Both the position numbers and the translations under genes were made by a program. The notes below the pieces were generated by a model, which saw nothing but the letters and a program-made list of their open reading frames with translations, was not told where the DNA came from and made no database searches. 64,000 bases of DNA from Microcaldota archaeon (GTDB taxonomy: Archaea > Micrarchaeota > Micrarchaeia > Anstonellales > Bilamarchaeaceae): positions 50,677 through 114,676 of the forward strand of contig JAGMCT010000013.1 of NCBI GenBank assembly GCA_023129075.1. The letters are read 5' to 3'. This document shows, piece by piece, positions 1 through 64,000 of this stretch; position 1 is the stretch's first letter, and each line of letters opens with the position of its first letter.

Positions 1-3000
1 GAAACCTGCTCCTGAAGGCCATACTATCGTTATGGTTGCATTAGAAAGGTAATCTTTGTTCTCATCCAAAACATAAAGCTGGATTGACTGGCCTTTTTCT
101 ATTGATGCAGGGTAAACTATAAGGTCAAGGAAACCTTCAACTACCTCAAAGTTCTCTGAGTCAGTCTTACAGCCCGGGGCTTTTCCTGTTGCCCTGTAGT
201 CTCCTAGTTTGGGGGGTGCATAAATGAGTTTTCCGTTTGTTGTTGAGAATGTCTGGCTTATCCAGTCAGGGTCTCTTACGGTTATCTCAGCGTTGTTTAT
301 GCATGAGGCAGCACCTGTAATCTGCATTAGCACATCTGTTCCAAACTTGGCTGTAGTAGGTGTAACTGTGAGGATAAGGTTATCTGCTCCGCCTCCTGGT
401 GGTGCTGGTGGTACTGGGGGTACTCCAACATCGACCGCATAACCGCTGAATGCATTAACAGAGAATCTTACTGTTTCGGTTGAAGGACAGCTTATTGAAG
501 CAGAAGCGTAGTTTATTCCATTTGTAATGATATCCAATCTTGTGGAAGGATAACCGTCTTTCTTCTTTACTTCTATGTTGCCTGCATCACAGGGGGCCAT
601 TGGTGAATCCAGTGTTATATATGCTGAATTATTGAACTGAGTTGCATTTCCATCTGAATCATTAAGGGAAACAAATCCAGGGTCAAGGTAGATATTCTTA
701 TTCAAAGAAAGGTTTGTATAATTCACCTGTGCATCTTCCCACATTACGCATCCTGTGGATTCATTATAGCAGACTGCAAAATTGGCAAAGTAATTAACAT
801 CTGTTGAGGTATTCTCAAAGAATATGATGTCTCCCTGCGGAGAGTAAACTGTACTATCATAGAATATATTTGTATGCGGCATCAGAGTAGGACCTTCAAG
901 TGAACCCTCAGCAAAATAAATTATCGGTTCTGTGCTTCCTGAGTAAACTGTGGAGTTTATAAGTGCAAAAAGGCTTGTATTGTCCTGAAGCCATATTGAA
1001 TGCTCTGTTGCATTAATAGAGGTGTAATTAACAACAATCCAATTTGTTGTATGGTTTAGGACAATCCCATAGGGGGCTCCGGAAATGTTGCAGTAAATCA
1101 TCTCAGAGTGTGCATCAGTAGCCATGAAATATACGTTTGCTATTCCATTGTCAACTATATTGGAAAGGTATATGCCGCCCCCTGCATCCTCTCCTGCAAA
1201 AACTATTCCAGCCTGGTTATTATCATGCACATCCGTTAGGTATGTAATAAAGAAGCCGTCCACGCTGTTTACCATTATCCCCAAATCATTTGAGTGGATG
1301 TCTGAACCGAGCAGATAGTTGTCTTCATTTGCATTGAAAAGAATGCCGTATTCGTTCTCGTAAATTTCGCTCGTATTAATCGTATTCTCTTCTGAAGTCC
1401 CATCAAATACAATTCCATGTGATGTATTGTAGACTGAAATGTTTATGAGCTCATTCCAGTTTGAATCATCCAAATAAATACCTGGATATATCCCCTCAGG
1501 AGGGTCAATATCTGTGGTGGTGTTTGAAATTGTTAAATTTATCAGTATATTTTCGTCTGAACCTGCTAAAAGCACTGAATAATTGTTTCTATGTAGTTCC
1601 ATACCACCGAATATATTGTCATTTGAACCAATAACTACCAGGCCTGCATAGTTGTCTGAGGAATTGGTATATGCGACAACTGCGTCATCTGTATTGATTA
1701 AGAGAATTCCATTGTTGTTGAGAATATCAGAACCACTCACATTTGCATTATAAATCTCTGCATCATCCGCATCACAAAGGAGCAATTCTGAGACCTCTCC
1801 TCCTGCAAATACTGAAGAATCATTGTAATATATTATAGGTCTGTTGCCTGAGCCAACCATGTTGGTTATTATATGGTCGCAGTCTGAAATAACCCCCAGC
1901 TCAACATATAAATCAAATAAGAGGTTTTCCCTTGCATAAGAATTCTGAATCTCTCCTTCTGAAGATTCATTTAAGAGCAGACCATAAGTATTATTGTTTA
2001 AGTCTAAACCGGAAAGGAATGCATTATCAGAGTTGTAAAGTATAACACCTGAATAAGAATTGTTTGAGGTTATGTTTCCTGCAAGCACACAGTTGTTTGA
2101 ATCTTCAATCATTACTCCTGTCACATCATGGTCTCTTGTTGAGATGTTTCCCAAAAGCACGTTGTCCGGGGAAACTGAGAGATAAACAGTATGCTGAGTG
2201 TTGTTTCCTGTGATATTCAATCCTGAGAAATTGTTTCCTCCTGAAGAAATGAACCAGAGTTCTCCAAGAATGGAGCTTCCTGTAAGGGTTTGGATTCCTG
2301 TGAAATTATTATTCCAGCATGATTCAAGGTATATGGAAGCATAAAGGTTTTCTTCTGAAGTGATATCTCCTAAGAATTTATTGCTTCCTGAGTAATTAAG
2401 GAAAAGAGCAAAAACATTCTGTGATGCACTAAGCTTAAGGTTCTCAAACTTATTTGAGCTTGAGGAGTTCATGTAAACTCCATAGGTAGCTCCAATGGAA
2501 GTTATATTTGCTTCTGAGAAATTATTGCTGTTTGAACTCTGGAAATACAGAGCTTCCTCTCCATTGCCTGAGAGGTTTATACCTCCTGAGAACAGGTTTG
2601 ATGAGGAAGTATCGAAGTAAATTCCTGTAACAGTATTCAAGTGGGAGATAACAGGCAGATTGAAAACATTGGAATGAGAAGTATCCATGTAGATTCCGGA
2701 TTGGGAATTGCTTTTTGTATCTATTGAACCATCCAAGAATCTATTTGAGCTTGAGGATTCCATATAAATACCATAAGTTGCGCCATTAGATTCAATCTCC
2801 GCATCATCAAAGAGGTTATAATGAGAATTATCAAAATATAAATTCGCATATGTATTATCTGAAAAACTCACCTCTCCGGAAAAATTATTATTACCTGAGG
2901 AATCAAGATAAAGACCGGCCAGAGAATTATCAGATGCATCCAGCTCTCCCCCATCAAAAACATTATTGTTTGAACTATTCAGCAAAATTCCTATATTGCC

Positions 3001-6000
3001 GTTTGAAGAATTTATTGTTCCGTTGAAAAGATTATAAGTTGATGTATCAAGGTATATGCCTGCTTCTGTATTGATATCAGCTTCCAGTTCAAATTCTGTA
3101 AAGCGATTGTAATCCGCCTGCTCTAGATATACTGCATAATCTGAACCTGAGCTTGAGATATTTGCTCCTGTGAAATTATTATAATCAGATATGAGTAGAT
3201 AAAGTCCAGATATGCCGTTGCCGGAAACATTAATGTCTCCAGAAAAAACATTGTAATCTGAGAATTCAAGATAAACACCAATCTGGATATTATCTGATGA
3301 ATTCATTGTTCCGTTGAAGAGATTATTATCTGAATTGTTCAGCATTATACCGGCTGTGTTGGTGTCTCCCTGGAAAAGGAACTCCTTAAATCTATTACTA
3401 TTTGAGTTTTTTAGATAAACCGCATAAATAGAACCAGAACCTGTGATGTTTGCATCTGTGAAATTGTTGGAGTCTGCATTCTCAAAATAAAGACCGTAGT
3501 TTGTATTTCCTGTGGTTATGAGTTGTCCTTCAAAAGAATTATCTTCTGAATTGAGCATGTAGAGCCCTGAGTCCGAATTCAGGTAAGGTGCCAAGGTATT
3601 GACAAATTTATTGGAATTGGAATTATCAAAGAAAACACCGTGTCTGTTGCTGTATACCTGAAGTGCGCCTGCTCCAAAATCTCCTATGCTGTTTTCAACA
3701 TTAAGAAGGTAAAGACCATCAAGGCTATTGGAATAAATCTCACCTGAAATATCTAACTGAGAATTATTAAGGTTCTCAAAGTAAATGCCTGTTAAGGAGT
3801 TGTCATGGATGTCTATTGAAGACAAATCTGCAGACAACTCCAATGGAGTTGGATAGCCCACAACATATATTCCATGTTGATTATGGTCTATTTCTGTATT
3901 TAAAAGATTAAGCGATGCATGAGGGTTCGCAAGAAGATAAATACCATCAAGGGCATTACTCTGTATCTGAGAGGAATCCGCTGATATGTTGGACCCGTCC
4001 AAATAAACCCCATATAGTTGGTTGTTGCTAATATCCGAAGGACCATTAAGATAAATATAACTTGAAGTAGCGTTTATACCGCTTTCCTTGTTGTTTTGCG
4101 AGGTAAGAGAAGAGCCTGCTTCAAAGGTTACGGGGCCCGCACCACTCCCTTGGTAACCAACTAATAACCCACCCCTATCATTTAAATTAGTAGTAACCGC
4201 ATTCGAAAAAGAGGAAGGTATTGGACCGTTAAGCCATATGCCGAATCCCTTATTTTGATTGGTGATTATTGAACCCAAAGAAGTTATTTTATAAGCTACT
4301 ATACCAGCGCACGGCGACCAAATTGGTCGACAGAAATCACCTACATCCAAATTGTTTCCATTTGCCGTTATAGAAGAACCTGCACCAACAAGAAGACTAC
4401 CATCAGTGTAAATTCCGTTTCGAGCATTCCCGCTTGCTATGGTAGTACCGTAAAACTCTCCGCCACCATCGCCAAGAGTAAAAGAACTTAAAGAAATGCC
4501 TTGCTGAGAGTTATCTTCAACGGTGACACCACTGTTGAATACTGCATAGTAAGCGTGTATGCCATTCAAAAGGTTCCTGCTCGCCCCGACATGACCGTTG
4601 AAGGTTGCCGTGTCGTATATTGATATTCCATGGCCGCCGACATTATCGTTTGCACTCACGGTATTGCCAAAAGTCGCATTACCGTCTACAGATATGCCTG
4701 CATAGCTCGACCCGCTTATGCCGTTACCGTTTGCTGAGACTGGACCAGCAAAAGACACATCGGCATCTCCACAACCCCCCGAGGGTCCAATCAATTGCAA
4801 TCCAGATTGCCTGTTGCTGTTCGCGGTAACAACTCCCGAAAGTGAAATGGAAGAGCCCCTCATTTTAATACCATCTGCAAAATTCCCATTGGCAGTAACG
4901 CCACTAAGGGAGTGTGTAGTTCCATAAGCCTCCATACCATATAAACCATTACCCGAAGCAGTTACACTGCCAGTGATGGTTATGTCCAATCCAGCATACA
5001 AACCACTATCCCCGTTACCCGAAGCCTCGATGGAACCAGCTTGGAGGCTTCCGCTTGTAGATGTTCCAGCTCCAACATTGCCATTTGTGGTAATAGAATC
5101 AGCTACAATGTTTCCAAACGAAATACTTAAACCACTCAATCCATTACCCGAAGCCTCAATGGAATTAGCTTGGAGGCTTCCAGCAGAAGTCATTATTCCC
5201 CGTCCACCATTACTATTTGCGGTAATGGAAGTGGCTGAAACATCTCCAGTCCCAACAAGTATACCCGTACCTCCATTACCCGAAACATCGATTGAAGTGG
5301 CTGTAATATCTCCAGTCCCAACATTTATACCATAACCTCCATTACCCGAAGCATCAATGGAAAGGGCTGTAATATCTCCAGTCCAAACAAGTATACCATG
5401 TGCTCCATTACCCGAAGCATCGATGGAAGAGGCGCTGATTCCATTCTTTGCCCAGATCCCATCCCCTGTACCACCAGTTGCGGAGTAGCTATCGCCACCA
5501 AGAAACACTTCGGACCGGATTCCATAGGTGCAACCACAACCTCCAAGAGATATCCCACTAGGGGGAGTGGAACTCCCATCTATGTAAACGCATGCGTCAT
5601 ACACACAAGCCTCTCCGCTGCCACCAACCGCGGTAATGCCCAAATCATTGTCAACTGAAGGGTCAAGGACTAGTGCGGTACCGCTGAAATTGTATACTAT
5701 AAAATTGGGCGCAGTATTTCCGTTGGAATTATCAAAGAAAACACCATTTTTTGTATAATTTATTGATACGTTATAAATAGTGTTGTTATCAGTATAATCA
5801 AAATAAAAGCCCGTATCGGTTGTATTGAAAATTGAAATATTCTCAATAGTGTTATTACCTCCTTCTTCAATTACAATTCCTTCATCTCCTGAAAGATAGA
5901 ATGTTCCGTTCCATACAGAACTGTTGTAAGTACTCAAAAGATAAACATGGGTAGCAATGTGGTCTGCAGAAAAGATATTGCTTGTGCCTGAGGTATTGGA

Positions 6001-8565
6001 GGATGAAAGGTTGTACATTGAAACATTAAAGCAATTATTCTGAACAAAATTATGTGTGTTGGATGAGGAAGAAGTATTGAAGATTGACGAGTTTTCCATT
6101 GAATCAAAATAGATTCCAAGGGTGTAATTTTCTATTATACAATTTCTTACTGTAATATTATGAAGATTATCTGCATATATCCCTATAGTTATACCTGATT
6201 CGGTTCCCTGAATTGAAAACCCATTGCAGTCAAGAACTGTGTTATTTGAGATTATGGAAAGGCAAGCTCCGGTTGTTAGGTTGCCCACTACATTCCCAGT
6301 TAACAGGGTGTCACCGCTAATCTGCCTGCAGATACCTGCTTCGCTTGCTGCATAACCAGAGAAATCCTCAACCTGGAAGGTTGTCTCTTCTCCGACACAA
6401 GAAGAATATGCTGGAGTAAATGAAAGACTATTGGAAAGAATTGCCTCTCTGGAAACAGGAAAACCGGACTTTTCTAGATAAAGTGTATTAGTGCATGTTG
6501 GCGTCCAGAGTGTAAGGTTTGCAGGTGCATTCATGGCTGAGGGTATTCCGGCGCTTGAGGTGTCCAGGGAAGTGAAATTCCATCCAAGCAAAAGGTTTGA
6601 ACTCGTAATATCGGGGTCATCACCTGAATCAGTAAGGGATAAAGAAGGATAATTAAGAAGACCTATTGTTTCATTGTAACCAAGCGTAAGATTTGTAAAG
6701 ATGTTGTTTGTTGATGAATCAGTTAAGAGAATATATTTAGTCTGATTGTATTGGAACATATTCCTAATCTCCATGCTGATAAAACTGGAAGAATTGAAAC
6801 CATACGAAGTTGTATTGAAGATAGTTATGTCTTCCAACTCAACATTATTTCCCCATCTAAAAACAAACCCATAACCTGCCGTATCTATTGTAACATTCTT
6901 TATCAGGTAATCCACTGCACCTTCAAGGTAGAATGCATGACCTGAAGTGCTGGAAATGGAGATATTCTCAATAGTGTTATTCCCTCCCCCTTCAATAACG
7001 ATTCCTTCATCTCCAGAAAGATAGAATATGGAGTTCTCAACAGAACTGTTGTAAGTATCCAAAAGATAAACATGAGATGCCACATGAACAGAAGAAAAGA
7101 TATTGCTTGTGCCCGAGGTATTGGAAGAGGAAAGGTTATGCATTGAAACATTAAAGCATTCATTCTGCACAAAATTATGTGAGTTGGATGAGGAAGAAGT
7201 ATTGAAGATTGATGAGTTTTCCATTGAATCAAGATAGATTCCAAGGGTGTAATTCTTTACAATGCAGTTTTTCAACCTAATCTGGTCTGAAGAATCCATG
7301 AAAATACCTGCGGTTATTGCAGTTAAATCTCCTATAATTGAAGAGCCGTTGCAGTCTATTGTAATATTCTTTGCATAAGAGATGTTAAGGCAGGAGCCTT
7401 CAGAAGTAAAACCTGAAAGGTCTGTTCCCAGGTAATATTCCTTATCAGAACCTGTAATTCCTCCGCAGAGATTTATTTCTTTTGCATCATAAATGAAACC
7501 AATCTGGTCTATTGAAATATCCACAGACTGGGAGGTATTTACATAGCATCTAAATGTATGTGCAAAATCAGAGGCATTTACAACACTCAGAGCGCTCATG
7601 GAAGCAGAAACATCAAAGTTGGGGAGCCAGTCGCTGTAGTTGAAGAATGTCTCCCATTGGTGTGAAGAGGTGTTCCACCACTGCATCAGGAATGTTGCAG
7701 GGATAGTTTCATTTGATTTGAGTTCGCATGTGAAGTTTGCAAAATAAATTTCGTCCAATGGGCCTCCGGTATTCCAGGTTCCATTTACCCAATAAACCTG
7801 TGTATTATTTTTAGCCGCATAAACATCATCTGAAGAAGAAAGGTTTGTGGTTACTGTATTGTCATCCACATCAAAGGCAATGAAATTGCTTCCTTCCATG
7901 TAACCTGGGTCTGTAGCTGAAAGGTTGATGGTGTATTCATGTCCTGGGAGTGTTGGAAATAAGTATTTCCATTCTCCTGTGCATTCCTGTGCATCATAAT
8001 CCCAATCCTTGCATTTGAAAAGGAAGTATCCTTTGGCTATTACTGTTACTTCAGCAGAATCTATATTTTTGGGGTTAATGGAGAATGCCTGGAGAGGGTC
8101 TTCTTCAGGGGCATTTGAAAAATTCTTGTCAAGCATCTGGAATTCCAATTGGGAATCCTTTGTAATGTTGTGTATTTTTACCTCGGTTATTGGGCTGTTC
8201 TGGATAACTATTGTTCCTTCTGTTCCCTGCTTTTCAAAAGAGTATTCTATCTTTCCTTCTGTCTGGACTGGGTTATACTGAGAAAGGTCAAGGTAGGTTA
8301 TTATGTCTTCTTCATCGTAATATCGCTGTAATTGAAACAGGGCCCATTTTCCTTTTTTGTATTCTGTGAAGTTTGCTTCTATTGGGGTTATGGTGTCTCC
8401 TATCCTTACTGCAAGAAGAACATCAGAAAAATCAGGGGAGAATTCCTCTTCATAAGAGATGTTTATGAAGAATTGGGGCTGTTCAGGTGTGATTTCTGGA
8501 ATACCTGAAGTGGTAAGAAGCAGTATTAACAAGATGGCAATGCCTGGTGCAACTAATCTTTCCAT
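1..8565 (-). CDS. Giant secreted right-handed parallel beta-helix (NosD/PbH1-type) repeat protein, 3'-truncated by the window edge
   Basis: Reverse-strand frame beginning at ATG 8565 (MERLVAPGIAILLILLLTTSGIPE..., signal-peptide-like) has no stop in the lines I spot-checked across its length and is open at base 1; repeated NNTIENISI / NSSIFNTSSSSN / DASGNGGYGI motifs typical of PbH1 helices; not in the ORF track, presumably because it touches the edge. Confidence 0.85.
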   Translation of the reverse strand, partial: MERLVAPGIAILLILLLTTSGIPEITPEQPQFFINISYEEEFSPDFSDVLLAVRIGDTITPIEANFTEYKKGKWALFQLQRYYDEEDIITYLDLSQYNPVQTEGKIEYSFEKQGTEGTIVIQNSPITEVKIHNITKDSQLEFQMLDKNFSNAPEEDPLQAFSINPKNIDSAEVTVIAKGYFLFKCKDWDYDAQECTGEWKYLFPTLPGHEYTINLSATDPGYMEGSNFIAFDVDDNTVTTNLSSSDDVYAAKNNTQVYWVNGTWNTGGPLDEIYFANFTCELKSNETIPATFLMQWWNTSSHQWETFFNYSDWLPNFDVSASMSALSVVNASDFAHTFRCYVNTSQSVDISIDQIGFIYDAKEINLCGGITGSDKEYYLGTDLSGFTSEGSCLNISYAKNITIDCNGSSIIGDLTAITAGIFMDSSDQIRLKNCIVKNYTLGIYLDSMENSSIFNTSSSSNSHNFVQNECFNVSMHNLSSSNTSGTSNIFSSVHVASHVYLLDTYNSSVENSIFYLSGDEGIVIEGGGNNTIENISISSTSGHAFYLEGAVDYLIKNVTIDTAGYGFVFRWGNNVELEDITIFNTTSYGFNSSSFISMEIRNMFQYNQTKYILLTDSSTNNIFTNLTLGYNETIGLLNYPSLSLTDSGDDPDITSSNLLLGWNFTSLDTSSAGIPSAMNAPANLTLWTPTCTNTLYLEKSGFPVSREAILSNSLSFTPAYSSCVGEETTFQVEDFSGYAASEAGICRQISGDTLLTGNVVGNLTTGACLSIISNNTVLDCNGFSIQGTESGITIGIYADNLHNITVRNCIIENYTLGIYFDSMENSSIFNTSSSSNTHNFVQNNCFNVSMYNLSSSNTSGTSNIFSADHIATHVYLLSTYNSSVWNGTFYLSGDEGIVIEEGGNNTIENISIFNTTDTGFYFDYTDNNTIYNVSINYTKNGVFFDNSNGNTAPNFIVYNFSGTALVLDPSVDNDLGITAVGGSGEACVYDACVYIDGSSTPPSGISLGGCGCTYGIRSEVFLGGDSYSATGGTGDGIWAKNGISASSIDASGNGAHGILVWTGDITALSIDASGNGGYGINVGTGDITATSIDVSGNGGTGILVGTGDVSATSITANSNGGRGIMTSAGSLQANSIEASGNGLSGLSISFGNIVADSITTNGNVGAGTSTSGSLQAGSIEASGNGDSGLYAGLDITITGSVTASGNGLYGMEAYGTTHSLSGVTANGNFADGIKMRGSSISLSGVVTANSNRQSGLQLIGPSGGCGDADVSFAGPVSANGNGISGSSYAGISVDGNATFGNTVSANDNVGGHGISIYDTATFNGHVGASRNLLNGIHAYYAVFNSGVTVEDNSQQGISLSSFTLGDGGGEFYGTTIASGNARNGIYTDGSLLVGAGSSITANGNNLDVGDFCRPIWSPCAGIVAYKITSLGSIITNQNKGFGIWLNGPIPSSFSNAVTTNLNDRGGLLVGYQGSGAGPVTFEAGSSLTSQNNKESGINATSSYIYLNGPSDISNNQLYGVYLDGSNISADSSQIQSNALDGIYLLANPHASLNLLNTEIDHNQHGIYVVGYPTPLELSADLSSIDIHDNSLTGIYFENLNNSQLDISGEIYSNSLDGLYLLNVENSIGDFGAGALQVYSNRHGVFFDNSNSNKFVNTLAPYLNSDSGLYMLNSEDNSFEGQLITTGNTNYGLYFENADSNNFTDANITGSGSIYAVYLKNSNSNRFKEFLFQGDTNTAGIMLNNSDNNLFNGTMNSSDNIQIGVYLEFSDYNVFSGDINVSGNGISGLYLLISDYNNFTGANISSSGSDYAVYLEQADYNRFTEFELEADINTEAGIYLDTSTYNLFNGTINSSNGNIGILLNSSNNNVFDGGELDASDNSLAGLYLDSSGNNNFSGEVSFSDNTYANLYFDNSHYNLFDDAEIESNGATYGIYMESSSSNRFLDGSIDTKSNSQSGIYMDTSHSNVFNLPVISHLNTVTGIYFDTSSSNLFSGGINLSGNGEEALYFQSSNSNNFSEANITSIGATYGVYMNSSSSNKFENLKLSASQNVFALFLNYSGSNKFLGDITSEENLYASIYLESCWNNNFTGIQTLTGSSILGELWFISSGGNNFSGLNITGNNTQHTVYLSVSPDNVLLGNISTRDHDVTGVMIEDSNNCVLAGNITSNNSYSGVILYNSDNAFLSGLDLNNNTYGLLLNESSEGEIQNSYARENLLFDLYVELGVISDCDHIITNMVGSGNRPIIYYNDSSVFAGGEVSELLLCDADDAEIYNANVSGSDILNNNGILLINTDDAVVAYTNSSDNYAGLVVIGSNDNIFGGMELHRNNYSVLLAGSDENILINLTISNTTTDIDPPEGIYPGIYLDDSNWNELINISVYNTSHGIVFDGTSEENTINTSEIYENEYGILFNANEDNYLLGSDIHSNDLGIMVNSVDGFFITYLTDVHDNNQAGIVFAGEDAGGGIYLSNIVDNGIANVYFMATDAHSEMIYCNISGAPYGIVLNHTTNWIVVNYTSINATEHSIWLQDNTSLFALINSTVYSGSTEPIIYFAEGSLEGPTLMPHTNIFYDSTVYSPQGDIIFFENTSTDVNYFANFAVCYNESTGCVMWEDAQVNYTNLSLNKNIYLDPGFVSLNDSDGNATQFNNSAYITLDSPMAPCDAGNIEVKKKDGYPSTRLDIITNGINYASASISCPSTETVRFSVNAFSGYAVDVGVPPVPPAPPGGGADNLILTVTPTTAKFGTDVLMQITGAASCINNAEITVRDPDWISQTFSTTNGKLIYAPPKLGDYRATGKAPGCKTDSENFEVVEGFLDLIVYPASIEKGQSIQLYVLDENKDYLSNATITIVWPSGAGF

Positions 8566-8670
8566 AATGGATAACCCCTTCACATAAATTAGCTGTATAG
8601 AAGTGTTTAAAAAGGTGTACTCTGAGTGTGTTTGGAAATGTTTAAATAGTAATATGTAGTAATATGGTGT

Positions 8671-9561
8671 ATGCAAAAGGCAAAAAAAGGGAAAAATACT
8701 GGAAAAATAGGAAAAATAAAACAAAAAGCAAAGAATATTGCCAAGGAGTTCGGAAAGCATATTATAGTTGCAGCATTAGTAGTTGCTACCGGCGGTTCGG
8801 TTTCTGGATGCGGAAATAGTTATGATGAAAAACCCAAGGAGAAAAAAGAGGTAATCTGCTCAACAGAAATTGAGGAATTAAACCAGAGCAGAATCAAAAG
8901 TATGGAATTGGATGATAATGTAGAGGGAAGGGAATATTTTGTACAGAGGATTGAAAAGGAGGTCTGCACTGATGGAGAAAACGAATGGGTGGAGAGTGAA
9001 AAACATAGTTTTGAACCTTCTTTAAGTGCAAGCGGTGACTGGCTGGTGGATATTGAATTTGAATTTATGGGAGAAGAAAGGAGTGTAAGTGATATTTTTA
9101 TTGATGAAAATGAAAAAAAGGTTGTGTTACAGTTAACGGATGTGGAGTCAAAGCAATTCCTGGAAAAGGAAGAAACAGAAGCATTCATAACTGAAGAAGG
9201 GCAGTATAATATAGAGGTAATTAAGCTCGGAGAGACAGAAATAAAAGCAGGAGTAACGAATCATGAGACAGAGGAAAGCATAATCCAGATCCTGCCGGTT
9301 GGAAATATCTCATTCAGTATGGAAGGGTTGTATATTCTTTTGTATGATGTGGGGAAGGTAAAGGGTGCAAGAGGAATAAACACAGTTGCATGGGTGGGGT
9401 GTGCAAGTGAAAGTTTTTATCTGTGGAACGGACATAATACAGAAATAGAATTTAACCAAGAAAAATTCCATGTGAGTACAACAATTGATGCAGATATGAA
9501 AGAGGATGGAAGGATAATAATAAATGGAATTGAAATAAAAAGAATAGAAATAGAAAATTAG
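8671..9561 (+). CDS. Putative lipoprotein of unknown function
   Basis: 296 aa; Lys-rich N-terminus, hydrophobic stretch, then VSGC lipobox-like motif; acidic remainder; divergent from the giant gene, with AT-rich promoter region (tgtttaaatag). Confidence 0.6.
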   Translation: MQKAKKGKNTGKIGKIKQKAKNIAKEFGKHIIVAALVVATGGSVSGCGNSYDEKPKEKKEVICSTEIEELNQSRIKSMELDDNVEGREYFVQRIEKEVCTDGENEWVESEKHSFEPSLSASGDWLVDIEFEFMGEERSVSDIFIDENEKKVVLQLTDVESKQFLEKEETEAFITEEGQYNIEVIKLGETEIKAGVTNHETEESIIQILPVGNISFSMEGLYILLYDVGKVKGARGINTVAWVGCASESFYLWNGHNTEIEFNQEKFHVSTTIDADMKEDGRIIINGIEIKRIEIEN

Positions 9562-9564
9562 AAA

Positions 9565-11757
9565 TTAGGAATCCCTAAAGAATTCCGAATTGGGCGGGTC
9601 AGGCCTCATTCCTTTTCTTTTTCTGACATCGCCGACTACTTCAGAAACAAGGTCTCTGGGAACATTTGCATAACCTGCATATTCCTGGTACCAGATAGAA
9701 CGGCCCTGTGTTACTCCTCTTAATGCATTTGAGAATCCAAACATCTCAGCAACAGGAACAACTGTAGTCATGGAGGCGGTTTCTCCCTCCTGCTCCATTC
9801 CTGCAAGCTGGCCTCTTCTTCCATTCGTCATGTTTATTACATCTCCTGAATATTCCTGCGGGCACTGGATAAGTATTTTCTGTCTTGGCTCCATCAGGGT
9901 GATACCTGCATCAAGTATGCATGCATAAATCGGCCTTGTAACTGCAGGAAGAACCTGTGCAGGACCTCTGTGAACATTATCTTCATGCAGGGCAGCATCC
10001 TCAAGAACAACCTTTACACCAATCACCTTTTCACCTGCAAGGGGTCCTCTTTTCATTGCATCCTCAAAACCCTGTATGAATAACTCCTGTATTTCATTAA
10101 GATACTGAACTCCCTTTGTCCTGTTGACAAGCAGATTCTTGTTGTAGATATCCCATACTCCTTTTGCCTCATCCCTGCTCATGCCTGCTTCTATGAGTTT
10201 ATTAACATATTCCTTTCCTTTTGGCTTCCCATCGGAAATAGCACCTTCTATCATAGCTTTCACTACGCTATCTTCCAGAGGTTCAACATGTATCTTAAAG
10301 CGGTTGTGCTTATTTGGTGATTTGCCTTCAATCGTTTGGGACCTTCCTGTTATTGTTTCATTGTAAACCACTATTGGAGGGGAGGTAATGATGTCTATTT
10401 TCTTTTCATTCTGAATCTTGTATTCAATAATTTCAAGGTGGAGCTCGCCCATGCCGGAGATAAGATGCTCTCCTGTTTCCTGGTTAATCTCAACCCTGAG
10501 GGTTGGGTCCTCTTTGGAAAGACCGCGCAAAGCATCAATAAGTTTTGCAAGGTTCTTGGATTCCTTCGCCTCTATGGATTTTGTAACCACTGGTTCTGAG
10601 TAATGCGTAATCTGCTCAAAGGGCTCCACTTCGCCGGAGCTTACGGTTTCTCCAATGTAGATATCCTTAATGCCAACAATAGCACCGATGTTTCCTGCAC
10701 TTATGGCTTCTGCAGAAATGCGGTCAGGGCCCATGTAAATGCCAACCTGCTGAACCTTGTAGCTGGTTTTCTTTGAAGCAAGGTAAATCATATCTCCTTT
10801 TTTTACTGAACCAGAGAAAAGTCTTACAACCCCTACTTCTCCTGCGTGCTCATCGTAAACAACACCAAAGCAGATGCCGATTGTTTTTCCGGATATATTG
10901 CACTCAAGCATGTCCTTTCCATCCTGAGAGTCCATCTCGCCTTTCCAGAGCACAGGAATTCGGTATTTCTGTGCAAATCCAGGATTAGGAAGATGTTTTA
11001 TAACCATCTCAAGCAGAACCTCATCAACAGGACATTTCTCAACAAGAAAGGAGTGCTCCCCTGCAAAACATTTATCATAAATATCTTTAAATGAAAGTCC
11101 TGAAGTTTTCATTGCTGAACCGCTCATAGCCCATTTATTAAAGGCAGACCCGAAAGCAACATTTCCTTTTTCTACTGAAATCTGCCAGTCTTTTTTGTGT
11201 TCAGGCGGGGCATTTGCTTCAATAATTTTATTTAACCCTACAATCACCTTTATGAGTTTCTGCTGCATTCCCTGTGCATCCAGCTTAAGCTCATTTATCA
11301 GGCGGTCAAGCTTGTTAACGAAAACAATTGGCTGAGCTCTTTCCTTAAGGGCCTGTCTTAGTACTGTTTCAGTTTGCGGCATTATTCCCTCAACAGCATC
11401 AACTACAAGAACAACACCGTCTACGGCTCTAAGGGCCCTTGTAACATGGCCTCCAAAATCAACATGGCCTGGGGTATCAATAAGATTGATAAGGTAGTTC
11501 TTTCCTTCATATGGGAAACCAAGAGAGATATTTGCAGATTTAATTGTGATGCCCCTTGCCTGCTCCTGCTCATCATAATCCATTACACGCTGTTCACCTG
11601 CAAGCTCCTTTGAAATGAGGCCTGCTCGTGCAACCATGGAATCTGTTAATGTGGTTTTTCCATGGTCAACGTGGGCAATAATAGCAATATTTCTTACGGT
11701 TTCAATATTATCCATTATCTTTTGTATCTCTCCAACAACAAATTCTTTTCTCGCCAT
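9565..11757 (-). CDS. fusA: Translation elongation factor EF-2
   Basis: 730 aa; GTPase motifs AHVDHGKTT, DTPGHVDF, NKLDR; C-terminal NVHRGPAQVLPA diphthamide-loop-like segment; follows S7 and S12. Confidence 0.97.
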   Translation of the reverse strand: MARKEFVVGEIQKIMDNIETVRNIAIIAHVDHGKTTLTDSMVARAGLISKELAGEQRVMDYDEQEQARGITIKSANISLGFPYEGKNYLINLIDTPGHVDFGGHVTRALRAVDGVVLVVDAVEGIMPQTETVLRQALKERAQPIVFVNKLDRLINELKLDAQGMQQKLIKVIVGLNKIIEANAPPEHKKDWQISVEKGNVAFGSAFNKWAMSGSAMKTSGLSFKDIYDKCFAGEHSFLVEKCPVDEVLLEMVIKHLPNPGFAQKYRIPVLWKGEMDSQDGKDMLECNISGKTIGICFGVVYDEHAGEVGVVRLFSGSVKKGDMIYLASKKTSYKVQQVGIYMGPDRISAEAISAGNIGAIVGIKDIYIGETVSSGEVEPFEQITHYSEPVVTKSIEAKESKNLAKLIDALRGLSKEDPTLRVEINQETGEHLISGMGELHLEIIEYKIQNEKKIDIITSPPIVVYNETITGRSQTIEGKSPNKHNRFKIHVEPLEDSVVKAMIEGAISDGKPKGKEYVNKLIEAGMSRDEAKGVWDIYNKNLLVNRTKGVQYLNEIQELFIQGFEDAMKRGPLAGEKVIGVKVVLEDAALHEDNVHRGPAQVLPAVTRPIYACILDAGITLMEPRQKILIQCPQEYSGDVINMTNGRRGQLAGMEQEGETASMTTVVPVAEMFGFSNALRGVTQGRSIWYQEYAGYANVPRDLVSEVVGDVRKRKGMRPDPPNSEFFRDS

Positions 11758-11778
11758 GCTTTCACCAAAAAAAAGTCT

Positions 11779-12384
11779 TTATCTTGCGCTCCTTGCCATC
11801 CTCTCCATCTCATTCATCTTCTTTATCGCATAAGAGTTTTGAACATCATTACCTGCAGTGAACATTATTTCATCGGCAAGGGCCTTTCCAAGAGAGGTGT
11901 CCTTGTTAAAGGTTCTCATGAGTGCTGAAAGGGTAATGTTCTTAAGTGCTAAATCCAGTCTTCTGGAAGCTGATGAGTCAACAGCAATCTGATAGCTTAC
12001 TCCACCGTGAGAAACCCTTGTAACCTCTTCTCTTGGTGCAGAATTCTCAAGCGCCTCAACAAGCACCTGAATAGGATTCTTTTTTGTTTTCTGCTCTATT
12101 ATTCCGAATGCTTCCTTTACAACGGTTATGATGCGGGTTTTCTTTCCCTGCAGTCTTCCGTTGGTTCTTATTACCTTTCCTGATGTTTTTTTACCTGTTC
12201 CACCACGCATTAGTTTGTTTACGAGTCTCTCAACAATATTCACTTTTTCCTTTGCAAGGGGTTTTTTTGCATGCCTTCCAAAGGAGTGCGGAAGATATAT
12301 TTCCTGAAGGGAGATTACCTGTTTAAGGCTTTTATCTCTTATCTCAACGCCATCAAAACCATACTTTCCAAAAAGTTTAACCAT
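11779..12384 (-). CDS. rps7: 30S ribosomal protein S7 (uS7)
   Basis: 201 aa; GKKTSGKVIRTNGRLQGKK, NPIQVLVEALENSAPREEVTRVSHGGVSYQIAVDSS. Confidence 0.95.
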   Translation of the reverse strand: MVKLFGKYGFDGVEIRDKSLKQVISLQEIYLPHSFGRHAKKPLAKEKVNIVERLVNKLMRGGTGKKTSGKVIRTNGRLQGKKTRIITVVKEAFGIIEQKTKKNPIQVLVEALENSAPREEVTRVSHGGVSYQIAVDSSASRRLDLALKNITLSALMRTFNKDTSLGKALADEIMFTAGNDVQNSYAIKKMNEMERMARSAR

Positions 12385-12389
12385 TCTCT

Positions 12390-12827
12390 CTACCTCTTAG
12401 ACTTTTCTTTCTTGCCTTTTCTCAGGGACTGGAGAGCAACATCATTCACGAATTCAACTGCATATCTTACTCCGGGAATAGAACCAATCTGTCCTCTCTG
12501 CGAACCGCCGAGCCCCCTGATTGTTACCTCATCGTGCTCATCTATGAAGGTTATTGCTTTATCCCTTGGAGGGAAAGCAGTAACCAATCTGCCGTTCTTT
12601 ATTAACTGAACCTTTACAACCTTAATAAGACCTGAGTGGGGCTGTTTTTGCTCAAGGGTTGCCTTTTCCACAACGATTCCTTTTGCCTGGGGAGCACCCT
12701 CCATTGCATCATACTTCTCTTTAAGCTTAAGCTTCTTTCTCTTCCATCTTTTGGAGAGCCATCGTCCTTTCTTCCTGTTTCTTTTCTTGTTTCTTCCTGC
12801 GAATTCTCCGTTTCCTCCTTTGCCCAT
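12390..12827 (-). CDS. rps12: 30S ribosomal protein S12 (uS12)
   Basis: 145 aa; [61 protein letters not shown]. Confidence 0.97.
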
Positions 12828-13096
12828 TAAATCACCATAATATTCAACAAATTTGAAGTTTTAACACTTTAGAGAAGAAGCCTTTAAAAAACTTCCTGAA
12901 AGAAAAGACTACTTCTTTTAAGCTGCAGTTAAATTTCAGCAAAAATCCACATTCTTTACATTCTAAGGAAAGGAACCATAACGGAAACACCGGAAACGAG
13001 GTCTCTCCTTTTGTTTATAAAGCCTTTGAATACTATTTTTTATACTCAAAAGAGCTACCGTTGGAATGACGGGAAGTAATTCTCCTGTGGAATTGA

Positions 13097-13261
13097 AACA
13101 GAAGGTTCAAAGGTAGAAGTTCAAGGTATCTACGCAAGGAGTTTCCAGAGCTCCTAAAGATGCCTAAATTATGGACACGCTCATATTTCCTTTCAACTAC
13201 TGGAAATGTTTCATCTGCAACAATACGAAAATACATAGAAAGGCAATGGGATGAGATATGA
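13097..13261 (+). pseudogene. Degenerate IS200/IS605 TnpA (Y1 transposase), C-terminal remnant
   Basis: Frame downstream of an in-frame TGA (13094-13096) reads NRRFKGRSSRYLRKEFPELLKMPKLWTRSYFLSTTGNVSSATIRKYIERQWDEI*; typical TnpA C-terminus including the helix that carries the catalytic Tyr; its TGA overlaps the tnpB ATG (ATGA, 13258-13261). Confidence 0.85.
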
Positions 13262-14271
13262 TATTAACCTATAAGATAAAGCATGAAAAAGATTTCGGCA
13301 GAGAACTCAGCTTGGCGAAGAAGGTAGCTAAACATGCCATCAGACAAAGAACTTTATCCAGTAAAGATGTAAAACATATCGGTCTAAAATCCATGATTGC
13401 CAATCAAATCCTTAGAAAGTATGCAAGGAATAAGACAGTCAAAAATATCAATTCTATAAAGTTGACAATCCCTTCTCAGGGAATCAGATTCACAGATAGG
13501 GAGATAACAATACCTTGTCTGAAACTTGTTCTCCCCATCAACTTCAACCATTCATTTGAAAAGATAAACCAGATTGAAGTTGGCGAAACATTTGCCTATG
13601 TTTCTTGTTCTTATAAAGAGCCTCGGCAATATACCTCAAAGCAGATAATTGGCGTAGATAGGAACACCACAGGGCATGTGTTGGTTGCTTCCAATATCAA
13701 CACAGGAAAGGTGCTGAAACTTGGAAAGGAGTGCAACCACCTTCATAAAAAATACAAAAACATAAGGAAAAACCTTCAGAAGAAGGGCAAGTATTCTCTC
13801 GTCAAAAAAATCAAAAACAGGGAGAGTAGAATTGTCAGAAACATAAACCATCAGATAAGCAAATGCCTTGTTAAAGAAGCGCAGAACAACAAGGCGATTA
13901 TAGTCCTTGAAGGATTGAAAGACATCCAAAAGACAGCAAAGGTAAGAAGGAGGCAACTGTATTCCCTAAACTCTTGGAGTTTCTATCAATTGCAGAACAT
14001 GATAGAATACAAAGCCAAAAAGTTTGGAGTGCCTATTGCCTATGTTGAACCACAATATACCTCTCAGAGGTGTAGTAGGTGTGGTCATATAGACGCAAAT
14101 AACAGAAAAGGAAAACAGTTCCATTGTGCTAAATGCTCAATGGTTGAGAATGCCGATGTAAACGCAGGATTCAATATTGCCAGTTTATATCATCAAGGCA
14201 TATCTCGATTCAACACAGAAAGGGATGTGTTGGAGGGGAGCACTGATACCCCTAAAGGTGAGATGCTGTGA
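13258..14271 (+). CDS. tnpB: TnpB, IS200/IS605-family RNA-guided nuclease
   Basis: 337 aa; RuvC-like IGVDRNTTGHVL (D), IIVLEGLKDI (E), NADVNAGFNIA (D); zinc finger CSRCGHIDANNRKGKQFHCAKC. Confidence 0.95.
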   Translation: MILTYKIKHEKDFGRELSLAKKVAKHAIRQRTLSSKDVKHIGLKSMIANQILRKYARNKTVKNINSIKLTIPSQGIRFTDREITIPCLKLVLPINFNHSFEKINQIEVGETFAYVSCSYKEPRQYTSKQIIGVDRNTTGHVLVASNINTGKVLKLGKECNHLHKKYKNIRKNLQKKGKYSLVKKIKNRESRIVRNINHQISKCLVKEAQNNKAIIVLEGLKDIQKTAKVRRRQLYSLNSWSFYQLQNMIEYKAKKFGVPIAYVEPQYTSQRCSRCGHIDANNRKGKQFHCAKCSMVENADVNAGFNIASLYHQGISRFNTERDVLEGSTDTPKGEML

Positions 14272-14298
14272 ATCCGGTAACACCAAAACAAAAAAGAA

Positions 14299-14320
14299 CC
14301 CAACAACATTTAGTCGTTGG
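14299..14320 (+). repeat. Imperfect hairpin at the IS200/IS605 right end
   Basis: ccaacaacatttagtcgttgg: CCAAC/GTTGG arms extendable with one mismatch; located 3' of tnpB and 6 nt from the nusA stop codon. Confidence 0.6.
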
Positions 14321-14326
14321 AGTATG

Positions 14327-14755
14327 TCAGAGTGTGCGCACTGCTTTCACATAAAGGTCTGCATTGAATTTTTTCTTAAGAAATGCCTTTGCTGCCTTTA
14401 TGCGCTTTCCTCCTTTTCCGAGCGCTATTCCCCTTTGTGATTCAGGAACAGAAAGAAAAACAGCCTTATCGCCCATTGCTTCTCTTATTTCTATACTTAT
14501 TATCTGTATATTGTTAAAAAGATTTCTTGTGAACTGTTCAAGGTCAGGGCTGTCTGCTATAATAAGGATATCCTTGTTGAGTTTTGAGGAAAGGGATTTT
14601 ATGTTACGGCCCCCCCTGCCGATTGCCTTGCCCAGCTGGGTTATGGGCACAAGGAAAAGGTATCCTGTAGGGGTTTTAAGAAAATCAGTCGGGAGAACAT
14701 TTGTAACATCACCAAAAAAATGGAATAATTTTAGGTCTTCGCTTGTCAGCTCCAC
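14327..14755 (-). CDS. nusA: NusA-like KH-domain transcription factor (archaeal)
   Basis: 142 aa; two KH GxxG loops GKAIGRGGRNIKSL and GIALGKGGKRIKAA; between L30e and S12 as in other archaeal rpo operons. Confidence 0.92.
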   Translation of the reverse strand: MELTSEDLKLFHFFGDVTNVLPTDFLKTPTGYLFLVPITQLGKAIGRGGRNIKSLSSKLNKDILIIADSPDLEQFTRNLFNNIQIISIEIREAMGDKAVFLSVPESQRGIALGKGGKRIKAAKAFLKKKFNADLYVKAVRTL

Positions 14756-14759
14756 ACTA

Positions 14760-15128
14760 TCACTTGCCTTTTTTGGAGAACGAAAGAATCTCTGAAACTC
14801 CTTCTTTATATACTGTCAGGATGGATACTGGGTATGGTTTACCGCATACAGAACCCAGCTCCTTTGAAGAACCTTCAAAAATAATTACAGGAATAGCTGA
14901 GACCTTGGAATAATAGGTTATATCCTGCATAGAATCCTTTGGAATGTTTGATGCAACAACAAACATCCTTGCTTTTCCAAGCAACGATTTCTTTATGCCT
15001 TTCCTTGTTCCAAAATCAACTTCCCCGCTTTCCACAACAAGCCTTACTGCCTTCTGGAGAGGATTCTCTTTTTCTTTCCTGCTTTTTCTTTTACGAATAA
15101 CTTTTTTCCTTTCAACCATTGTACCCAC
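14760..15128 (-). CDS. rpl30e: 50S ribosomal protein L30e
   Basis: 122 aa; GTRKGIKKSLLGKARMFVVASNIPKD...YYSKVSAIPVIIFEGSSKELGSVCGKPYPVSILTV. Confidence 0.9.
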   Translation of the reverse strand: MGTMVERKKVIRKRKSRKEKENPLQKAVRLVVESGEVDFGTRKGIKKSLLGKARMFVVASNIPKDSMQDITYYSKVSAIPVIIFEGSSKELGSVCGKPYPVSILTVYKEGVSEILSFSKKGK

Positions 15129-16142
<1,014 letters not shown>

Positions 16143-16144
16143 CT

Positions 16145-18595
16145 CTATACAGTATCTACGGCATCTTCTTTTGCAGATTCCATATACTCTGTGGTTGTTT
16201 CATACATTGGGTCCTTGCCGTCTCCTCCATACATAAACTGCACTATGGCATCCTTCCCATTCTTTACAGTCCTATCCTCCTGAACAGTAAGGTCCTGCAG
16301 GGCATGTATCAGCCTTCTCTGCATGTAACCTGAACGTGCTGTTCTTATAGCAGTGTTAACCAGGGATTCTCTGCCTCCCATTGCATGGTGGAAAAATTCA
16401 TCAGGTGTAAGGCCCTTTCTGAATGAATTGTAAACAAAACCGCGCTCCTTTCCTTTGAGCGAGCCTTTTTTATAAAATGGCAGCGACCTCTGTATGTATC
16501 CTCTTTTAAGACGTTTGTTCCTTACGGCCTGCTGTCCAACTAGAGCAGACATCTGTATTGCATTGAGCAGGCTTCCCCTTGCTCCAATCTTGGCCATGAT
16601 TATTGATGAATTTGTCTGGCCAAGGTCATCCTCAACTATCTTCCCTGCCTCATTCCTTGTCCTTGTTGTAACCGCCATTATATTGAATTCAAGAGTTTCC
16701 TTCAGAGTAAGCCCTGGAGAACGCTCAAGTGTCTTATTTTTATATTGCAGGATGAGGTTTTCCATCTCCCTGTTTGCCTTATTCTCTATTCCTTCCACCG
16801 TTTTCAGGGCTGCAGGAGATAGTGAATAATTCTTAAGGGAAACACTCAGACCTGTCCAGCGAAGAGCCTCCAATGAAATTTTCGTGATTGCATCAAGGAA
16901 ATCCCTTGTTGCCTTGGGACCTTTTATAAGAAAGAATCTTTCAAGGAGACCTCCTTCAAGGACCCTGTTATCCAGCGCCCCTTTTATCATTTTTCCTTTC
17001 TTTATCTCAACTATATCCCCTAATTTTGTTTTTTCCTTAAGACTTAATTCTGAAGGAAGGAGCAGGGAGAAAAGAAGTTTTCCTGAGTATTTGTCTCCTT
17101 TATCGGGCTTTGGAAGCTTCTTTATGTTTGCAATAATAAGAAGTTTTGATGCCTCCTTTCTAGTAAATACTGCATCATCCCTTGTAAGGAAATAAGCAGC
17201 AGAAACATGGTCTTCTGTGGGCTTTATAATTGCATGACCGTGCCTTGGTGAAATTATCTGGTTCTCAACCTTCATAAGCTCCCTTACCTCTGCCTGGGCA
17301 TCTGGAGTCTGTATTATGTGTAGATTCATCTCATCCCCATCAAAATCAGCATTGTATGGTGTTGTTGTAATCGGATTAAGCCTGAATGTCTTTCCAGGGA
17401 GAACCCTTATCTCATGCCCCATCATGGAAACCCTATGCAAGGACGGCTGGCGGTTGAATATCGCTATATCACCATCCACAATCTGTCTTTCAATTATCCA
17501 GCCTATCTTCAATTCTTTTAGAACCTCCTCTTTTGTAATATCAGTTACCCTTATTCTTCTTCCGTCATTTCTTATTACATACAGTGCCTGGGGATAACTT
17601 TCCGAGGATATATGTCTCTTGCATTCATCTATATTCCAGTCAGTTACGGTAACAGGAATCGTCAATTCTTCGGCCATCTTCAAGGGGACCCCAACCTCAT
17701 CAAGCCTTATCATCGGGTCAGGAGAGATAACAGTCCTGGCAGAAAAGTTAACCCTTTTTCCAAGAAGATTGTACCTGAACCTCCCTTCCTTTCCTTTTAA
17801 TCTCTGGGCAAGGGTTTTGAGCGGTCTTCCGCTTCTGTGCCTTGCAGGGGGTATATTTGCAGTTTCATTATCAAAATAAGTGGTGATGTGGTACTGAAGA
17901 AGCTCCCACAAATCTTCTATAATTAACTGAGGGGCTCCTGCATTTATATTTGCTTCAAGCTTCTGGTTTATTCTTATTATATCCACCAATTTATGGGTAA
18001 GGTCATCCTCGCTTCTTTCCCCGGATTCAAGGGTTATGGAAGGTCTTACTGATACTGGAGGAACAAGAAGAACAGAAATAATCATCCATTCAGGCCTTGC
18101 GTATCTTGGGTCAAGACCCATTTTCATAAGGGTGGAATCAGGAATAGAAACAAGCCAGTCCCTTACCTCCGTTGGAAGCATCGCTGCTCCATCCTTGAAA
18201 ATGGTTGTTGGTTTAAGAAATTTTATTTCTGGGATTTTTGCTTTGCAGTTCGGGCATTTTTTTGCGGTTTTTGAAATAATAGTATGGCATTCCGGGCATG
18301 TTGTAGAAAGAATAGTATAAATGGTCTTTCCAAACTCTACATGAATTATTGGCCTTACGAGTTCAATCATTCCGAAGTGGCCAGGACAGGTCTTTATTTT
18401 TCCTCCGCAGGTTTTACAGCGCAGACCTGGGTCTATAACACCAAGCCTCTGGTCCACAAGACCTCCATCTATAGGGTAGCCATCATCATCATAGGTATCC
18501 GGAATCGTTATCTTAGCAACCGCAATATCCCTAACTATTTCCGGAGAAAGTAAGGAAAACCGTATCTTATCTATAATTTTTGTGACTTCTTTCAT
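16145..18595 (-). CDS. rpoA1: DNA-directed RNA polymerase subunit A'
   Basis: 816 aa; active-site [12 protein letters not shown]; zinc-binding [16 protein letters not shown]; no intein visible. Confidence 0.98.
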
Positions 18596-18603
18596 AAAAA
18601 CAC

Positions 18604-20448
18604 CTATGCTTTATCTTTTAGTACGAGTCTCGGGAATATGTAAAGGGACATTATCTCGTCAACGAGCAGTTTGAATGCATAGCTTATCTCTACTGGAGAA
18701 TTCATATCGCTTCCGCAGGCGGGACAGAGTGTTTTTCCCTTTATGTGGTTATGAAATCCGAGCATTCCGCAGTTCTCGCAAACAAGCTGGACTGTCTTGT
18801 CGCTCTCTTCCAGAAGTCTTTCCCTGACAACCATACTGGCGCCGTAACCTATAAGGCAGTCCCTTTCCATCTCACCAAATCTAAGACCGCCTTCTCTTGC
18901 CCTTCCTTCTGTTGGCTGGAGGGTAAGAAGCTGAACCGGTCCTCTACTTCTCACATGCATCTTGTTGGAAACCAGATGGTGCAGTTTTTGGTAGTAAATC
19001 GGAGAGATGAATATCTTTGCCCTTATTCTTTTTCCTGTTATGCCATCGTACAAGACCTCCTCGCCATACTCATCAAAACCATTTTCCTTTAGTATCTTCA
19101 TGTAATCTGTTTCATTGTTTCCTGTAAATGCAGTGCCGTCCATTATCATTCCTCCAATGGTAGCGGCCTTCCCACCCAGCGCATCAAGAAGATGCCCTGC
19201 AGTCATCCTGCTTGGGATGGCGTGGGGATTCATTATTAAATCTGGAACTATTCCATCTTTTGTAAAAGGCATGTTTTCCTGTGAAAGAAGAGAACCTATA
19301 ACACCTTTCTGGCCGTGTCTTGAGGCCATCTTGTCGCCTACTTCAGGAATCTTCATGGACCTAACCTTGACCTTTACAAGTCTGTTGCCATTTGGTGATT
19401 CAGTAACCATAACAGAATCTATCTTTCCTTTTTCTCCTGATTTTAGAGAAAGAGAGCTCTCCCTTTTCTTCTCTTCAACAACCCCAAAAACAGAAACCTC
19501 TTCTATAAATCTTGGGGGGGATGTTTTTCCTACGAGCACTAATCTTGATTCTACATCGGATTCCGGGAATATTACGCCGTCTGCATCAAGATTTACATAT
19601 GGTTCATCACCCCTATATCCCACAACATCAGGGGTTGGCAGTTCAATCTTATCTTTCTGGCCTCCTGGATACAGCCTTTCTTCAGTTTGATAGGTTTTAA
19701 ACATTACAACACGGCCCATCCCCCTATCAACAGCTGACCTGTTTATAACTAAACCATCTCCCATGTTGTATCCTTCATGAGTTGCAATAGCAACGATAAG
19801 GTTCTGGCCGGCAGCCCTGTTTTTCAGGTCAAGGGCCTTGTAAAAATCTGTGCTGACAAGCGGCTGCTGGGGATAAAACATAACATACCCTCTAGTATCG
19901 AACCTCTTTGCAAAATTAGTTGAATATACTCCAAGGGACTGCTTGGCCATTGAACAGGCCATCGTAATTCTTGGAGCGGAATTGTGCTCAGGATAAGGGA
20001 GTGCAGAGGTCGTTACACCGAATATAATGGAGGGATCCAGCTCAAGATGGGTATGCTCGTCTGTTATATCTTCAGGGTTCATAGCCACATATGCATTCTC
20101 TTCTTCATCTGCATCAAGGTATTCTATAACCCCCATCTTAACAAGATGCTCCCATGTAAGTTCTCCTTTTTTAAGCTTGGAGTGTATTTCCTGTCCTAAA
20201 CGGGACCTTCCTTCTTCAACAACTATATACGGCTTCCTTACCCTGCCTCTATCTGTATTTATATATATTTCGTGTGTTCTTTTACTCATATATATGTTTG
20301 TTTCATAATTCAACTGATTTGTTCTTCTTTTTTCCTTGAGTTTAGCAACAAGGGCCTCGCCATTCTTATGAAAACCAACAAGATTTCCATTTACATAAAC
20401 AGCATATTTTTCCTTTTTTGATTTTGAAGGTTTTGGTTTTTTAGTCAT
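18604..20448 (-). CDS. rpoB1: DNA-directed RNA polymerase subunit B' (C-terminal part of split B)
   Basis: 614 aa; GDKMASRHGQKGVIG, GGLRFGEMERDCLIGYGAS, CENCG...CPACG. Confidence 0.97.
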   Translation of the reverse strand: MTKKPKPSKSKKEKYAVYVNGNLVGFHKNGEALVAKLKEKRRTNQLNYETNIYMSKRTHEIYINTDRGRVRKPYIVVEEGRSRLGQEIHSKLKKGELTWEHLVKMGVIEYLDADEEENAYVAMNPEDITDEHTHLELDPSIIFGVTTSALPYPEHNSAPRITMACSMAKQSLGVYSTNFAKRFDTRGYVMFYPQQPLVSTDFYKALDLKNRAAGQNLIVAIATHEGYNMGDGLVINRSAVDRGMGRVVMFKTYQTEERLYPGGQKDKIELPTPDVVGYRGDEPYVNLDADGVIFPESDVESRLVLVGKTSPPRFIEEVSVFGVVEEKKRESSLSLKSGEKGKIDSVMVTESPNGNRLVKVKVRSMKIPEVGDKMASRHGQKGVIGSLLSQENMPFTKDGIVPDLIMNPHAIPSRMTAGHLLDALGGKAATIGGMIMDGTAFTGNNETDYMKILKENGFDEYGEEVLYDGITGKRIRAKIFISPIYYQKLHHLVSNKMHVRSRGPVQLLTLQPTEGRAREGGLRFGEMERDCLIGYGASMVVRERLLEESDKTVQLVCENCGMLGFHNHIKGKTLCPACGSDMNSPVEISYAFKLLVDEIMSLYIFPRLVLKDKA

Positions 20449-20451
20449 TCT

Positions 20452-21918
20452 CTAATACCCCCATTCAGTCTCGAGTTTTGCATTCTTGAGTTCTTCAAGA
20501 ATTTCACTCTCATCCTTTCCCTCAGTGACATTTGCAAGGATTGCAATATTCTTTACAAGGGAACAACTGGGCCCCTCAGGAGTCTCACTTGGGCAGAGCT
20601 TGCCCCAATGTGTTCCATGCAAATCCCTTGCTTTGAAGTGTGGATGTTTCTTTGAAAGCGGTGAGATAATTCTTCTTGAATGGGAAAGCATTGCAAGAAA
20701 GCTTGTTCTGTCAAGCAGTTGGGAAATCCCTGTCTGGCCTGCAATCCAGTTCCCTGTTGCCATTGCATATTTTATCCTGTCAACAAGTGTGTCCTGCCTT
20801 ACCAGAGTATGCACCTGAAGTTTTCTTCCTCTTGCTTCAGCCCTGCTTGCCTGATAAATAATATCCTTTACAAGAAATTGGAACGCATACCTGAAGAGCT
20901 CTTCCATAAGAACCCCTGCAAGCTTCACACGCTTATTTGCATAATGGTCCTTGTCATCCGGAGGTATTTTTTTCCTTGAAACATTAATTGCCTTTTCCGC
21001 CATCTTTATAAGAAAAAATGCTTTCTTAGGCTTATCAGAGGCCTCAACACCAAGATGCGGAAGCAGATAAGAGGTTACAAGGTTTTCCAGTCTTGAAAGC
21101 CTGAATTCCTCCGGCTGGCCCGGGGAAAGTCTTTTGCTGAGGGTGCTTATTGCTTCCTCCTTTGTTTTTGTTTCCTGCTGTTCAAGGTTGAGCAGAATAT
21201 CGTTCTGGATTATCTTTGAATCAGAAAAAGCATCTAAGATGTCCTTGTCTTTTTCAAGTCCAAGCACTCTTAAAATCTGGATTAAAGAAAGGTCTGCAGG
21301 AGTAGCCGGAAACTCCAGCTTAAGGGTTCCATCTTTTTTTCTTGTGACTGCACACCTGGCCCTGAAGCCCTCCCTTGTAGAAAATATCTTTGAAACTGTT
21401 CCTGTGAGTTCAATTGTGGTCATTACCTTATTCTGGACAAGGTCTTCTATTCCAACGAGAATCCTTTCGCTTCCGTTTATTATAAAATAACCTCCAGGGT
21501 CTCCTGGGTCCTCCTCTTTCTCTATTAATTCTTCATCAGATAAACCATAGAGATAACAGAGTTGGGATTTTACCATAACAGGAACCTCTCCAATGTAAAC
21601 ATCTGAATAAACAGGTCTTTCTATTCCATTGAATGTCGGAACAATTGTAAGAAACAGTGGGGCTGAGTAGGTTATGTTTCTCATTCTTGCCTCGCATGGA
21701 CAAACGGATTTGTAGCCTCCTTTAACTTCATAAAACCTCGGCCTTTCAATCCTCACCTTTCCAAGCTTCAATTCAAAGCCAACCACATTTGTTTTTATTA
21801 CCTTGACTTTGTCTATAATGGATTGGACTCCAGTATCTATGAATTTATTATAGGAATCCAACTGCTGTTTGACTAAACTATTTGTCTTGAAGTAGGCACC
21901 AACCATTCCCTTTACCAT
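20452..21918 (-). CDS. rpoB2: DNA-directed RNA polymerase subunit B'' (N-terminal part of split B)
   Basis: 488 aa; GGYFIINGSERILVGIEDLVQNK, ARDLHGTHWGKLCPSETPEGPSCSLVKN. Confidence 0.97.
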   Translation of the reverse strand: MVKGMVGAYFKTNSLVKQQLDSYNKFIDTGVQSIIDKVKVIKTNVVGFELKLGKVRIERPRFYEVKGGYKSVCPCEARMRNITYSAPLFLTIVPTFNGIERPVYSDVYIGEVPVMVKSQLCYLYGLSDEELIEKEEDPGDPGGYFIINGSERILVGIEDLVQNKVMTTIELTGTVSKIFSTREGFRARCAVTRKKDGTLKLEFPATPADLSLIQILRVLGLEKDKDILDAFSDSKIIQNDILLNLEQQETKTKEEAISTLSKRLSPGQPEEFRLSRLENLVTSYLLPHLGVEASDKPKKAFFLIKMAEKAINVSRKKIPPDDKDHYANKRVKLAGVLMEELFRYAFQFLVKDIIYQASRAEARGRKLQVHTLVRQDTLVDRIKYAMATGNWIAGQTGISQLLDRTSFLAMLSHSRRIISPLSKKHPHFKARDLHGTHWGKLCPSETPEGPSCSLVKNIAILANVTEGKDESEILEELKNAKLETEWGY

Positions 21919-21942
21919 TCATTCACCTTTTATCTTATTTTT

Positions 21943-22206
21943 CTATTTTAATTCGCCTTCTATTATAACGCGATAATAAGTATAATTTCCTGTGTAATCC
22001 TTTCTTTTTATCTGAATTAAATCTCCAATTTTTGCCTTGATGGCAACTGCCACAGGATCTATAGAAAACATTTTCGGAATTAAATCCGGAGAGGTATTAT
22101 ATTCCTCATAAAATGATTCAGCTTCCTTTTTATTCAGGATTTTTAATTCAGGCATAAGTTTATGAGAAAGGATATCAATCTCACTATCAGATTTCTTTTT
22201 TCTCAA
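21943..22206 (-). CDS. rpoH: DNA-directed RNA polymerase subunit H
   Basis: 87 aa; HKLMPELKILNKKEAESFYEEYNTSPDLIPKMFSIDPVAVAIKAKIGDLIQIKRK...YYRVI; first gene of the rpo operon. Confidence 0.93.
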   Translation of the reverse strand: MRKKKSDSEIDILSHKLMPELKILNKKEAESFYEEYNTSPDLIPKMFSIDPVAVAIKAKIGDLIQIKRKDYTGNYTYYRVIIEGELK

Positions 22207-22258
22207 GATTCCACCACCGCCGAGAGAAATGCAGTCTTAGAAGTATTAAAAGAAAAGA

Positions 22259-22270
22259 TTTATAAATATA
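22259..22270 (-). promoter_or_regulatory. TATA-like element for the rpoH operon
   Basis: Minus-strand TATATTTATAAA about 53 nt upstream of the rpoH ATG. Confidence 0.5.
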
Positions 22271-22275
22271 TTCCT

Positions 22276-23157
22276 TTAAAGCGCCTGCTCTGAATAGAAT
22301 GCCTGAAAACCTTTTTGTTTTATTGCCTGGATAATGGTGTTCGCACTTTCTTTATCCTTTGCAAGAGCAACTATACAGCCGCCGCCTCCAGCACCAGTGA
22401 GTTTTGCACCTAGAGCCCCTTTATCCTTTGCTATTTCAATAAGAAGTTCAAGCTCAAGGGTTGAGACTCCTATGTTATAAAGCAGTTCCTGATTTTTATC
22501 CATAAGTTTTCCTATGGTTTTCAAATTATGCTGTTCAAAGGCTATTCTTGCTGATTCTATTATTTCTTCCATTTCCTTTGTCCATTCTTGGAATTTTTCC
22601 GGATTTTTTTCTTTCAGGTTTTTTACATTTGCAACCATCTGCTTTGTGCTTCCCTTTTCTCCGGTGCATGCGATTACAAGAGGCAGTGGTTCTATTTCAA
22701 GAGAGGTAAATGGTTTTCCTTTTGTAAATTCCAGGACACCCCCAAAGGTTGAGAGGGTATTATCTATTCCTGAGGGATTGCCATGAAAGAATTTTTCACC
22801 CTCATGTGCAAGCTCGTTTATTCTTTTATCTGTGAGTTTTAGGAAATGATGATAAGAAAGAGCTCTTGTAAATGAAACGCAGATTGCAGCGCCGGAACCA
22901 AGACCTGCGCTGACAGGGATGTTGGAATTGAAAACTGCCTTGTAAGGGCCTATGAGATTGAGTTTTACAAGAATAGACTGAAGAGCAGGGATTACAACCT
23001 CGGATTGGTTAACTCCCTGGATTTCCCAGATGTCTGAGGGGTGGAGGGTGCAGGTTGTGTAAAGGTCTTTTAGAGCCATTCCTATGGCAGGTATTCCATA
23101 AACTACAAAGTGCTCTCCGAACAGTATGAGTTTTGCATAACCTTTGTGTTCTTTCAT
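22276..23157 (-). CDS. mvk: Mevalonate kinase (GHMP family)
   Basis: 293 aa; PVSAGLGSGAAICVSF, HGNPSGIDNTLSTFGG, AKLTGAGGGGCIVAL. Confidence 0.94.
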   Translation of the reverse strand: MKEHKGYAKLILFGEHFVVYGIPAIGMALKDLYTTCTLHPSDIWEIQGVNQSEVVIPALQSILVKLNLIGPYKAVFNSNIPVSAGLGSGAAICVSFTRALSYHHFLKLTDKRINELAHEGEKFFHGNPSGIDNTLSTFGGVLEFTKGKPFTSLEIEPLPLVIACTGEKGSTKQMVANVKNLKEKNPEKFQEWTKEMEEIIESARIAFEQHNLKTIGKLMDKNQELLYNIGVSTLELELLIEIAKDKGALGAKLTGAGGGGCIVALAKDKESANTIIQAIKQKGFQAFYSEQAL

Positions 23158-23246
23158 CCAAACATCCTATTTATATAGGTAATATAGGAGGAAAGATTTA
23201 TGATGTTAACGGAAGCTTTTTAAGCAAATACAGATAATAAAGGGGC

Positions 23247-23609
23247 ATGGAAGATAAAATAATAAAAAGTATCGTAAACAATTTAAAGGCAAAAAAAAAC
23301 GTTGTCGGGATTGTTCTTTTCGGTTCACAAGCAAGAGGCGCATCCAAACCTATTTCAGATACGGATATCGCAGTAATTCTAAATAAGTATTCAAAAGAAG
23401 ATGTATACGAAATAGAGGCGCATTCATCAAAGAATGTGGACGTGGTGGTTTTCAATGAGTTGCCGCCTATCTTTAAAATGGAAATTGTAAAAGAACATAA
23501 GATATTGTACTGCAAAGATGAGGGTAAACTCAGGCACATATTTATGAAAGCTGCTTTTGAATATATTGAACATAAACCATTATATGAGATGCTGAAGGTG
23601 AATAAATGA
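23247..23609 (+). CDS. mntA: MNT-family nucleotidyltransferase (MntA-type antitoxin)
   Basis: 120 aa; GSQARGASKPISDTDIAVIL minimal nucleotidyltransferase motif; overlaps the HEPN gene by 4 nt. Confidence 0.88.
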   Translation: MEDKIIKSIVNNLKAKKNVVGIVLFGSQARGASKPISDTDIAVILNKYSKEDVYEIEAHSSKNVDVVVFNELPPIFKMEIVKEHKILYCKDEGKLRHIFMKAAFEYIEHKPLYEMLKVNK

Positions 23610-24004
23610 AGGATGTAAATTTGTTAATAAGAAAAATTAAAGAGCATGTCAATGATGCTAAAACTGCTTATGCCGGCTTCAGAGAAAAAAGTGATAAAAT
23701 CATGTTCAATAACCTTGCGATGGAATGTTTTCAGGCATGCAATTATATCATTTCTCTTGCTGGATTTTTGATAGAAAAAAAATCCTGGGGTTATCCTACA
23801 AGTTATTCAGAGATGTTTAGAACTCTCAATGAGAGAAATATTATATCGGAAAATGAACTAAAGGGTTTTCTGAAGATAATATCGCTGAGAAACAGGATTG
23901 CACATGAATACTACGAGATTGACAAGGAGAGATTACTGGGGATTTATTCAACCCTTGTAGCACTTGAAAAAACTATTGAAAAAATTGGTATTGAAGCAAA
24001 ATAA
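23606..24004 (+). CDS. hepT: HEPN-domain toxin (HepT-like)
   Basis: 132 aa; RNRIAHEY matches the R-X4-H-X-Y HEPN RNase motif; paired with MntA-like gene. Confidence 0.88.
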   Translation: MKDVNLLIRKIKEHVNDAKTAYAGFREKSDKIMFNNLAMECFQACNYIISLAGFLIEKKSWGYPTSYSEMFRTLNERNIISENELKGFLKIISLRNRIAHEYYEIDKERLLGIYSTLVALEKTIEKIGIEAK

Positions 24005-24005
24005 T

Positions 24006-26033
24006 CTATTTAGTAAAGAGCGGGGATTTTTTAAGGGTTTGCAGTCCTTGTTTTACGCTCCCTGAAATCCTAGCTTTTTCAAACTCGCCCCAAATTCTTT
24101 TATTAACGTTATAGATTCTTTCTGCAGAGTTTGAGTCAATATTAAGGTTTGTTAATTTTTTTATCTGCTCTGCCTTTGGAACTTTTAGGAATTTTCTTGA
24201 GAAAAGAACGTCTATTAGTTTTGCTTTATTCTTATTTGTGATTGCTTTGACGGATTTAAGTGAAAATATCTTGTTCAGGAGGCCTTTTGATTCTGCGAAT
24301 ATTACTGCCCTTCCACCTCTGAGGGTAAAGAGCCTGTAAGGAACGGTTACTCCCTTGAGCAGACCTCCAAATGCCAGAAAATCTCTTTGCATGCCTAAGA
24401 AATGAGAGCCGAATACATCTAGGAACTGGGTGTAATCATTTGTTTTTAAGGATATTTTCAATTCTGGAGCTGAAACCGCTCCAATTCCTGCAAAAAATGC
24501 AGACCAGGCAAGAACATTTTTTGGGGCGAGTTCTGCTATTTGGGTTGTTTTTACAGGAATCACCATTAATTTCATCTTTGAAAGGAGCGGGCGGAATGTG
24601 CGGGCAGAACCCATGAAAATAAGGCCGGTATCAATCGCTGCCTCTCCTATGTTTCCTTTTTTTACATCTTCATGCAAGGAAAAGGAAGCACCTCCTATCG
24701 TGGCCAGGCCGGCAGCCTTTCCAACAGAACCCGAAGCACCCATTCCAAATGCAGCCAGAACAGTGCCCTGTTTTATCTGCTCAAAAGCCTTTTGCTTTTC
24801 TTCTTCCGTGCCTGCAAAAACCAAATCATCAATGCCGTTTACAAGAACAATTGAACCTGCAGAAGCAACAATCAGTGAGCCTGCTCCAAATCCTGTTTTT
24901 GCACCTGCAGCAGTGCCTCCGGGAGCAGGGCTGAGGAAACCTACGATTGCACCTGTTGTTGTTGTTCCTGCAAGGACAACAAGTGAATACCTATTTGCAT
25001 ACTTTCCTGTGCGGAGTGCAAATCTCTTTAGCATCTTCGGCTCTTTTGCTATCTTCTGGTCTATTTTCAATTCATAAACCTTGTTGTGAATTTCATTTAT
25101 GAAAGAGCCTGAAGAATTCAGGAATTCTATTGTATCATCCATAGTGGAGAGATTGACTGCCTTCTTTCGTAGGGAAGAATCTTCCTTTGAAATAAATCCT
25201 TTGAGTTTTCCCTGTGAAATAAATTTGGAATAAAAAACAAGTGAGGAAACAACGTCATTTGCGACCTGCTGTCTTTCATTTTTGGGCAGTGTAAAAAGGA
25301 ATTCCTTATTCCTGAATACAAGGAGGATAGAATCAAGTGCATCTCCTGATGCCAGTATGGAATTCTTGTCTCCTTTTGAAAAAGCATTCTCAAGCATGGT
25401 GCTGTAAAAAGAAAGGATATTTTTCTTATAATCTGAAAGATTTTCATCCTTCATTGCTTCTTCTGCAAGATTCAGGTTCAGAATGTGGTTTGAGAAAAGC
25501 AGAAAACTGCCTGTGTGTGAAAGTATTTTTAATGAAAAACTCCTGGTTTTGAGTTTTTCAGGATTTTTGAGCACTGAATCAGTAAAGGAAGAGATGTCAG
25601 ATTCAAGCAAAGAGAAATAATTGTTATTTTTTATGCTGTTTTTTAGTGAAATCAGGTTTAGAAGGGCAATGGCATTTGGAGCAAGGGAAGGGTCTTTTTT
25701 TATCAGAGTGAGGAGGGATTTTCTTTGCTTCTGGGTAAGAGAAAGGTCTGCAAAGGGATTTGAGAGAGTAAAAAAATCATCTTTTATGATTAGATTGAGC
25801 TGGGGGGTGGATTTTACAACCTGCTCAAGCAGGAGTTGTTTCTGCTTTGTGAGTGGACCAGAAATAACTGGTCTCTGCCCTGAAAGAAGGGCAATGAATT
25901 CAACAGGAAGCTTTTTTTGGAGGAGTGTTTTATCCAACAGTGCAGGGGGTCTTCCTGTTTCAAGAAAATGAACTAGTACGGCCTCCTGAGGACTTTGGAC
26001 TCTTTTTGGAATTACCAGGATTTCTTTTGCCAT
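24006..26033 (-). CDS. Hypothetical protein with Gly/Ala-rich hydrophobic central segments
   Basis: 675-aa ORF with in-operon-like coding character; GTTTTGAIVGFLSPAPGGTAAGAKTGFGAGSLIVASAGSIVLVNG; no family recognised. Confidence 0.7.
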   Translation of the reverse strand: MAKEILVIPKRVQSPQEAVLVHFLETGRPPALLDKTLLQKKLPVEFIALLSGQRPVISGPLTKQKQLLLEQVVKSTPQLNLIIKDDFFTLSNPFADLSLTQKQRKSLLTLIKKDPSLAPNAIALLNLISLKNSIKNNNYFSLLESDISSFTDSVLKNPEKLKTRSFSLKILSHTGSFLLFSNHILNLNLAEEAMKDENLSDYKKNILSFYSTMLENAFSKGDKNSILASGDALDSILLVFRNKEFLFTLPKNERQQVANDVVSSLVFYSKFISQGKLKGFISKEDSSLRKKAVNLSTMDDTIEFLNSSGSFINEIHNKVYELKIDQKIAKEPKMLKRFALRTGKYANRYSLVVLAGTTTTGAIVGFLSPAPGGTAAGAKTGFGAGSLIVASAGSIVLVNGIDDLVFAGTEEEKQKAFEQIKQGTVLAAFGMGASGSVGKAAGLATIGGASFSLHEDVKKGNIGEAAIDTGLIFMGSARTFRPLLSKMKLMVIPVKTTQIAELAPKNVLAWSAFFAGIGAVSAPELKISLKTNDYTQFLDVFGSHFLGMQRDFLAFGGLLKGVTVPYRLFTLRGGRAVIFAESKGLLNKIFSLKSVKAITNKNKAKLIDVLFSRKFLKVPKAEQIKKLTNLNIDSNSAERIYNVNKRIWGEFEKARISGSVKQGLQTLKKSPLFTK

Positions 26034-26069
26034 AGTATATAATAGGGGCGAGGAAGTTTAAAAATGTTG

Positions 26070-26912
26070 CTAAAACGAGAAATAAGCAAAGGTAAGAGAA
26101 AGAAGACCGAGAACTAAAGAAACCAGGGTTATTATCCTGATATAGGAATAATCTTTTTTGGTTTTGAGAAAAAAGAGTTTTGCACATGAAACAACAAGAA
26201 GAGCAAAAGAAAAGAGGAAAAGAGGAAAAGAGATAACAGAAAATTTCAAACACTGAAACAGGAAAATTAAGGATATCATACTAATTAAAACAAAAAATAA
26301 AACAACTATTGAAGAGTTCTTTTTTCCAATTAGAATTGGCAGGGTGTTTGAATCCCTTGCTTTTTTGTCACCTTCCATGTCCTCAATAGATTTTATAATT
26401 TCCCTGGCAGTTCCTATATTCAATGCAATAATAAACAGTAAAAAATTAATTTCGGAAATAGAAAAAGAAGATAGGATGTTCCCGTAAATAAAGGGAATTG
26501 CCATTGAAAATCCGATATATATATTTCCAATAAGAGGCAGGTCCTTTAACTTGTAGTTATATGCAGCTGAAAAGACATTAAAGAAAAGAATAATAAAAAA
26601 AGGAATCCAGCCTAAGAAAAAAGAAAGAAGGGTGGATATAAAAAAACAAAAAATTGAGAAATTGTATGCAAAAGAGGGAGATAATTCGCCGGTTACCAAA
26701 GGGCGGTTCTTTTTATTTATTTTATCTGTTTTAATGTCCAAATAATCGTTTAAGGAGAATGCTGCCATCTCTGAGAAAACAGGTGCAAGAATACCAATAA
26801 GCAGGATATAAAGAGGTGGAAAAGAACCTGAAAAAAGAACACCCAATAAAACTGCCAATGCTATCATTATTGCATGGTAAAATCTTGTTAATCTAAATAT
26901 TGAAGAAATCAT
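26070..26912 (-). CDS. UbiA-family prenyltransferase, possibly digeranylgeranylglyceryl phosphate synthase
   Basis: NDYLDIKTDKINKKNRPLVTGELS and later GDKKARDSNTLPILIG (two Asp-rich UbiA motifs); polytopic. ORF track extends to 27023, but internal Met at 26912 or 26933 fits better with the upstream gene ending at 26930. Confidence 0.85.
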   Translation of the reverse strand: MISSIFRLTRFYHAIMIALAVLLGVLFSGSFPPLYILLIGILAPVFSEMAAFSLNDYLDIKTDKINKKNRPLVTGELSPSFAYNFSIFCFFISTLLSFFLGWIPFFIILFFNVFSAAYNYKLKDLPLIGNIYIGFSMAIPFIYGNILSSFSISEINFLLFIIALNIGTAREIIKSIEDMEGDKKARDSNTLPILIGKKNSSIVVLFFVLISMISLIFLFQCLKFSVISFPLFLFSFALLVVSCAKLFFLKTKKDYSYIRIITLVSLVLGLLSLTFAYFSF

Positions 26913-26967
26913 ATTAATTCCATCAGAAATCATATTAACCCCACCAGGAATCCTATTAATCCCATTA
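26905..26967. repeat. Three 21-bp imperfect tandem repeats
   Basis: GAAATCATATTAATTCCATCA / GAAATCATATTAACCCCACCA / GGAATCCTATTAATCCCATTA, spanning the end of the presenilin-like gene and the start of the UbiA gene. Confidence 0.85.
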
Positions 26968-27766
26968 TGAGCATGGAAAAGACTATGGGAGGGAGTGCAG
27001 GCAGGATGGAGCGGGTTTTCCATGCATAAACCATTACAGAAAGCGCTCCTATAACCGCGCCTATGAAAAGAAGAAATGAAAGCATTGGGGCTATTTGAAA
27101 CGCTGAAACCTCAAGCATAATCGGAAGTGCAAGGTCTCCTGTGCCCAAGTCCATTCTTCGCTCTTTTCCTTCAGGGGATATCTCTACAGCATCAACAGTA
27201 AAGGAAAGGTTTCTTGAGATAATCTGTTTTGCAAATGTTATCATATGCTTTGTCTTGAAAACAGCGATAAAATCATATATTGAAAGCAGGAGGAGAAGAA
27301 TGACTGCTGGAAAAAAACCTATTGAGAAACCGAATACTGCTCCTGCTCCTGCAGAAGCAACGACAGCGCATATGTTTTTCATGGAAGGGTGAAAATGTTT
27401 TGAAAGTGCAAAAAGGACTGCAATAGAAACTGCAAAAAGGATTGCCATTATTGTTGGAAGAAAAAACAGGACCTTTAGAAAAACATAGAATATTATAGAA
27501 GAAGTAGTAGATATCACAGCAAATTCAAGAATATCAAAAAGGATTGAACTGCCTAATTTTATTATAAGAAACATAAGGCCGATTCCAAGGGCAAGGTAAA
27601 GGATGAAGAAGAGAAAGGAGCTTATTCCTGTTTGTTTGACTGTGAAATAATCAGCAAATTCATTGCTTTGGATATCTGAGATAAGGAAAACACCTGCATA
27701 TATACCAAGAACCTGGGCTGCAAGAAAAAAGAAAACGATTTTGAGCAGGAGATTCAGTAAAATCAC
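26930..27766 (-). CDS. Presenilin/signal-peptide-peptidase-like intramembrane aspartyl protease
   Basis: 278 aa; YD motif in LLLLLSIYDFIAVFKTKHMI, GxGD motif in MDLGTGDLALPIML, PAL-like ILPALPPIVF. Confidence 0.88.
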   Translation of the reverse strand: MILLNLLLKIVFFFLAAQVLGIYAGVFLISDIQSNEFADYFTVKQTGISSFLFFILYLALGIGLMFLIIKLGSSILFDILEFAVISTTSSIIFYVFLKVLFFLPTIMAILFAVSIAVLFALSKHFHPSMKNICAVVASAGAGAVFGFSIGFFPAVILLLLLSIYDFIAVFKTKHMITFAKQIISRNLSFTVDAVEISPEGKERRMDLGTGDLALPIMLEVSAFQIAPMLSFLLFIGAVIGALSVMVYAWKTRSILPALPPIVFSMLIMGLIGFLVGLI

Positions 27767-29811
27767 CCTTTGTCAACTGGTTTTACCCAATCATGCTCTA
27801 CTTCATAAATATCTCCTTTCCTTTGGAGTTCCTTTATGATTCTTGAGGCAGTTGGGGTGTCTATTCCATGCTCCTTAGCAACTGCAATAACCTCTTTTAT
27901 TTCTACTGCATCGTATTCTCTTGTTTTCTCCTTTATGATGTCCATTATTGTTTCATATTTCTGCACCTGGGAGCGCGATTTTCCGACTGAAATTATATCA
28001 GAATCAAGAACACCTGTTTCCGGGTCAATCATCAACTTTGACATACTGTATTTAAGGAGGGTTATTGCTACTTCTGCGTCCTTTCCTTCAACAATATTAC
28101 TTAAATTCATCTTTGCACTTGCCTCTGCCATTCTTACAAGACCTTCAAGGTAACGCGGGGTAATTGGAACCGAACCTGAGTGCTGACCCTGCACTCTCAA
28201 ATCAACATAGAATTCCTTTATCTTATCCTTTGCCTCATCGCTTAGAATAGGTTTAACGCTCCTTCTTGCATAAGCTATATATTTTCTTAAAAGGTCTTTA
28301 TCAATTGTAAACCCATCTTCTTCAAACGTTTCTGCAGAAAGGCCTTCTTTGTGCGATTTCAGGATATATTCTGCCAGTTTTGCATCCTTTTCTTCATCAA
28401 GAACATCCACAATCGGGAAGAGTAAATCAAATCTTGAGAGCAAAGAAGGAGGAATATCAAACTGGTCTGCTAGATTCTTCTTTTGGTTGAAACGGCCGTG
28501 CTTTGGATTAGCTGCTGCAACTATTGCTGTTTTGGCCCTGAATTTAGCTACTATTCCTGCCTTTGCAAGAGAAACACTGCTTGATTCCATAACCTCGTGC
28601 AGAGCTGCCCTGTCTTCATCACGTATCTTATCAAACTCATCCAGGGAAACAATTCCACCTGAAGCAATTACAAGAGCGCCTGCTTTCAAGGTCCAGCCCC
28701 CCTCCCCCATCTCATCGCGCTCTGCAGATGCAGTAAGACCTGCAGCTGAAACGCTCTTACCGCTTATATAGATGCTTTTGGGAGCTATAGCAGCAATTGA
28801 TTGCAAAAATCTGGATTTTGCAATTCCTGGGTCGCCTATTAAAAGCAGGTGGATATCATCCCTTATTGGTGCTCCACCTTTAAGCATCTTGCCTCTTGTG
28901 CCTCCAAACAACTGGAGGGCTAATGCATGTTTTACTTCGGTGTAACCATAAATAGCAGGGGCAACAGATGAGATTATTTTCTTTTCTACATCCGGGTCTT
29001 TTGCAAGCTCCTTTATTCTTCTTATGTCCTCTTTGGTTAAATCTATCTCTTCAAAATCCTTTTTTATGCTCTTTAGATGAATGACCTCAGCATACCTTCC
29101 GTAAATAAGGTCTTTTTTCTGCTGAAGGCGGAGAGGTTCCTTTAATCTCAGGATACCTACTACCTCTATGTTTTCTCCTGGAACTATTCTGTTGACAAGG
29201 TCTTCTTCAAGCCAGAGCTCTATCTTTGATGCAGGAGAACCTCCTTTCACCCTCTCAAGCATCTCCTGAACCTCAGCTTTCTGGACATCTACATACCTTG
29301 ATTTGCTCTCTACCGGCACCAGAGCAAATTTCTTGCAGGATTCACATTTTCTCGGAGGTTTAAAATCTCTTTTCACAATAAAACGGTAGGTTTGTTCACA
29401 GGCCTCGCAGACATATTCTGCAATCTTAACCCTGTGCATAATATCGGTCCTTTTTGTGACAACACCTTTAAATGAAACAAGCTGGCCAAGAGATGTTGAG
29501 CTCAATTCCTCAATCAAGGTGTCTGAACCTGGAACATTGTAAAATCTTATCTCTGGGGAAAAGAGGCCTGCTCCTTTTGGGATGGATATATTCATTTCAG
29601 TAATTGAATTTTTTGCAGCCTCAAGGGTTGTTTCGGGCTCTTCTATCAAGACATCTGCAAGCTCGGGATTATATGCTGAGAGAATATTGTAATCAACCTT
29701 AAGGGATCTTCTGGAGGGGTAAACCAATGAGAGCTCATCTATCTTTTCTTTATAGTAATTTCTAAAGAACTCCTGAAACAGCGAGATGAGAGAAGATAGG
29801 TCTTTTTCCAT
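27763..29811 (-). CDS. mcm: Replicative DNA helicase MCM
   Basis: 682 aa; Walker A GDPGIAKSRFLQ, Walker B GGIVSLDEFDK, PRYLEGLVRMAEASAKM, C-terminal wHTH; no intein. Confidence 0.97.
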   Translation of the reverse strand: MEKDLSSLISLFQEFFRNYYKEKIDELSLVYPSRRSLKVDYNILSAYNPELADVLIEEPETTLEAAKNSITEMNISIPKGAGLFSPEIRFYNVPGSDTLIEELSSTSLGQLVSFKGVVTKRTDIMHRVKIAEYVCEACEQTYRFIVKRDFKPPRKCESCKKFALVPVESKSRYVDVQKAEVQEMLERVKGGSPASKIELWLEEDLVNRIVPGENIEVVGILRLKEPLRLQQKKDLIYGRYAEVIHLKSIKKDFEEIDLTKEDIRRIKELAKDPDVEKKIISSVAPAIYGYTEVKHALALQLFGGTRGKMLKGGAPIRDDIHLLLIGDPGIAKSRFLQSIAAIAPKSIYISGKSVSAAGLTASAERDEMGEGGWTLKAGALVIASGGIVSLDEFDKIRDEDRAALHEVMESSSVSLAKAGIVAKFRAKTAIVAAANPKHGRFNQKKNLADQFDIPPSLLSRFDLLFPIVDVLDEEKDAKLAEYILKSHKEGLSAETFEEDGFTIDKDLLRKYIAYARRSVKPILSDEAKDKIKEFYVDLRVQGQHSGSVPITPRYLEGLVRMAEASAKMNLSNIVEGKDAEVAITLLKYSMSKLMIDPETGVLDSDIISVGKSRSQVQKYETIMDIIKEKTREYDAVEIKEVIAVAKEHGIDTPTASRIIKELQRKGDIYEVEHDWVKPVDKG

Positions 29812-29883
29812 GTTCCCACATTTAAGATTTGAAGAAAGGGAATTAAATGGGAGGCAAGAGTTTAAAAAAATAGATGATTGGGT

Positions 29884-29897
29884 GTAACCATAGTTAC
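29884..29897. promoter_or_regulatory. Candidate operator GTAACCATAGTTAC upstream of mcm
   Basis: 14-bp element with GTAAC/GTTAC inverted arms, 13 nt upstream of a minus-strand TATA-like run (29861-29870); identical copy at 30861. Confidence 0.5.
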
Positions 29898-29903
29898 ATT
29901 ATC

Positions 29904-30812
29904 CTACTTAATTTTCATCAATCTGGCATTTCTAATCGGCTTCTGAGGTATCCTTAGGCTGCCTTTTTTTAAGAGTATATTGTCATTTTGTTCTGAAAGC
30001 CATTTCCTGTACAGTTTCAAAGCAACCTCTTTTGCTCCTGGGCCTTTTATTCTTCTTAGGAATCCCATCAAGGTTTCTTTGCTTGTGTTCTTATCAATAT
30101 TTTTTTCTATGACTCGGCCGAGGGCGCGAACAGCATTCTTTTTTACATCCTCACCGCTCTTTTCCAGTTTACTGAATAAGGGCTCTATCGCATCAGGATT
30201 TCCAAACCCGGCCAGGGACCATATTACTGCTACCTGCACTTCCATATCCTCATCATCAAGCATTCCCAACACATCTGGAAACGCAATTGCATCTCTTCTT
30301 CGACTTAACGACCTTAAGGCATTCTTTCTTACCCCTGCACTCTCATCCTTTAGTGCTTCTATCAGGGGTTCTGTTGCTTCCGGGTTTTCGGCATTTATCA
30401 GTTTCCCAGCAGCAATCTCTCTCCTACCAGGGTCCTCGTCTTTCAGTTCTTTGAATAGATCGTTGAGTTCTTTTTCATCAAAAAACCTTGGCTTTCTCAT
30501 GTAACCCATAGTTCTGAGGGCGGAAATCGTATGGAGGGTGTTGGGAGTGTAAAGAATACGGGGGGGAACAGCATGACAAACAACAGGAGTTTTTGGCATG
30601 GGCATCTGTCTTGGAGCAGGTTTTTCCAGGGATTCTGGAAGAAACCCTATATCCTGCTTCTGTGCCCTGGACAATTGAGTCATTGCAAAGGAATTGAAAA
30701 TCTCGTGGCCGACGATAAAGAAAACAGAGAGAGAAATGTTTCTTATAAATCTGCTTAAACCGGCAGTAATGGTTCGGAATAACGGCTCTTTTGGTTCTGC
30801 TTTTATTTCCAT
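29904..30812 (-). CDS. HEAT-repeat (PBS-lyase-like) protein
   Basis: 302 aa; repeated units such as GRREIAAGKLINAENPEATEPLIEALKDESAGVRKNALRSL and VQVAVIWSLAGFGNPDAIEPLFSKLEKSGEDVKKNAVRALG. Confidence 0.85.
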   Translation of the reverse strand: MEIKAEPKEPLFRTITAGLSRFIRNISLSVFFIVGHEIFNSFAMTQLSRAQKQDIGFLPESLEKPAPRQMPMPKTPVVCHAVPPRILYTPNTLHTISALRTMGYMRKPRFFDEKELNDLFKELKDEDPGRREIAAGKLINAENPEATEPLIEALKDESAGVRKNALRSLSRRRDAIAFPDVLGMLDDEDMEVQVAVIWSLAGFGNPDAIEPLFSKLEKSGEDVKKNAVRALGRVIEKNIDKNTSKETLMGFLRRIKGPGAKEVALKLYRKWLSEQNDNILLKKGSLRIPQKPIRNARLMKIK

Positions 30813-30860
30813 ATGCTTATATTTATGAACACAAAAGTATTTAAACCTAACGAATCAAAC

Positions 30861-30874
30861 GTAACCATAGTTAC
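30861..30874. promoter_or_regulatory. Candidate operator GTAACCATAGTTAC between divergent promoters
   Basis: Identical to 29884-29897; between TATTTAAA (30838-30845, minus promoter) and TTTATAAA (30892-30899, plus promoter). Confidence 0.5.
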
Positions 30875-30891
30875 ACGAACCGCGCAAAACA

Positions 30892-30899
30892 TTTATAAA
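30892..30899 (+). promoter_or_regulatory. TATA-like box for the HTH/PIN/XPF/EndoQ operon
   Basis: TTTATAAA centred about 25 nt upstream of ATG 30921, suggesting a leaderless transcript. Confidence 0.55.
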
Positions 30900-30920
30900 C
30901 ATCAGGAAAGAAGCCGGATT

Positions 30921-31469
30921 ATGACCCCCCCTCTTACAGAAAAGGATTTTCTCAAAGAGATGCTCTCTATTTTTAGAAAAAGAAACCAGAAAAAAATGAG
31001 AAAACTCAACGATAAAATACTAAGGCAGGCCGTCATCTCCTTTTCAAAGGAATTCTATGAACTAGCAATAATCTGTTATGTACTCGCAAAAATCCTTTCA
31101 AAACCAAGATATACGAATCTAATGCATAAACCAATCCTTTTGGAAATAGAAAAAAAACTTGAAAATGCATCAAAAAAACCAAAGAAGGAATTAAGAAAAG
31201 AATTTCAATCTCTGAAAAAAACCATAACCTCCCTTGATCAGAAAGACTCCAGATATGTAACAGGTTTGATTACAAAGGGAAGAATAAAAACAGCTGCAAT
31301 CCTTTATGCACAAGGTCTTTCTCTTGGAATCGCAGCAGAAACCGCAGGAATAGACAAACAGGAAATAATGGCGTATGCAGGAATAACAAGGATGTTTGAC
31401 CGCTTAAAGGAAAAAAAAGACCTTAAACAGAGGCTCAAGGAATTAAAGGGAGTGATGGAAAATGACTGA
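30921..31469 (+). CDS. Hypothetical protein with a possible C-terminal HTH
   Basis: Start revised from 30813 to 30921 (MTPPLTEKDFLKEML) because the longer ORF reads through the promoter; AQGLSLGIAAETAGIDKQEIMAYAGI resembles HTH; overlaps the PIN gene. Confidence 0.7.
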   Translation: MTPPLTEKDFLKEMLSIFRKRNQKKMRKLNDKILRQAVISFSKEFYELAIICYVLAKILSKPRYTNLMHKPILLEIEKKLENASKKPKKELRKEFQSLKKTITSLDQKDSRYVTGLITKGRIKTAAILYAQGLSLGIAAETAGIDKQEIMAYAGITRMFDRLKEKKDLKQRLKELKGVMEND

Positions 31470-32133
31470 TTTCATATGCGATTCCAGTTCACTTATCTCT
31501 TTTACTGATTCATGTTTGGTAAAGGCCCTTTCATTCCTGAAATCAAAAGGCGCCAGATTCTTCATTCCTCCCTCAGTACTTTACGAATCTGTAACACATC
31601 CCCTTGAGCTGAAAATGCGAGCCTACCGTTTCTCTGCAATAAAACTCAAGGATTACATCAACAAAAATCGTATTGAAGTTGTGAAACTAGGGGAAGACAA
31701 TAAAAGAAAGCAGTTCATGAAGCTCTGCAACGAATTATTTTATGCAAGAGGGAGACCGCTAAAACTTGTTCATCTTGGGGAAGCTGAAATGATAATGCTT
31801 GCAAAGGAAACAGGAGTAAAAAATCTCATGATGGATGAAAGGACAACAAGACTTATAATAGAAGACCCTATGCTCTTGAAAGAACACCTCCAAAAGGAAT
31901 TGAGAGTTAATATAATGGCGAATAAAAATAATCTACAAAAGATACATAATATAACCCAGGGAATGAAAATCTTCAGAAGCACAGAGATACTTGCTTATGC
32001 GTATGAAAAGGGTTTCTTCAAAAGCTATGGTGAACTGGAGGGGGATGCTGTTGAATCTGCCCTTTATAGTTTGAAATATTCCGGATGCAGTATAGGGTTT
32101 AACGAGATTGAAGAATATGTGGGAGAAATATGA
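31462..32133 (+). CDS. PIN-domain-like nuclease
   Basis: 223 aa; FICDSSSLISF start, conserved acidic GEAEMIMLAKE and MMDERTTRLI. Confidence 0.75.
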   Translation: MTDFICDSSSLISFTDSCLVKALSFLKSKGARFFIPPSVLYESVTHPLELKMRAYRFSAIKLKDYINKNRIEVVKLGEDNKRKQFMKLCNELFYARGRPLKLVHLGEAEMIMLAKETGVKNLMMDERTTRLIIEDPMLLKEHLQKELRVNIMANKNNLQKIHNITQGMKIFRSTEILAYAYEKGFFKSYGELEGDAVESALYSLKYSGCSIGFNEIEEYVGEI

Positions 32134-32762
32134 AACTAAAAATAATAATGGATGCAAGAGAAGAGCCATTGATAAAAGAATTGCTTGAAATGCAGGGGGC
32201 AGAGGTTCAAAATAAATTAATTCCAACAGGAGACTTTATCTGTTCAGACAGGTCGGTTGTTGAAAGAAAAACAAGAAGTGATTTTGAAGGCTCAATAATA
32301 GACGGCAGATTATTTCAGCAACTGAAAAGATTAAAAGAAGAATATCAGACTCCGATAATAATTGTAGAAGGAAAAAGTCCTGAAAGAAGGATAAACAAAA
32401 AAGCACTTCTCGGCGCTTATGCTTCCATACTTACTGATTTTAACTGCGGGCTTTTTTTTACAAGAAATCTTGAAAGCACTGCAGAGGTTATCTATTCTAT
32501 AGCCCATCATGAACAGATAGCAGAAAAAAGAGAAGTGCGGATTGCACCTTCAAGAAAAGGAAGAACTATGAGGGAAAAGCAAAAGGCAATTGTAGAAATG
32601 CTTCCTTTGGTCGGACCCAAAATGGCTGAAAAACTCCTAAAGCATTTTGGAAGCATAAAAAAACTCTTTAATGCAAAGGAAGAAAAACTTCTCAAAATGG
32701 ACGGAATGGGGAAAATAGGGGCAAAAACAATAAGAAATGTTATTGAGGAGGAATACCAATGA
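32130..32762 (+). CDS. XPF/ERCC4-type nuclease with HhH domain (no helicase domain)
   Basis: 210 aa; IIMDAREEP..., SVVERKTRSDFEGSIIDGRLFQQLKRL (ERKxxxD), C-terminal LPLVGPKMAEKLLKHFGSIKKLFNA...GIGAKT HhH. Confidence 0.92.
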   Translation: MKLKIIMDAREEPLIKELLEMQGAEVQNKLIPTGDFICSDRSVVERKTRSDFEGSIIDGRLFQQLKRLKEEYQTPIIIVEGKSPERRINKKALLGAYASILTDFNCGLFFTRNLESTAEVIYSIAHHEQIAEKREVRIAPSRKGRTMREKQKAIVEMLPLVGPKMAEKLLKHFGSIKKLFNAKEEKLLKMDGMGKIGAKTIRNVIEEEYQ

Positions 32763-33991
32763 AGATTACTGCAGATTTACATATTCACTCAAAATATTCA
32801 CGTGCAACCAGCAAGAATTCAGAACCTGATGGTTTGAGTGAATGGGCAAAGATAAAGGGTCTTGACCTGATTGGAACCGGAGACTTTACCCACCCGCTCT
32901 GGCTCAAGGAATTAAAGGAAAAACTTTCTGAAAAAGAAAAAGGAATCTATGAATACAATGGAATAAATTTCCTTTTAACTACTGAGATAAGCAATATATT
33001 CAAGGTTGGAGAAAAAACAAAGAAAATGCATACTGTTCTTTTTGCTCCTTCCTTTGAGGTTGCTGAACAGATAAATGATGTTTTATCTAAATACGGAAAT
33101 CTAAAGGAAGATGGAAGGCCGACGCTTTCAATCTCTTCAGCAGAACTCCTTGAGAGGATAAAAGAAATTGAAAAGGATATTTTCATACTTCTTGCACACA
33201 TCTGGACTCCATGGTTCTCTGTTTTTGGCTCTAAATCAGGATTTGATTCTCTGGAAGAGGCATTTGGAGAAACAAAAAAATATATAGACGGCCTTGAGAC
33301 CGGATTGAGCAGCGACCCTGCAATGAATTGGATAGTGAGTGAATTGAATGATTACCCTTTGCTTTCAAACAGCGATGCACACTCTCCTCCGAAATTGGGA
33401 AGGGAATTCAATCTGTTTGAGATGGAAAAACTTTCCTATTCCTCGCTTATAAAAACCATAAAAACAGGAAAAGGATTTTTGAAAACCTATGAATTTTATC
33501 CGCAGGAAGGAAAGTATTTCTGGGACGGACACAGGAAATGCAATGTCCAGCTTTCCCCATATGATGCAATAAAACTCAAAAATATCTGTCCTGTGTGCAG
33601 GAAACCGCTTACTCTGGGTGTTCTGCACAGGATTGTTGAACTCTCTGATAAAAAAGAGGGCTTTAAACCCAAAAATGCGGTTGATTTTGAATACCACATT
33701 CCCCTGCCGTTGCTGATTGCTTCAATAAAAGGAAAGGGAGAGAATACCCAGGGGGTTCAAAAAATATACTTTGATATGATAAAATACTTTGGAAACGAAT
33801 TCAAGGCATACAATGCTCCTGAAGAAGAGCTTGGGTTCGTGGTTGATAAAGAAATTGTTAATGGAATAAAAAAAGTAAGAGAAGGAAAACTAAAATGGAG
33901 CCCTGGTTATGACGGGGTTTTTGGACATCCATTATTAAAAAATGAAGAGGTTCCCTCAGGAATAAAACAGAGAACACTTGGAGAATATTAG
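32759..33991 (+). CDS. Endonuclease Q-like PHP-domain DNA repair nuclease
   Basis: 410 aa; ADLHIHSKYSRATS, GTGDFTHPLWLKELKEKL, SNSDAHSPPKLGREFN, CX2C..., PLTLGVLHRIVELSD. Confidence 0.88.
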   Translation: MKITADLHIHSKYSRATSKNSEPDGLSEWAKIKGLDLIGTGDFTHPLWLKELKEKLSEKEKGIYEYNGINFLLTTEISNIFKVGEKTKKMHTVLFAPSFEVAEQINDVLSKYGNLKEDGRPTLSISSAELLERIKEIEKDIFILLAHIWTPWFSVFGSKSGFDSLEEAFGETKKYIDGLETGLSSDPAMNWIVSELNDYPLLSNSDAHSPPKLGREFNLFEMEKLSYSSLIKTIKTGKGFLKTYEFYPQEGKYFWDGHRKCNVQLSPYDAIKLKNICPVCRKPLTLGVLHRIVELSDKKEGFKPKNAVDFEYHIPLPLLIASIKGKGENTQGVQKIYFDMIKYFGNEFKAYNAPEEELGFVVDKEIVNGIKKVREGKLKWSPGYDGVFGHPLLKNEEVPSGIKQRTLGEY

Positions 33992-34389
33992 TTGTTTTTG
34001 TTTACTTTTTTTCCAAGTGTTTTAGCTTTTTCAAATTGTTTCGGCTTGTGCAGCTGCTTTTTATCAATTGGTTCCTGGCGTGAAAGAAAAGAATCTGTTT
34101 CTCTTTTAATTAGCTCTGCTATCTCTTTATGGCCTTCCCTATTGGCAAGCTGAAGTGCTGTAAGTCCATTTTCATCTTTTACAAAGGGGTTTACGCCCTG
34201 CTCAAATGCTTTTTGAACATCCTTGTAAATGCCGATATATGCACCATTCAAAAGAAGCAGTTCCCACCTTCCTATGTGAGCTTTATGCCAAAGGGTATTC
34301 TTTCTATTAAATTTTTCTGTATTGTTGACCACAATAACACCAGTCCAAATGATGTTCAGAAATGTTTTTAAATGGGTGTCATGAACCAC
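33988..34389 (-). CDS. Small ankyrin-repeat protein
   Basis: 133-aa ORF; AFEQGVNPFVKDENGLTALQLANREGHKEIAELIKRE matches the ankyrin pattern. Confidence 0.7.
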   Translation of the reverse strand: MVHDTHLKTFLNIIWTGVIVVNNTEKFNRKNTLWHKAHIGRWELLLLNGAYIGIYKDVQKAFEQGVNPFVKDENGLTALQLANREGHKEIAELIKRETDSFLSRQEPIDKKQLHKPKQFEKAKTLGKKVNKNN

Positions 34390-34460
34390 AATAAATTACT
34401 ATGAATAAAAGACAATAATTTAAATAGTATTCTTAAAAAAGAAAAAGAGTGGTGAAAACA

Positions 34461-35933
34461 ATGAAACTCCATGAAAGGATATTTGAACTCGCACTCTCAC
34501 GGTCTTTCTTCTTTCCAAGCAATGAAATCTATAAGGCAAATGCAGGATTCTATGATTTCGGCCCTACAGGCCTGCTCATGAAAAAAAGGATGGAAAACCT
34601 ATGGAGAAGAATGTTTATACAGGAAGAGGGTTTCCATGAGATTGAAAGCACTACAGTAACTCCTGAAATAGTCCTGCAGGCATCAGGGCATGTAGATGAA
34701 TTTACCGACCCTGTAGTGGAATGCAAAAAATGCAGCACCAAATTCCGTGCCGACCACATAATAGAAAACAAAGGAGTGAAATGGGACGGAAAACTTGAAA
34801 CCCTAAATAAAGTAATAAAAGAAAAAGATATTCACTGTTCATCCTGCGGAGGAGAATTCAGTGATGCAGTCTTTTCAAACCTTATGTTTGCAACCGGAAT
34901 AGGGGTGGAAGCATCAAAAGCATATCTAAGGCCTGAGACCGCCCAGGGAATATTCACCTCCTTCCACAGAATTTTCAGAAACCACGGAATGAAACTTCCC
35001 ATAGCAGTCGGCCAGATTGGAAGGAGTTTCAGAAATGAAATTTCTCCAAGAAAAGCGCTTGTCCGCTTAAGAGAATTCACACAGATGGAGCTTGAATATT
35101 TCTTTAATCCTGCATTCCAGAATATTGAAAATTTTGAACAAATAAAGGAGAAAAAAATAATACTGCTTACAAGAGAAGCACAGGAAAAAAAGGAAAAGCC
35201 TGTTGAAATAAGCGCCGGGGAAATGGTTGAGAAAGGAATCTGCAACGAAATAATGGCCCACTTCTTAGTCAAGGAATGGGAATATTACAAAAAGGTGGGC
35301 TTGGATGAAAAAAGGATGTGGTTCCGCCATCTTTTGGACAATGAAACACCGCACTATTCAAAAGGAAATATGGATTTGGAGGTTGAAACCTCCTATGGAA
35401 TAATAGAGATTGCAGGAAACGCTTACAGAACAGATTATGACCTTAGACAGCATCAGAAATTCAGCAGGCAGAATCTTGAGGTTTTTGACCCTAAAGAAAA
35501 CAAAAAAGTCCTTCCTCATGTAGTTGAAGTTTCTATGGGAGTTGACCGCATGTTTTTCTGTGTTCTTGAACATTCATTCAGAGAAAAAAGCAAGGAAAAA
35601 GAATGGGAGTGGTTTGAATTCAGTCCATTAATTTGTCCTTATGAAGTAGCTGTGTTTCCTTTGGTAAAAAAAGACGGTCTGCTTGAAAAAGCAGAAGAAC
35701 TCGCAAAGCAACTAAGAGAGGATTTCCAGGTATTCTTTCATCCAAGCGGAAGCATAGGAAGAAGATATGCAAGGGCTGATGAGATTGGGATTTCATATTC
35801 CCTAACCATAGATTATGACACAATGGATGACAATACAGTAACAATAAGGGAAAGAAATACAGGAAAACAAGAAAGAGTAAAAATAGAAAATCTAAAAGAA
35901 GAAATAAAAAAGAAAATTAGTGCTTTTTTATAA
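34461..35933 (+). CDS. glyS: Glycyl-tRNA synthetase
   Basis: ANAGFYDFGPTGLLMKKRMENLWRRMF, YLRPETAQGIFTSFHRI, GRSFRNEISPRKALVRLREFTQMELEYF; Met at 34461 is the likelier start. Confidence 0.96.
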   Translation: MKLHERIFELALSRSFFFPSNEIYKANAGFYDFGPTGLLMKKRMENLWRRMFIQEEGFHEIESTTVTPEIVLQASGHVDEFTDPVVECKKCSTKFRADHIIENKGVKWDGKLETLNKVIKEKDIHCSSCGGEFSDAVFSNLMFATGIGVEASKAYLRPETAQGIFTSFHRIFRNHGMKLPIAVGQIGRSFRNEISPRKALVRLREFTQMELEYFFNPAFQNIENFEQIKEKKIILLTREAQEKKEKPVEISAGEMVEKGICNEIMAHFLVKEWEYYKKVGLDEKRMWFRHLLDNETPHYSKGNMDLEVETSYGIIEIAGNAYRTDYDLRQHQKFSRQNLEVFDPKENKKVLPHVVEVSMGVDRMFFCVLEHSFREKSKEKEWEWFEFSPLICPYEVAVFPLVKKDGLLEKAEELAKQLREDFQVFFHPSGSIGRRYARADEIGISYSLTIDYDTMDDNTVTIRERNTGKQERVKIENLKEEIKKKISAFL

Positions 35934-36312
35934 TCTCAAGCGCCTTTGAATATTGCTCGTCTCTTGGTTTTAATGCAACATCTGTTGTTTCTGACCTTTT
36001 GTTTATAATGTACACACTTTCAAGGTCTATTCCCTTATTTGCAAACTTTCGTGTTATCTTTCCTAATTCTCCGGGCCTATTTGTCATCTCAACAACAATA
36101 ATATCGGATACAATAATATTCTTTATTCCTTTAATTTTCTCAAGGGTTTTCCTTGCGCTTGTAACATCTTTTGTGACAACCCTGAAAACAGCATTCTTAT
36201 CGCTTTCATAAGCTGAGATTGCCTCTATGTTTATTCCTACTCCCCCCAGTGCTTCTGCAATGGTAGCAAGTGTTCCTACACTATTCTCTGCTATTATTGT
36301 TACTTCATTCAT
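35917..36312 (-). CDS. ACT-domain protein
   Basis: 131 aa with tandem ACT-like units (AENSVGTLATIAEALGGVGINIEAISAYE; TNRPGELGKITRKFANKGIDLESVYI). Confidence 0.85.
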   Translation of the reverse strand: MNEVTIIAENSVGTLATIAEALGGVGINIEAISAYESDKNAVFRVVTKDVTSARKTLEKIKGIKNIIVSDIIVVEMTNRPGELGKITRKFANKGIDLESVYIINKRSETTDVALKPRDEQYSKALEIIKKH

Positions 36313-36379
36313 TTACTCACCTAAATGAGTAATTACAGAAAGTGCTTAAAAACCTACCGTTTCACTAATAATAATTGAA

Positions 36380-37675
36380 ATGGTCCATAAAATACAACAA
36401 AAAAATCTGGCTGAAAAGCGAACCAAATTAGTTTCAAGAATGCTTGGAAAAGGATACAGCGGAAAGAAATTCGCAAAACTTTCCAGAGAGAAAAAAGAAA
36501 CAGCTTCTGAACTGGTAATAAAAAGGTATAATCTTCTTTTTAAAATGATAAAAAAAGAGATAACTTCCGAAGAACTCGTTGAACTTGACAACTGCAACAA
36601 AGAACTGGAAAAGAAATACGGGATGAAACTGTATTCTGCAAAGAAAATGTATGGGATAATCAAAAGATATTCAGATATAAAAAGAGAAAGCACCATAAAA
36701 AAATATGTTAGAAGAATGGAAACAAATCCAGAGGTATTTGTCATTTCAGAATTAAAAAATGTGATTCCAAAAAAAATGAAAGAAACGGAATTCAATCCAA
36801 ATCCAGCAGTATTTAGATCTATTCTTGAATTCAGAAACAGACCAAGAGGGAAAATAAGCAGATGGAGAAGAGATATTTGCAATACTGCATTTGTTCAAAT
36901 TGCAAACAAAGCAGATAGATATGAAGGAAAGAAAAGAAGAATGAGCATGAGAGAACTAAAAAAACAGATTCAGCAAAGGCTTGAATATATGAAAACCAAT
37001 TTCATGAAAACAAAGGAATTCAGAAGAAATAAAAGATACTGGAATTCTGTATTCAAAACAATGAATCCGGAGATTTTTATAAGTGTCGGAGTAAAAAACC
37101 TTGCAGGAGAGATTAAAGGTTCCAAGAAAAAAATAGATTTGGTAAAAAAAGAAATGGATAAATACGGCCCTCTTTACTTAAGCTTAAAACCTTCAAACAG
37201 GAATTTTTACTCTTTCGGTCTTTTTGAAGCAAACCGAAAAAAGGTTATGACATCCTACAGAATCGGAAGGGATATGAAAGTCAGGCATCCTTCCAGACTA
37301 AGCAGATATACAAAACTCCAGGACCACATAGATGGAGAGATTCTTTACATGTTAAACAGATTTTATTTGGTCGGGAAAGCTTTAAAGAAATCAGGAAATT
37401 TCGAAAACTTTGTTTCTTCTTTAGAAGGGGAATCATTTTCAAAAAAACGGGCTTTCCTAAGCTGCATTTATTATTTATCCAGAGATATGGAAAAAAATGA
37501 AACGCCTATAAGACTTCTTGTAGGAAATATGGTTTATAAAAGGTTAACACAAGGGGATGAAATACGAACACTCAAAGATATTTACTCAATTTTAAGAAAT
37601 TCAAAAAAACTAGAGGATGTTGCGACTCTTTATACAATGCTTGAAATGGAAGGAGTAAAGATAGCAAAAAGGTAA
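36380..37675 (+). CDS. Hypothetical basic protein
   Basis: 431-aa ORF, Lys/Arg-rich, no family recognised. Confidence 0.65.
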   Translation: MVHKIQQKNLAEKRTKLVSRMLGKGYSGKKFAKLSREKKETASELVIKRYNLLFKMIKKEITSEELVELDNCNKELEKKYGMKLYSAKKMYGIIKRYSDIKRESTIKKYVRRMETNPEVFVISELKNVIPKKMKETEFNPNPAVFRSILEFRNRPRGKISRWRRDICNTAFVQIANKADRYEGKKRRMSMRELKKQIQQRLEYMKTNFMKTKEFRRNKRYWNSVFKTMNPEIFISVGVKNLAGEIKGSKKKIDLVKKEMDKYGPLYLSLKPSNRNFYSFGLFEANRKKVMTSYRIGRDMKVRHPSRLSRYTKLQDHIDGEILYMLNRFYLVGKALKKSGNFENFVSSLEGESFSKKRAFLSCIYYLSRDMEKNETPIRLLVGNMVYKRLTQGDEIRTLKDIYSILRNSKKLEDVATLYTMLEMEGVKIAKR

Positions 37676-37748
37676 AATGGAAAAACTTTTCCTTTGGCAA
37701 ATTCAAGGTGGTTTGTCGCGATATTACTTTTACAGAACAATGGATGAT

Positions 37749-38777
37749 TCAGCCAAGTTGCCCTAATGCAGCTTTGATATCCCTGGCACTACCTCTCCCT
37801 TCATTTAAGCACTTCAAAAGTTCTTCTTTGAAATTCTCTTTTTCCAATTCCTCAACATTATTACAGAATACTAGTCCACATAGCACCCTTGCATAATTAA
37901 CATCCGATTCTGGCAGTCTATTCTTTAGGTCGCAGAACAGTTGCACTGCCTCCTGGTTTTTTCCCAACTCTTTCAGGCAATAAGCGCGTATGCATTCAGC
38001 CAGATTTCCTATTTCATAAGGTTTCGGGACTTTAAGGAAATCATCAATTTTTGAAATCACTAAATCATATTTCTTTTGTTTTCTCAATGCTTCACAGGAA
38101 TTCAAAAACATGTTATTGTTCTTCTGGATATGGGGTGGGGCTTTCTCTATTAGAGAAATGATTTCCCCAAACATATCACGCCGGTAGTATGCGTCAATCA
38201 TGGAATTGCAGGTAACAACATTTGCTATGTTCTTTTGTACTACTTCATCAAAAATTTCCTTTGCATTTGTTACATCTCCTGCTTTTCCGTATGCATCAAT
38301 CATAGAATTATATGTATATTCATCTGCTATTCTTCTGCTTACTGCTTTGTCAAAGATTTCCTTTGCATTTGTTACGTCTCCTGCTTTTCCGTATGCATCA
38401 ATCATAGAATTATATGTATATTTATCTGTTATTCTCCTGCTTATTGCTTTGTCAAAGATTTCCCTTGCCTCTAACAATTTCCCTCTTATGCCCAATACTT
38501 TAATCAAAATATTCATAAAAAATACATCTGAAGGGTGGTCCAGTAAGGTCTCTTTCAAAAGTTTTTCTGCCTCCTGATATTTGTGTTTTATAATCAAAAT
38601 CTTAGCTCTTGCAGATATCTGTCTGGACTGCTCTGAAGTTTTTGGTCCTTTTCGGCTGAAGGCTTTGTTTTTTGGACTTCCATTGCTTCTATTAGCTAAT
38701 TTGTTTGGTTTATAAGGATATTTGTCCATTCTAATATTGTGGTAAATAAGTATTAAAAATGTTCCTATGGGATTCAT
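37749..38777 (-). CDS. PPR/TPR-like helical repeat protein
   Basis: Repeats YTYNSMIDAYGKAGDVTNAKEIFDKAVSRRIADE / YTYNSMIDAYGKAGDVTNAKEIFDEVVQKNIANV; 102-bp near-identical DNA repeat (offset 38281 to 38383). The initiator may be the internal MDKYPYKPNKLA. Confidence 0.8.
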   Translation of the reverse strand: MNPIGTFLILIYHNIRMDKYPYKPNKLANRSNGSPKNKAFSRKGPKTSEQSRQISARAKILIIKHKYQEAEKLLKETLLDHPSDVFFMNILIKVLGIRGKLLEAREIFDKAISRRITDKYTYNSMIDAYGKAGDVTNAKEIFDKAVSRRIADEYTYNSMIDAYGKAGDVTNAKEIFDEVVQKNIANVVTCNSMIDAYYRRDMFGEIISLIEKAPPHIQKNNNMFLNSCEALRKQKKYDLVISKIDDFLKVPKPYEIGNLAECIRAYCLKELGKNQEAVQLFCDLKNRLPESDVNYARVLCGLVFCNNVEELEKENFKEELLKCLNEGRGSARDIKAALGQLG

Positions 38778-38793
38778 TTACCAAAAGGGCTTC

Positions 38794-39093
38794 TTCGTAG
38801 ATTATCCAAAGGATAAACCGACCGAGTGAGCAGTAAGAATACGCTGAGGGAGGGAACTTGGAAATCCGCAGGATTTCTGAGTGTTTTATCCGTAGGATAA
38901 ACCGACCGAGTAAGCAATAAGAATACGCTGAGGGAGGGACCTTGGAAATCCAATAGATTTCTGAGTGTTTTATCCATAGGATAAACCGACCGGGTGAACA
39001 GTAAGAATACGCTGAGGGAGGGAACTTGGAAATCCGCAGGATTTCTGAGTGTTTTATCCGTAGGATAAACCGACCGAGTAAGCAATAAGAATA
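38794..39093 (-). repeat. Tandem array of 84-bp units, each starting with a copy of the tRNA-Ser 3' end
   Basis: cgctgagggaggga at 38842, 38926, 39010 and then in the tRNA itself at 39094 (exact 84-bp spacing); each unit has two small hairpins (aaatcc-gca-ggattt; ttatcc-gta-ggataa). Confidence 0.93.
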
Positions 39094-39177
39094 CGCTGAG
39101 GGAGGGATTTGAACCCTCAAGTCCCGAAAGACACTGGATTAGCAGTCCAGCGCACTACCAGATTATGCGACCTCAGC
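39094..39177 (-). tRNA. tRNA-Ser (anticodon GCU)
   Basis: GCTGAGG...CTGGACTGCTAATCCAG...TGTCTTTCGGGACTT...GAGGGTTCAAATCCCTC CCTCAGC G: full acceptor stem, GCT anticodon, long variable arm, T-arm, discriminator G. Confidence 0.95.
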
Positions 39178-39343
39178 ATGAGGAGCTCTTATGCGACGAA
39201 TGCTGTGGGTATTTGCCAAAAGCAAATCTGACCTCAGCATGAGGAGCTCTTATGCAACGAATGCTGTGGGTTATCTCCAAAGGAGATTCCGACCTCAGCA
39301 TTTATGTTGAGGGTATTTGCCAAAGGCAAATCTGACCTCAGCA
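39178..39343 (-). repeat. Array of three modules that copy the tRNA-Ser 5' end, upstream of the tRNA
   Basis: gacctcagca at 39169 (tRNA), 39230, 39291 and 39334 (spacing 61, 61, 43); each followed on the minus strand by a small hairpin and a partially complementary CC(A/T)CA(A/G)CA. Confidence 0.92.
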
Positions 39344-39370
39344 CAATATACATCTTTTCCAAAGGAAAGA

Positions 39371-39379
39371 TATAAAAAA
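39371..39379 (-). promoter_or_regulatory. TATA-like element upstream of the tRNA-Ser module array
   Basis: Minus-strand TTTTTTATA ~28 nt upstream of the first tRNA-5'-like module (39343). Confidence 0.4.
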
Positions 39380-39382
39380 CAA

Positions 39383-39874
39383 TTATAAAGAAGAAACAAA
39401 TTTCATCATAACTACTCTGAGCCTTCCATCTATCTCTTCTGCTTCCATAATCTTATTTTCAAACAACTCCTTGACTGTCCGCTTGTCATCTTCAACAGCA
39501 CGCTTAAACCACTCTACTTCATGCGGAATATCCCCCTTAACATAATATGCAATTGCAAGAGTTAAATCATAAATTGCAAGCTCCTTTTTCTCTTTTATTC
39601 CCTCTCGTTTCTTCTTGAGATAGGAAATAGCGGAATCAGGTTTTCCAGAACCAATTAAAGAAAGGGCATAGAATAATCTCTCCCTTTGAAAAATTCTTGC
39701 TTTGGAGAAAAACTCTACTGCTTTTCCATAATCTTTTTTGAAAAAATAAAGAATTGCCTTGTAAGCTGTCATTCTTTTTGGGTCAACATTTCCTGTTGCA
39801 AGAGAAATTGCATTCTCCAGCTTCTCAGCAGAACCCTGCTTCACTGCATTATCACATTCCTGCTCAAAACCCAT
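39383..39874 (-). CDS. TPR-like hypothetical protein
   Basis: 163 aa; KAILYFFKKDYGKAVEFFSKARIFQRERLFYALSLIGSGKPDSAISYLKK helical-repeat pattern. Confidence 0.65.
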   Translation of the reverse strand: MGFEQECDNAVKQGSAEKLENAISLATGNVDPKRMTAYKAILYFFKKDYGKAVEFFSKARIFQRERLFYALSLIGSGKPDSAISYLKKKREGIKEKKELAIYDLTLAIAYYVKGDIPHEVEWFKRAVEDDKRTVKELFENKIMEAEEIDGRLRVVMMKFVSSL

Positions 39875-39894
39875 CCAATCCCTCTTAAAAAAGA

Positions 39895-40680
39895 TTATTT
39901 AGCAACAGGAGCATTAACAGATTTTGGGGGTTTTGAAAGTTCCGAATCAATCTTAAAAAGCATGGGAAATTTATGAGCTTCCTCCGGTTTAATAAACTTG
40001 AGATATGGTTTAAACGAAGACATATCTACTCCTGCTCTATGTATTGAACGTGCTAAGATACCCATTTGTAGAGTATCATCAATGTTTCCTTTTGCTGCAT
40101 TGCCAATCATCCAGGCAAAAACAATATCCCTAATCTCTTCTTTTTTCACATAAAGTTCCTTGATTATAACAAGAGTACCCGTAGCTAAATCAATTGCATT
40201 AAATTTACTATTACCAAGACCTTCTTTCAACCCTTTGTCGCTCAAAAGAGAGGAAGCGATAGAAAAGGTCTCTTCAGGATGTTCAAGAAGAATGGGCCTG
40301 AGCAAGAGAAATTCCACCCTTGCTTTGGAAGGGTCTATTTTTGAATTCCTGTTCTCAGGAAAGAACTCAATATTGAAAAAATCCTTCATCTCATTTATCT
40401 TCTCTATTATCTTCATGGTTTCTCCTTTTTTCTTATGCTCTCTTAATTCATCTCTGATACTGTTTGTTGCGCTCTTTTTATCCTTCAAAGAAGCATTGAA
40501 ATTGTGAAGAACATTCAATCTCCCATCCTTATACTTTTTGGATTCCTTTAGTTTTTGCTTTACCACCATAATTTCACCGTCCTTTTTATACTTATCAAAG
40601 TTTGCATCCCCCCTGCTGTTGCAGTTGGAAAGGGCCACAACACAAGGAAACAAAGCAATTGCAACTGCTTTACGTTTCAT
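39895..40680 (-). CDS. Putative lipoprotein
   Basis: 261 aa; MKRKAVAIALFPCVVALSNCNSRGD signal/lipobox-like. Confidence 0.6.
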   Translation of the reverse strand: MKRKAVAIALFPCVVALSNCNSRGDANFDKYKKDGEIMVVKQKLKESKKYKDGRLNVLHNFNASLKDKKSATNSIRDELREHKKKGETMKIIEKINEMKDFFNIEFFPENRNSKIDPSKARVEFLLLRPILLEHPEETFSIASSLLSDKGLKEGLGNSKFNAIDLATGTLVIIKELYVKKEEIRDIVFAWMIGNAAKGNIDDTLQMGILARSIHRAGVDMSSFKPYLKFIKPEEAHKFPMLFKIDSELSKPPKSVNAPVAK

Positions 40681-41867
40681 CCTGAACCTCCTGTTCCCTC
40701 TCTCAAAGAAATAAGATTTTCTGGACTGATATTATCATAACTACTAGAATTCACTATAGATTCATCTATTGTCTTACATGATGTATATAGCTGGTTCATT
40801 TTCTCAACACCAATCTTTGCAACTTTTGCACCTTTTCCTCCTTCTTTTGCAGCTACCCTTGCAGCTTTGGTGACTACCCTTACAACTTTTACATTCCCTG
40901 AACCTGAAACAGGGAATTTTTTAATAAACTTTGGAAGTTTTTCCTGTATCTCCTCTATCCTTTTCAGGGTTGGCGCCATCTTCTTAAATAAGGTAAATTG
41001 TTTGGTAACTATTTCTATCTCTTGGTTTGAAAACTTAACTAAACTCTTTCCTGCTTTCTTTCCTGCTTTTATTGCTTTAATTAGTTCAGATGCCTTATAA
41101 AGTTTCAAAACTTTGCCAAAAGCTCCCATTGTTCCTCCTATAGCAACTGCAAGAAAAAGGTCCTTTTTAGTAAGCTTAAGCTCCCCATCGATAACAGCAT
41201 TGGCCGTTCCTGCAACTACAAGGTCAACCCCAGCACCCATAAGAGCACCCCCTACAACAGAGGAAGCCACTTTGGAAGCAAGCAATGGAAACAGAACAGC
41301 TGCAAATGTGGTGACTGCGGTACCCCCAACAACCTTAGTCATCTCTTGGGTATATTCAGCATTGCCAACGAGCTTTGCATTATCCTCGTGGCACTCCCTG
41401 ATTTTCTGGTCAGCCATGGGCATGGCTCTTTCCATGTATTCCTGCAATTGTTTTGGATTATTCATTCTTTTTTTCAATCCTTTCTTTACTGCCTTTATGA
41501 ATGTAACCGTCCGATTTATATTATTCTGAATCTGCGGAAGTTCCTCTCTTGCATGGGTATAATATTTGCTCATAATTTCCTGTGGCTGGTCAGAAAGCTG
41601 GTCTTGTATATTAGAAAGAGAAGCACTAAGATGAGCTGCACTTTCATTAAGATAATCTCTCACTGCATTCTTTCCTTTGGGAGTCTCCACAAAACTGTTG
41701 AATGCTGCAGTAAGAACCGCAAGCCTTAAATCCATATTTTCCTGTGAAAGATTTGACCTGGAAATCTCTTCTGATTTTTGCTGCATGGCCAAAAAAGGGC
41801 TTGGGGCCTGCTCAAGCATCTGAACATCCTTTTTGAACTCCTTCTTAATTTTCAGTGCTCCTCCCAT
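40677..41867 (-). CDS. Hypothetical protein with central Gly/Ala-rich transmembrane segment
   Basis: 396 aa; MTKVVGGTAVTTFAAVLFPLLASKVASSVVGGALMGAGVDLVVAGTANAVIDG; overlaps the downstream lipoprotein gene by 4 nt. Confidence 0.65.
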   Translation of the reverse strand: MGGALKIKKEFKKDVQMLEQAPSPFLAMQQKSEEISRSNLSQENMDLRLAVLTAAFNSFVETPKGKNAVRDYLNESAAHLSASLSNIQDQLSDQPQEIMSKYYTHAREELPQIQNNINRTVTFIKAVKKGLKKRMNNPKQLQEYMERAMPMADQKIRECHEDNAKLVGNAEYTQEMTKVVGGTAVTTFAAVLFPLLASKVASSVVGGALMGAGVDLVVAGTANAVIDGELKLTKKDLFLAVAIGGTMGAFGKVLKLYKASELIKAIKAGKKAGKSLVKFSNQEIEIVTKQFTLFKKMAPTLKRIEEIQEKLPKFIKKFPVSGSGNVKVVRVVTKAARVAAKEGGKGAKVAKIGVEKMNQLYTSCKTIDESIVNSSSYDNISPENLISLREGTGGSG

Positions 41868-41871
41868 ATTA

Positions 41872-42327
41872 CTATTTCTTAGGAAATGAATTTAAATCTT
41901 CTTTTAATTGTTTGAATCTTTGTCTTATCCTTTTCCAGTGCGAACCTTCCCAGTATTCCTTTCCGCATCTTTTGCATACCCATCCTTTTTCATTCTTCTT
42001 TAAGGGTCCATTGCAGTCAGTACATAAAGTTCCTGTTGGTTCTTCTGGAATCTCCAGTCCTGTTTCCTTTGCAATATGCAGAAGCATAGAATCCAGCTCA
42101 GCAAACGGGCAAAGCACGCATTTTATTCCTTTTTTCAGTGCTCTTTCACATAATTCCCTATCCCTTGTAAGAATTATTCTTTTTTCTTTCTCTGCAAGCG
42201 CAATAATCTTTTCATCTTCAAAAGTAACATAAAGCGTATCAAAACCCATCATCCTCAACCAGCGTGCAACGTCTCCGAGCATAGCATCTGCAATAAATTC
42301 TTTTTTCATAAAATCACTAAACATCAA
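41872..42327 (-). CDS. Mut7-C RNase-domain protein with zinc ribbon
   Basis: ADAMLGDVARWLRMMGFDTLY...IILTRDRELCERA... CTDCNGPL...CKRCGKEYWEGSHWKRIRQRF. Confidence 0.88.
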   Translation of the reverse strand: MMFSDFMKKEFIADAMLGDVARWLRMMGFDTLYVTFEDEKIIALAEKEKRIILTRDRELCERALKKGIKCVLCPFAELDSMLLHIAKETGLEIPEEPTGTLCTDCNGPLKKNEKGWVCKRCGKEYWEGSHWKRIRQRFKQLKEDLNSFPKK

Positions 42328-43390
42328 GAAAAGAATCGTAAATTTTTAAGAGCATCAACTTATTGCATACTGCAGGAACACCGCACACTGAAGAAAAACT
42401 CGGGGTTGTTCTTCCTTCATCTCCATGTATTAATTCCTTTATATAAGTGCCCTGCTCTGCCTCAATCTCAATCTCAAACTCCTTTCCAGAACCTGAAACA
42501 GAAAGAACATTTGCCCTTCTTTTTCTTATTTTGTCTGCTCTTCTGTGCAAAACCCTTATAGGAGTTTTCTGATTAAGAACCTCATCAAAAACCCTTAATC
42601 TTTCAATGCATTCATCAGAAATAATATTCTCAAAAGAGATATTTGCTTTGTAAACCTTTCTGAAATGCGAATCAGAAACAAGCTTAACCCAGGTTCTATT
42701 TACAAATCTCAAATCATGCAGTTCTATTCTTTTATCCAGTTTCAGGTTTTCAAGAGAAGGTATTTTTTTCCAGTTTTTTATCTCAAAAACAAAAGGCCTC
42801 CCTGCAAGATTAACAACATCAACATCCTCCCTTCCTGAAGCATGCAAAATTCCTTTTCCTTTGCTTTCTCCAAATGATTCATCTATAATTTCCTCAATTG
42901 ATTCATACATCCTTCCTGTTCCACCGCATTTTTCGCATCCTCTTCCCATACAGACCTTGCAATGCCATCTGCTCTGGCAAAGCCCTGGTGCAAGTTTGCT
43001 ATACCTTCCAAAAATAAAAAGAGGTTCCTGCTCAAGCTTCACTTCATTTTTCACGAAATCAAAAACAACAGAATAAAGAAAATTAACAGAATCAAAAACC
43101 CCATCAAGTTCTTTCATAAAAAAGGTGTTAAGGCCTTTTTTTATGCTCATTCCAAATCCAAAATCCCAGAGGTCCTCTTCCTTTGCAAGCATCTTCTTTG
43201 AGATATGTGTTGCTATCCTGAATTTTGGTTTTCCTTTTTCCTCAAGCAGTTTCTCTGCCTCTTTAACAAACTCTTTTCTCTTTTCCATCAATCCATTGCA
43301 GATGTGGCACTCTCCTTCCTTGAACCTGTTTCCATTCAAGGAGTTGCAAAAAGAGCAGAGCTCAATGGAGCTTCCTGAACTTAAATCCAT
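42317..43390 (-). CDS. pus10: tRNA pseudouridine synthase Pus10
   Basis: CSFCNSLNGNRFKEGECHICNG; CKVCMGRGCEKCGGTGRMYESIEE; HASGREDVDVVNLAGRPFVFEIKN; GTYIKELIHGDEGRTTPSFSSV. Confidence 0.93.
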   Translation of the reverse strand: MDLSSGSSIELCSFCNSLNGNRFKEGECHICNGLMEKRKEFVKEAEKLLEEKGKPKFRIATHISKKMLAKEEDLWDFGFGMSIKKGLNTFFMKELDGVFDSVNFLYSVVFDFVKNEVKLEQEPLFIFGRYSKLAPGLCQSRWHCKVCMGRGCEKCGGTGRMYESIEEIIDESFGESKGKGILHASGREDVDVVNLAGRPFVFEIKNWKKIPSLENLKLDKRIELHDLRFVNRTWVKLVSDSHFRKVYKANISFENIISDECIERLRVFDEVLNQKTPIRVLHRRADKIRKRRANVLSVSGSGKEFEIEIEAEQGTYIKELIHGDEGRTTPSFSSVCGVPAVCNKLMLLKIYDSFLDV

Positions 43391-43763
43391 AACTTATCAA
43401 ACCTTCCGGGTCTTCCCTCTGCACTACTCTGAACACCATTTCCACTCCATCCCCTATCTTAATGTCTTTTTTTCTTACATCAACAATCTGCGCTGTGCAT
43501 CTTGCTCCTTCCTCCAACTCAACTACTGCAAGAACATAAGGAATCTGGTCTTCCAGACCCTCGGGAGCAGAATGAATCTCAGTAAGAGAATAAATTCTTC
43601 CCTTTCCTGAAAATTTATAAGGAACAATCCTGCCCTTTCTCCTGCATTTCCTGCATATCCTTCTTGCAGGAAAATAATATGAATCACAGGTTTCACAATG
43701 TGTTCCCTCTAATCTATATCTCTCAGGAATTCTTCTCCAATGCAACGCTATTGAACCCTTCAT
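43362..43763 (-). CDS. DUF35 Zn-ribbon/OB-fold protein associated with thiolase/HMG-CoA synthase
   Basis: HCETCDSYYFPARRICRKCRRKGRIVPYKFSGKGRIYSLTEIHSAPEGLEDQIPYVLAVVELEEGAR. Confidence 0.9.
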   Translation of the reverse strand: MKGSIALHWRRIPERYRLEGTHCETCDSYYFPARRICRKCRRKGRIVPYKFSGKGRIYSLTEIHSAPEGLEDQIPYVLAVVELEEGARCTAQIVDVRKKDIKIGDGVEMVFRVVQREDPEGLISYGFKFRKLH

Positions 43764-43765
43764 TA

Positions 43766-44926
43766 TTATAGCCTCCTGTAAAGATGAACAACTGCAGTTG
43801 CCCCGCTTCCGCCTACATTATGCGTCAGTCCTACTTCCACATCCTTAACCTGCCTTCCTTCTGCTTCACCCCTTAACTGCCAGGTTATCTCAACCGCCTG
43901 TTTTACTCCTGTTGCACCAACGGGATGGCCTGCTGCCTTCAAACCGCCACTTGTATTAATCACAACATCTCCTCCAAAAGTAGTTCTTCCTTCAAGAGTT
44001 GCCTTTCCCCCTTCTCCTTTCTTAAAGAAACCTAAATCCTCTATGGCCATTATCTCTGCAATAGTAAAGCAGTCATGCACCTCTGCAACCTGGATATCCT
44101 TTGGACCCAACCCTGTTTTTTTGTATGCTGCCTTAGAGGCAATCTCAGCAGCTTTTATTCCGGTTAAACTGCTTCTGTCATGCAAAGCAAGCGTATCAGT
44201 TGCCTGGTCTGTAGCAAGAAGCTCTATTGGTTTTTTAGAATAGCTCTCTGCTGTTTCTACAGGTGCAAGCACAAGAGCGGCAGCCCCATCTGTAATAGGG
44301 GAGCAGTCAAACATTTTCAATGGGTCTGCAACCATCTTTGAGTTCAGAACTGTTTCCATTGTTATCTCTTTTTGAAATTGTGCATAAGGATTCTTTGCTC
44401 CATGTTTGTGATTCTTTACTGCAGCTGATGCAAGCATTTCTTCTGTTGTTCCATATTCATGCATATGTCTTTTTGCCATCAGAGCGTAAAGACCTGGGAA
44501 GGTAGCGCCAAGGAAAAGCTCCCATTCCTGGTCTCCTGCACCTCCAAGAATCCTGCTTACTGCTGCTGTTCCAAGGTCATTCATCTTCTCAACCCCCCCT
44601 ATGACAACAATATCATGAATTCCTGATGCAACGGCCATTATTCCCTGCCTTAAAGCAAGAGCTCCGGAAGCGCATGCACCCTCAACCCTTGTAATAGGAA
44701 CAGGGTTTAAACCCATATAATCAGCAATAAGAGCACCTGCATGCTCCTGCCCAATTAGGCTGCCAGGGGCCATCGTCCCTACATAACCTGCAGAAATCTC
44801 ATTTCCTGAAAGCCCCGCATCCTTTAATGCATTCAATCCTGCTTCTGTTACAAGGTCCCTGAAACCCTTATCCCAGTGCTCGCCAAACCTTGTCATTCCT
44901 ACTCCTATTATTGCAACCTGCCTCAT
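43766..44926 (-). CDS. Thiolase (acetyl-CoA acetyltransferase)
   Basis: [15 protein letters not shown] active-site Cys; [40 protein letters not shown]. Confidence 0.93.
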
Positions 44927-44928
44927 AA

Positions 44929-45969
44929 TTACAACCCTTTCAACTTTCTTCTGTATTTCGCATAAACCGCGTAACTCACATATTCTTTATTATCAATGAA
45001 ATAGGACAAATTCTCTGCGTTTTCCCTTTTCCTTATGTTCTCAGTAACCTTAAGAGAAAATGCATCGCTTCCTGCCCCGCTTCCAAAAGAACTAATGAAT
45101 ATTCTCTCCCCCTCCTTTGCCTTATCCAGTACATTTGCAAGACCAAGAGGAACAGCAGCAGAATAGGCGTTTCCTATATAAGGAACAACAAGGCCGTCAG
45201 TTATTTTTTCCTGCGGAATGCCCATTCTTTTTGCAAGTGTCTTTGGAAATTTTGCATTCGGCTGATGGAAAACAAAATAATCATAATCCTCTATTGTTCT
45301 ATTTAACTTCTTCAAAAGAGCATCAGCAGCGCTTCTCACATGCCTGAAATAAGCCGGCTCTCCGGTAAATCTTCCCCCATGAGAAGGAAAATCAGCCTTT
45401 GGCCTTCTCCAGAAATCAGGAGTATCTGTTGTAAAGGAACAGGTATCCTCTATTATTGCAAGGGATTCCTCATCCTTTCCGATTAGGTATGCTCCTGCTC
45501 CTGCTGCAGCTGAGTATTCAAGAGCATCAGCAGGTCTTCCCTGGGCTGTATCAGAACCAATTGCCATTCCGTATTCTACCATACTGCTTCCAACCAATCC
45601 CATACATATCTGAATCCCTGCGGTTCCTGCCTTGCATGCAAACTCCAAATCCGCGGCAGTTAAGTCCGGCACTGCATCAATAGCTTCTGCAACAATGGTT
45701 GCAGTAGGTTTAACAGCATAGGGGTGGGATTCGCTTCCAACATAAAGAGCACCTATCTTCTTTGGATCTATTTCTGCCCTTTTCAATGCAATCTTTGCTG
45801 CAACAACCGCCATGGTTGCTGAATCCTCATCTATTGCAGGCACACTCTTCTCATTTATTCCAAGGCCTGATTTAATTCTCTCTGCATCCTCCCCCCATAC
45901 CTCTGCAATCTCCTCTGTCTTTATCCTGTATTTGGGAACATATGCCCCATATCCTATTATTCCAGCCAT
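44929..45969 (-). CDS. Hydroxymethylglutaryl-CoA synthase
   Basis: [83 protein letters not shown]. Confidence 0.94.
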
Positions 45970-46046
45970 GTTTTTCCCTCAGTGAATAAAGAAATTATTT
46001 ATCAGAATAGATTTAAAAATCAATCTAACAGAACTACGTTGATTGT

Positions 46047-46730
46047 CTAAATTTTATTCAGAACGTCCTTTATCTTACTTATCTCCTTCTTTGTAATAAT
46101 AAGTGGAATCCTTTCCTTTTCCGAAAGCTTTATCGCAAGCTTGTCTGCTTCCTTCAATCCATGCAGAACCACTGCCACAGGCTTGGAAGGGCTTACCCTT
46201 ATAACCACCATTGGACTCCTTCCTGAAGAAACCCCTGTAAAAATCATTACCTTCCCATTCATGTTGCTGTATATTCCTGTAAGAAAATTGTGCGGCATTT
46301 CAAGGATTACCTTCAAACTGTCAACCAATGTATATCCATATATCTTCTTTTCCTTTACTACATCTTCATTGGTTATTACCTTTCCGCCTATCAAATCTAT
46401 GAAATCAGAAAGGAGGAGACCTCTTGCAAACTCATGAACCTCAAAAAAGCTTTCTGTAGGCTCTGAACCTTCAAGCAGTTTCTGTGTAATAAAACCTCCT
46501 TTTTTCATATCAATCTCAAAAAGGGCGTTCACAAATCTGCTTATGATTGCGGTTCCCGGGGATTTCCTTCTGTTGCTCTCATAATCACTTATTGTTGAGA
46601 CGGTTATACCAAGATATTCAGCAAGCTCGGATTGAGTAATACTGAAGAGTTCTCTCCATTTCTTCATTGTGGAGCCAGGGTCTGAAGAAAGGGTTATTTC
46701 TCCGGCAAGCCTGAGCTTTAACTTTTCCAT
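46047..46730 (-). CDS. XRE-type HTH transcriptional regulator
   Basis: 227 aa; KWRELFSITQSELAEYLGITVSTISDYESNRRKSPGTAIISRFVNALFEID. Confidence 0.88.
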   Translation of the reverse strand: MEKLKLRLAGEITLSSDPGSTMKKWRELFSITQSELAEYLGITVSTISDYESNRRKSPGTAIISRFVNALFEIDMKKGGFITQKLLEGSEPTESFFEVHEFARGLLLSDFIDLIGGKVITNEDVVKEKKIYGYTLVDSLKVILEMPHNFLTGIYSNMNGKVMIFTGVSSGRSPMVVIRVSPSKPVAVVLHGLKEADKLAIKLSEKERIPLIITKKEISKIKDVLNKI

Positions 46731-46765
46731 ATTTTTACCTTAATTGGGATATATTTAAAGTCTTT

Positions 46766-47116
46766 CTAAAGCCGTTCTGCAAGAAGGGAAAAGTATTCCT
46801 TTGCATCCTCAAGTGTTTTCCTTCCTTTCTTTGTCATTTTGTAATACTTTCTTTTTTCTTCCATCTCAGAACTTATGAGCTTCTCATCTTCCAATCTATT
46901 AAGTACAATATATATCATTACCCTGCTTGGCCTGAAAAAGAATTCCTGCTCTATTTCTTCAGGAAGGTTGTAAGCGTATATCTTTCCTCTTTCCTTTATT
47001 AAAGAGAGTAAATAGAGCCATAAGTTCTCTATGGTCAAGTGCCTTTTCAGTCTTCTTATTGGTCTTACTTCCTGCATAAAAATCACGCTTTGGGTTTTTT
47101 CTTCCTTGAAGCCCAC
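46766..47116 (-). CDS. PadR-like winged-helix regulator
   Basis: 116 aa; YIVLNRLEDEKLISSEMEEKRKYYKMTKKGRKTLEDAKEYF. Confidence 0.75.
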   Translation of the reverse strand: MGFKEEKTQSVIFMQEVRPIRRLKRHLTIENLWLYLLSLIKERGKIYAYNLPEEIEQEFFFRPSRVMIYIVLNRLEDEKLISSEMEEKRKYYKMTKKGRKTLEDAKEYFSLLAERL

Positions 47117-50100
47117 TTCTTGAGGGGTGTTCTTGGGAGTGATCTAGACTTCACAATACTTGTCTTTTTTCTTTCCTTTGCCCTCTCTCCAGGACCACGA
47201 CTAATAAACTTCTGAAAATCAGTAGTTAAAGCATTCTCTTTTTTATTTTTCTTTTCCTCTATAGTTTCTAATGCCTTACCCATTGCTTTGCTGTCTGTTC
47301 CATCAATAAAGGGTTTTACATCAGTATAAAGCTCAAAGCCTTCCTTTGTAACTTTGCTTAATGTTTTTTGCCTGTTCCCTGCATCCTCAAGTTTTAGATT
47401 GGTCTGTTCTCTTAAAGTTTTTATACTGTCCATCTCTACTCCTATTGCTCTTTTTCTGTCAGTGTTAATCTTTTCTTTCAACTCCTTATTTAGTGAATTT
47501 TCTCTTTCTTTTAATGCATACAAGTCCCCCCTTGCTTTAATCACATCTCCTGCTGCATTGTCTCTGGCTTTGTCTCTAGCTGTTTCAAACTTCTTAAATT
47601 CTCCATACTCCTTTCTTAATCCGGCCTTAGTTTCCTGAAGGGTTAATTCCGTTTTGAGAGGATTATAGTCAATGACTCCTTCCTTTGTTTCAAAGCAGGA
47701 TGCTTGCATATATGCCCTATTATATTGTTTGTAATCAGAAAACCTCTTTTCATTCTTAGAAGCAAACTTGAAACTATCATCCATGTATTCCTTTGCTCTT
47801 GCAGCAGAAACCGATTCAGTAAGACGGGGAGATTCCACCAGAGCTTTTAAAGCAACAACGTTGGCACTCTTTGCTCCAACTGGTATCTCTTCGTATCTTT
47901 TAACTGCTTCTATAACAGCCACTGCACCTAAATTTTTAGAAATCCTGCCTGCTTCTGTTTTATAGGTTTTTATATCAGAATGATTTGCAACATCGCTGAA
48001 CTTAGAAGAAAGCAGTATTGAAGCAGCGGCATAATTATTGAATTTAGTTTGTTCAATTTGTGGTGCACTAACCTTTTCATTAAGAGCGATTGAAGGAGCG
48101 CTTGTTATTGCAGTATGAAACCATTTCTCTCCAGCCTTGGTTTTACCCTCTGCAAAATTCTGTTTCGCCATCATAAGTGAATAATCAGTATAGGCTGTCT
48201 GTTTCTTCAGACTCACAGTAGGAGAGCTTACAAATTTCTTTATTTCTGCTGGTTTTGCTGAAAAATCCTTGCCTAATGTTTCGGTGTAGGAAACACCTTT
48301 TAACCCTGAATCCACCAGAGCTTTTTCTACATTTTCTGTTTTCCCAACCCCAAAAACTCCATAATCAGTTGCATATGGTTTCCTTTCTGCTTCTCCTGCA
48401 CCTACAAATCCTTTTATTATATTGTCATCCATCCCGGAGGTCATACCCTTAACTGAATTAAAATCCGAAACAAAATTTTTCGCCCCTCCTTTTTCCCCAT
48501 AACCAATATTCTTCATTTCAACTTTGCCAATTTCCTTCATTTCTCCTGTTCCAGGGTTAAACACCTGCACCACTGTTTCTTGCATTGGATTTCCTTTTTT
48601 ATCCTTAATAACTTCTCCTTTTTTATTAACGACATCACGAGTAACAACGCTTGCAGTGACGCCTGAAAGTTCAGAAATTGCGGATACTCCTGATCCTTTG
48701 ACAATGGCTGCAGAATGCTCATAAAGACTGGTTGCTGCATTTAGTCTTGTAGCTTTATATCCATCATATGCTCTACTGTCAGCAGATGAAGACATATCAA
48801 ACTCTACCGTATTCCCTGTAATTGTATTCGTTATTATTGCTTTCACAACTTCTCCTTTTTCATTCTTTTCTTCTTCAACCTCTTGTCTTGCATACATGGC
48901 ATTCCTTGCATATACTTCTTTCAGGCTTTCTTTTTTCTGTGTTCCTCTAAATAAACCCATTTGTTTTCCTAAGAAAACCAATCCGCCGATATTAGAAGAT
49001 TGTGCTATATTGCCGATAATCGAACTGGAACTCCTATACGCATCTGTATCCGTTCCCTTGGCTCGTGCACCCTTTATTATTCCTTTTGCCTCCATAATCG
49101 CTCCAATCCCTGTTATTGATTTAACAAGGTTTACGAATCCCTGTCCTGTAAAAATCTTTCCAGTTAAGATTGCATCTCCAACTGCTTTAGCAGGCATTCC
49201 TCCTGTCATACCTGCTTCCTTTCCTGCCATAGCCGCTGCCTTTGCGTCTTTCCCTGAACCTCCTCCTTTACCCTTTGCTGCTTTTACAGCTTCTCCAAGT
49301 GTTTTCTCTGCATCAACAGCTGCAGCTCCGGTTGCTTTTGCAAGACCTGCCTTCATTGCTGCAGAAGCAATGTTCACAGCACTAAATGACATACCTCGCC
49401 CTCTTATTGCTCTTCTTGAACCCATAGAAAACTTCGGGCCTCTGAAATCAAAGCCTGCAAAAGGATTCCTTCCCAACATGAACATGCCCCCTGCAAGCAA
49501 ACCAAACAAGAGAAGTATGGGGAGACAGAATGCCATCTCTATATCAGATTTAGGAAGTTGAGCGACCTTTTCATAGGGAAAATTTACTGTTGTGGGAAAG
49601 AGAGCAGGTTCTACTCCTTCAACAAGTGCTATCTCAGGCCAGCCCGCATCAACATAATTCTTGCATGCAGGTATACTATCCAAGGTTGCCATTGGCTGCT
49701 GCAGGCAGGCTTCTATCATGCAATCAACAGATACATTAGTACAGCAAAAAATAAACTTAAAAGTGCATCCATCTTCAATACAATAATCAAGGTCAGAGAA
49801 ATCAAAAACTGCTTTTCCATCTTCATTAGTATGCATCTTGCATCGGTGCCTCTTCTTTGCATCCCTATCAATTACAACTGCAAAGATTGTTGCCTCCTCA
49901 ACAGGTCTTCTTACTCCTGATTTCTCCTGTGCAAGTATTACTTCTATCTTATATATATCCTTCTCTGCACTTATGTTGCTCACAGGCATCATAAATGGAA
50001 TATCCGACAAAGGGTCGGGACAGCCTTCGCACGGACTGTATTCAAATGTTGCAAGCCAGTCAGTCAGAGGAAGATTTGGTGTTTCAATATATTGCATATG

Positions 50101-50175
50101 GGGGGGAATAGTGCTTTGAAACTCTTGTGCAAACGAAAAGGAAAACAACAAGAGAAATAAAATCCAGAATCTCAT
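47083..50175 (-). CDS. Large membrane-anchored protein of unknown function
   Basis: 1030 aa; signal peptide MRFWILFLLLFSFSFAQ, ~200-aa Cys-containing exported region, TM MAFCLPILLLFGLLAGGMFMLG, long Ala/Gly/Lys-rich tail. Confidence 0.8.
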   Translation of the reverse strand: MRFWILFLLLFSFSFAQEFQSTIPPHMQYIETPNLPLTDWLATFEYSPCEGCPDPLSDIPFMMPVSNISAEKDIYKIEVILAQEKSGVRRPVEEATIFAVVIDRDAKKRHRCKMHTNEDGKAVFDFSDLDYCIEDGCTFKFIFCCTNVSVDCMIEACLQQPMATLDSIPACKNYVDAGWPEIALVEGVEPALFPTTVNFPYEKVAQLPKSDIEMAFCLPILLLFGLLAGGMFMLGRNPFAGFDFRGPKFSMGSRRAIRGRGMSFSAVNIASAAMKAGLAKATGAAAVDAEKTLGEAVKAAKGKGGGSGKDAKAAAMAGKEAGMTGGMPAKAVGDAILTGKIFTGQGFVNLVKSITGIGAIMEAKGIIKGARAKGTDTDAYRSSSSIIGNIAQSSNIGGLVFLGKQMGLFRGTQKKESLKEVYARNAMYARQEVEEEKNEKGEVVKAIITNTITGNTVEFDMSSSADSRAYDGYKATRLNAATSLYEHSAAIVKGSGVSAISELSGVTASVVTRDVVNKKGEVIKDKKGNPMQETVVQVFNPGTGEMKEIGKVEMKNIGYGEKGGAKNFVSDFNSVKGMTSGMDDNIIKGFVGAGEAERKPYATDYGVFGVGKTENVEKALVDSGLKGVSYTETLGKDFSAKPAEIKKFVSSPTVSLKKQTAYTDYSLMMAKQNFAEGKTKAGEKWFHTAITSAPSIALNEKVSAPQIEQTKFNNYAAASILLSSKFSDVANHSDIKTYKTEAGRISKNLGAVAVIEAVKRYEEIPVGAKSANVVALKALVESPRLTESVSAARAKEYMDDSFKFASKNEKRFSDYKQYNRAYMQASCFETKEGVIDYNPLKTELTLQETKAGLRKEYGEFKKFETARDKARDNAAGDVIKARGDLYALKERENSLNKELKEKINTDRKRAIGVEMDSIKTLREQTNLKLEDAGNRQKTLSKVTKEGFELYTDVKPFIDGTDSKAMGKALETIEEKKNKKENALTTDFQKFISRGPGERAKERKKTSIVKSRSLPRTPLKKWASRKKKPKA

Positions 50176-50237
50176 AAATGAAATACTATATTATACTTTA
50201 AAAATCTAACTATATCTATGGTATTATTATTCCAACC

Positions 50238-53200
50238 CTAAGGTTGTACATGTACCGGTTCTGTGTAAATACATCGACCACACTTTTCACTCCACAGAGA
50301 AATCCCAGGACATTCATCGCTTGGAACAAGGCACTCCTGAAAATCCTCATACCAATAATTGCCCTCGCCACAGTATGTCAGGACATTGACGCACTCCTGT
50401 GTTTCTTCAACCCATCCTTCATTGGAAGAACAGGCCGTTCCTGAGGCTACGCATTCATCGCCAACCTTGACTTCACCGACTTTGCATCCATTATCCAGAA
50501 TACATGCATATTCTTCTTCCTTATATTCTCCAAAATCACAAATACATTCCTCCAAATCAGCATCCCAGTAAGCTCCATGTCCACATATTGCTTCTTCAAA
50601 AGGAGCACATGTCTGAGTTTCGCTGTCCCATTCCTCCCCAAGTTCGCAGATACTTTCGCATTCTCCTGTATCTGGATTAAATTCCTCTCCTTCTCCGCAT
50701 TCTTCTGTTGATGGAATGCATTCTCCTGTAACAGGGTCTAATTCCTGTCCCTGCGGACAGACGCTCTCGACTTCGCATTTATAATAATACCAGAAACCAG
50801 CACGTTTTGGCTCAAAACCCTCAGGACAAAACATAAGACATTTGCCATCAACAGAATCAAACCTATGATAGTTAGAAATACTCTCACAGTCCTCAGGAGA
50901 ATAAATATATATATCCGAGTAACTTCCATCCTTCTCACATATTATTCTAGTCGTACAAACCTGAATAGAATCACAGTCAAACAATTTACAAGAACCAGCG
51001 TAGATATCAAAGAAAGAATATTTGGGGGGTCTATGCATACTACATCCATAAACATCAACACACTCTGTTTTATCCGAGCTCCAGATATAACCTTCCTTAC
51101 ATCTATGCTCACCACCTACACAACCACATACGTCTTCATCCCAAGAATACTCTCCAGTGCAGGGAATTACGCACATTTTCTTCCCCTTGCACATTACACT
51201 AACTTCACCAGCTGCACAAGTTACAGGGGCCTTTGGACAATTCAGGCATTTGCAGGAAATTGTTCTTTTTGTTATGGGTATCTCAAACCCGCATATCTCT
51301 GGGTCCAGGTCCACAGTACCGCAGTCAGCAAGGTCGCTCCCATCCTTAGGAAATATTATTGCTTCCGGAGCATAGAAATCCGATGGAAGTGTTTTGAAAG
51401 AATAATTTTTAAGCGAACAAGGAATGGTCTCATATTTTCCCTCTATGCTCCCTACATAATCCGCATAAAGGTCCATATTATCCTGGTCTATCTCTACATT
51501 CACCTGCTCTATTGTTCCATCCTCATAAGTAATGGAGCATTTAAGCTCAACAGAGTCAAGTGTGCATGTATCTTCCGTGAGGCAGTTATCAGGCCATTTA
51601 ACATTAGAACCTTTCTTATATCCCTCACAAAAGGGTCCGACACCGTTGAACTGTCCATTGCAAAGACCAGAGTCATCAAACACTGTACAAGGGATACATG
51701 GACACTTCTCAGCTATCCCTACTTTTTGGGTAAATGTTCGGTATTTATAGCCTACAAAAAGGCGTGATGCTGCATAGACATCATCAAAAGGTCCATCATC
51801 CAATTTATAAACATTAAAAGGCCCATCTCCTATATCTCTTTTCACTAAACTTGAATCAAATTCTGTTTCCCATTGCTCATACACAAAACCGAAATTTCCG
51901 CTTCTCACAAGATTCTGGGTATTTTCAGATAAATACTGTGCATACTCTCCTCCCGGATCAGGAGATGCTCCTTCTAAAAGAAGTATGTTCGGCTTTCCGA
52001 ATAACCTTAGAAGTTCTCTTCCAACCCCTAAATGTGCTTTGTAAAACTCTTCAGGTAGACCACCATAGTAAAAATGGTCTGGACAAGCAGCTACTTCTAT
52101 GAAATCAACTGCTTCAATTAATTCAGTATTACACATGGAGTCAGGAACCGAGCATGGTTTCTCTTCAGTATTTTCAAACAAAATAGAAACATCCCTTATA
52201 ATACTTTTGGCATAGCGTTCACTAGGAGTTAAATCTACCTGGCCATCTAAACTTACTGTATATATTTGCACCCCAACCAAACACTTAGGACATAACCTCC
52301 TTATCTTTGAGGAAGCATCTATTACACGTTGCTTAAGGTCGGCATCCATAACATTATTGGAATCAAAATACGCAACTATATAAACGATGGGACCTTGGTT
52401 TTTTATTCTCCTAACTATGGATTCAAAGGGTTTTTCAGGGACATAAGATCCTCCTAATTCTTCCTTAGCCCATTCAGGAAAATCGTTATAATTCTCAAGA
52501 CCACGGCAACCCTGCAGGCACTCCTTCAGGCACTCAGTTGGAGAAGATAGAGGATTATCCTCACAGAAAATATCACAGGAAATATCACAGAAATCCTTAC
52601 AGTAAGGAGCATGTTCATCCCTTGAAGTTGAAAAATCCTCATAAAACTCATTAGCAGAGATATCCACAACAGGAAGAACTCCTCTCTGGAGATATTCCTT
52701 TATTTTATCTCTTAAATAAAGAGAATCCGGAACCCCCATAGACCAGCTGGTAAGCCCTATCCATGACCTATATTCCGTTGGGTCATCCAATTTTGGAACA
52801 CGGCAGACAGGTATGAACTCCTCATCCATACCCGGGATCACCATCAAGGGATAATGCCCAAATTCATCAGTAGGACAATTAAATAAATTAGGAGAAGAAG
52901 GTTTTACTTCTTCTCTTGCTAGATTTACAAAACTGCATGATTCACACCATCCAAAGCGGTGGAGTTCAAGGCCAGTAAACAGGTTCATATAACAATCCCC
53001 AATTTTATATTTATTCAACTCTGTAACAAAGGAATCGGTAGTAGGAACTGCAACTGTTGCCCAAGGAGAGTATGCTTTACAGCTCAGGTCATCATTGTGT
53101 TCAACACAAAAATATTCAGGATCATTAAAATTATTCTGACACCACGCTCCAGCATCTGCGGCTGCCTGAAAGGCAACCCACTCATTAGAAATGCTTTTCA

Positions 53201-55805
53201 TTCTAGGGTAGCCTTCTATAAAGGGGTATGGACATGTGTGAATCGTAATATTCTGACTTATTTCATCAGGGTCACCACAACCCATCCAATACAGATAATT
53301 ATGCGGACCATTTATACTCTTCGAAACATCAAATGTGGGCTTTGTCATATCAAAAAAATAATCCACATTATTGACATACTCCGCATTTACCACTACCCCA
53401 TTGAAAGTAGCGTGAGCACCTGCACGAAACTGATAAAAAAAGGAAGGCATCCCCAGGTTTTGGAGGTAGAGCGCTTCTTCTTTTTCCTTACACTCTCCTT
53501 CATCATTCTTTATCGATATATCAAATTTAAACTCATCAAAAAACAAGTCATCTTCTAAAGCACCCGCGTAATACTTATCCCAACTTTTCCACGCTGGCTC
53601 TCCATCACAGTCAATCTTATTAACATAATCAGTTTTAATGCCTAACCTTCCAAAACCAGATACTGTATTCATACCTGTAAAATCTTTGGTAGTCCATAAG
53701 AACATTGGAAAGGATATTATTCTGCTTACGTCATTTTCGTCCCACTCTTCATCATCCCATCCATGTCCACATGCAAAATTCTCAACAAGCTGCAGACCTA
53801 TTGCCTGTGGCCATTCCATCACTTCATCATCACATCCCTCTGGCCAACCATCACCAAGAGTGGCAACATCTCCAGGTGGGTACATGTGCTGTACAAAGTT
53901 AGCAATTTCATTATACTGGTTCTCAGACCCATATTTAGTTCCAAAATTATTCGAATCCAAGTAGATTTGAAAATCCATGGTATATGGACGCCTGTGAGCA
54001 CCAACAAGCTCTATAGACACACCACTCGACTCACCACTCAAATCCTGGTCATCAAATCTTACTGTGGACGGGTCTATCTCATAATTTATATCATAAGGGT
54101 CCTTTGCAAACTCAACATCCACCCCATAAACTACAAATACAGGAACAGATGTGCCTTCTGCAATATTTTTCGCTATAAATGAACGTGATTTCATTGGCTG
54201 TCCGGACTCTAATTTATACATTGTAACCTCATTACCACCAACGTCATCAAAATATTCCCAGTAATAAGTATCTGTTGTGCGTCCTGTTTTTACGGGATCG
54301 AGACCACAGACTGTTTCTCCTGCATCATTCATCTCACAATCACAATCTATTGCTATAGAGACCTGCTTCCCATCTATTTCAGTATAAGAAACACATGCAT
54401 ACCTTACATAATCCTCCCAACTGCATGCACCGCTCATGCAATCTGCTCCGGAAAGGCATTCATATTCAAAACCTGGTTTTATGGTTCCATCTTTGGTTCG
54501 GTGTATGTCTTTTCTTGGACGCGACTTCTCTCCATATGGCCAATCTTTCACAGGGTCTCCTGTATATAGATACTCTCCTTGCAGGAAACTGCCATAGCCT
54601 TTCAAACTGCTTGTTTTGTAATCAATTGCAAAATAAGGCGTGCCCTTTACTCCTCTTTCTTTTACTACGCTGGAGTAAACGGAGGCATAACTAGCCCAAG
54701 GAGTTTCATCATGCCAAGAATAGTCAAGAAGAGGAGAAAGAGGAGGGATGCTCTCGGAAGTTGTAGAAGGTGTTGAACATTCTTCATAACATTTCTGCGC
54801 GGTTGGAAACTCGTCATAAATAGTCCCATGAAGCTCCTCATCATACACTTCACTACATATGGAACTATGACCTATCCAAAGACCATGAAGAAGTATACAG
54901 TTACCACCATCCCACTCTATTCTTTTTGAATGGATTACCTTATACCCTCTAAAACCGCCTTCATGCTGATAATACCAGCACCTCAGATTACAATCATGAT
55001 GAGAATAAGAGGAGATATCATCATTAGTCTTGCAGACCCATTCTCCATTTAACAATTCTACATTCCCGGAATAAGAGCAAAGACTTCCAGCACGGTCATG
55101 GCCTACCTCAGTAAAACTATTACCACCAGCATCAAACTCCATATCAACAGCCAAATAATTCATATAGCGGTCCTTATCCCCCATTGGATTCAATCTGCAG
55201 TCAGCATCAGTAACCGGAAAGAAAACAGAGGAGATATCATATTCATTAAAAGTACTTCCAACCCCAAACCTGTATCCCAATGCATAAAGCTTTCCCTTGC
55301 TGTTCTGTATTGCACGCAGAAGCAGAGGGGTAAGTTTCTCAAACCTGCAGTCCACACCATAAAGGTTCCTTGTCTGGCCCTCAAAACCAACCTTATCCCT
55401 CTCTTCTGTAAAACTTGAGGTTGAAGGCGTGGGTTTAGGGAGATAACTGAAATCACCGCAGATAAGAGCTACACAATTTCCCCTGGTGCAGCCCGTTATC
55501 TCAAGCTCTCCGCATATAGGAATCAGCATAGTCTCAGTTTTACCAGGGGGGGTTACATTGCAGGTATTTACAAGAACGATTTTGTCCTCCTCTGTATCGC
55601 ATTTTTTACTCCCATCAGGATAAGCAAAACAGTACTCATCTTCGGTAAAATAATAGCAGAATTCTGTTGTGTATTTTGTTTCGTTTTCAAGAACGCATGT
55701 TCCATCCATAGTTGCATTATACCTTAAACAACAGTCGTAGAACTCAGGGTCATTGGTGCAGCCAAAAAGGAAAAGAAACAAAAATACAATCAATAATCTC
55801 TTCAT
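50238..55805 (-). CDS. Giant Cys-rich secreted lipoprotein
   Basis: 1855 aa; MKRLLIVFLFLFLFGCTNDPEFYDCC (lipobox LFGC); many Cys; C-terminal repeats CPQGQELDPVTGECIP...CGEGEEFNPDTGECESICELGEEWDSETQTC. Confidence 0.85.
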   Translation of the reverse strand: MKRLLIVFLFLFLFGCTNDPEFYDCCLRYNATMDGTCVLENETKYTTEFCYYFTEDEYCFAYPDGSKKCDTEEDKIVLVNTCNVTPPGKTETMLIPICGELEITGCTRGNCVALICGDFSYLPKPTPSTSSFTEERDKVGFEGQTRNLYGVDCRFEKLTPLLLRAIQNSKGKLYALGYRFGVGSTFNEYDISSVFFPVTDADCRLNPMGDKDRYMNYLAVDMEFDAGGNSFTEVGHDRAGSLCSYSGNVELLNGEWVCKTNDDISSYSHHDCNLRCWYYQHEGGFRGYKVIHSKRIEWDGGNCILLHGLWIGHSSICSEVYDEELHGTIYDEFPTAQKCYEECSTPSTTSESIPPLSPLLDYSWHDETPWASYASVYSSVVKERGVKGTPYFAIDYKTSSLKGYGSFLQGEYLYTGDPVKDWPYGEKSRPRKDIHRTKDGTIKPGFEYECLSGADCMSGACSWEDYVRYACVSYTEIDGKQVSIAIDCDCEMNDAGETVCGLDPVKTGRTTDTYYWEYFDDVGGNEVTMYKLESGQPMKSRSFIAKNIAEGTSVPVFVVYGVDVEFAKDPYDINYEIDPSTVRFDDQDLSGESSGVSIELVGAHRRPYTMDFQIYLDSNNFGTKYGSENQYNEIANFVQHMYPPGDVATLGDGWPEGCDDEVMEWPQAIGLQLVENFACGHGWDDEEWDENDVSRIISFPMFLWTTKDFTGMNTVSGFGRLGIKTDYVNKIDCDGEPAWKSWDKYYAGALEDDLFFDEFKFDISIKNDEGECKEKEEALYLQNLGMPSFFYQFRAGAHATFNGVVVNAEYVNNVDYFFDMTKPTFDVSKSINGPHNYLYWMGCGDPDEISQNITIHTCPYPFIEGYPRMKSISNEWVAFQAAADAGAWCQNNFNDPEYFCVEHNDDLSCKAYSPWATVAVPTTDSFVTELNKYKIGDCYMNLFTGLELHRFGWCESCSFVNLAREEVKPSSPNLFNCPTDEFGHYPLMVIPGMDEEFIPVCRVPKLDDPTEYRSWIGLTSWSMGVPDSLYLRDKIKEYLQRGVLPVVDISANEFYEDFSTSRDEHAPYCKDFCDISCDIFCEDNPLSSPTECLKECLQGCRGLENYNDFPEWAKEELGGSYVPEKPFESIVRRIKNQGPIVYIVAYFDSNNVMDADLKQRVIDASSKIRRLCPKCLVGVQIYTVSLDGQVDLTPSERYAKSIIRDVSILFENTEEKPCSVPDSMCNTELIEAVDFIEVAACPDHFYYGGLPEEFYKAHLGVGRELLRLFGKPNILLLEGASPDPGGEYAQYLSENTQNLVRSGNFGFVYEQWETEFDSSLVKRDIGDGPFNVYKLDDGPFDDVYAASRLFVGYKYRTFTQKVGIAEKCPCIPCTVFDDSGLCNGQFNGVGPFCEGYKKGSNVKWPDNCLTEDTCTLDSVELKCSITYEDGTIEQVNVEIDQDNMDLYADYVGSIEGKYETIPCSLKNYSFKTLPSDFYAPEAIIFPKDGSDLADCGTVDLDPEICGFEIPITKRTISCKCLNCPKAPVTCAAGEVSVMCKGKKMCVIPCTGEYSWDEDVCGCVGGEHRCKEGYIWSSDKTECVDVYGCSMHRPPKYSFFDIYAGSCKLFDCDSIQVCTTRIICEKDGSYSDIYIYSPEDCESISNYHRFDSVDGKCLMFCPEGFEPKRAGFWYYYKCEVESVCPQGQELDPVTGECIPSTEECGEGEEFNPDTGECESICELGEEWDSETQTCAPFEEAICGHGAYWDADLEECICDFGEYKEEEYACILDNGCKVGEVKVGDECVASGTACSSNEGWVEETQECVNVLTYCGEGNYWYEDFQECLVPSDECPGISLWSEKCGRCIYTEPVHVQP

Positions 55806-56791
55806 AAAAATCTCACCAACATTCTTGAGAACAATCCGGCCTCCCCGCCGAGAATATTTGTAGCAAACCGTATGAACATAAGCGTTATTGAGAACGCAAT
55901 CATGTTATTGAAAAATATACTTAAAAATGTTTGCGAAACAAAATTCGCTATATCACTTGTTGCTGAAAAGGAAACAGCAGACTGGCTAAGCGTGCTTCCC
56001 CCTGCAGTTGAAAGCCCTCCAACGGTGACTCCGCTCATAGTTGGCAAGTTGCATGCCCCGACATATTGGGGCAGTTCTGGCGGAGGAATCTTAATCTTTC
56101 CCTGCATTGACATCATAGTAAGAATCCCGGGATATACAAAATAAAAACCAAGCCCTAATGCAATAAAGAATCCTCCAATTCCTCTGGTAAAATAAAAAGA
56201 ACGCAGTACTATTCCAAGCGGAAGGAATATATTAAGCATATTCTCTCCTATGTATTTAATGAGGAATAATTGGGAATTAAGAGCAATCTGCAGACCGACT
56301 ACCTTTTTGGCAACCGTATGATATCCCTCAACCTGCCTGTGCAAAGAGGAAATCCACAGCCCCTGAAATACCGGAACTCCATAAAAAGAGAATGTCAGCC
56401 AGTAGGTTCTCTCAGGCCCGATGTCATTTGTAACAATGCTCTCAAACATCAAATCCAAGTCCTCAAGAGAATCCTGCGTGCCTTTCAGAATAACATTCAG
56501 GGGATTAACATCCGGTCCCAAGGTGTCCTTAAAGGTGGCTTCAAGGATGGTCATCCCTGAAGTAATAATCCCAACAATCATTATTATAAGCAGTGCTGTT
56601 GCTGTGGATTGGAAGAATTCGGCTATTGCAAACCGCTTCATCCTTTCGCTGTTGAGAACATAGGAAACAAGATAAAGAAAGGTATTTATGGATAATGTTA
56701 TGAGCACGGCAAGCATAGCAATTACAAACCAACCCTCGCCAGGAGTCCAATGCCCCCAAAACGTCCCCACCATTACTCCATACTCCATCAT
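55802..56791 (-). CDS. Polytopic membrane protein, paralog family member 6
   Basis: NIFLPLGIVLRSFYFTRGIGGFFIALGLGFYFVYPGILTM; NSERMKRFAIAEFFQSTATALLII; overlaps the next gene by 4 nt. Confidence 0.85.
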   Translation of the reverse strand: MMEYGVMVGTFWGHWTPGEGWFVIAMLAVLITLSINTFLYLVSYVLNSERMKRFAIAEFFQSTATALLIIMIVGIITSGMTILEATFKDTLGPDVNPLNVILKGTQDSLEDLDLMFESIVTNDIGPERTYWLTFSFYGVPVFQGLWISSLHRQVEGYHTVAKKVVGLQIALNSQLFLIKYIGENMLNIFLPLGIVLRSFYFTRGIGGFFIALGLGFYFVYPGILTMMSMQGKIKIPPPELPQYVGACNLPTMSGVTVGGLSTAGGSTLSQSAVSFSATSDIANFVSQTFLSIFFNNMIAFSITLMFIRFATNILGGEAGLFSRMLVRFL

Positions 56792-56796
56792 ACCAC

Positions 56797-57909
56797 CTAT
56801 ATTATCTGAATCAACCTGGTCAGGTCAACCTCCTCCCCTATAATCCGGCTTAATGCTCTTGCAGATGCTGCAATAGCTAGTATATTAAATGAAAAAAGAA
56901 AGACAGAAGTTATAAATGATGATGCTGCATAGGAAAAAACTTCGTAGTAATTTGTACTTATGTCCGTTACATCGTTCGGCTCATCAATCTTAATCGCTTT
57001 CTGGAAAATATCCGCCGGTTCTTTAAGAAGGTCTTTTCCATCTATATCAAAAATCTTTCCAACAATATCCTTTATATTCTTCATTATATCTCCCAACTGT
57101 TCCCCAAAAGACTGGAATATGCTGTAATCAAGGTCAAACTCGCTGTCATATACTGATTTTGATGGGTCTCCGAAAGTGGATGGATTCCAAAAAAACGATT
57201 CCATCGTAAGAAGAAATGGAAATATAATGAATAAGGAAATTACAATTGCAATAAGTGCTCCACCCAGTTTCCTAAAGAATGGCATAGAACGCAGTATCAA
57301 TGCCAGGGGCAGGTATTGTAATAATGCTCCCTTATTTAGTGCAGTTATAAAAAACAATTGTGCAAGAACCGTAAGATAAGAAACGGTTGTAGAGTAAAGA
57401 AGCACCCCCATGATTTGAGAAACAAAACTCAAACCCGAGAAAGGAGAAAAATTCTTTCCGTTTGGACCAAAAACGCATATGAAAATACCTGGTTCGCACA
57501 ACTGCCTTCCATATCTTGAAAGGATTTCAGCAGAGCCTCCATAATACCTAATGGATTGTATCGTGCGGTGATTATAGTCTGCTATATCCTTTAGATAATT
57601 CTGGGAGATTTCAAATACTCCTTTTCCAGTGGAGCTTTTTTCAGCTCCAAGAACTTCTTGAAGCTGTGATGATTCAAGCCAGCAGGAAACCCCTATAAGC
57701 TGCAGTACGAGTATAGCCAAAACAACAGAAACCCCAATCTGGAAAAACTCTGTTTTGCTCCAAGCAAGAAGCTTTGGATTTCTCAGGAACTGGCCAAAGA
57801 GGTAAACTATTGTAATTACAAGAGATGTTATTACCAGTGCAAATAAGGAAAGAGTATATACATCTCCGAGCACATCAAAACTACTGCATATTCCATTCAT
57901 ACCATTCAC
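56797..57909 (-). CDS. Polytopic membrane protein, paralog family member 5
   Basis: LPLALILRSMPFFRKLGGALIAIVISLFIIFPFLLTM; NPKLLAWSKTEFFQIGVSVVLAILVL. Confidence 0.85.
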   Translation of the reverse strand: MNGMNGICSSFDVLGDVYTLSLFALVITSLVITIVYLFGQFLRNPKLLAWSKTEFFQIGVSVVLAILVLQLIGVSCWLESSQLQEVLGAEKSSTGKGVFEISQNYLKDIADYNHRTIQSIRYYGGSAEILSRYGRQLCEPGIFICVFGPNGKNFSPFSGLSFVSQIMGVLLYSTTVSYLTVLAQLFFITALNKGALLQYLPLALILRSMPFFRKLGGALIAIVISLFIIFPFLLTMESFFWNPSTFGDPSKSVYDSEFDLDYSIFQSFGEQLGDIMKNIKDIVGKIFDIDGKDLLKEPADIFQKAIKIDEPNDVTDISTNYYEVFSYAASSFITSVFLFSFNILAIAASARALSRIIGEEVDLTRLIQII

Positions 57910-58962
57910 CTATGCTATCCTTGCCAATGCAGAGACATCAATCTCTGCACCAAACACCTTGGATAGTGCGGCTGTCGCGCTTAATGGATAAAGCAGCGAC
58001 AGGACGGAGGAGAAGGTTCCTCCTATAAAAGACCAATATAACGACGGTTTGAGTAAGTCATCTGAAAGGACAACCTTGACAGCATTCTTTGTGTATTTTA
58101 CATCCAGGGCAAAGGGGTCGCAGCTCCCCTCATTAGCTGTAAAATCTTCAGGAGAAAAAGCCGTATCATCTATCTTCAATGACTCAGCTGCAGTATCAAC
58201 CATCCCCTTTGTTATTAATATTCCAAATGGATAAATAAAATAAAAGGAAAACGCAAATGCAATCAGGAAACCCCCTGCACCCCTGGTAAAACTAAAACTC
58301 CTTAAGAATAAACCAATCGGAAGAAGGAACGGAAAAAAGAAATCCTTTGAAAGCACAAGCAGGAATGTTTGGGCAAGCAAAGCAAGCACTCCGCTTAATA
58401 CTGCAGGTGCTGATGCTGAAACAGAGGACAAAGGAACTGCAATCCCTGAACAGCCGGCATAGGATGCACCTATTCCAAGGAAGGAACAGCTTCCCCCAGT
58501 GGATGCCTGTTTTCCAAGGTCCTTTGAAATATCTGTGAGTACCTTCAGCACCTCTTCATTCTTCCCTACAAGGTACAATGTGGAAAGAAATGCATAATCT
58601 ATATGGTCCTTTGGATCTTGGATTGCATCATATACCGATCGCATGGATTCAGAACTTTGAGGAAGCGAAGAAGAATCTGAGATTATAAAAAAATCTCCAA
58701 TGATTGGGTCAATGATACTGCTCAACGAAGAATCTATTGAGAAAAAGAGGGCAAGAAGGAATAATGTGAAGAATACCTGGTAAAGGTCATCTGTAACAAA
58801 AGCCCGCATTTCTCTACTATCTACTATATAAGTCAAAAGATAAAAAGTAAAAAGCACAAGTACGGATATCATTATGCCTAACATGGCAGTAGTATGCCAT
58901 GGAACAGTCTGGGCAAAGAGAAGAGAAAGGAACCCAAGCAAGAACAATAAACGTTTCATCAT
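57910..58962 (-). CDS. Polytopic membrane protein, paralog family member 4
   Basis: FPFLLPIGLFLRSFSFTRGAGGFLIAFAFSFYFIYPFGILI; signal peptide MMKRLLFLLGFLSLLFAQ. Confidence 0.85.
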   Translation of the reverse strand: MMKRLLFLLGFLSLLFAQTVPWHTTAMLGIMISVLVLFTFYLLTYIVDSREMRAFVTDDLYQVFFTLFLLALFFSIDSSLSSIIDPIIGDFFIISDSSSLPQSSESMRSVYDAIQDPKDHIDYAFLSTLYLVGKNEEVLKVLTDISKDLGKQASTGGSCSFLGIGASYAGCSGIAVPLSSVSASAPAVLSGVLALLAQTFLLVLSKDFFFPFLLPIGLFLRSFSFTRGAGGFLIAFAFSFYFIYPFGILITKGMVDTAAESLKIDDTAFSPEDFTANEGSCDPFALDVKYTKNAVKVVLSDDLLKPSLYWSFIGGTFSSVLSLLYPLSATAALSKVFGAEIDVSALARIA

Positions 58963-60983
58963 ATCGCCCTCATCAAACCAGGAATGTTTACATCTCCTCC
59001 TATCAAAGGTGAAAGAGTCTGTATGAACATAAAGGTTATAACCAAATTAAATATGGGCAGGATATATGCTGGAATCATAAGTTTGCTTACTGATTTTATA
59101 TCTGAAGGACCAACAAAACCATCAATCTTGTTCATTGTAACATCCAGGTCTTCCAGATAAACCGGAGAAGAACCTCCGTAATCACCTCCGCAAAGCGTTG
59201 CGCAATCTGTATGAATCTGGGGGGTGAAGCGGAATCCTGAATCAAACAGGTAGATGCATTCATAACAGCCCCCTTCCAGAGCAGAGATGTGGCCCTTTTC
59301 CCTAACCAATGTCGGGATTATTTCAACGCAGGTGTCTTCGGGTTTTACAAGATTGTCCTTTATGAGGTCCTTGCCTGATGCACTGTGATAAAGTTCTCTG
59401 CATGGATGGTCATTGTTCTTACAATTTCCATGTTTATCCCTTCCATCCTCGCCGCATGCGTTCCGGCAGTCAGGATTTACCTCTCCATCTGAGTACTGGT
59501 AAAGGCATTGAGAAGGACACCATTTATTGCAATCCACTTTTAATGGGGGTATAGACCTGCATTCTTCCCTGCACAAACCTGTGGTTGTTACTATCTCCTT
59601 GAATCCTTCACCCATGACCTCATCAGCATTTGGGAGATAACCTTCCAAGTCGTCTTCATCAATTTGCCCTCCTAATTCATAAATCGGAATGTCTCCTTTA
59701 ACCTTTCTTACAATCTTGCATTCCTCAGGCATGTTTGCACAGCTTTCCCTCTGGTACATACAGAAGTCTATTCCTGTTGGAAATGGAAGTTCTCTGCAGG
59801 AAATATCACACTCCAGGTCGTCTTCTGGGTCTGCATCATAATACTGGCAGGAGGTATATTCCTTAATAACTTCCACATCATCAGCATCAAGCGTTGTCAC
59901 AATAACTTTTCGTATTGTTCCATTCAGAAATGCTTTAACATCCTCTTCACCAATATTAGGGTCTTCATAGAGAATATCAATCATTTTAGAATAAGAATAA
60001 CTTTTCTTGGAGTCAAAACCAGCAGGAGGAATTATCTTGCACGCCTTCGGACAAACAGCTGAGAACTTGGAACCACCTGAAATAGACTCAGCCCCATACA
60101 CTGTTGTCTTTATTGTGTAAGAAGAAAGGACGTAAGTAGCAGGCAAAACCAGCAGAAAACCTATGCCCGTAGCTATCAACAAACCCCCGGTTTTTCTTGT
60201 AAGGAAAAAAGACCTGAGAATTGCCCCGAGCATTATCAAAAGTGGAGCCACAACCATGGAAATTGATTCAAGAAGAAACTTCTGGGAATTGACAGAAAAT
60301 AAAATTCCATCCAGAGATTGAAGCTCCTGCTGAAATTTTTCAGAATAAATTGATAGATGCGGATTGAATTTTCCACTGAATGCAAAATTAAGAAACATCT
60401 GATAAACAACTCCAACTGTTCTGGTTTCCTGAGCCTGGGCTGACATCTCAAGGTTCTCTTCAAGCAGGTCAAAATAAAGGTCCTCTGTAGTACCAATCAA
60501 CAGGTTTACATAATCTAATGCAACTGAAGAAACCATGAACTCATTCTTGAGATTAGTATCACTGCAATAATCCTTATGGGCGAAATTAACATCATTGCAC
60601 ATAAGGTTTTCAACAGAACCCCCTGCAAACACTATGGCGCCCATTATAAGCGTTATTATAAGCACTGAAGATATCGCCTCGCTGAGCTCTACATCCGCCC
60701 ATGCTCTTAACTCAGGAATATTGAAAGAGATGGCAATTGTATATGTAAGTGTAATAAGGGATGTCATTATAAGCACCCCAAGGATTGCAATCGTTTTCCA
60801 GTCCAGCAAAAATTCCATTAGCGGGGAAATTAGTTTTTTGTCTTCGGATTCAAACAACCCCTCTGTTTTTTGCTTAAATTGAACAAGAGATTCTTCTAAC
60901 TCCTTTTCATCCGGTACTGCATTCCCAATTGTAACTACATTGAAAAGCAGAATAAAAACAAGCAACAACCACACTCTTTTCAT
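58959..60983 (-). CDS. Polytopic membrane protein with large Cys-rich insertion, paralog family member 3
   Basis: VAPLLIMLGAILRSFFLTRKTGGLLIATGIGFLLVLPATYVL; Cys-rich insert (CQYYDADPEDDLECDISCRELPF...CPSQCLYQYSDGE...CRNACGEDG). Confidence 0.85.
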   Translation of the reverse strand: MKRVWLLLVFILLFNVVTIGNAVPDEKELEESLVQFKQKTEGLFESEDKKLISPLMEFLLDWKTIAILGVLIMTSLITLTYTIAISFNIPELRAWADVELSEAISSVLIITLIMGAIVFAGGSVENLMCNDVNFAHKDYCSDTNLKNEFMVSSVALDYVNLLIGTTEDLYFDLLEENLEMSAQAQETRTVGVVYQMFLNFAFSGKFNPHLSIYSEKFQQELQSLDGILFSVNSQKFLLESISMVVAPLLIMLGAILRSFFLTRKTGGLLIATGIGFLLVLPATYVLSSYTIKTTVYGAESISGGSKFSAVCPKACKIIPPAGFDSKKSYSYSKMIDILYEDPNIGEEDVKAFLNGTIRKVIVTTLDADDVEVIKEYTSCQYYDADPEDDLECDISCRELPFPTGIDFCMYQRESCANMPEECKIVRKVKGDIPIYELGGQIDEDDLEGYLPNADEVMGEGFKEIVTTTGLCREECRSIPPLKVDCNKWCPSQCLYQYSDGEVNPDCRNACGEDGRDKHGNCKNNDHPCRELYHSASGKDLIKDNLVKPEDTCVEIIPTLVREKGHISALEGGCYECIYLFDSGFRFTPQIHTDCATLCGGDYGGSSPVYLEDLDVTMNKIDGFVGPSDIKSVSKLMIPAYILPIFNLVITFMFIQTLSPLIGGDVNIPGLMRAI

Positions 60984-61915
60984 GAAATCACCCTAACCAC
61001 ATTCTTCATCGCTGTAAGCGAGGTTGCAAAGAAAATCAAGGCCAAATTGGGAAGGAATGTAGCCTGGAAAAGGAAGGAAGCAATTGTTCCCCACCCCATT
61101 GGAGAACTGCATTCATAGAGTACTTCCGCTTCTACATTATCGTCGCATATAGGAGTAACATCAATAACGGGCGAATGTATTGCATAAGCAAGAGGAAGAA
61201 AAATATAGAGAGCAAAAACCAGACCCAGCATCAGATTACCCATAGGCCTTATGATTGGAATCGTTCTAAAAAGTATGGCTGCCGGAACCATTACTGCAAA
61301 TGCATAAGAATTTATGAATTTAAGAACATAGAGCTGAACTCCTACGGCCACGTATCCCATCATTACCAAATCAGTAAGTATCTGCAACTGCCTTGCATAA
61401 ACATTGTGGTAGGCATTATCCCAGAAGGTTTCTCCACCTACGAAAGGTGCAAAATACCCCCAATACCACGTCGCATCAAATTGGTATATGTAATCATATT
61501 TTATCAGGTTTTCCAGAATCTGCCTGCCCATGCGAAGCAGTTCCTCCATATATGTTATGGCTCTTAGCATATTATCAGGAGTGCTGTCTGTAAAGTATGC
61601 AAAAAATTGAGAGGAAAAAATAAAAATGCCTGCTATAGAAGAAATAAGGATAACAGAAACAATAGAATGAAAGAGTTCATCCTTTGCAAAAACAAGCATT
61701 CTTGCATTAGAGAACATCTTTCCAAAACCATAAACAACAGCAGAAACAGAAACAGAAATAAGCAGTGCAATGGAGATAATTGGAAGGGCGTTTAAAATCG
61801 CAGAATCTGCAGAAATATTTGCAAGCTGTTCCTGGAATGTCTCTGCCTTGATAAATGAATCTGTCTGGGCAAAGGCAAGCACCGCAATCAAAAATAAAAG
61901 CAATAGTCTCTTCAT
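60980..61915 (-). CDS. Polytopic membrane protein, paralog family member 2
   Basis: Start revised from 61942 to 61915 (MKRLLLLFLIAVLAFAQ signal peptide); MVPAAILFRTIPIIRPMGNLMLGLVFALYIFLPLAYAI. Confidence 0.82.
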   Translation of the reverse strand: MKRLLLLFLIAVLAFAQTDSFIKAETFQEQLANISADSAILNALPIISIALLISVSVSAVVYGFGKMFSNARMLVFAKDELFHSIVSVILISSIAGIFIFSSQFFAYFTDSTPDNMLRAITYMEELLRMGRQILENLIKYDYIYQFDATWYWGYFAPFVGGETFWDNAYHNVYARQLQILTDLVMMGYVAVGVQLYVLKFINSYAFAVMVPAAILFRTIPIIRPMGNLMLGLVFALYIFLPLAYAIHSPVIDVTPICDDNVEAEVLYECSSPMGWGTIASFLFQATFLPNLALIFFATSLTAMKNVVRVIS

Positions 61916-61919
61916 CTTA

Positions 61920-63152
61920 TCACAGTATCTTGGAGATTCCATAAAGGATTTGCTCCCCTCCTAAAGCTGAGGAAACCGCACGCGTACCCGTAATAGTTAT
62001 TATGCCTATAAAAATCATGGAGAAGATAGTGAACACCGAAAGTTCTGCTGCTGCAGGAACAAGTATTTTAATTACTGGCTCCATTTGGGAAACCGCAGCG
62101 CTATAATCCAAACTCCCGAAAATTGCTGTTGCTGCTGAATAAGCTGACATGAATCCAAAATTTATTAATGGCCATACACTCCAAAGCATTAGGTCAAATA
62201 AGGGAAAGAAACATCCTGCAAAACATACCCCATAAAGTACAGCTGCCCCTATACAAGAGATTGCACATATTGTTAAAGAAGTAATAAGAGAAAATGCAAT
62301 GTCTCCTATTGAAAACAATGTTCTTAAGAATACATTTCCGCAGATGGCCTTTGAAACATCCAGTACAAAATTATACTGGTCTATCTCAAGTTTTTCAGTA
62401 TGAAATGCTTTTGCCTCTTCAACATTACTAAAATCAATCTGATTATAAATTTCACCAATAAAAACCAGTGAAAGGGGAAAGAAAACCAATGCTCCAGCAG
62501 AGATTGCAATTAATGTACTGCCCAATTTTCTTGTGAACGGAAATATCCTTAATGCAAAACCTACAGGAAGTACAAAGGTCGGAACAACAGCCGAAATAAA
62601 CCCTGCAACAAGTTTAAGAGCATAAAATGCAAAATACTGCATGGTCAATTGGGATGCTGCGCTCTGCAAGGACCCCATTAAGGGAGAAAGTCCTGAGAAT
62701 GGCATCTCGGTTTTAGCTGTATATATATAAAATGCGTTTGCCACAGTATAAGAATGTGAAAAACCGGTTGCTATCCCTACATAATTGTATGCTTCGGCTA
62801 TTTTTGTATAAACCTTCCCTATGTCTTCCAGAATGCTTTCGGTTACTGCTTCTGCAAGTTCTACTGAATTATCTTCATTGGAAAACATCTGTACGGTTGC
62901 ATCTGCTCCGGTGAAAAAGGCCATTGCAATTGCAACTATGATTATTGAGGTTATGAATTCCTGTAACTCAATCTTGAAATAAGCCATATATCTTGGATTC
63001 TGGGTAAAACTTGCAACAATGGAATACATTACAATAACAAGAACAGAAAGCATTCCAACAAGCATAACAAAAGTATTGTCCAATTTAGGAAGGTCAATTG
63101 TGATGGAAAATACTACAGGAAGCAGAAATAGGAATAACCACCACGAACGCAT
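61920..63152 (-). CDS. Polytopic membrane protein, paralog family member 1
   Basis: VPTFVLPVGFALRIFPFTRKLGSTLIAISAGALVFFPLSLVF; NPRYMAYFKIELQEFITSIIIVAIAMAFF; signal peptide. Confidence 0.85.
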   Translation of the reverse strand: MRSWWLFLFLLPVVFSITIDLPKLDNTFVMLVGMLSVLVIVMYSIVASFTQNPRYMAYFKIELQEFITSIIIVAIAMAFFTGADATVQMFSNEDNSVELAEAVTESILEDIGKVYTKIAEAYNYVGIATGFSHSYTVANAFYIYTAKTEMPFSGLSPLMGSLQSAASQLTMQYFAFYALKLVAGFISAVVPTFVLPVGFALRIFPFTRKLGSTLIAISAGALVFFPLSLVFIGEIYNQIDFSNVEEAKAFHTEKLEIDQYNFVLDVSKAICGNVFLRTLFSIGDIAFSLITSLTICAISCIGAAVLYGVCFAGCFFPLFDLMLWSVWPLINFGFMSAYSAATAIFGSLDYSAAVSQMEPVIKILVPAAAELSVFTIFSMIFIGIITITGTRAVSSALGGEQILYGISKIL

Positions 63153-63169
63153 AGGAATACCTCTTAAAT

Positions 63170-63189
63170 AGGATATAAAAACCTATCCT
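63170..63189. promoter_or_regulatory. Promoter region of the membrane operon: inverted repeat around a TATA-like element
   Basis: AGGATA-TAAAAACC-TATCCT; minus strand reads AGGATAGGTTTTTATATCC 18-37 nt upstream of ATG 63152. Confidence 0.4.
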
Positions 63190-63267
63190 TTAATGTTATT
63201 GAATTAAAATGAATGTGGAGAGAAAGGATTAAAAAATAGTAAAACCGAACAAAAAGATGGTGTTAGA

Positions 63268-63615
63268 TTGGGGATTTTGGACATAGTAAAACAAGCACTT
63301 GGAGGAAAGGGGAAAAGCACACTTGCAGATAAATACTTCAAATGCCCGAGCTGCGGATATGAAAAAATTACACTTGAAATGAAGAGATGCCCTGGGTGCG
63401 GGGTAAGAATAAAAAGCATGTTCAAAAAGAAATGCCCAAAATGCGGGGAATTAAACGACTTGGATGCAAAAAGATGCAAGAATAAAGAATGCGGTTATGA
63501 TTTTGAAGCAGAAGAGAGAAGGGCAAAGAAAAGGGTGTGGAGATGCCCAATATGCGGATATGAAGCAACCTATTACATGACAAGGTGTCCTGTCTGCGGA
63601 ACAAGATTTGGTTAG
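63268..63615 (+). CDS. Zinc-ribbon repeat protein
   Basis: 115 aa (TTG start); CPSCGYEKITLEMKRCPGCG, CPKCGELNDLDAKRCKNKECG, CPICGYEATYYMTRCPVCG. Confidence 0.8.
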   Translation: MGILDIVKQALGGKGKSTLADKYFKCPSCGYEKITLEMKRCPGCGVRIKSMFKKKCPKCGELNDLDAKRCKNKECGYDFEAEERRAKKRVWRCPICGYEATYYMTRCPVCGTRFG

Positions 63616-63624
63616 GTGGAATCT

Positions 63625-64000
63625 GTGAAAGAATTCAAGGAATTAAAAGAAAAAACTGAAGAAAAAAAGGTGCCGGTAAAAGAAAAATTCGGTAAAAAAC
63701 AGGTTATGGATTATGAAAGGGCAGAGATAAAAAAACTGCATGAAGGGGATGCAGAAATTGCACATAACATAATGAAAAAATGTATGTTTGATGTTAACAT
63801 TTACGAGATAAAGGATATCCTTAAGAAAGGCATGAGTTATGGTGCATTTGTAGGCAGAATGCTTGTGGGGGTTGGACTTGGATGGGAGGTTTATTACAAC
63901 CATGAGAGTAAAGGAATTGAGGATGGACTTCCAAATGCAATCTATCTAGAGGATGATGCCCTTCTTCTGGCATATGAAGGCCAGGGAATAAGAGAGATGC
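63625..64000 (+). CDS. Hypothetical protein, truncated by the window edge
   Basis: GTG-start frame open to the end: VKEFKELKEKTEEKKVPVKEKFGKKQVMDYERAEIKKLHEGDAEIAHNIMKKCMFDVNIYEIKDILKKGMSYGAFVGRMLVGVGLGWEVYYN... Confidence 0.65.
   Translation, partial: MKEFKELKEKTEEKKVPVKEKFGKKQVMDYERAEIKKLHEGDAEIAHNIMKKCMFDVNIYEIKDILKKGMSYGAFVGRMLVGVGLGWEVYYNHESKGIEDGLPNAIYLEDDALLLAYEGQGIREM

What the first reader, a model, noticed from the sequence alone, without database searches (positions are those of the whole stretch)
38794..39379. tRNA-Ser(GCU) gene flanked on both sides by tandem modules copying its own ends, each carrying hairpins with varying stems
Seen directly: downstream of the tRNA are 3.5 units of exactly 84 bp, each opening with the last 14 nt of the tRNA (TCCCTCCCTCAGCG on the minus strand). 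Upstream are three units (61, 61, 43 bp), each opening with the tRNA 5' end (TGCTGAGGTC). The units contain small hairpins built around CC-NNN-GG whose stems differ but keep pairing: ATTTGCC/GGCAAAT, ATCTCC/GGAGAT, TTTATCC/GGATAAA, AAATCC/GGATTT. Inference: this is either a family of small palindromic elements that repeatedly inserted at or duplicated the tRNA ends, or a structured precursor RNA with decoy processing sites. I know of no named system with this architecture.
Basis: partly seen in the sequence, partly recalled or inferred. Interest (0 to 1): 0.88.

Follow-up and report, generated by a model that had tools for sequence, protein, structure and literature searches.

The report
Hairpin elements rebuilding archaeal tRNA ends
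In a small, apparently DPANN-type archaeon, a tRNA gene is boxed in on both sides by small hairpin repeats that carry copies of its own ends; the same kind of hairpin repeat recurs at a third of the genome's tRNA genes, and in related genomes it sits inside proteins and inside tRNA genes, which points to a spreading, MITE-like element that re-creates tRNA ends where it lands.

Summary
It is not unique. Twelve of 36 tRNA genes in this genome carry such modules; exact end copies occur at 9 of 35 tRNAs versus 0.04 expected. Five-prime copies begin at nt 1 and 3-prime copies end at nt 73. Downstream modules contain a double hairpin (7-bp stem, N3 loop, linker TCTCTC, 7-bp stem) with compensatory stem changes. 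A covariance model built only from other genera finds this genome's modules at E=1.5e-12. In three relatives the same element occurs 20-36 times, away from recognisable tRNAs, often in frame inside proteins, with filled and empty sites. Their tRNA genes are interrupted in the D- and T-loops, at the same place (59/60) where five tRNAs here have their 3-prime copy start. In 6 of 6 cases the TATA-like box lies before the outermost 5-prime copy, not before the tRNA. Best reading: dispersed hairpin elements inserted into tRNA genes, surviving where an intact end was re-created, then amplified in tandem. The enzyme and copying step are unknown; a processing function is not excluded.

The parts
39094..39177 (-). 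tRNA-Ser(GCU) gene, mature nt 1 at 39177, nt 73 at 39094
   Evidence: ARAGORN and Rfam RF00005, 61.8 bits
39010..39093 (-). 3' module 1: spacer, hairpin A (39053-39069), linker, hairpin B (39029-39045), copy of last 14 nt of the tRNA (39010-39023)
   Evidence: matches model R1 at E=9.7e-18 and R2 (built without this genome) at 1.6e-6
38926..39009 (-). 3' module 2 (diverged in hairpin B), tRNA-end copy 38926-38939
38842..38925 (-). 3' module 3, hairpin A 38885-38901, hairpin B 38861-38877, tRNA-end copy 38842-38855
38802..38841 (-). truncated 3' module 4: spacer and hairpin A only (38802-38816), no tRNA copy
39178..39238 (-). 5' module nearest the tRNA: copy of tRNA nt 1-9 (39230-39238), hairpin (39211-39227), acceptor-like arm X', leader
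39239..39299 (-). 5' module 2: copy of nt 1-9 (39291-39299), hairpin ATCTCC/GGAGAT (39273-39287), X', leader
39300..39342 (-). 5' module 3 (outermost): copy of nt 1-9 (39334-39342), hairpin ATTTGCC/GGCAAAT (39315-39331), X'
39351..39370 (-). further hairpin (ATCTTTtCC-N3-GGAAAGAT, one bulge) upstream of the outermost copy
   Evidence: read from sequence; in the predicted fold
39368..39390 (-). TATA-like AT stretch at the usual distance (-48..-26) from the outermost 5' copy, not from the tRNA
   Evidence: promoter role inferred

Best explanation
The window shows one site of a dispersed family of very small hairpin elements that invaded tRNA genes of an apparently DPANN/woesearchaeal lineage. 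Shown: the double-hairpin element is multi-copy and shared between genera, varies by compensatory changes, has filled and empty sites in relatives' proteins, nests in other hairpins; relatives' tRNA genes are interrupted in the D- and T-loops by hairpin insertions. Shown: here the modules sit at tRNA ends, each with a copy of the tRNA end that stops exactly at the mature terminus. Inferred: elements went into the tRNA gene just behind the acceptor strand or D-arm (5' side) or at the T-loop (3' side); the insertions that persisted are those in which the severed end (nt 1 to 8-13, or nt 60 to 73) was duplicated so that a complete tRNA was re-created inside the old gene limits, leaving element plus old end as a flanking module. 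Inferred: arrays then grew by tandem duplication (84 bp, 61 bp) and further nested insertion. No mobilising enzyme is identified; end duplication may come from staggered-cut insertion or from template switching at hairpins.
For: 12 of 36 own tRNAs carry modules; exact copies at 9/35 vs 0.04 expected. Pattern search: the hairpin-B motif occurs in the genome only at tRNA flanks; of the model hits only two (C1:12011-12127, nested) have no tRNA nearby. Model R2, built from genera g2/g4 only, hits own modules at 1.5e-12 and finds 20, 36 and 30 copies in G001, G013, G003. Stem covariation: 8 of 14 pairs with changes on both sides, score 0.476 vs 0.181+/-0.032 shuffled, lost when slid by one column. 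Relatives: 32 of 50 inspected copies are open in frames of 150 aa or more, including deoxyhypusine synthase, a nitrilase, a type 2 IPP isomerase (my reading) and LysRS; LysRS gives reciprocal filled/empty sites with 2-4 nt duplications. Interrupted tRNAs in relatives with T-loop insertions at TTCAA^ATCCC, the point where five tRNAs here have their 3' copy start. TATA-like box before the outermost 5' copy in 6 of 6 cases (score 7-8) and never before the tRNA (5 = random). Modules also in G006, G013, G026, G031, G034, G036, G045, G063 and class-level G088, G096, always copying their own tRNA's end; absent at Ser tRNAs of other relatives.
Against: The 2-4 nt duplications at protein sites do not by themselves explain 8-25 nt tRNA-end copies, so a second step is assumed. 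Copies ending exactly at nt 1 or nt 73 are more precise than random staggered cuts predict. The hairpins that interrupt relatives' tRNAs are hairpin insertions in general; not each one was shown to match models R1/R2. X/X' arms of the 5' modules fit their own tRNA, which could mean function. No transposase was found: a Y1 remnant only, RTs in relatives are of other kinds. No population-level empty site at the same tRNA in the same species is available.
Confidence: 0.6

Rival explanations
1. Functional pre-tRNA leader/trailer: the modules are acceptor-stem minihelices in the transcript that act as decoys, chaperones or alternative ends during RNase P / tRNase Z processing, and selection keeps copies and stems matched.
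For: 5' modules pair X with X' in a tRNA-specific way (96 of 112 pairs vs 71.6 after permuting tRNAs, p=1e-4; X' windows chosen by hand); the promoter-like box lies upstream of them; copies within arrays are perfect while hairpin tips turn over; strong folding.
Against: Patchy presence among orthologous Ser tRNAs of related genomes; 24 of 36 own tRNAs manage without; 3' modules show no significant own-copy outer stem; the same double hairpin is spread in proteins elsewhere.
Confidence: 0.17
2. Purely mutational origin without a mobile element: replication slippage and template switching at hairpins duplicated tRNA ends, and quasi-palindrome correction keeps stems complementary.
For: Exact tandem units of 84 and 61 bp; hairpin tips of the three Leu-CAA modules differ completely while flanks are nearly identical; direct and inverted copies of the tRNA end side by side.
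Against: The same double-hairpin sequence family appears at unrelated sites and genera, including clean in-frame insertions with empty sites.
Confidence: 0.15
3. Remnants of integration of larger elements (integrase or casposon type) that use tRNA 3' ends as attachment sites.
For: 3' copies of 13-15 nt at several tRNAs resemble att repeats.
Against: Copies of 5' ends are as common; copy lengths vary from 7 to 25 nt; units hold no genes, only hairpins; element also in proteins.
Confidence: 0.04

Closest known systems
Rickettsia palindromic elements (RPE)
   Same: Small palindromic repeats inserted in frame inside unrelated protein genes; here seen in relatives G001, G003, G013.
   Different: Here about 45-60 nt in an archaeon, with two short hairpins; in the window genome confined to tRNA ends, with copies of the tRNA termini.
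Mitochondrial double-hairpin elements / repetitive hairpin-forming elements (Allomyces, sponges) and yeast GC clusters
   Same: Dispersed hairpins and double hairpins near tRNA and inside rRNA or protein genes (PMC2800124); stem variation and nesting recall the Allomyces elements (own knowledge).
   Different: Cellular archaeal genome; end copies of the neighbouring tRNA and a conserved linker TCTCTC; no sequence relation tested.
Prokaryotic MITEs and REP/RAYT elements
   Same: Short non-coding palindromic repeats, patchy between genomes (PMC10969869, PMC3733652).
   Different: No matching transposase; no Y1 transposase in two element-rich genomes; short or variable duplications.
[quoted passage not shown]
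   Same: Relatives' tRNA genes are interrupted in D- and T-loops, positions known for archaeal introns (PMC6379350).
   Different: In the window genome the tRNA is intact and the modules lie outside it; BHB structure at the relatives' junctions was not established.

Membership tests
Rickettsia palindromic elements | In-frame insertion inside protein-coding genes | tested here: met
   In relatives only: 32 of 50 copies lie in open frames of 150 aa or more; Pfam domains confirm real genes. Not seen in the window genome.
Rickettsia palindromic elements | Occurrence in Rickettsia, about 150 bp, own conserved peptide | tested here: not met
   Archaeal genomes, 45-60 nt; so it works like an RPE but is not filed as one.
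Mitochondrial double-hairpin elements | Two adjacent hairpins with varying, complementary stems, dispersed | tested here: met
Mitochondrial double-hairpin elements | Located in mitochondrial DNA / shared ancestry | tested here: not met
   Cellular archaeal genomes
MITE / REP-RAYT | Mobilised by a related transposase (Y1 type for REP) | tested here: not met
   No Y1_Tnp in G001 or G013, a 54-aa remnant in own genome, one in G003; other transposases not tested
MITE / REP-RAYT | Target-site duplication | tested here: inconclusive
   2-4 nt at two LysRS sites; 8 nt at IPP isomerase read by eye; 7-25 nt end copies at tRNAs
Archaeal BHB tRNA introns | Insertion within the tRNA at a BHB exon-intron junction | not tested
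   Insertions inside tRNAs seen in relatives; the window tRNA is uninterrupted; BHB not scored systematically
tRNA-targeted integrases / casposons | Element inserted at the tRNA 3' end with att-like repeat of fixed length and its own integrase | tested here: not met
   5' copies as common as 3' copies, copy length 7-25 nt, no genes in the units; integrase genes elsewhere not searched

The most novel reading that the evidence does not exclude
A lineage-wide system in which small hairpin elements invade tRNA genes at loops, and the host tolerates them either by re-creating the tRNA end outside the element (this genome) or by removing internal insertions from the transcript (relatives with few recognisable intact tRNAs), with the acceptor-mimicking modules serving tRNA processing.
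Probability: 0.2. Interest if true: 0.9.

Novelty: new variant of a known kind. Interest (0 to 1): 0.72.

Why it matters
tRNA genes are among the most constrained genes, yet here they are a main landing site of a tiny repeat, and the way out seems to be rebuilding a tRNA end. It gives a directly testable route for how tRNA genes become interrupted or regain integrity, an old question in archaeal tRNA evolution, and what looks like a case of RPE-like in-frame palindromes not described before in this archaeal group. It also warns that standard tRNA finders miss most tRNA genes in some related genomes.

Tried and rejected
Simple slippage of the 84-bp unit alone: rejected as the whole story because the module family is dispersed. 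tRNA-end copies as ordinary target-site duplications of the double hairpin: rejected as sufficient, since protein sites show 2-4 nt. RAYT/Y1 mobilisation: no consistent transposase. Reverse transcription by a resident RT: the RTs found in relatives look like a group II intron (on a contig that looks foreign) and, from the adjacent RT-16 RNA, a DGR-like RT; none in the own genome. A link with the adjacent PPR protein gene: the gene is nearly confined to this genome, while element-rich relatives lack it. An outer stem in all 3' modules: only 5 of 14, not significant. Modules as an Rfam family: no match in the window.

Full report
OBSERVATION. The window (G000:C5:50677-114676, a 0.99-Mb genome in 25 contigs) holds one tRNA gene, Ser-GCU, minus strand 39094-39177. 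Both flanks are modular exactly as described: 84-bp units downstream with the last 14 nt of the tRNA (38842, 38926, 39010), 61/61/43-bp units upstream with its first 9 nt (39230, 39291, 39334). The fourth downstream unit is cut inside its first hairpin. Eight of the 11 CC-N3/4-GG hairpins (stem >=6) in 64 kb lie here, and the sense strand folds with z = -4.9.

IT IS GENOME-WIDE AND TIED TO tRNA GENES. The hairpin-B motif CTCAGAAATCC-N3-GGATTTC, with up to 3 mismatches, occurs in the genome only next to tRNAs: Ser-GCU, Lys-UUU, Arg-UCU and, inverted, Gly-GCC. Reading the flanks of the tRNAs found with RF00005 gives 3' modules at Ser-GCU, Ser-UGA, Lys-UUU, Arg-UCU, Arg-UCG (2), Leu-CAG, Leu-UAG (2) and, as a T-arm copy, Thr-UGU; and 5' modules at Ser-GCU (3), Ser-UGA, Ser-CGA (degenerate copy), Leu-CAA (3), Leu-GAG and a Met-CAU tRNA: 12 of 36 tRNAs. 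Exact copies (9 nt 5', 10 nt 3') are found at 9 of 35 tRNAs, against 0.04 from shuffled flanks. 5' copies start at nt 1, 3' copies end at nt 73; the inner boundary varies (nt 8-13 here; nt 60 or 65).

ANATOMY. 3' module: spacer, hairpin A (7 bp), linker nCTCTCa, hairpin B (7 bp), CAAG, tRNA 3' end. 5' module: X (= tRNA nt 1-7 and a few more), hairpin, X' (complement of X), leader often like ATTCGTTGCACTCA, then the next X or the tRNA. X/X' pairing is specific to each tRNA: 96 of 112 pairs against 71.6 when X is permuted between tRNAs, p = 1e-4; X' windows were picked by hand. An outer stem for 3' modules is clear only in 5 of 14. In the three Leu-CAA modules the flanks are almost identical while the hairpin tips are ATCACC/GGTGAT, ATAACGC/GCGTTAT and ATCGCC/GGCGAT.

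A DISPERSED FAMILY IN RELATIVES. Model R1 from own modules hits 9 of 99 genomes (own included), best in genera g2 and g4 of the same family. Model R2, built from g2/g4 sequences only, hits own modules (C16 Leu-CAG 1.5e-12, C5 Arg-UCG 1.2e-11) and 20, 36 and 30 places in G001, G013 and G003. Its stems covary: 8 of 14 pairs changed on both sides, score 0.476 vs 0.181+/-0.032 in shuffles, none of 500 reaching it, and lost on sliding. None of the places inspected in G001, G013 and G003 is near a tRNA recognised by ARAGORN, with the caveat that most tRNAs there are not recognised and that one weak G003 hit lies just behind a tRNA found by the covariance model; 32 of 50 lie in open frames of 150 aa or more, a few directly before an ATG. 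The reading frames include deoxyhypusine synthase, nitrilase and class I LysRS by Pfam; IPP isomerase type 2 is my reading of a protein that matches FMN_dh. In LysRS, G003 has the element where G001 reads TKHD-VDSYEY and G001 has one where G003 reads NKIHW; the DNA gives 48- and 51-nt insertions with 2-4 nt duplications. Nested insertions into other hairpins occur.

tRNA GENES OF RELATIVES. RF00005 at E<=1e-3 finds only 4, 10, 5 and 6 tRNAs in G001, G003, G008 and G026, against 36 in the own genome and 22-42 in five class-level genomes. The reason is visible: D-loop insertions (L186, L197, L217, L219) and T-loop insertions at TTCAA^ATCCC or its equivalent (L190, L192, L215, L220, L221, L222, L230), up to about 205 nt. 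This T-loop point, 59/60, is where the 3' copies of five own tRNAs begin. End-copy modules also occur in G006, G013, G026, G031, G034, G036, G045 and G063, and in class-level G088 and G096 with 5' copies of 16 to 25 nt. They are absent at Ser tRNAs of G007, G011, G021, G024, G026, G027, G030, G033 and G035.

DIRECTION OF THE EVENT. In module-less own tRNAs a TATA-like motif lies about 36 nt before nt 1. For all six tRNAs with 5' modules the TATA-like stretch sits at that distance from the outermost copy (scores 7-8; module-less mean 6.8) and not from the tRNA (5 in each; random 5.3) (motif list chosen by me, three of the six individually significant at 0.008). So the outermost copy appears to mark the old gene start, and the modules lie inside the old gene limits. 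Hence the inference: insertion into the tRNA gene behind the 5' acceptor strand, or at the T-loop for 3' modules, plus re-creation of the missing end, then tandem growth.

ALTERNATIVES. A processing function is possible because the modules should be transcribed and mimic the acceptor stem, but the patchy distribution argues against need. Pure template switching explains duplication and stem correction but not dispersal into proteins. Integrase-type att remnants do not explain 5' copies. No enzyme was found: the Y1 transposase is a remnant here and absent from G001 and G013; reverse transcriptases in relatives look like a group II intron and a DGR-like RT, none in the own genome.

KNOWN SYSTEMS. 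[quoted passage not shown] The open-access library holds nothing on such repeats in Woesearchaeota. Lineage is inferred from archaeal gene content, tRNA introns and genome size; in a named collection the hairpin motif hit two Woesearchaeota contigs, a Flavobacteriaceae contig and a Verrucomicrobiales contig, so that is weak support only. Genomes are metagenome assemblies without names, which limits strain-level tests.

Noticed in passing
37749-38777 (-): Strong pentatricopeptide-repeat (PPR) protein (PF01535 101 bits, PF13041 82 bits) directly downstream of the array; PPR proteins are rare in archaea, and only 3 of 58 other relatives have even a weak hit.
   Followed up: partly
G001, G003, G008, G026 (loci L175-L199, L210-L231): tRNA genes heavily interrupted in D-loop and T-loop by hairpin insertions, so that standard models find only 4-10 tRNAs per genome.
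   Followed up: partly
L028, L031, L045 downstream of tRNAs; L022 (G021) upstream of Gly and Thr tRNAs: A second, G+C-rich tRNA-adjacent element, about GGGGGAGGGTCAGG-n3-ACCCTnAAACTGGGGAGGGGGTGTCCCCCTCCGCGG, seemingly shared between genera; no Rfam match.
   Followed up: no
window 13100-13246 (L110): 54-aa remnant of a Y1 (IS200/IS605 type) transposase.
   Followed up: no
own C1:12011-12127 (L102): Nested double-hairpin elements inserted in the G+C-rich element, one of the few sites without a tRNA.
   Followed up: partly
upstream of several tRNAs (own Met, Ser-UGA, Ser-CGA, Ser-GCU, Glu-CUC; G013, G036): Shared leader motif ATTCGTTGCACTCA directly before nt 1.
   Followed up: no
L267 (G003:C71): Reverse transcriptase split over two frames beside an RT-16 RNA (DGR-like).
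   Followed up: no
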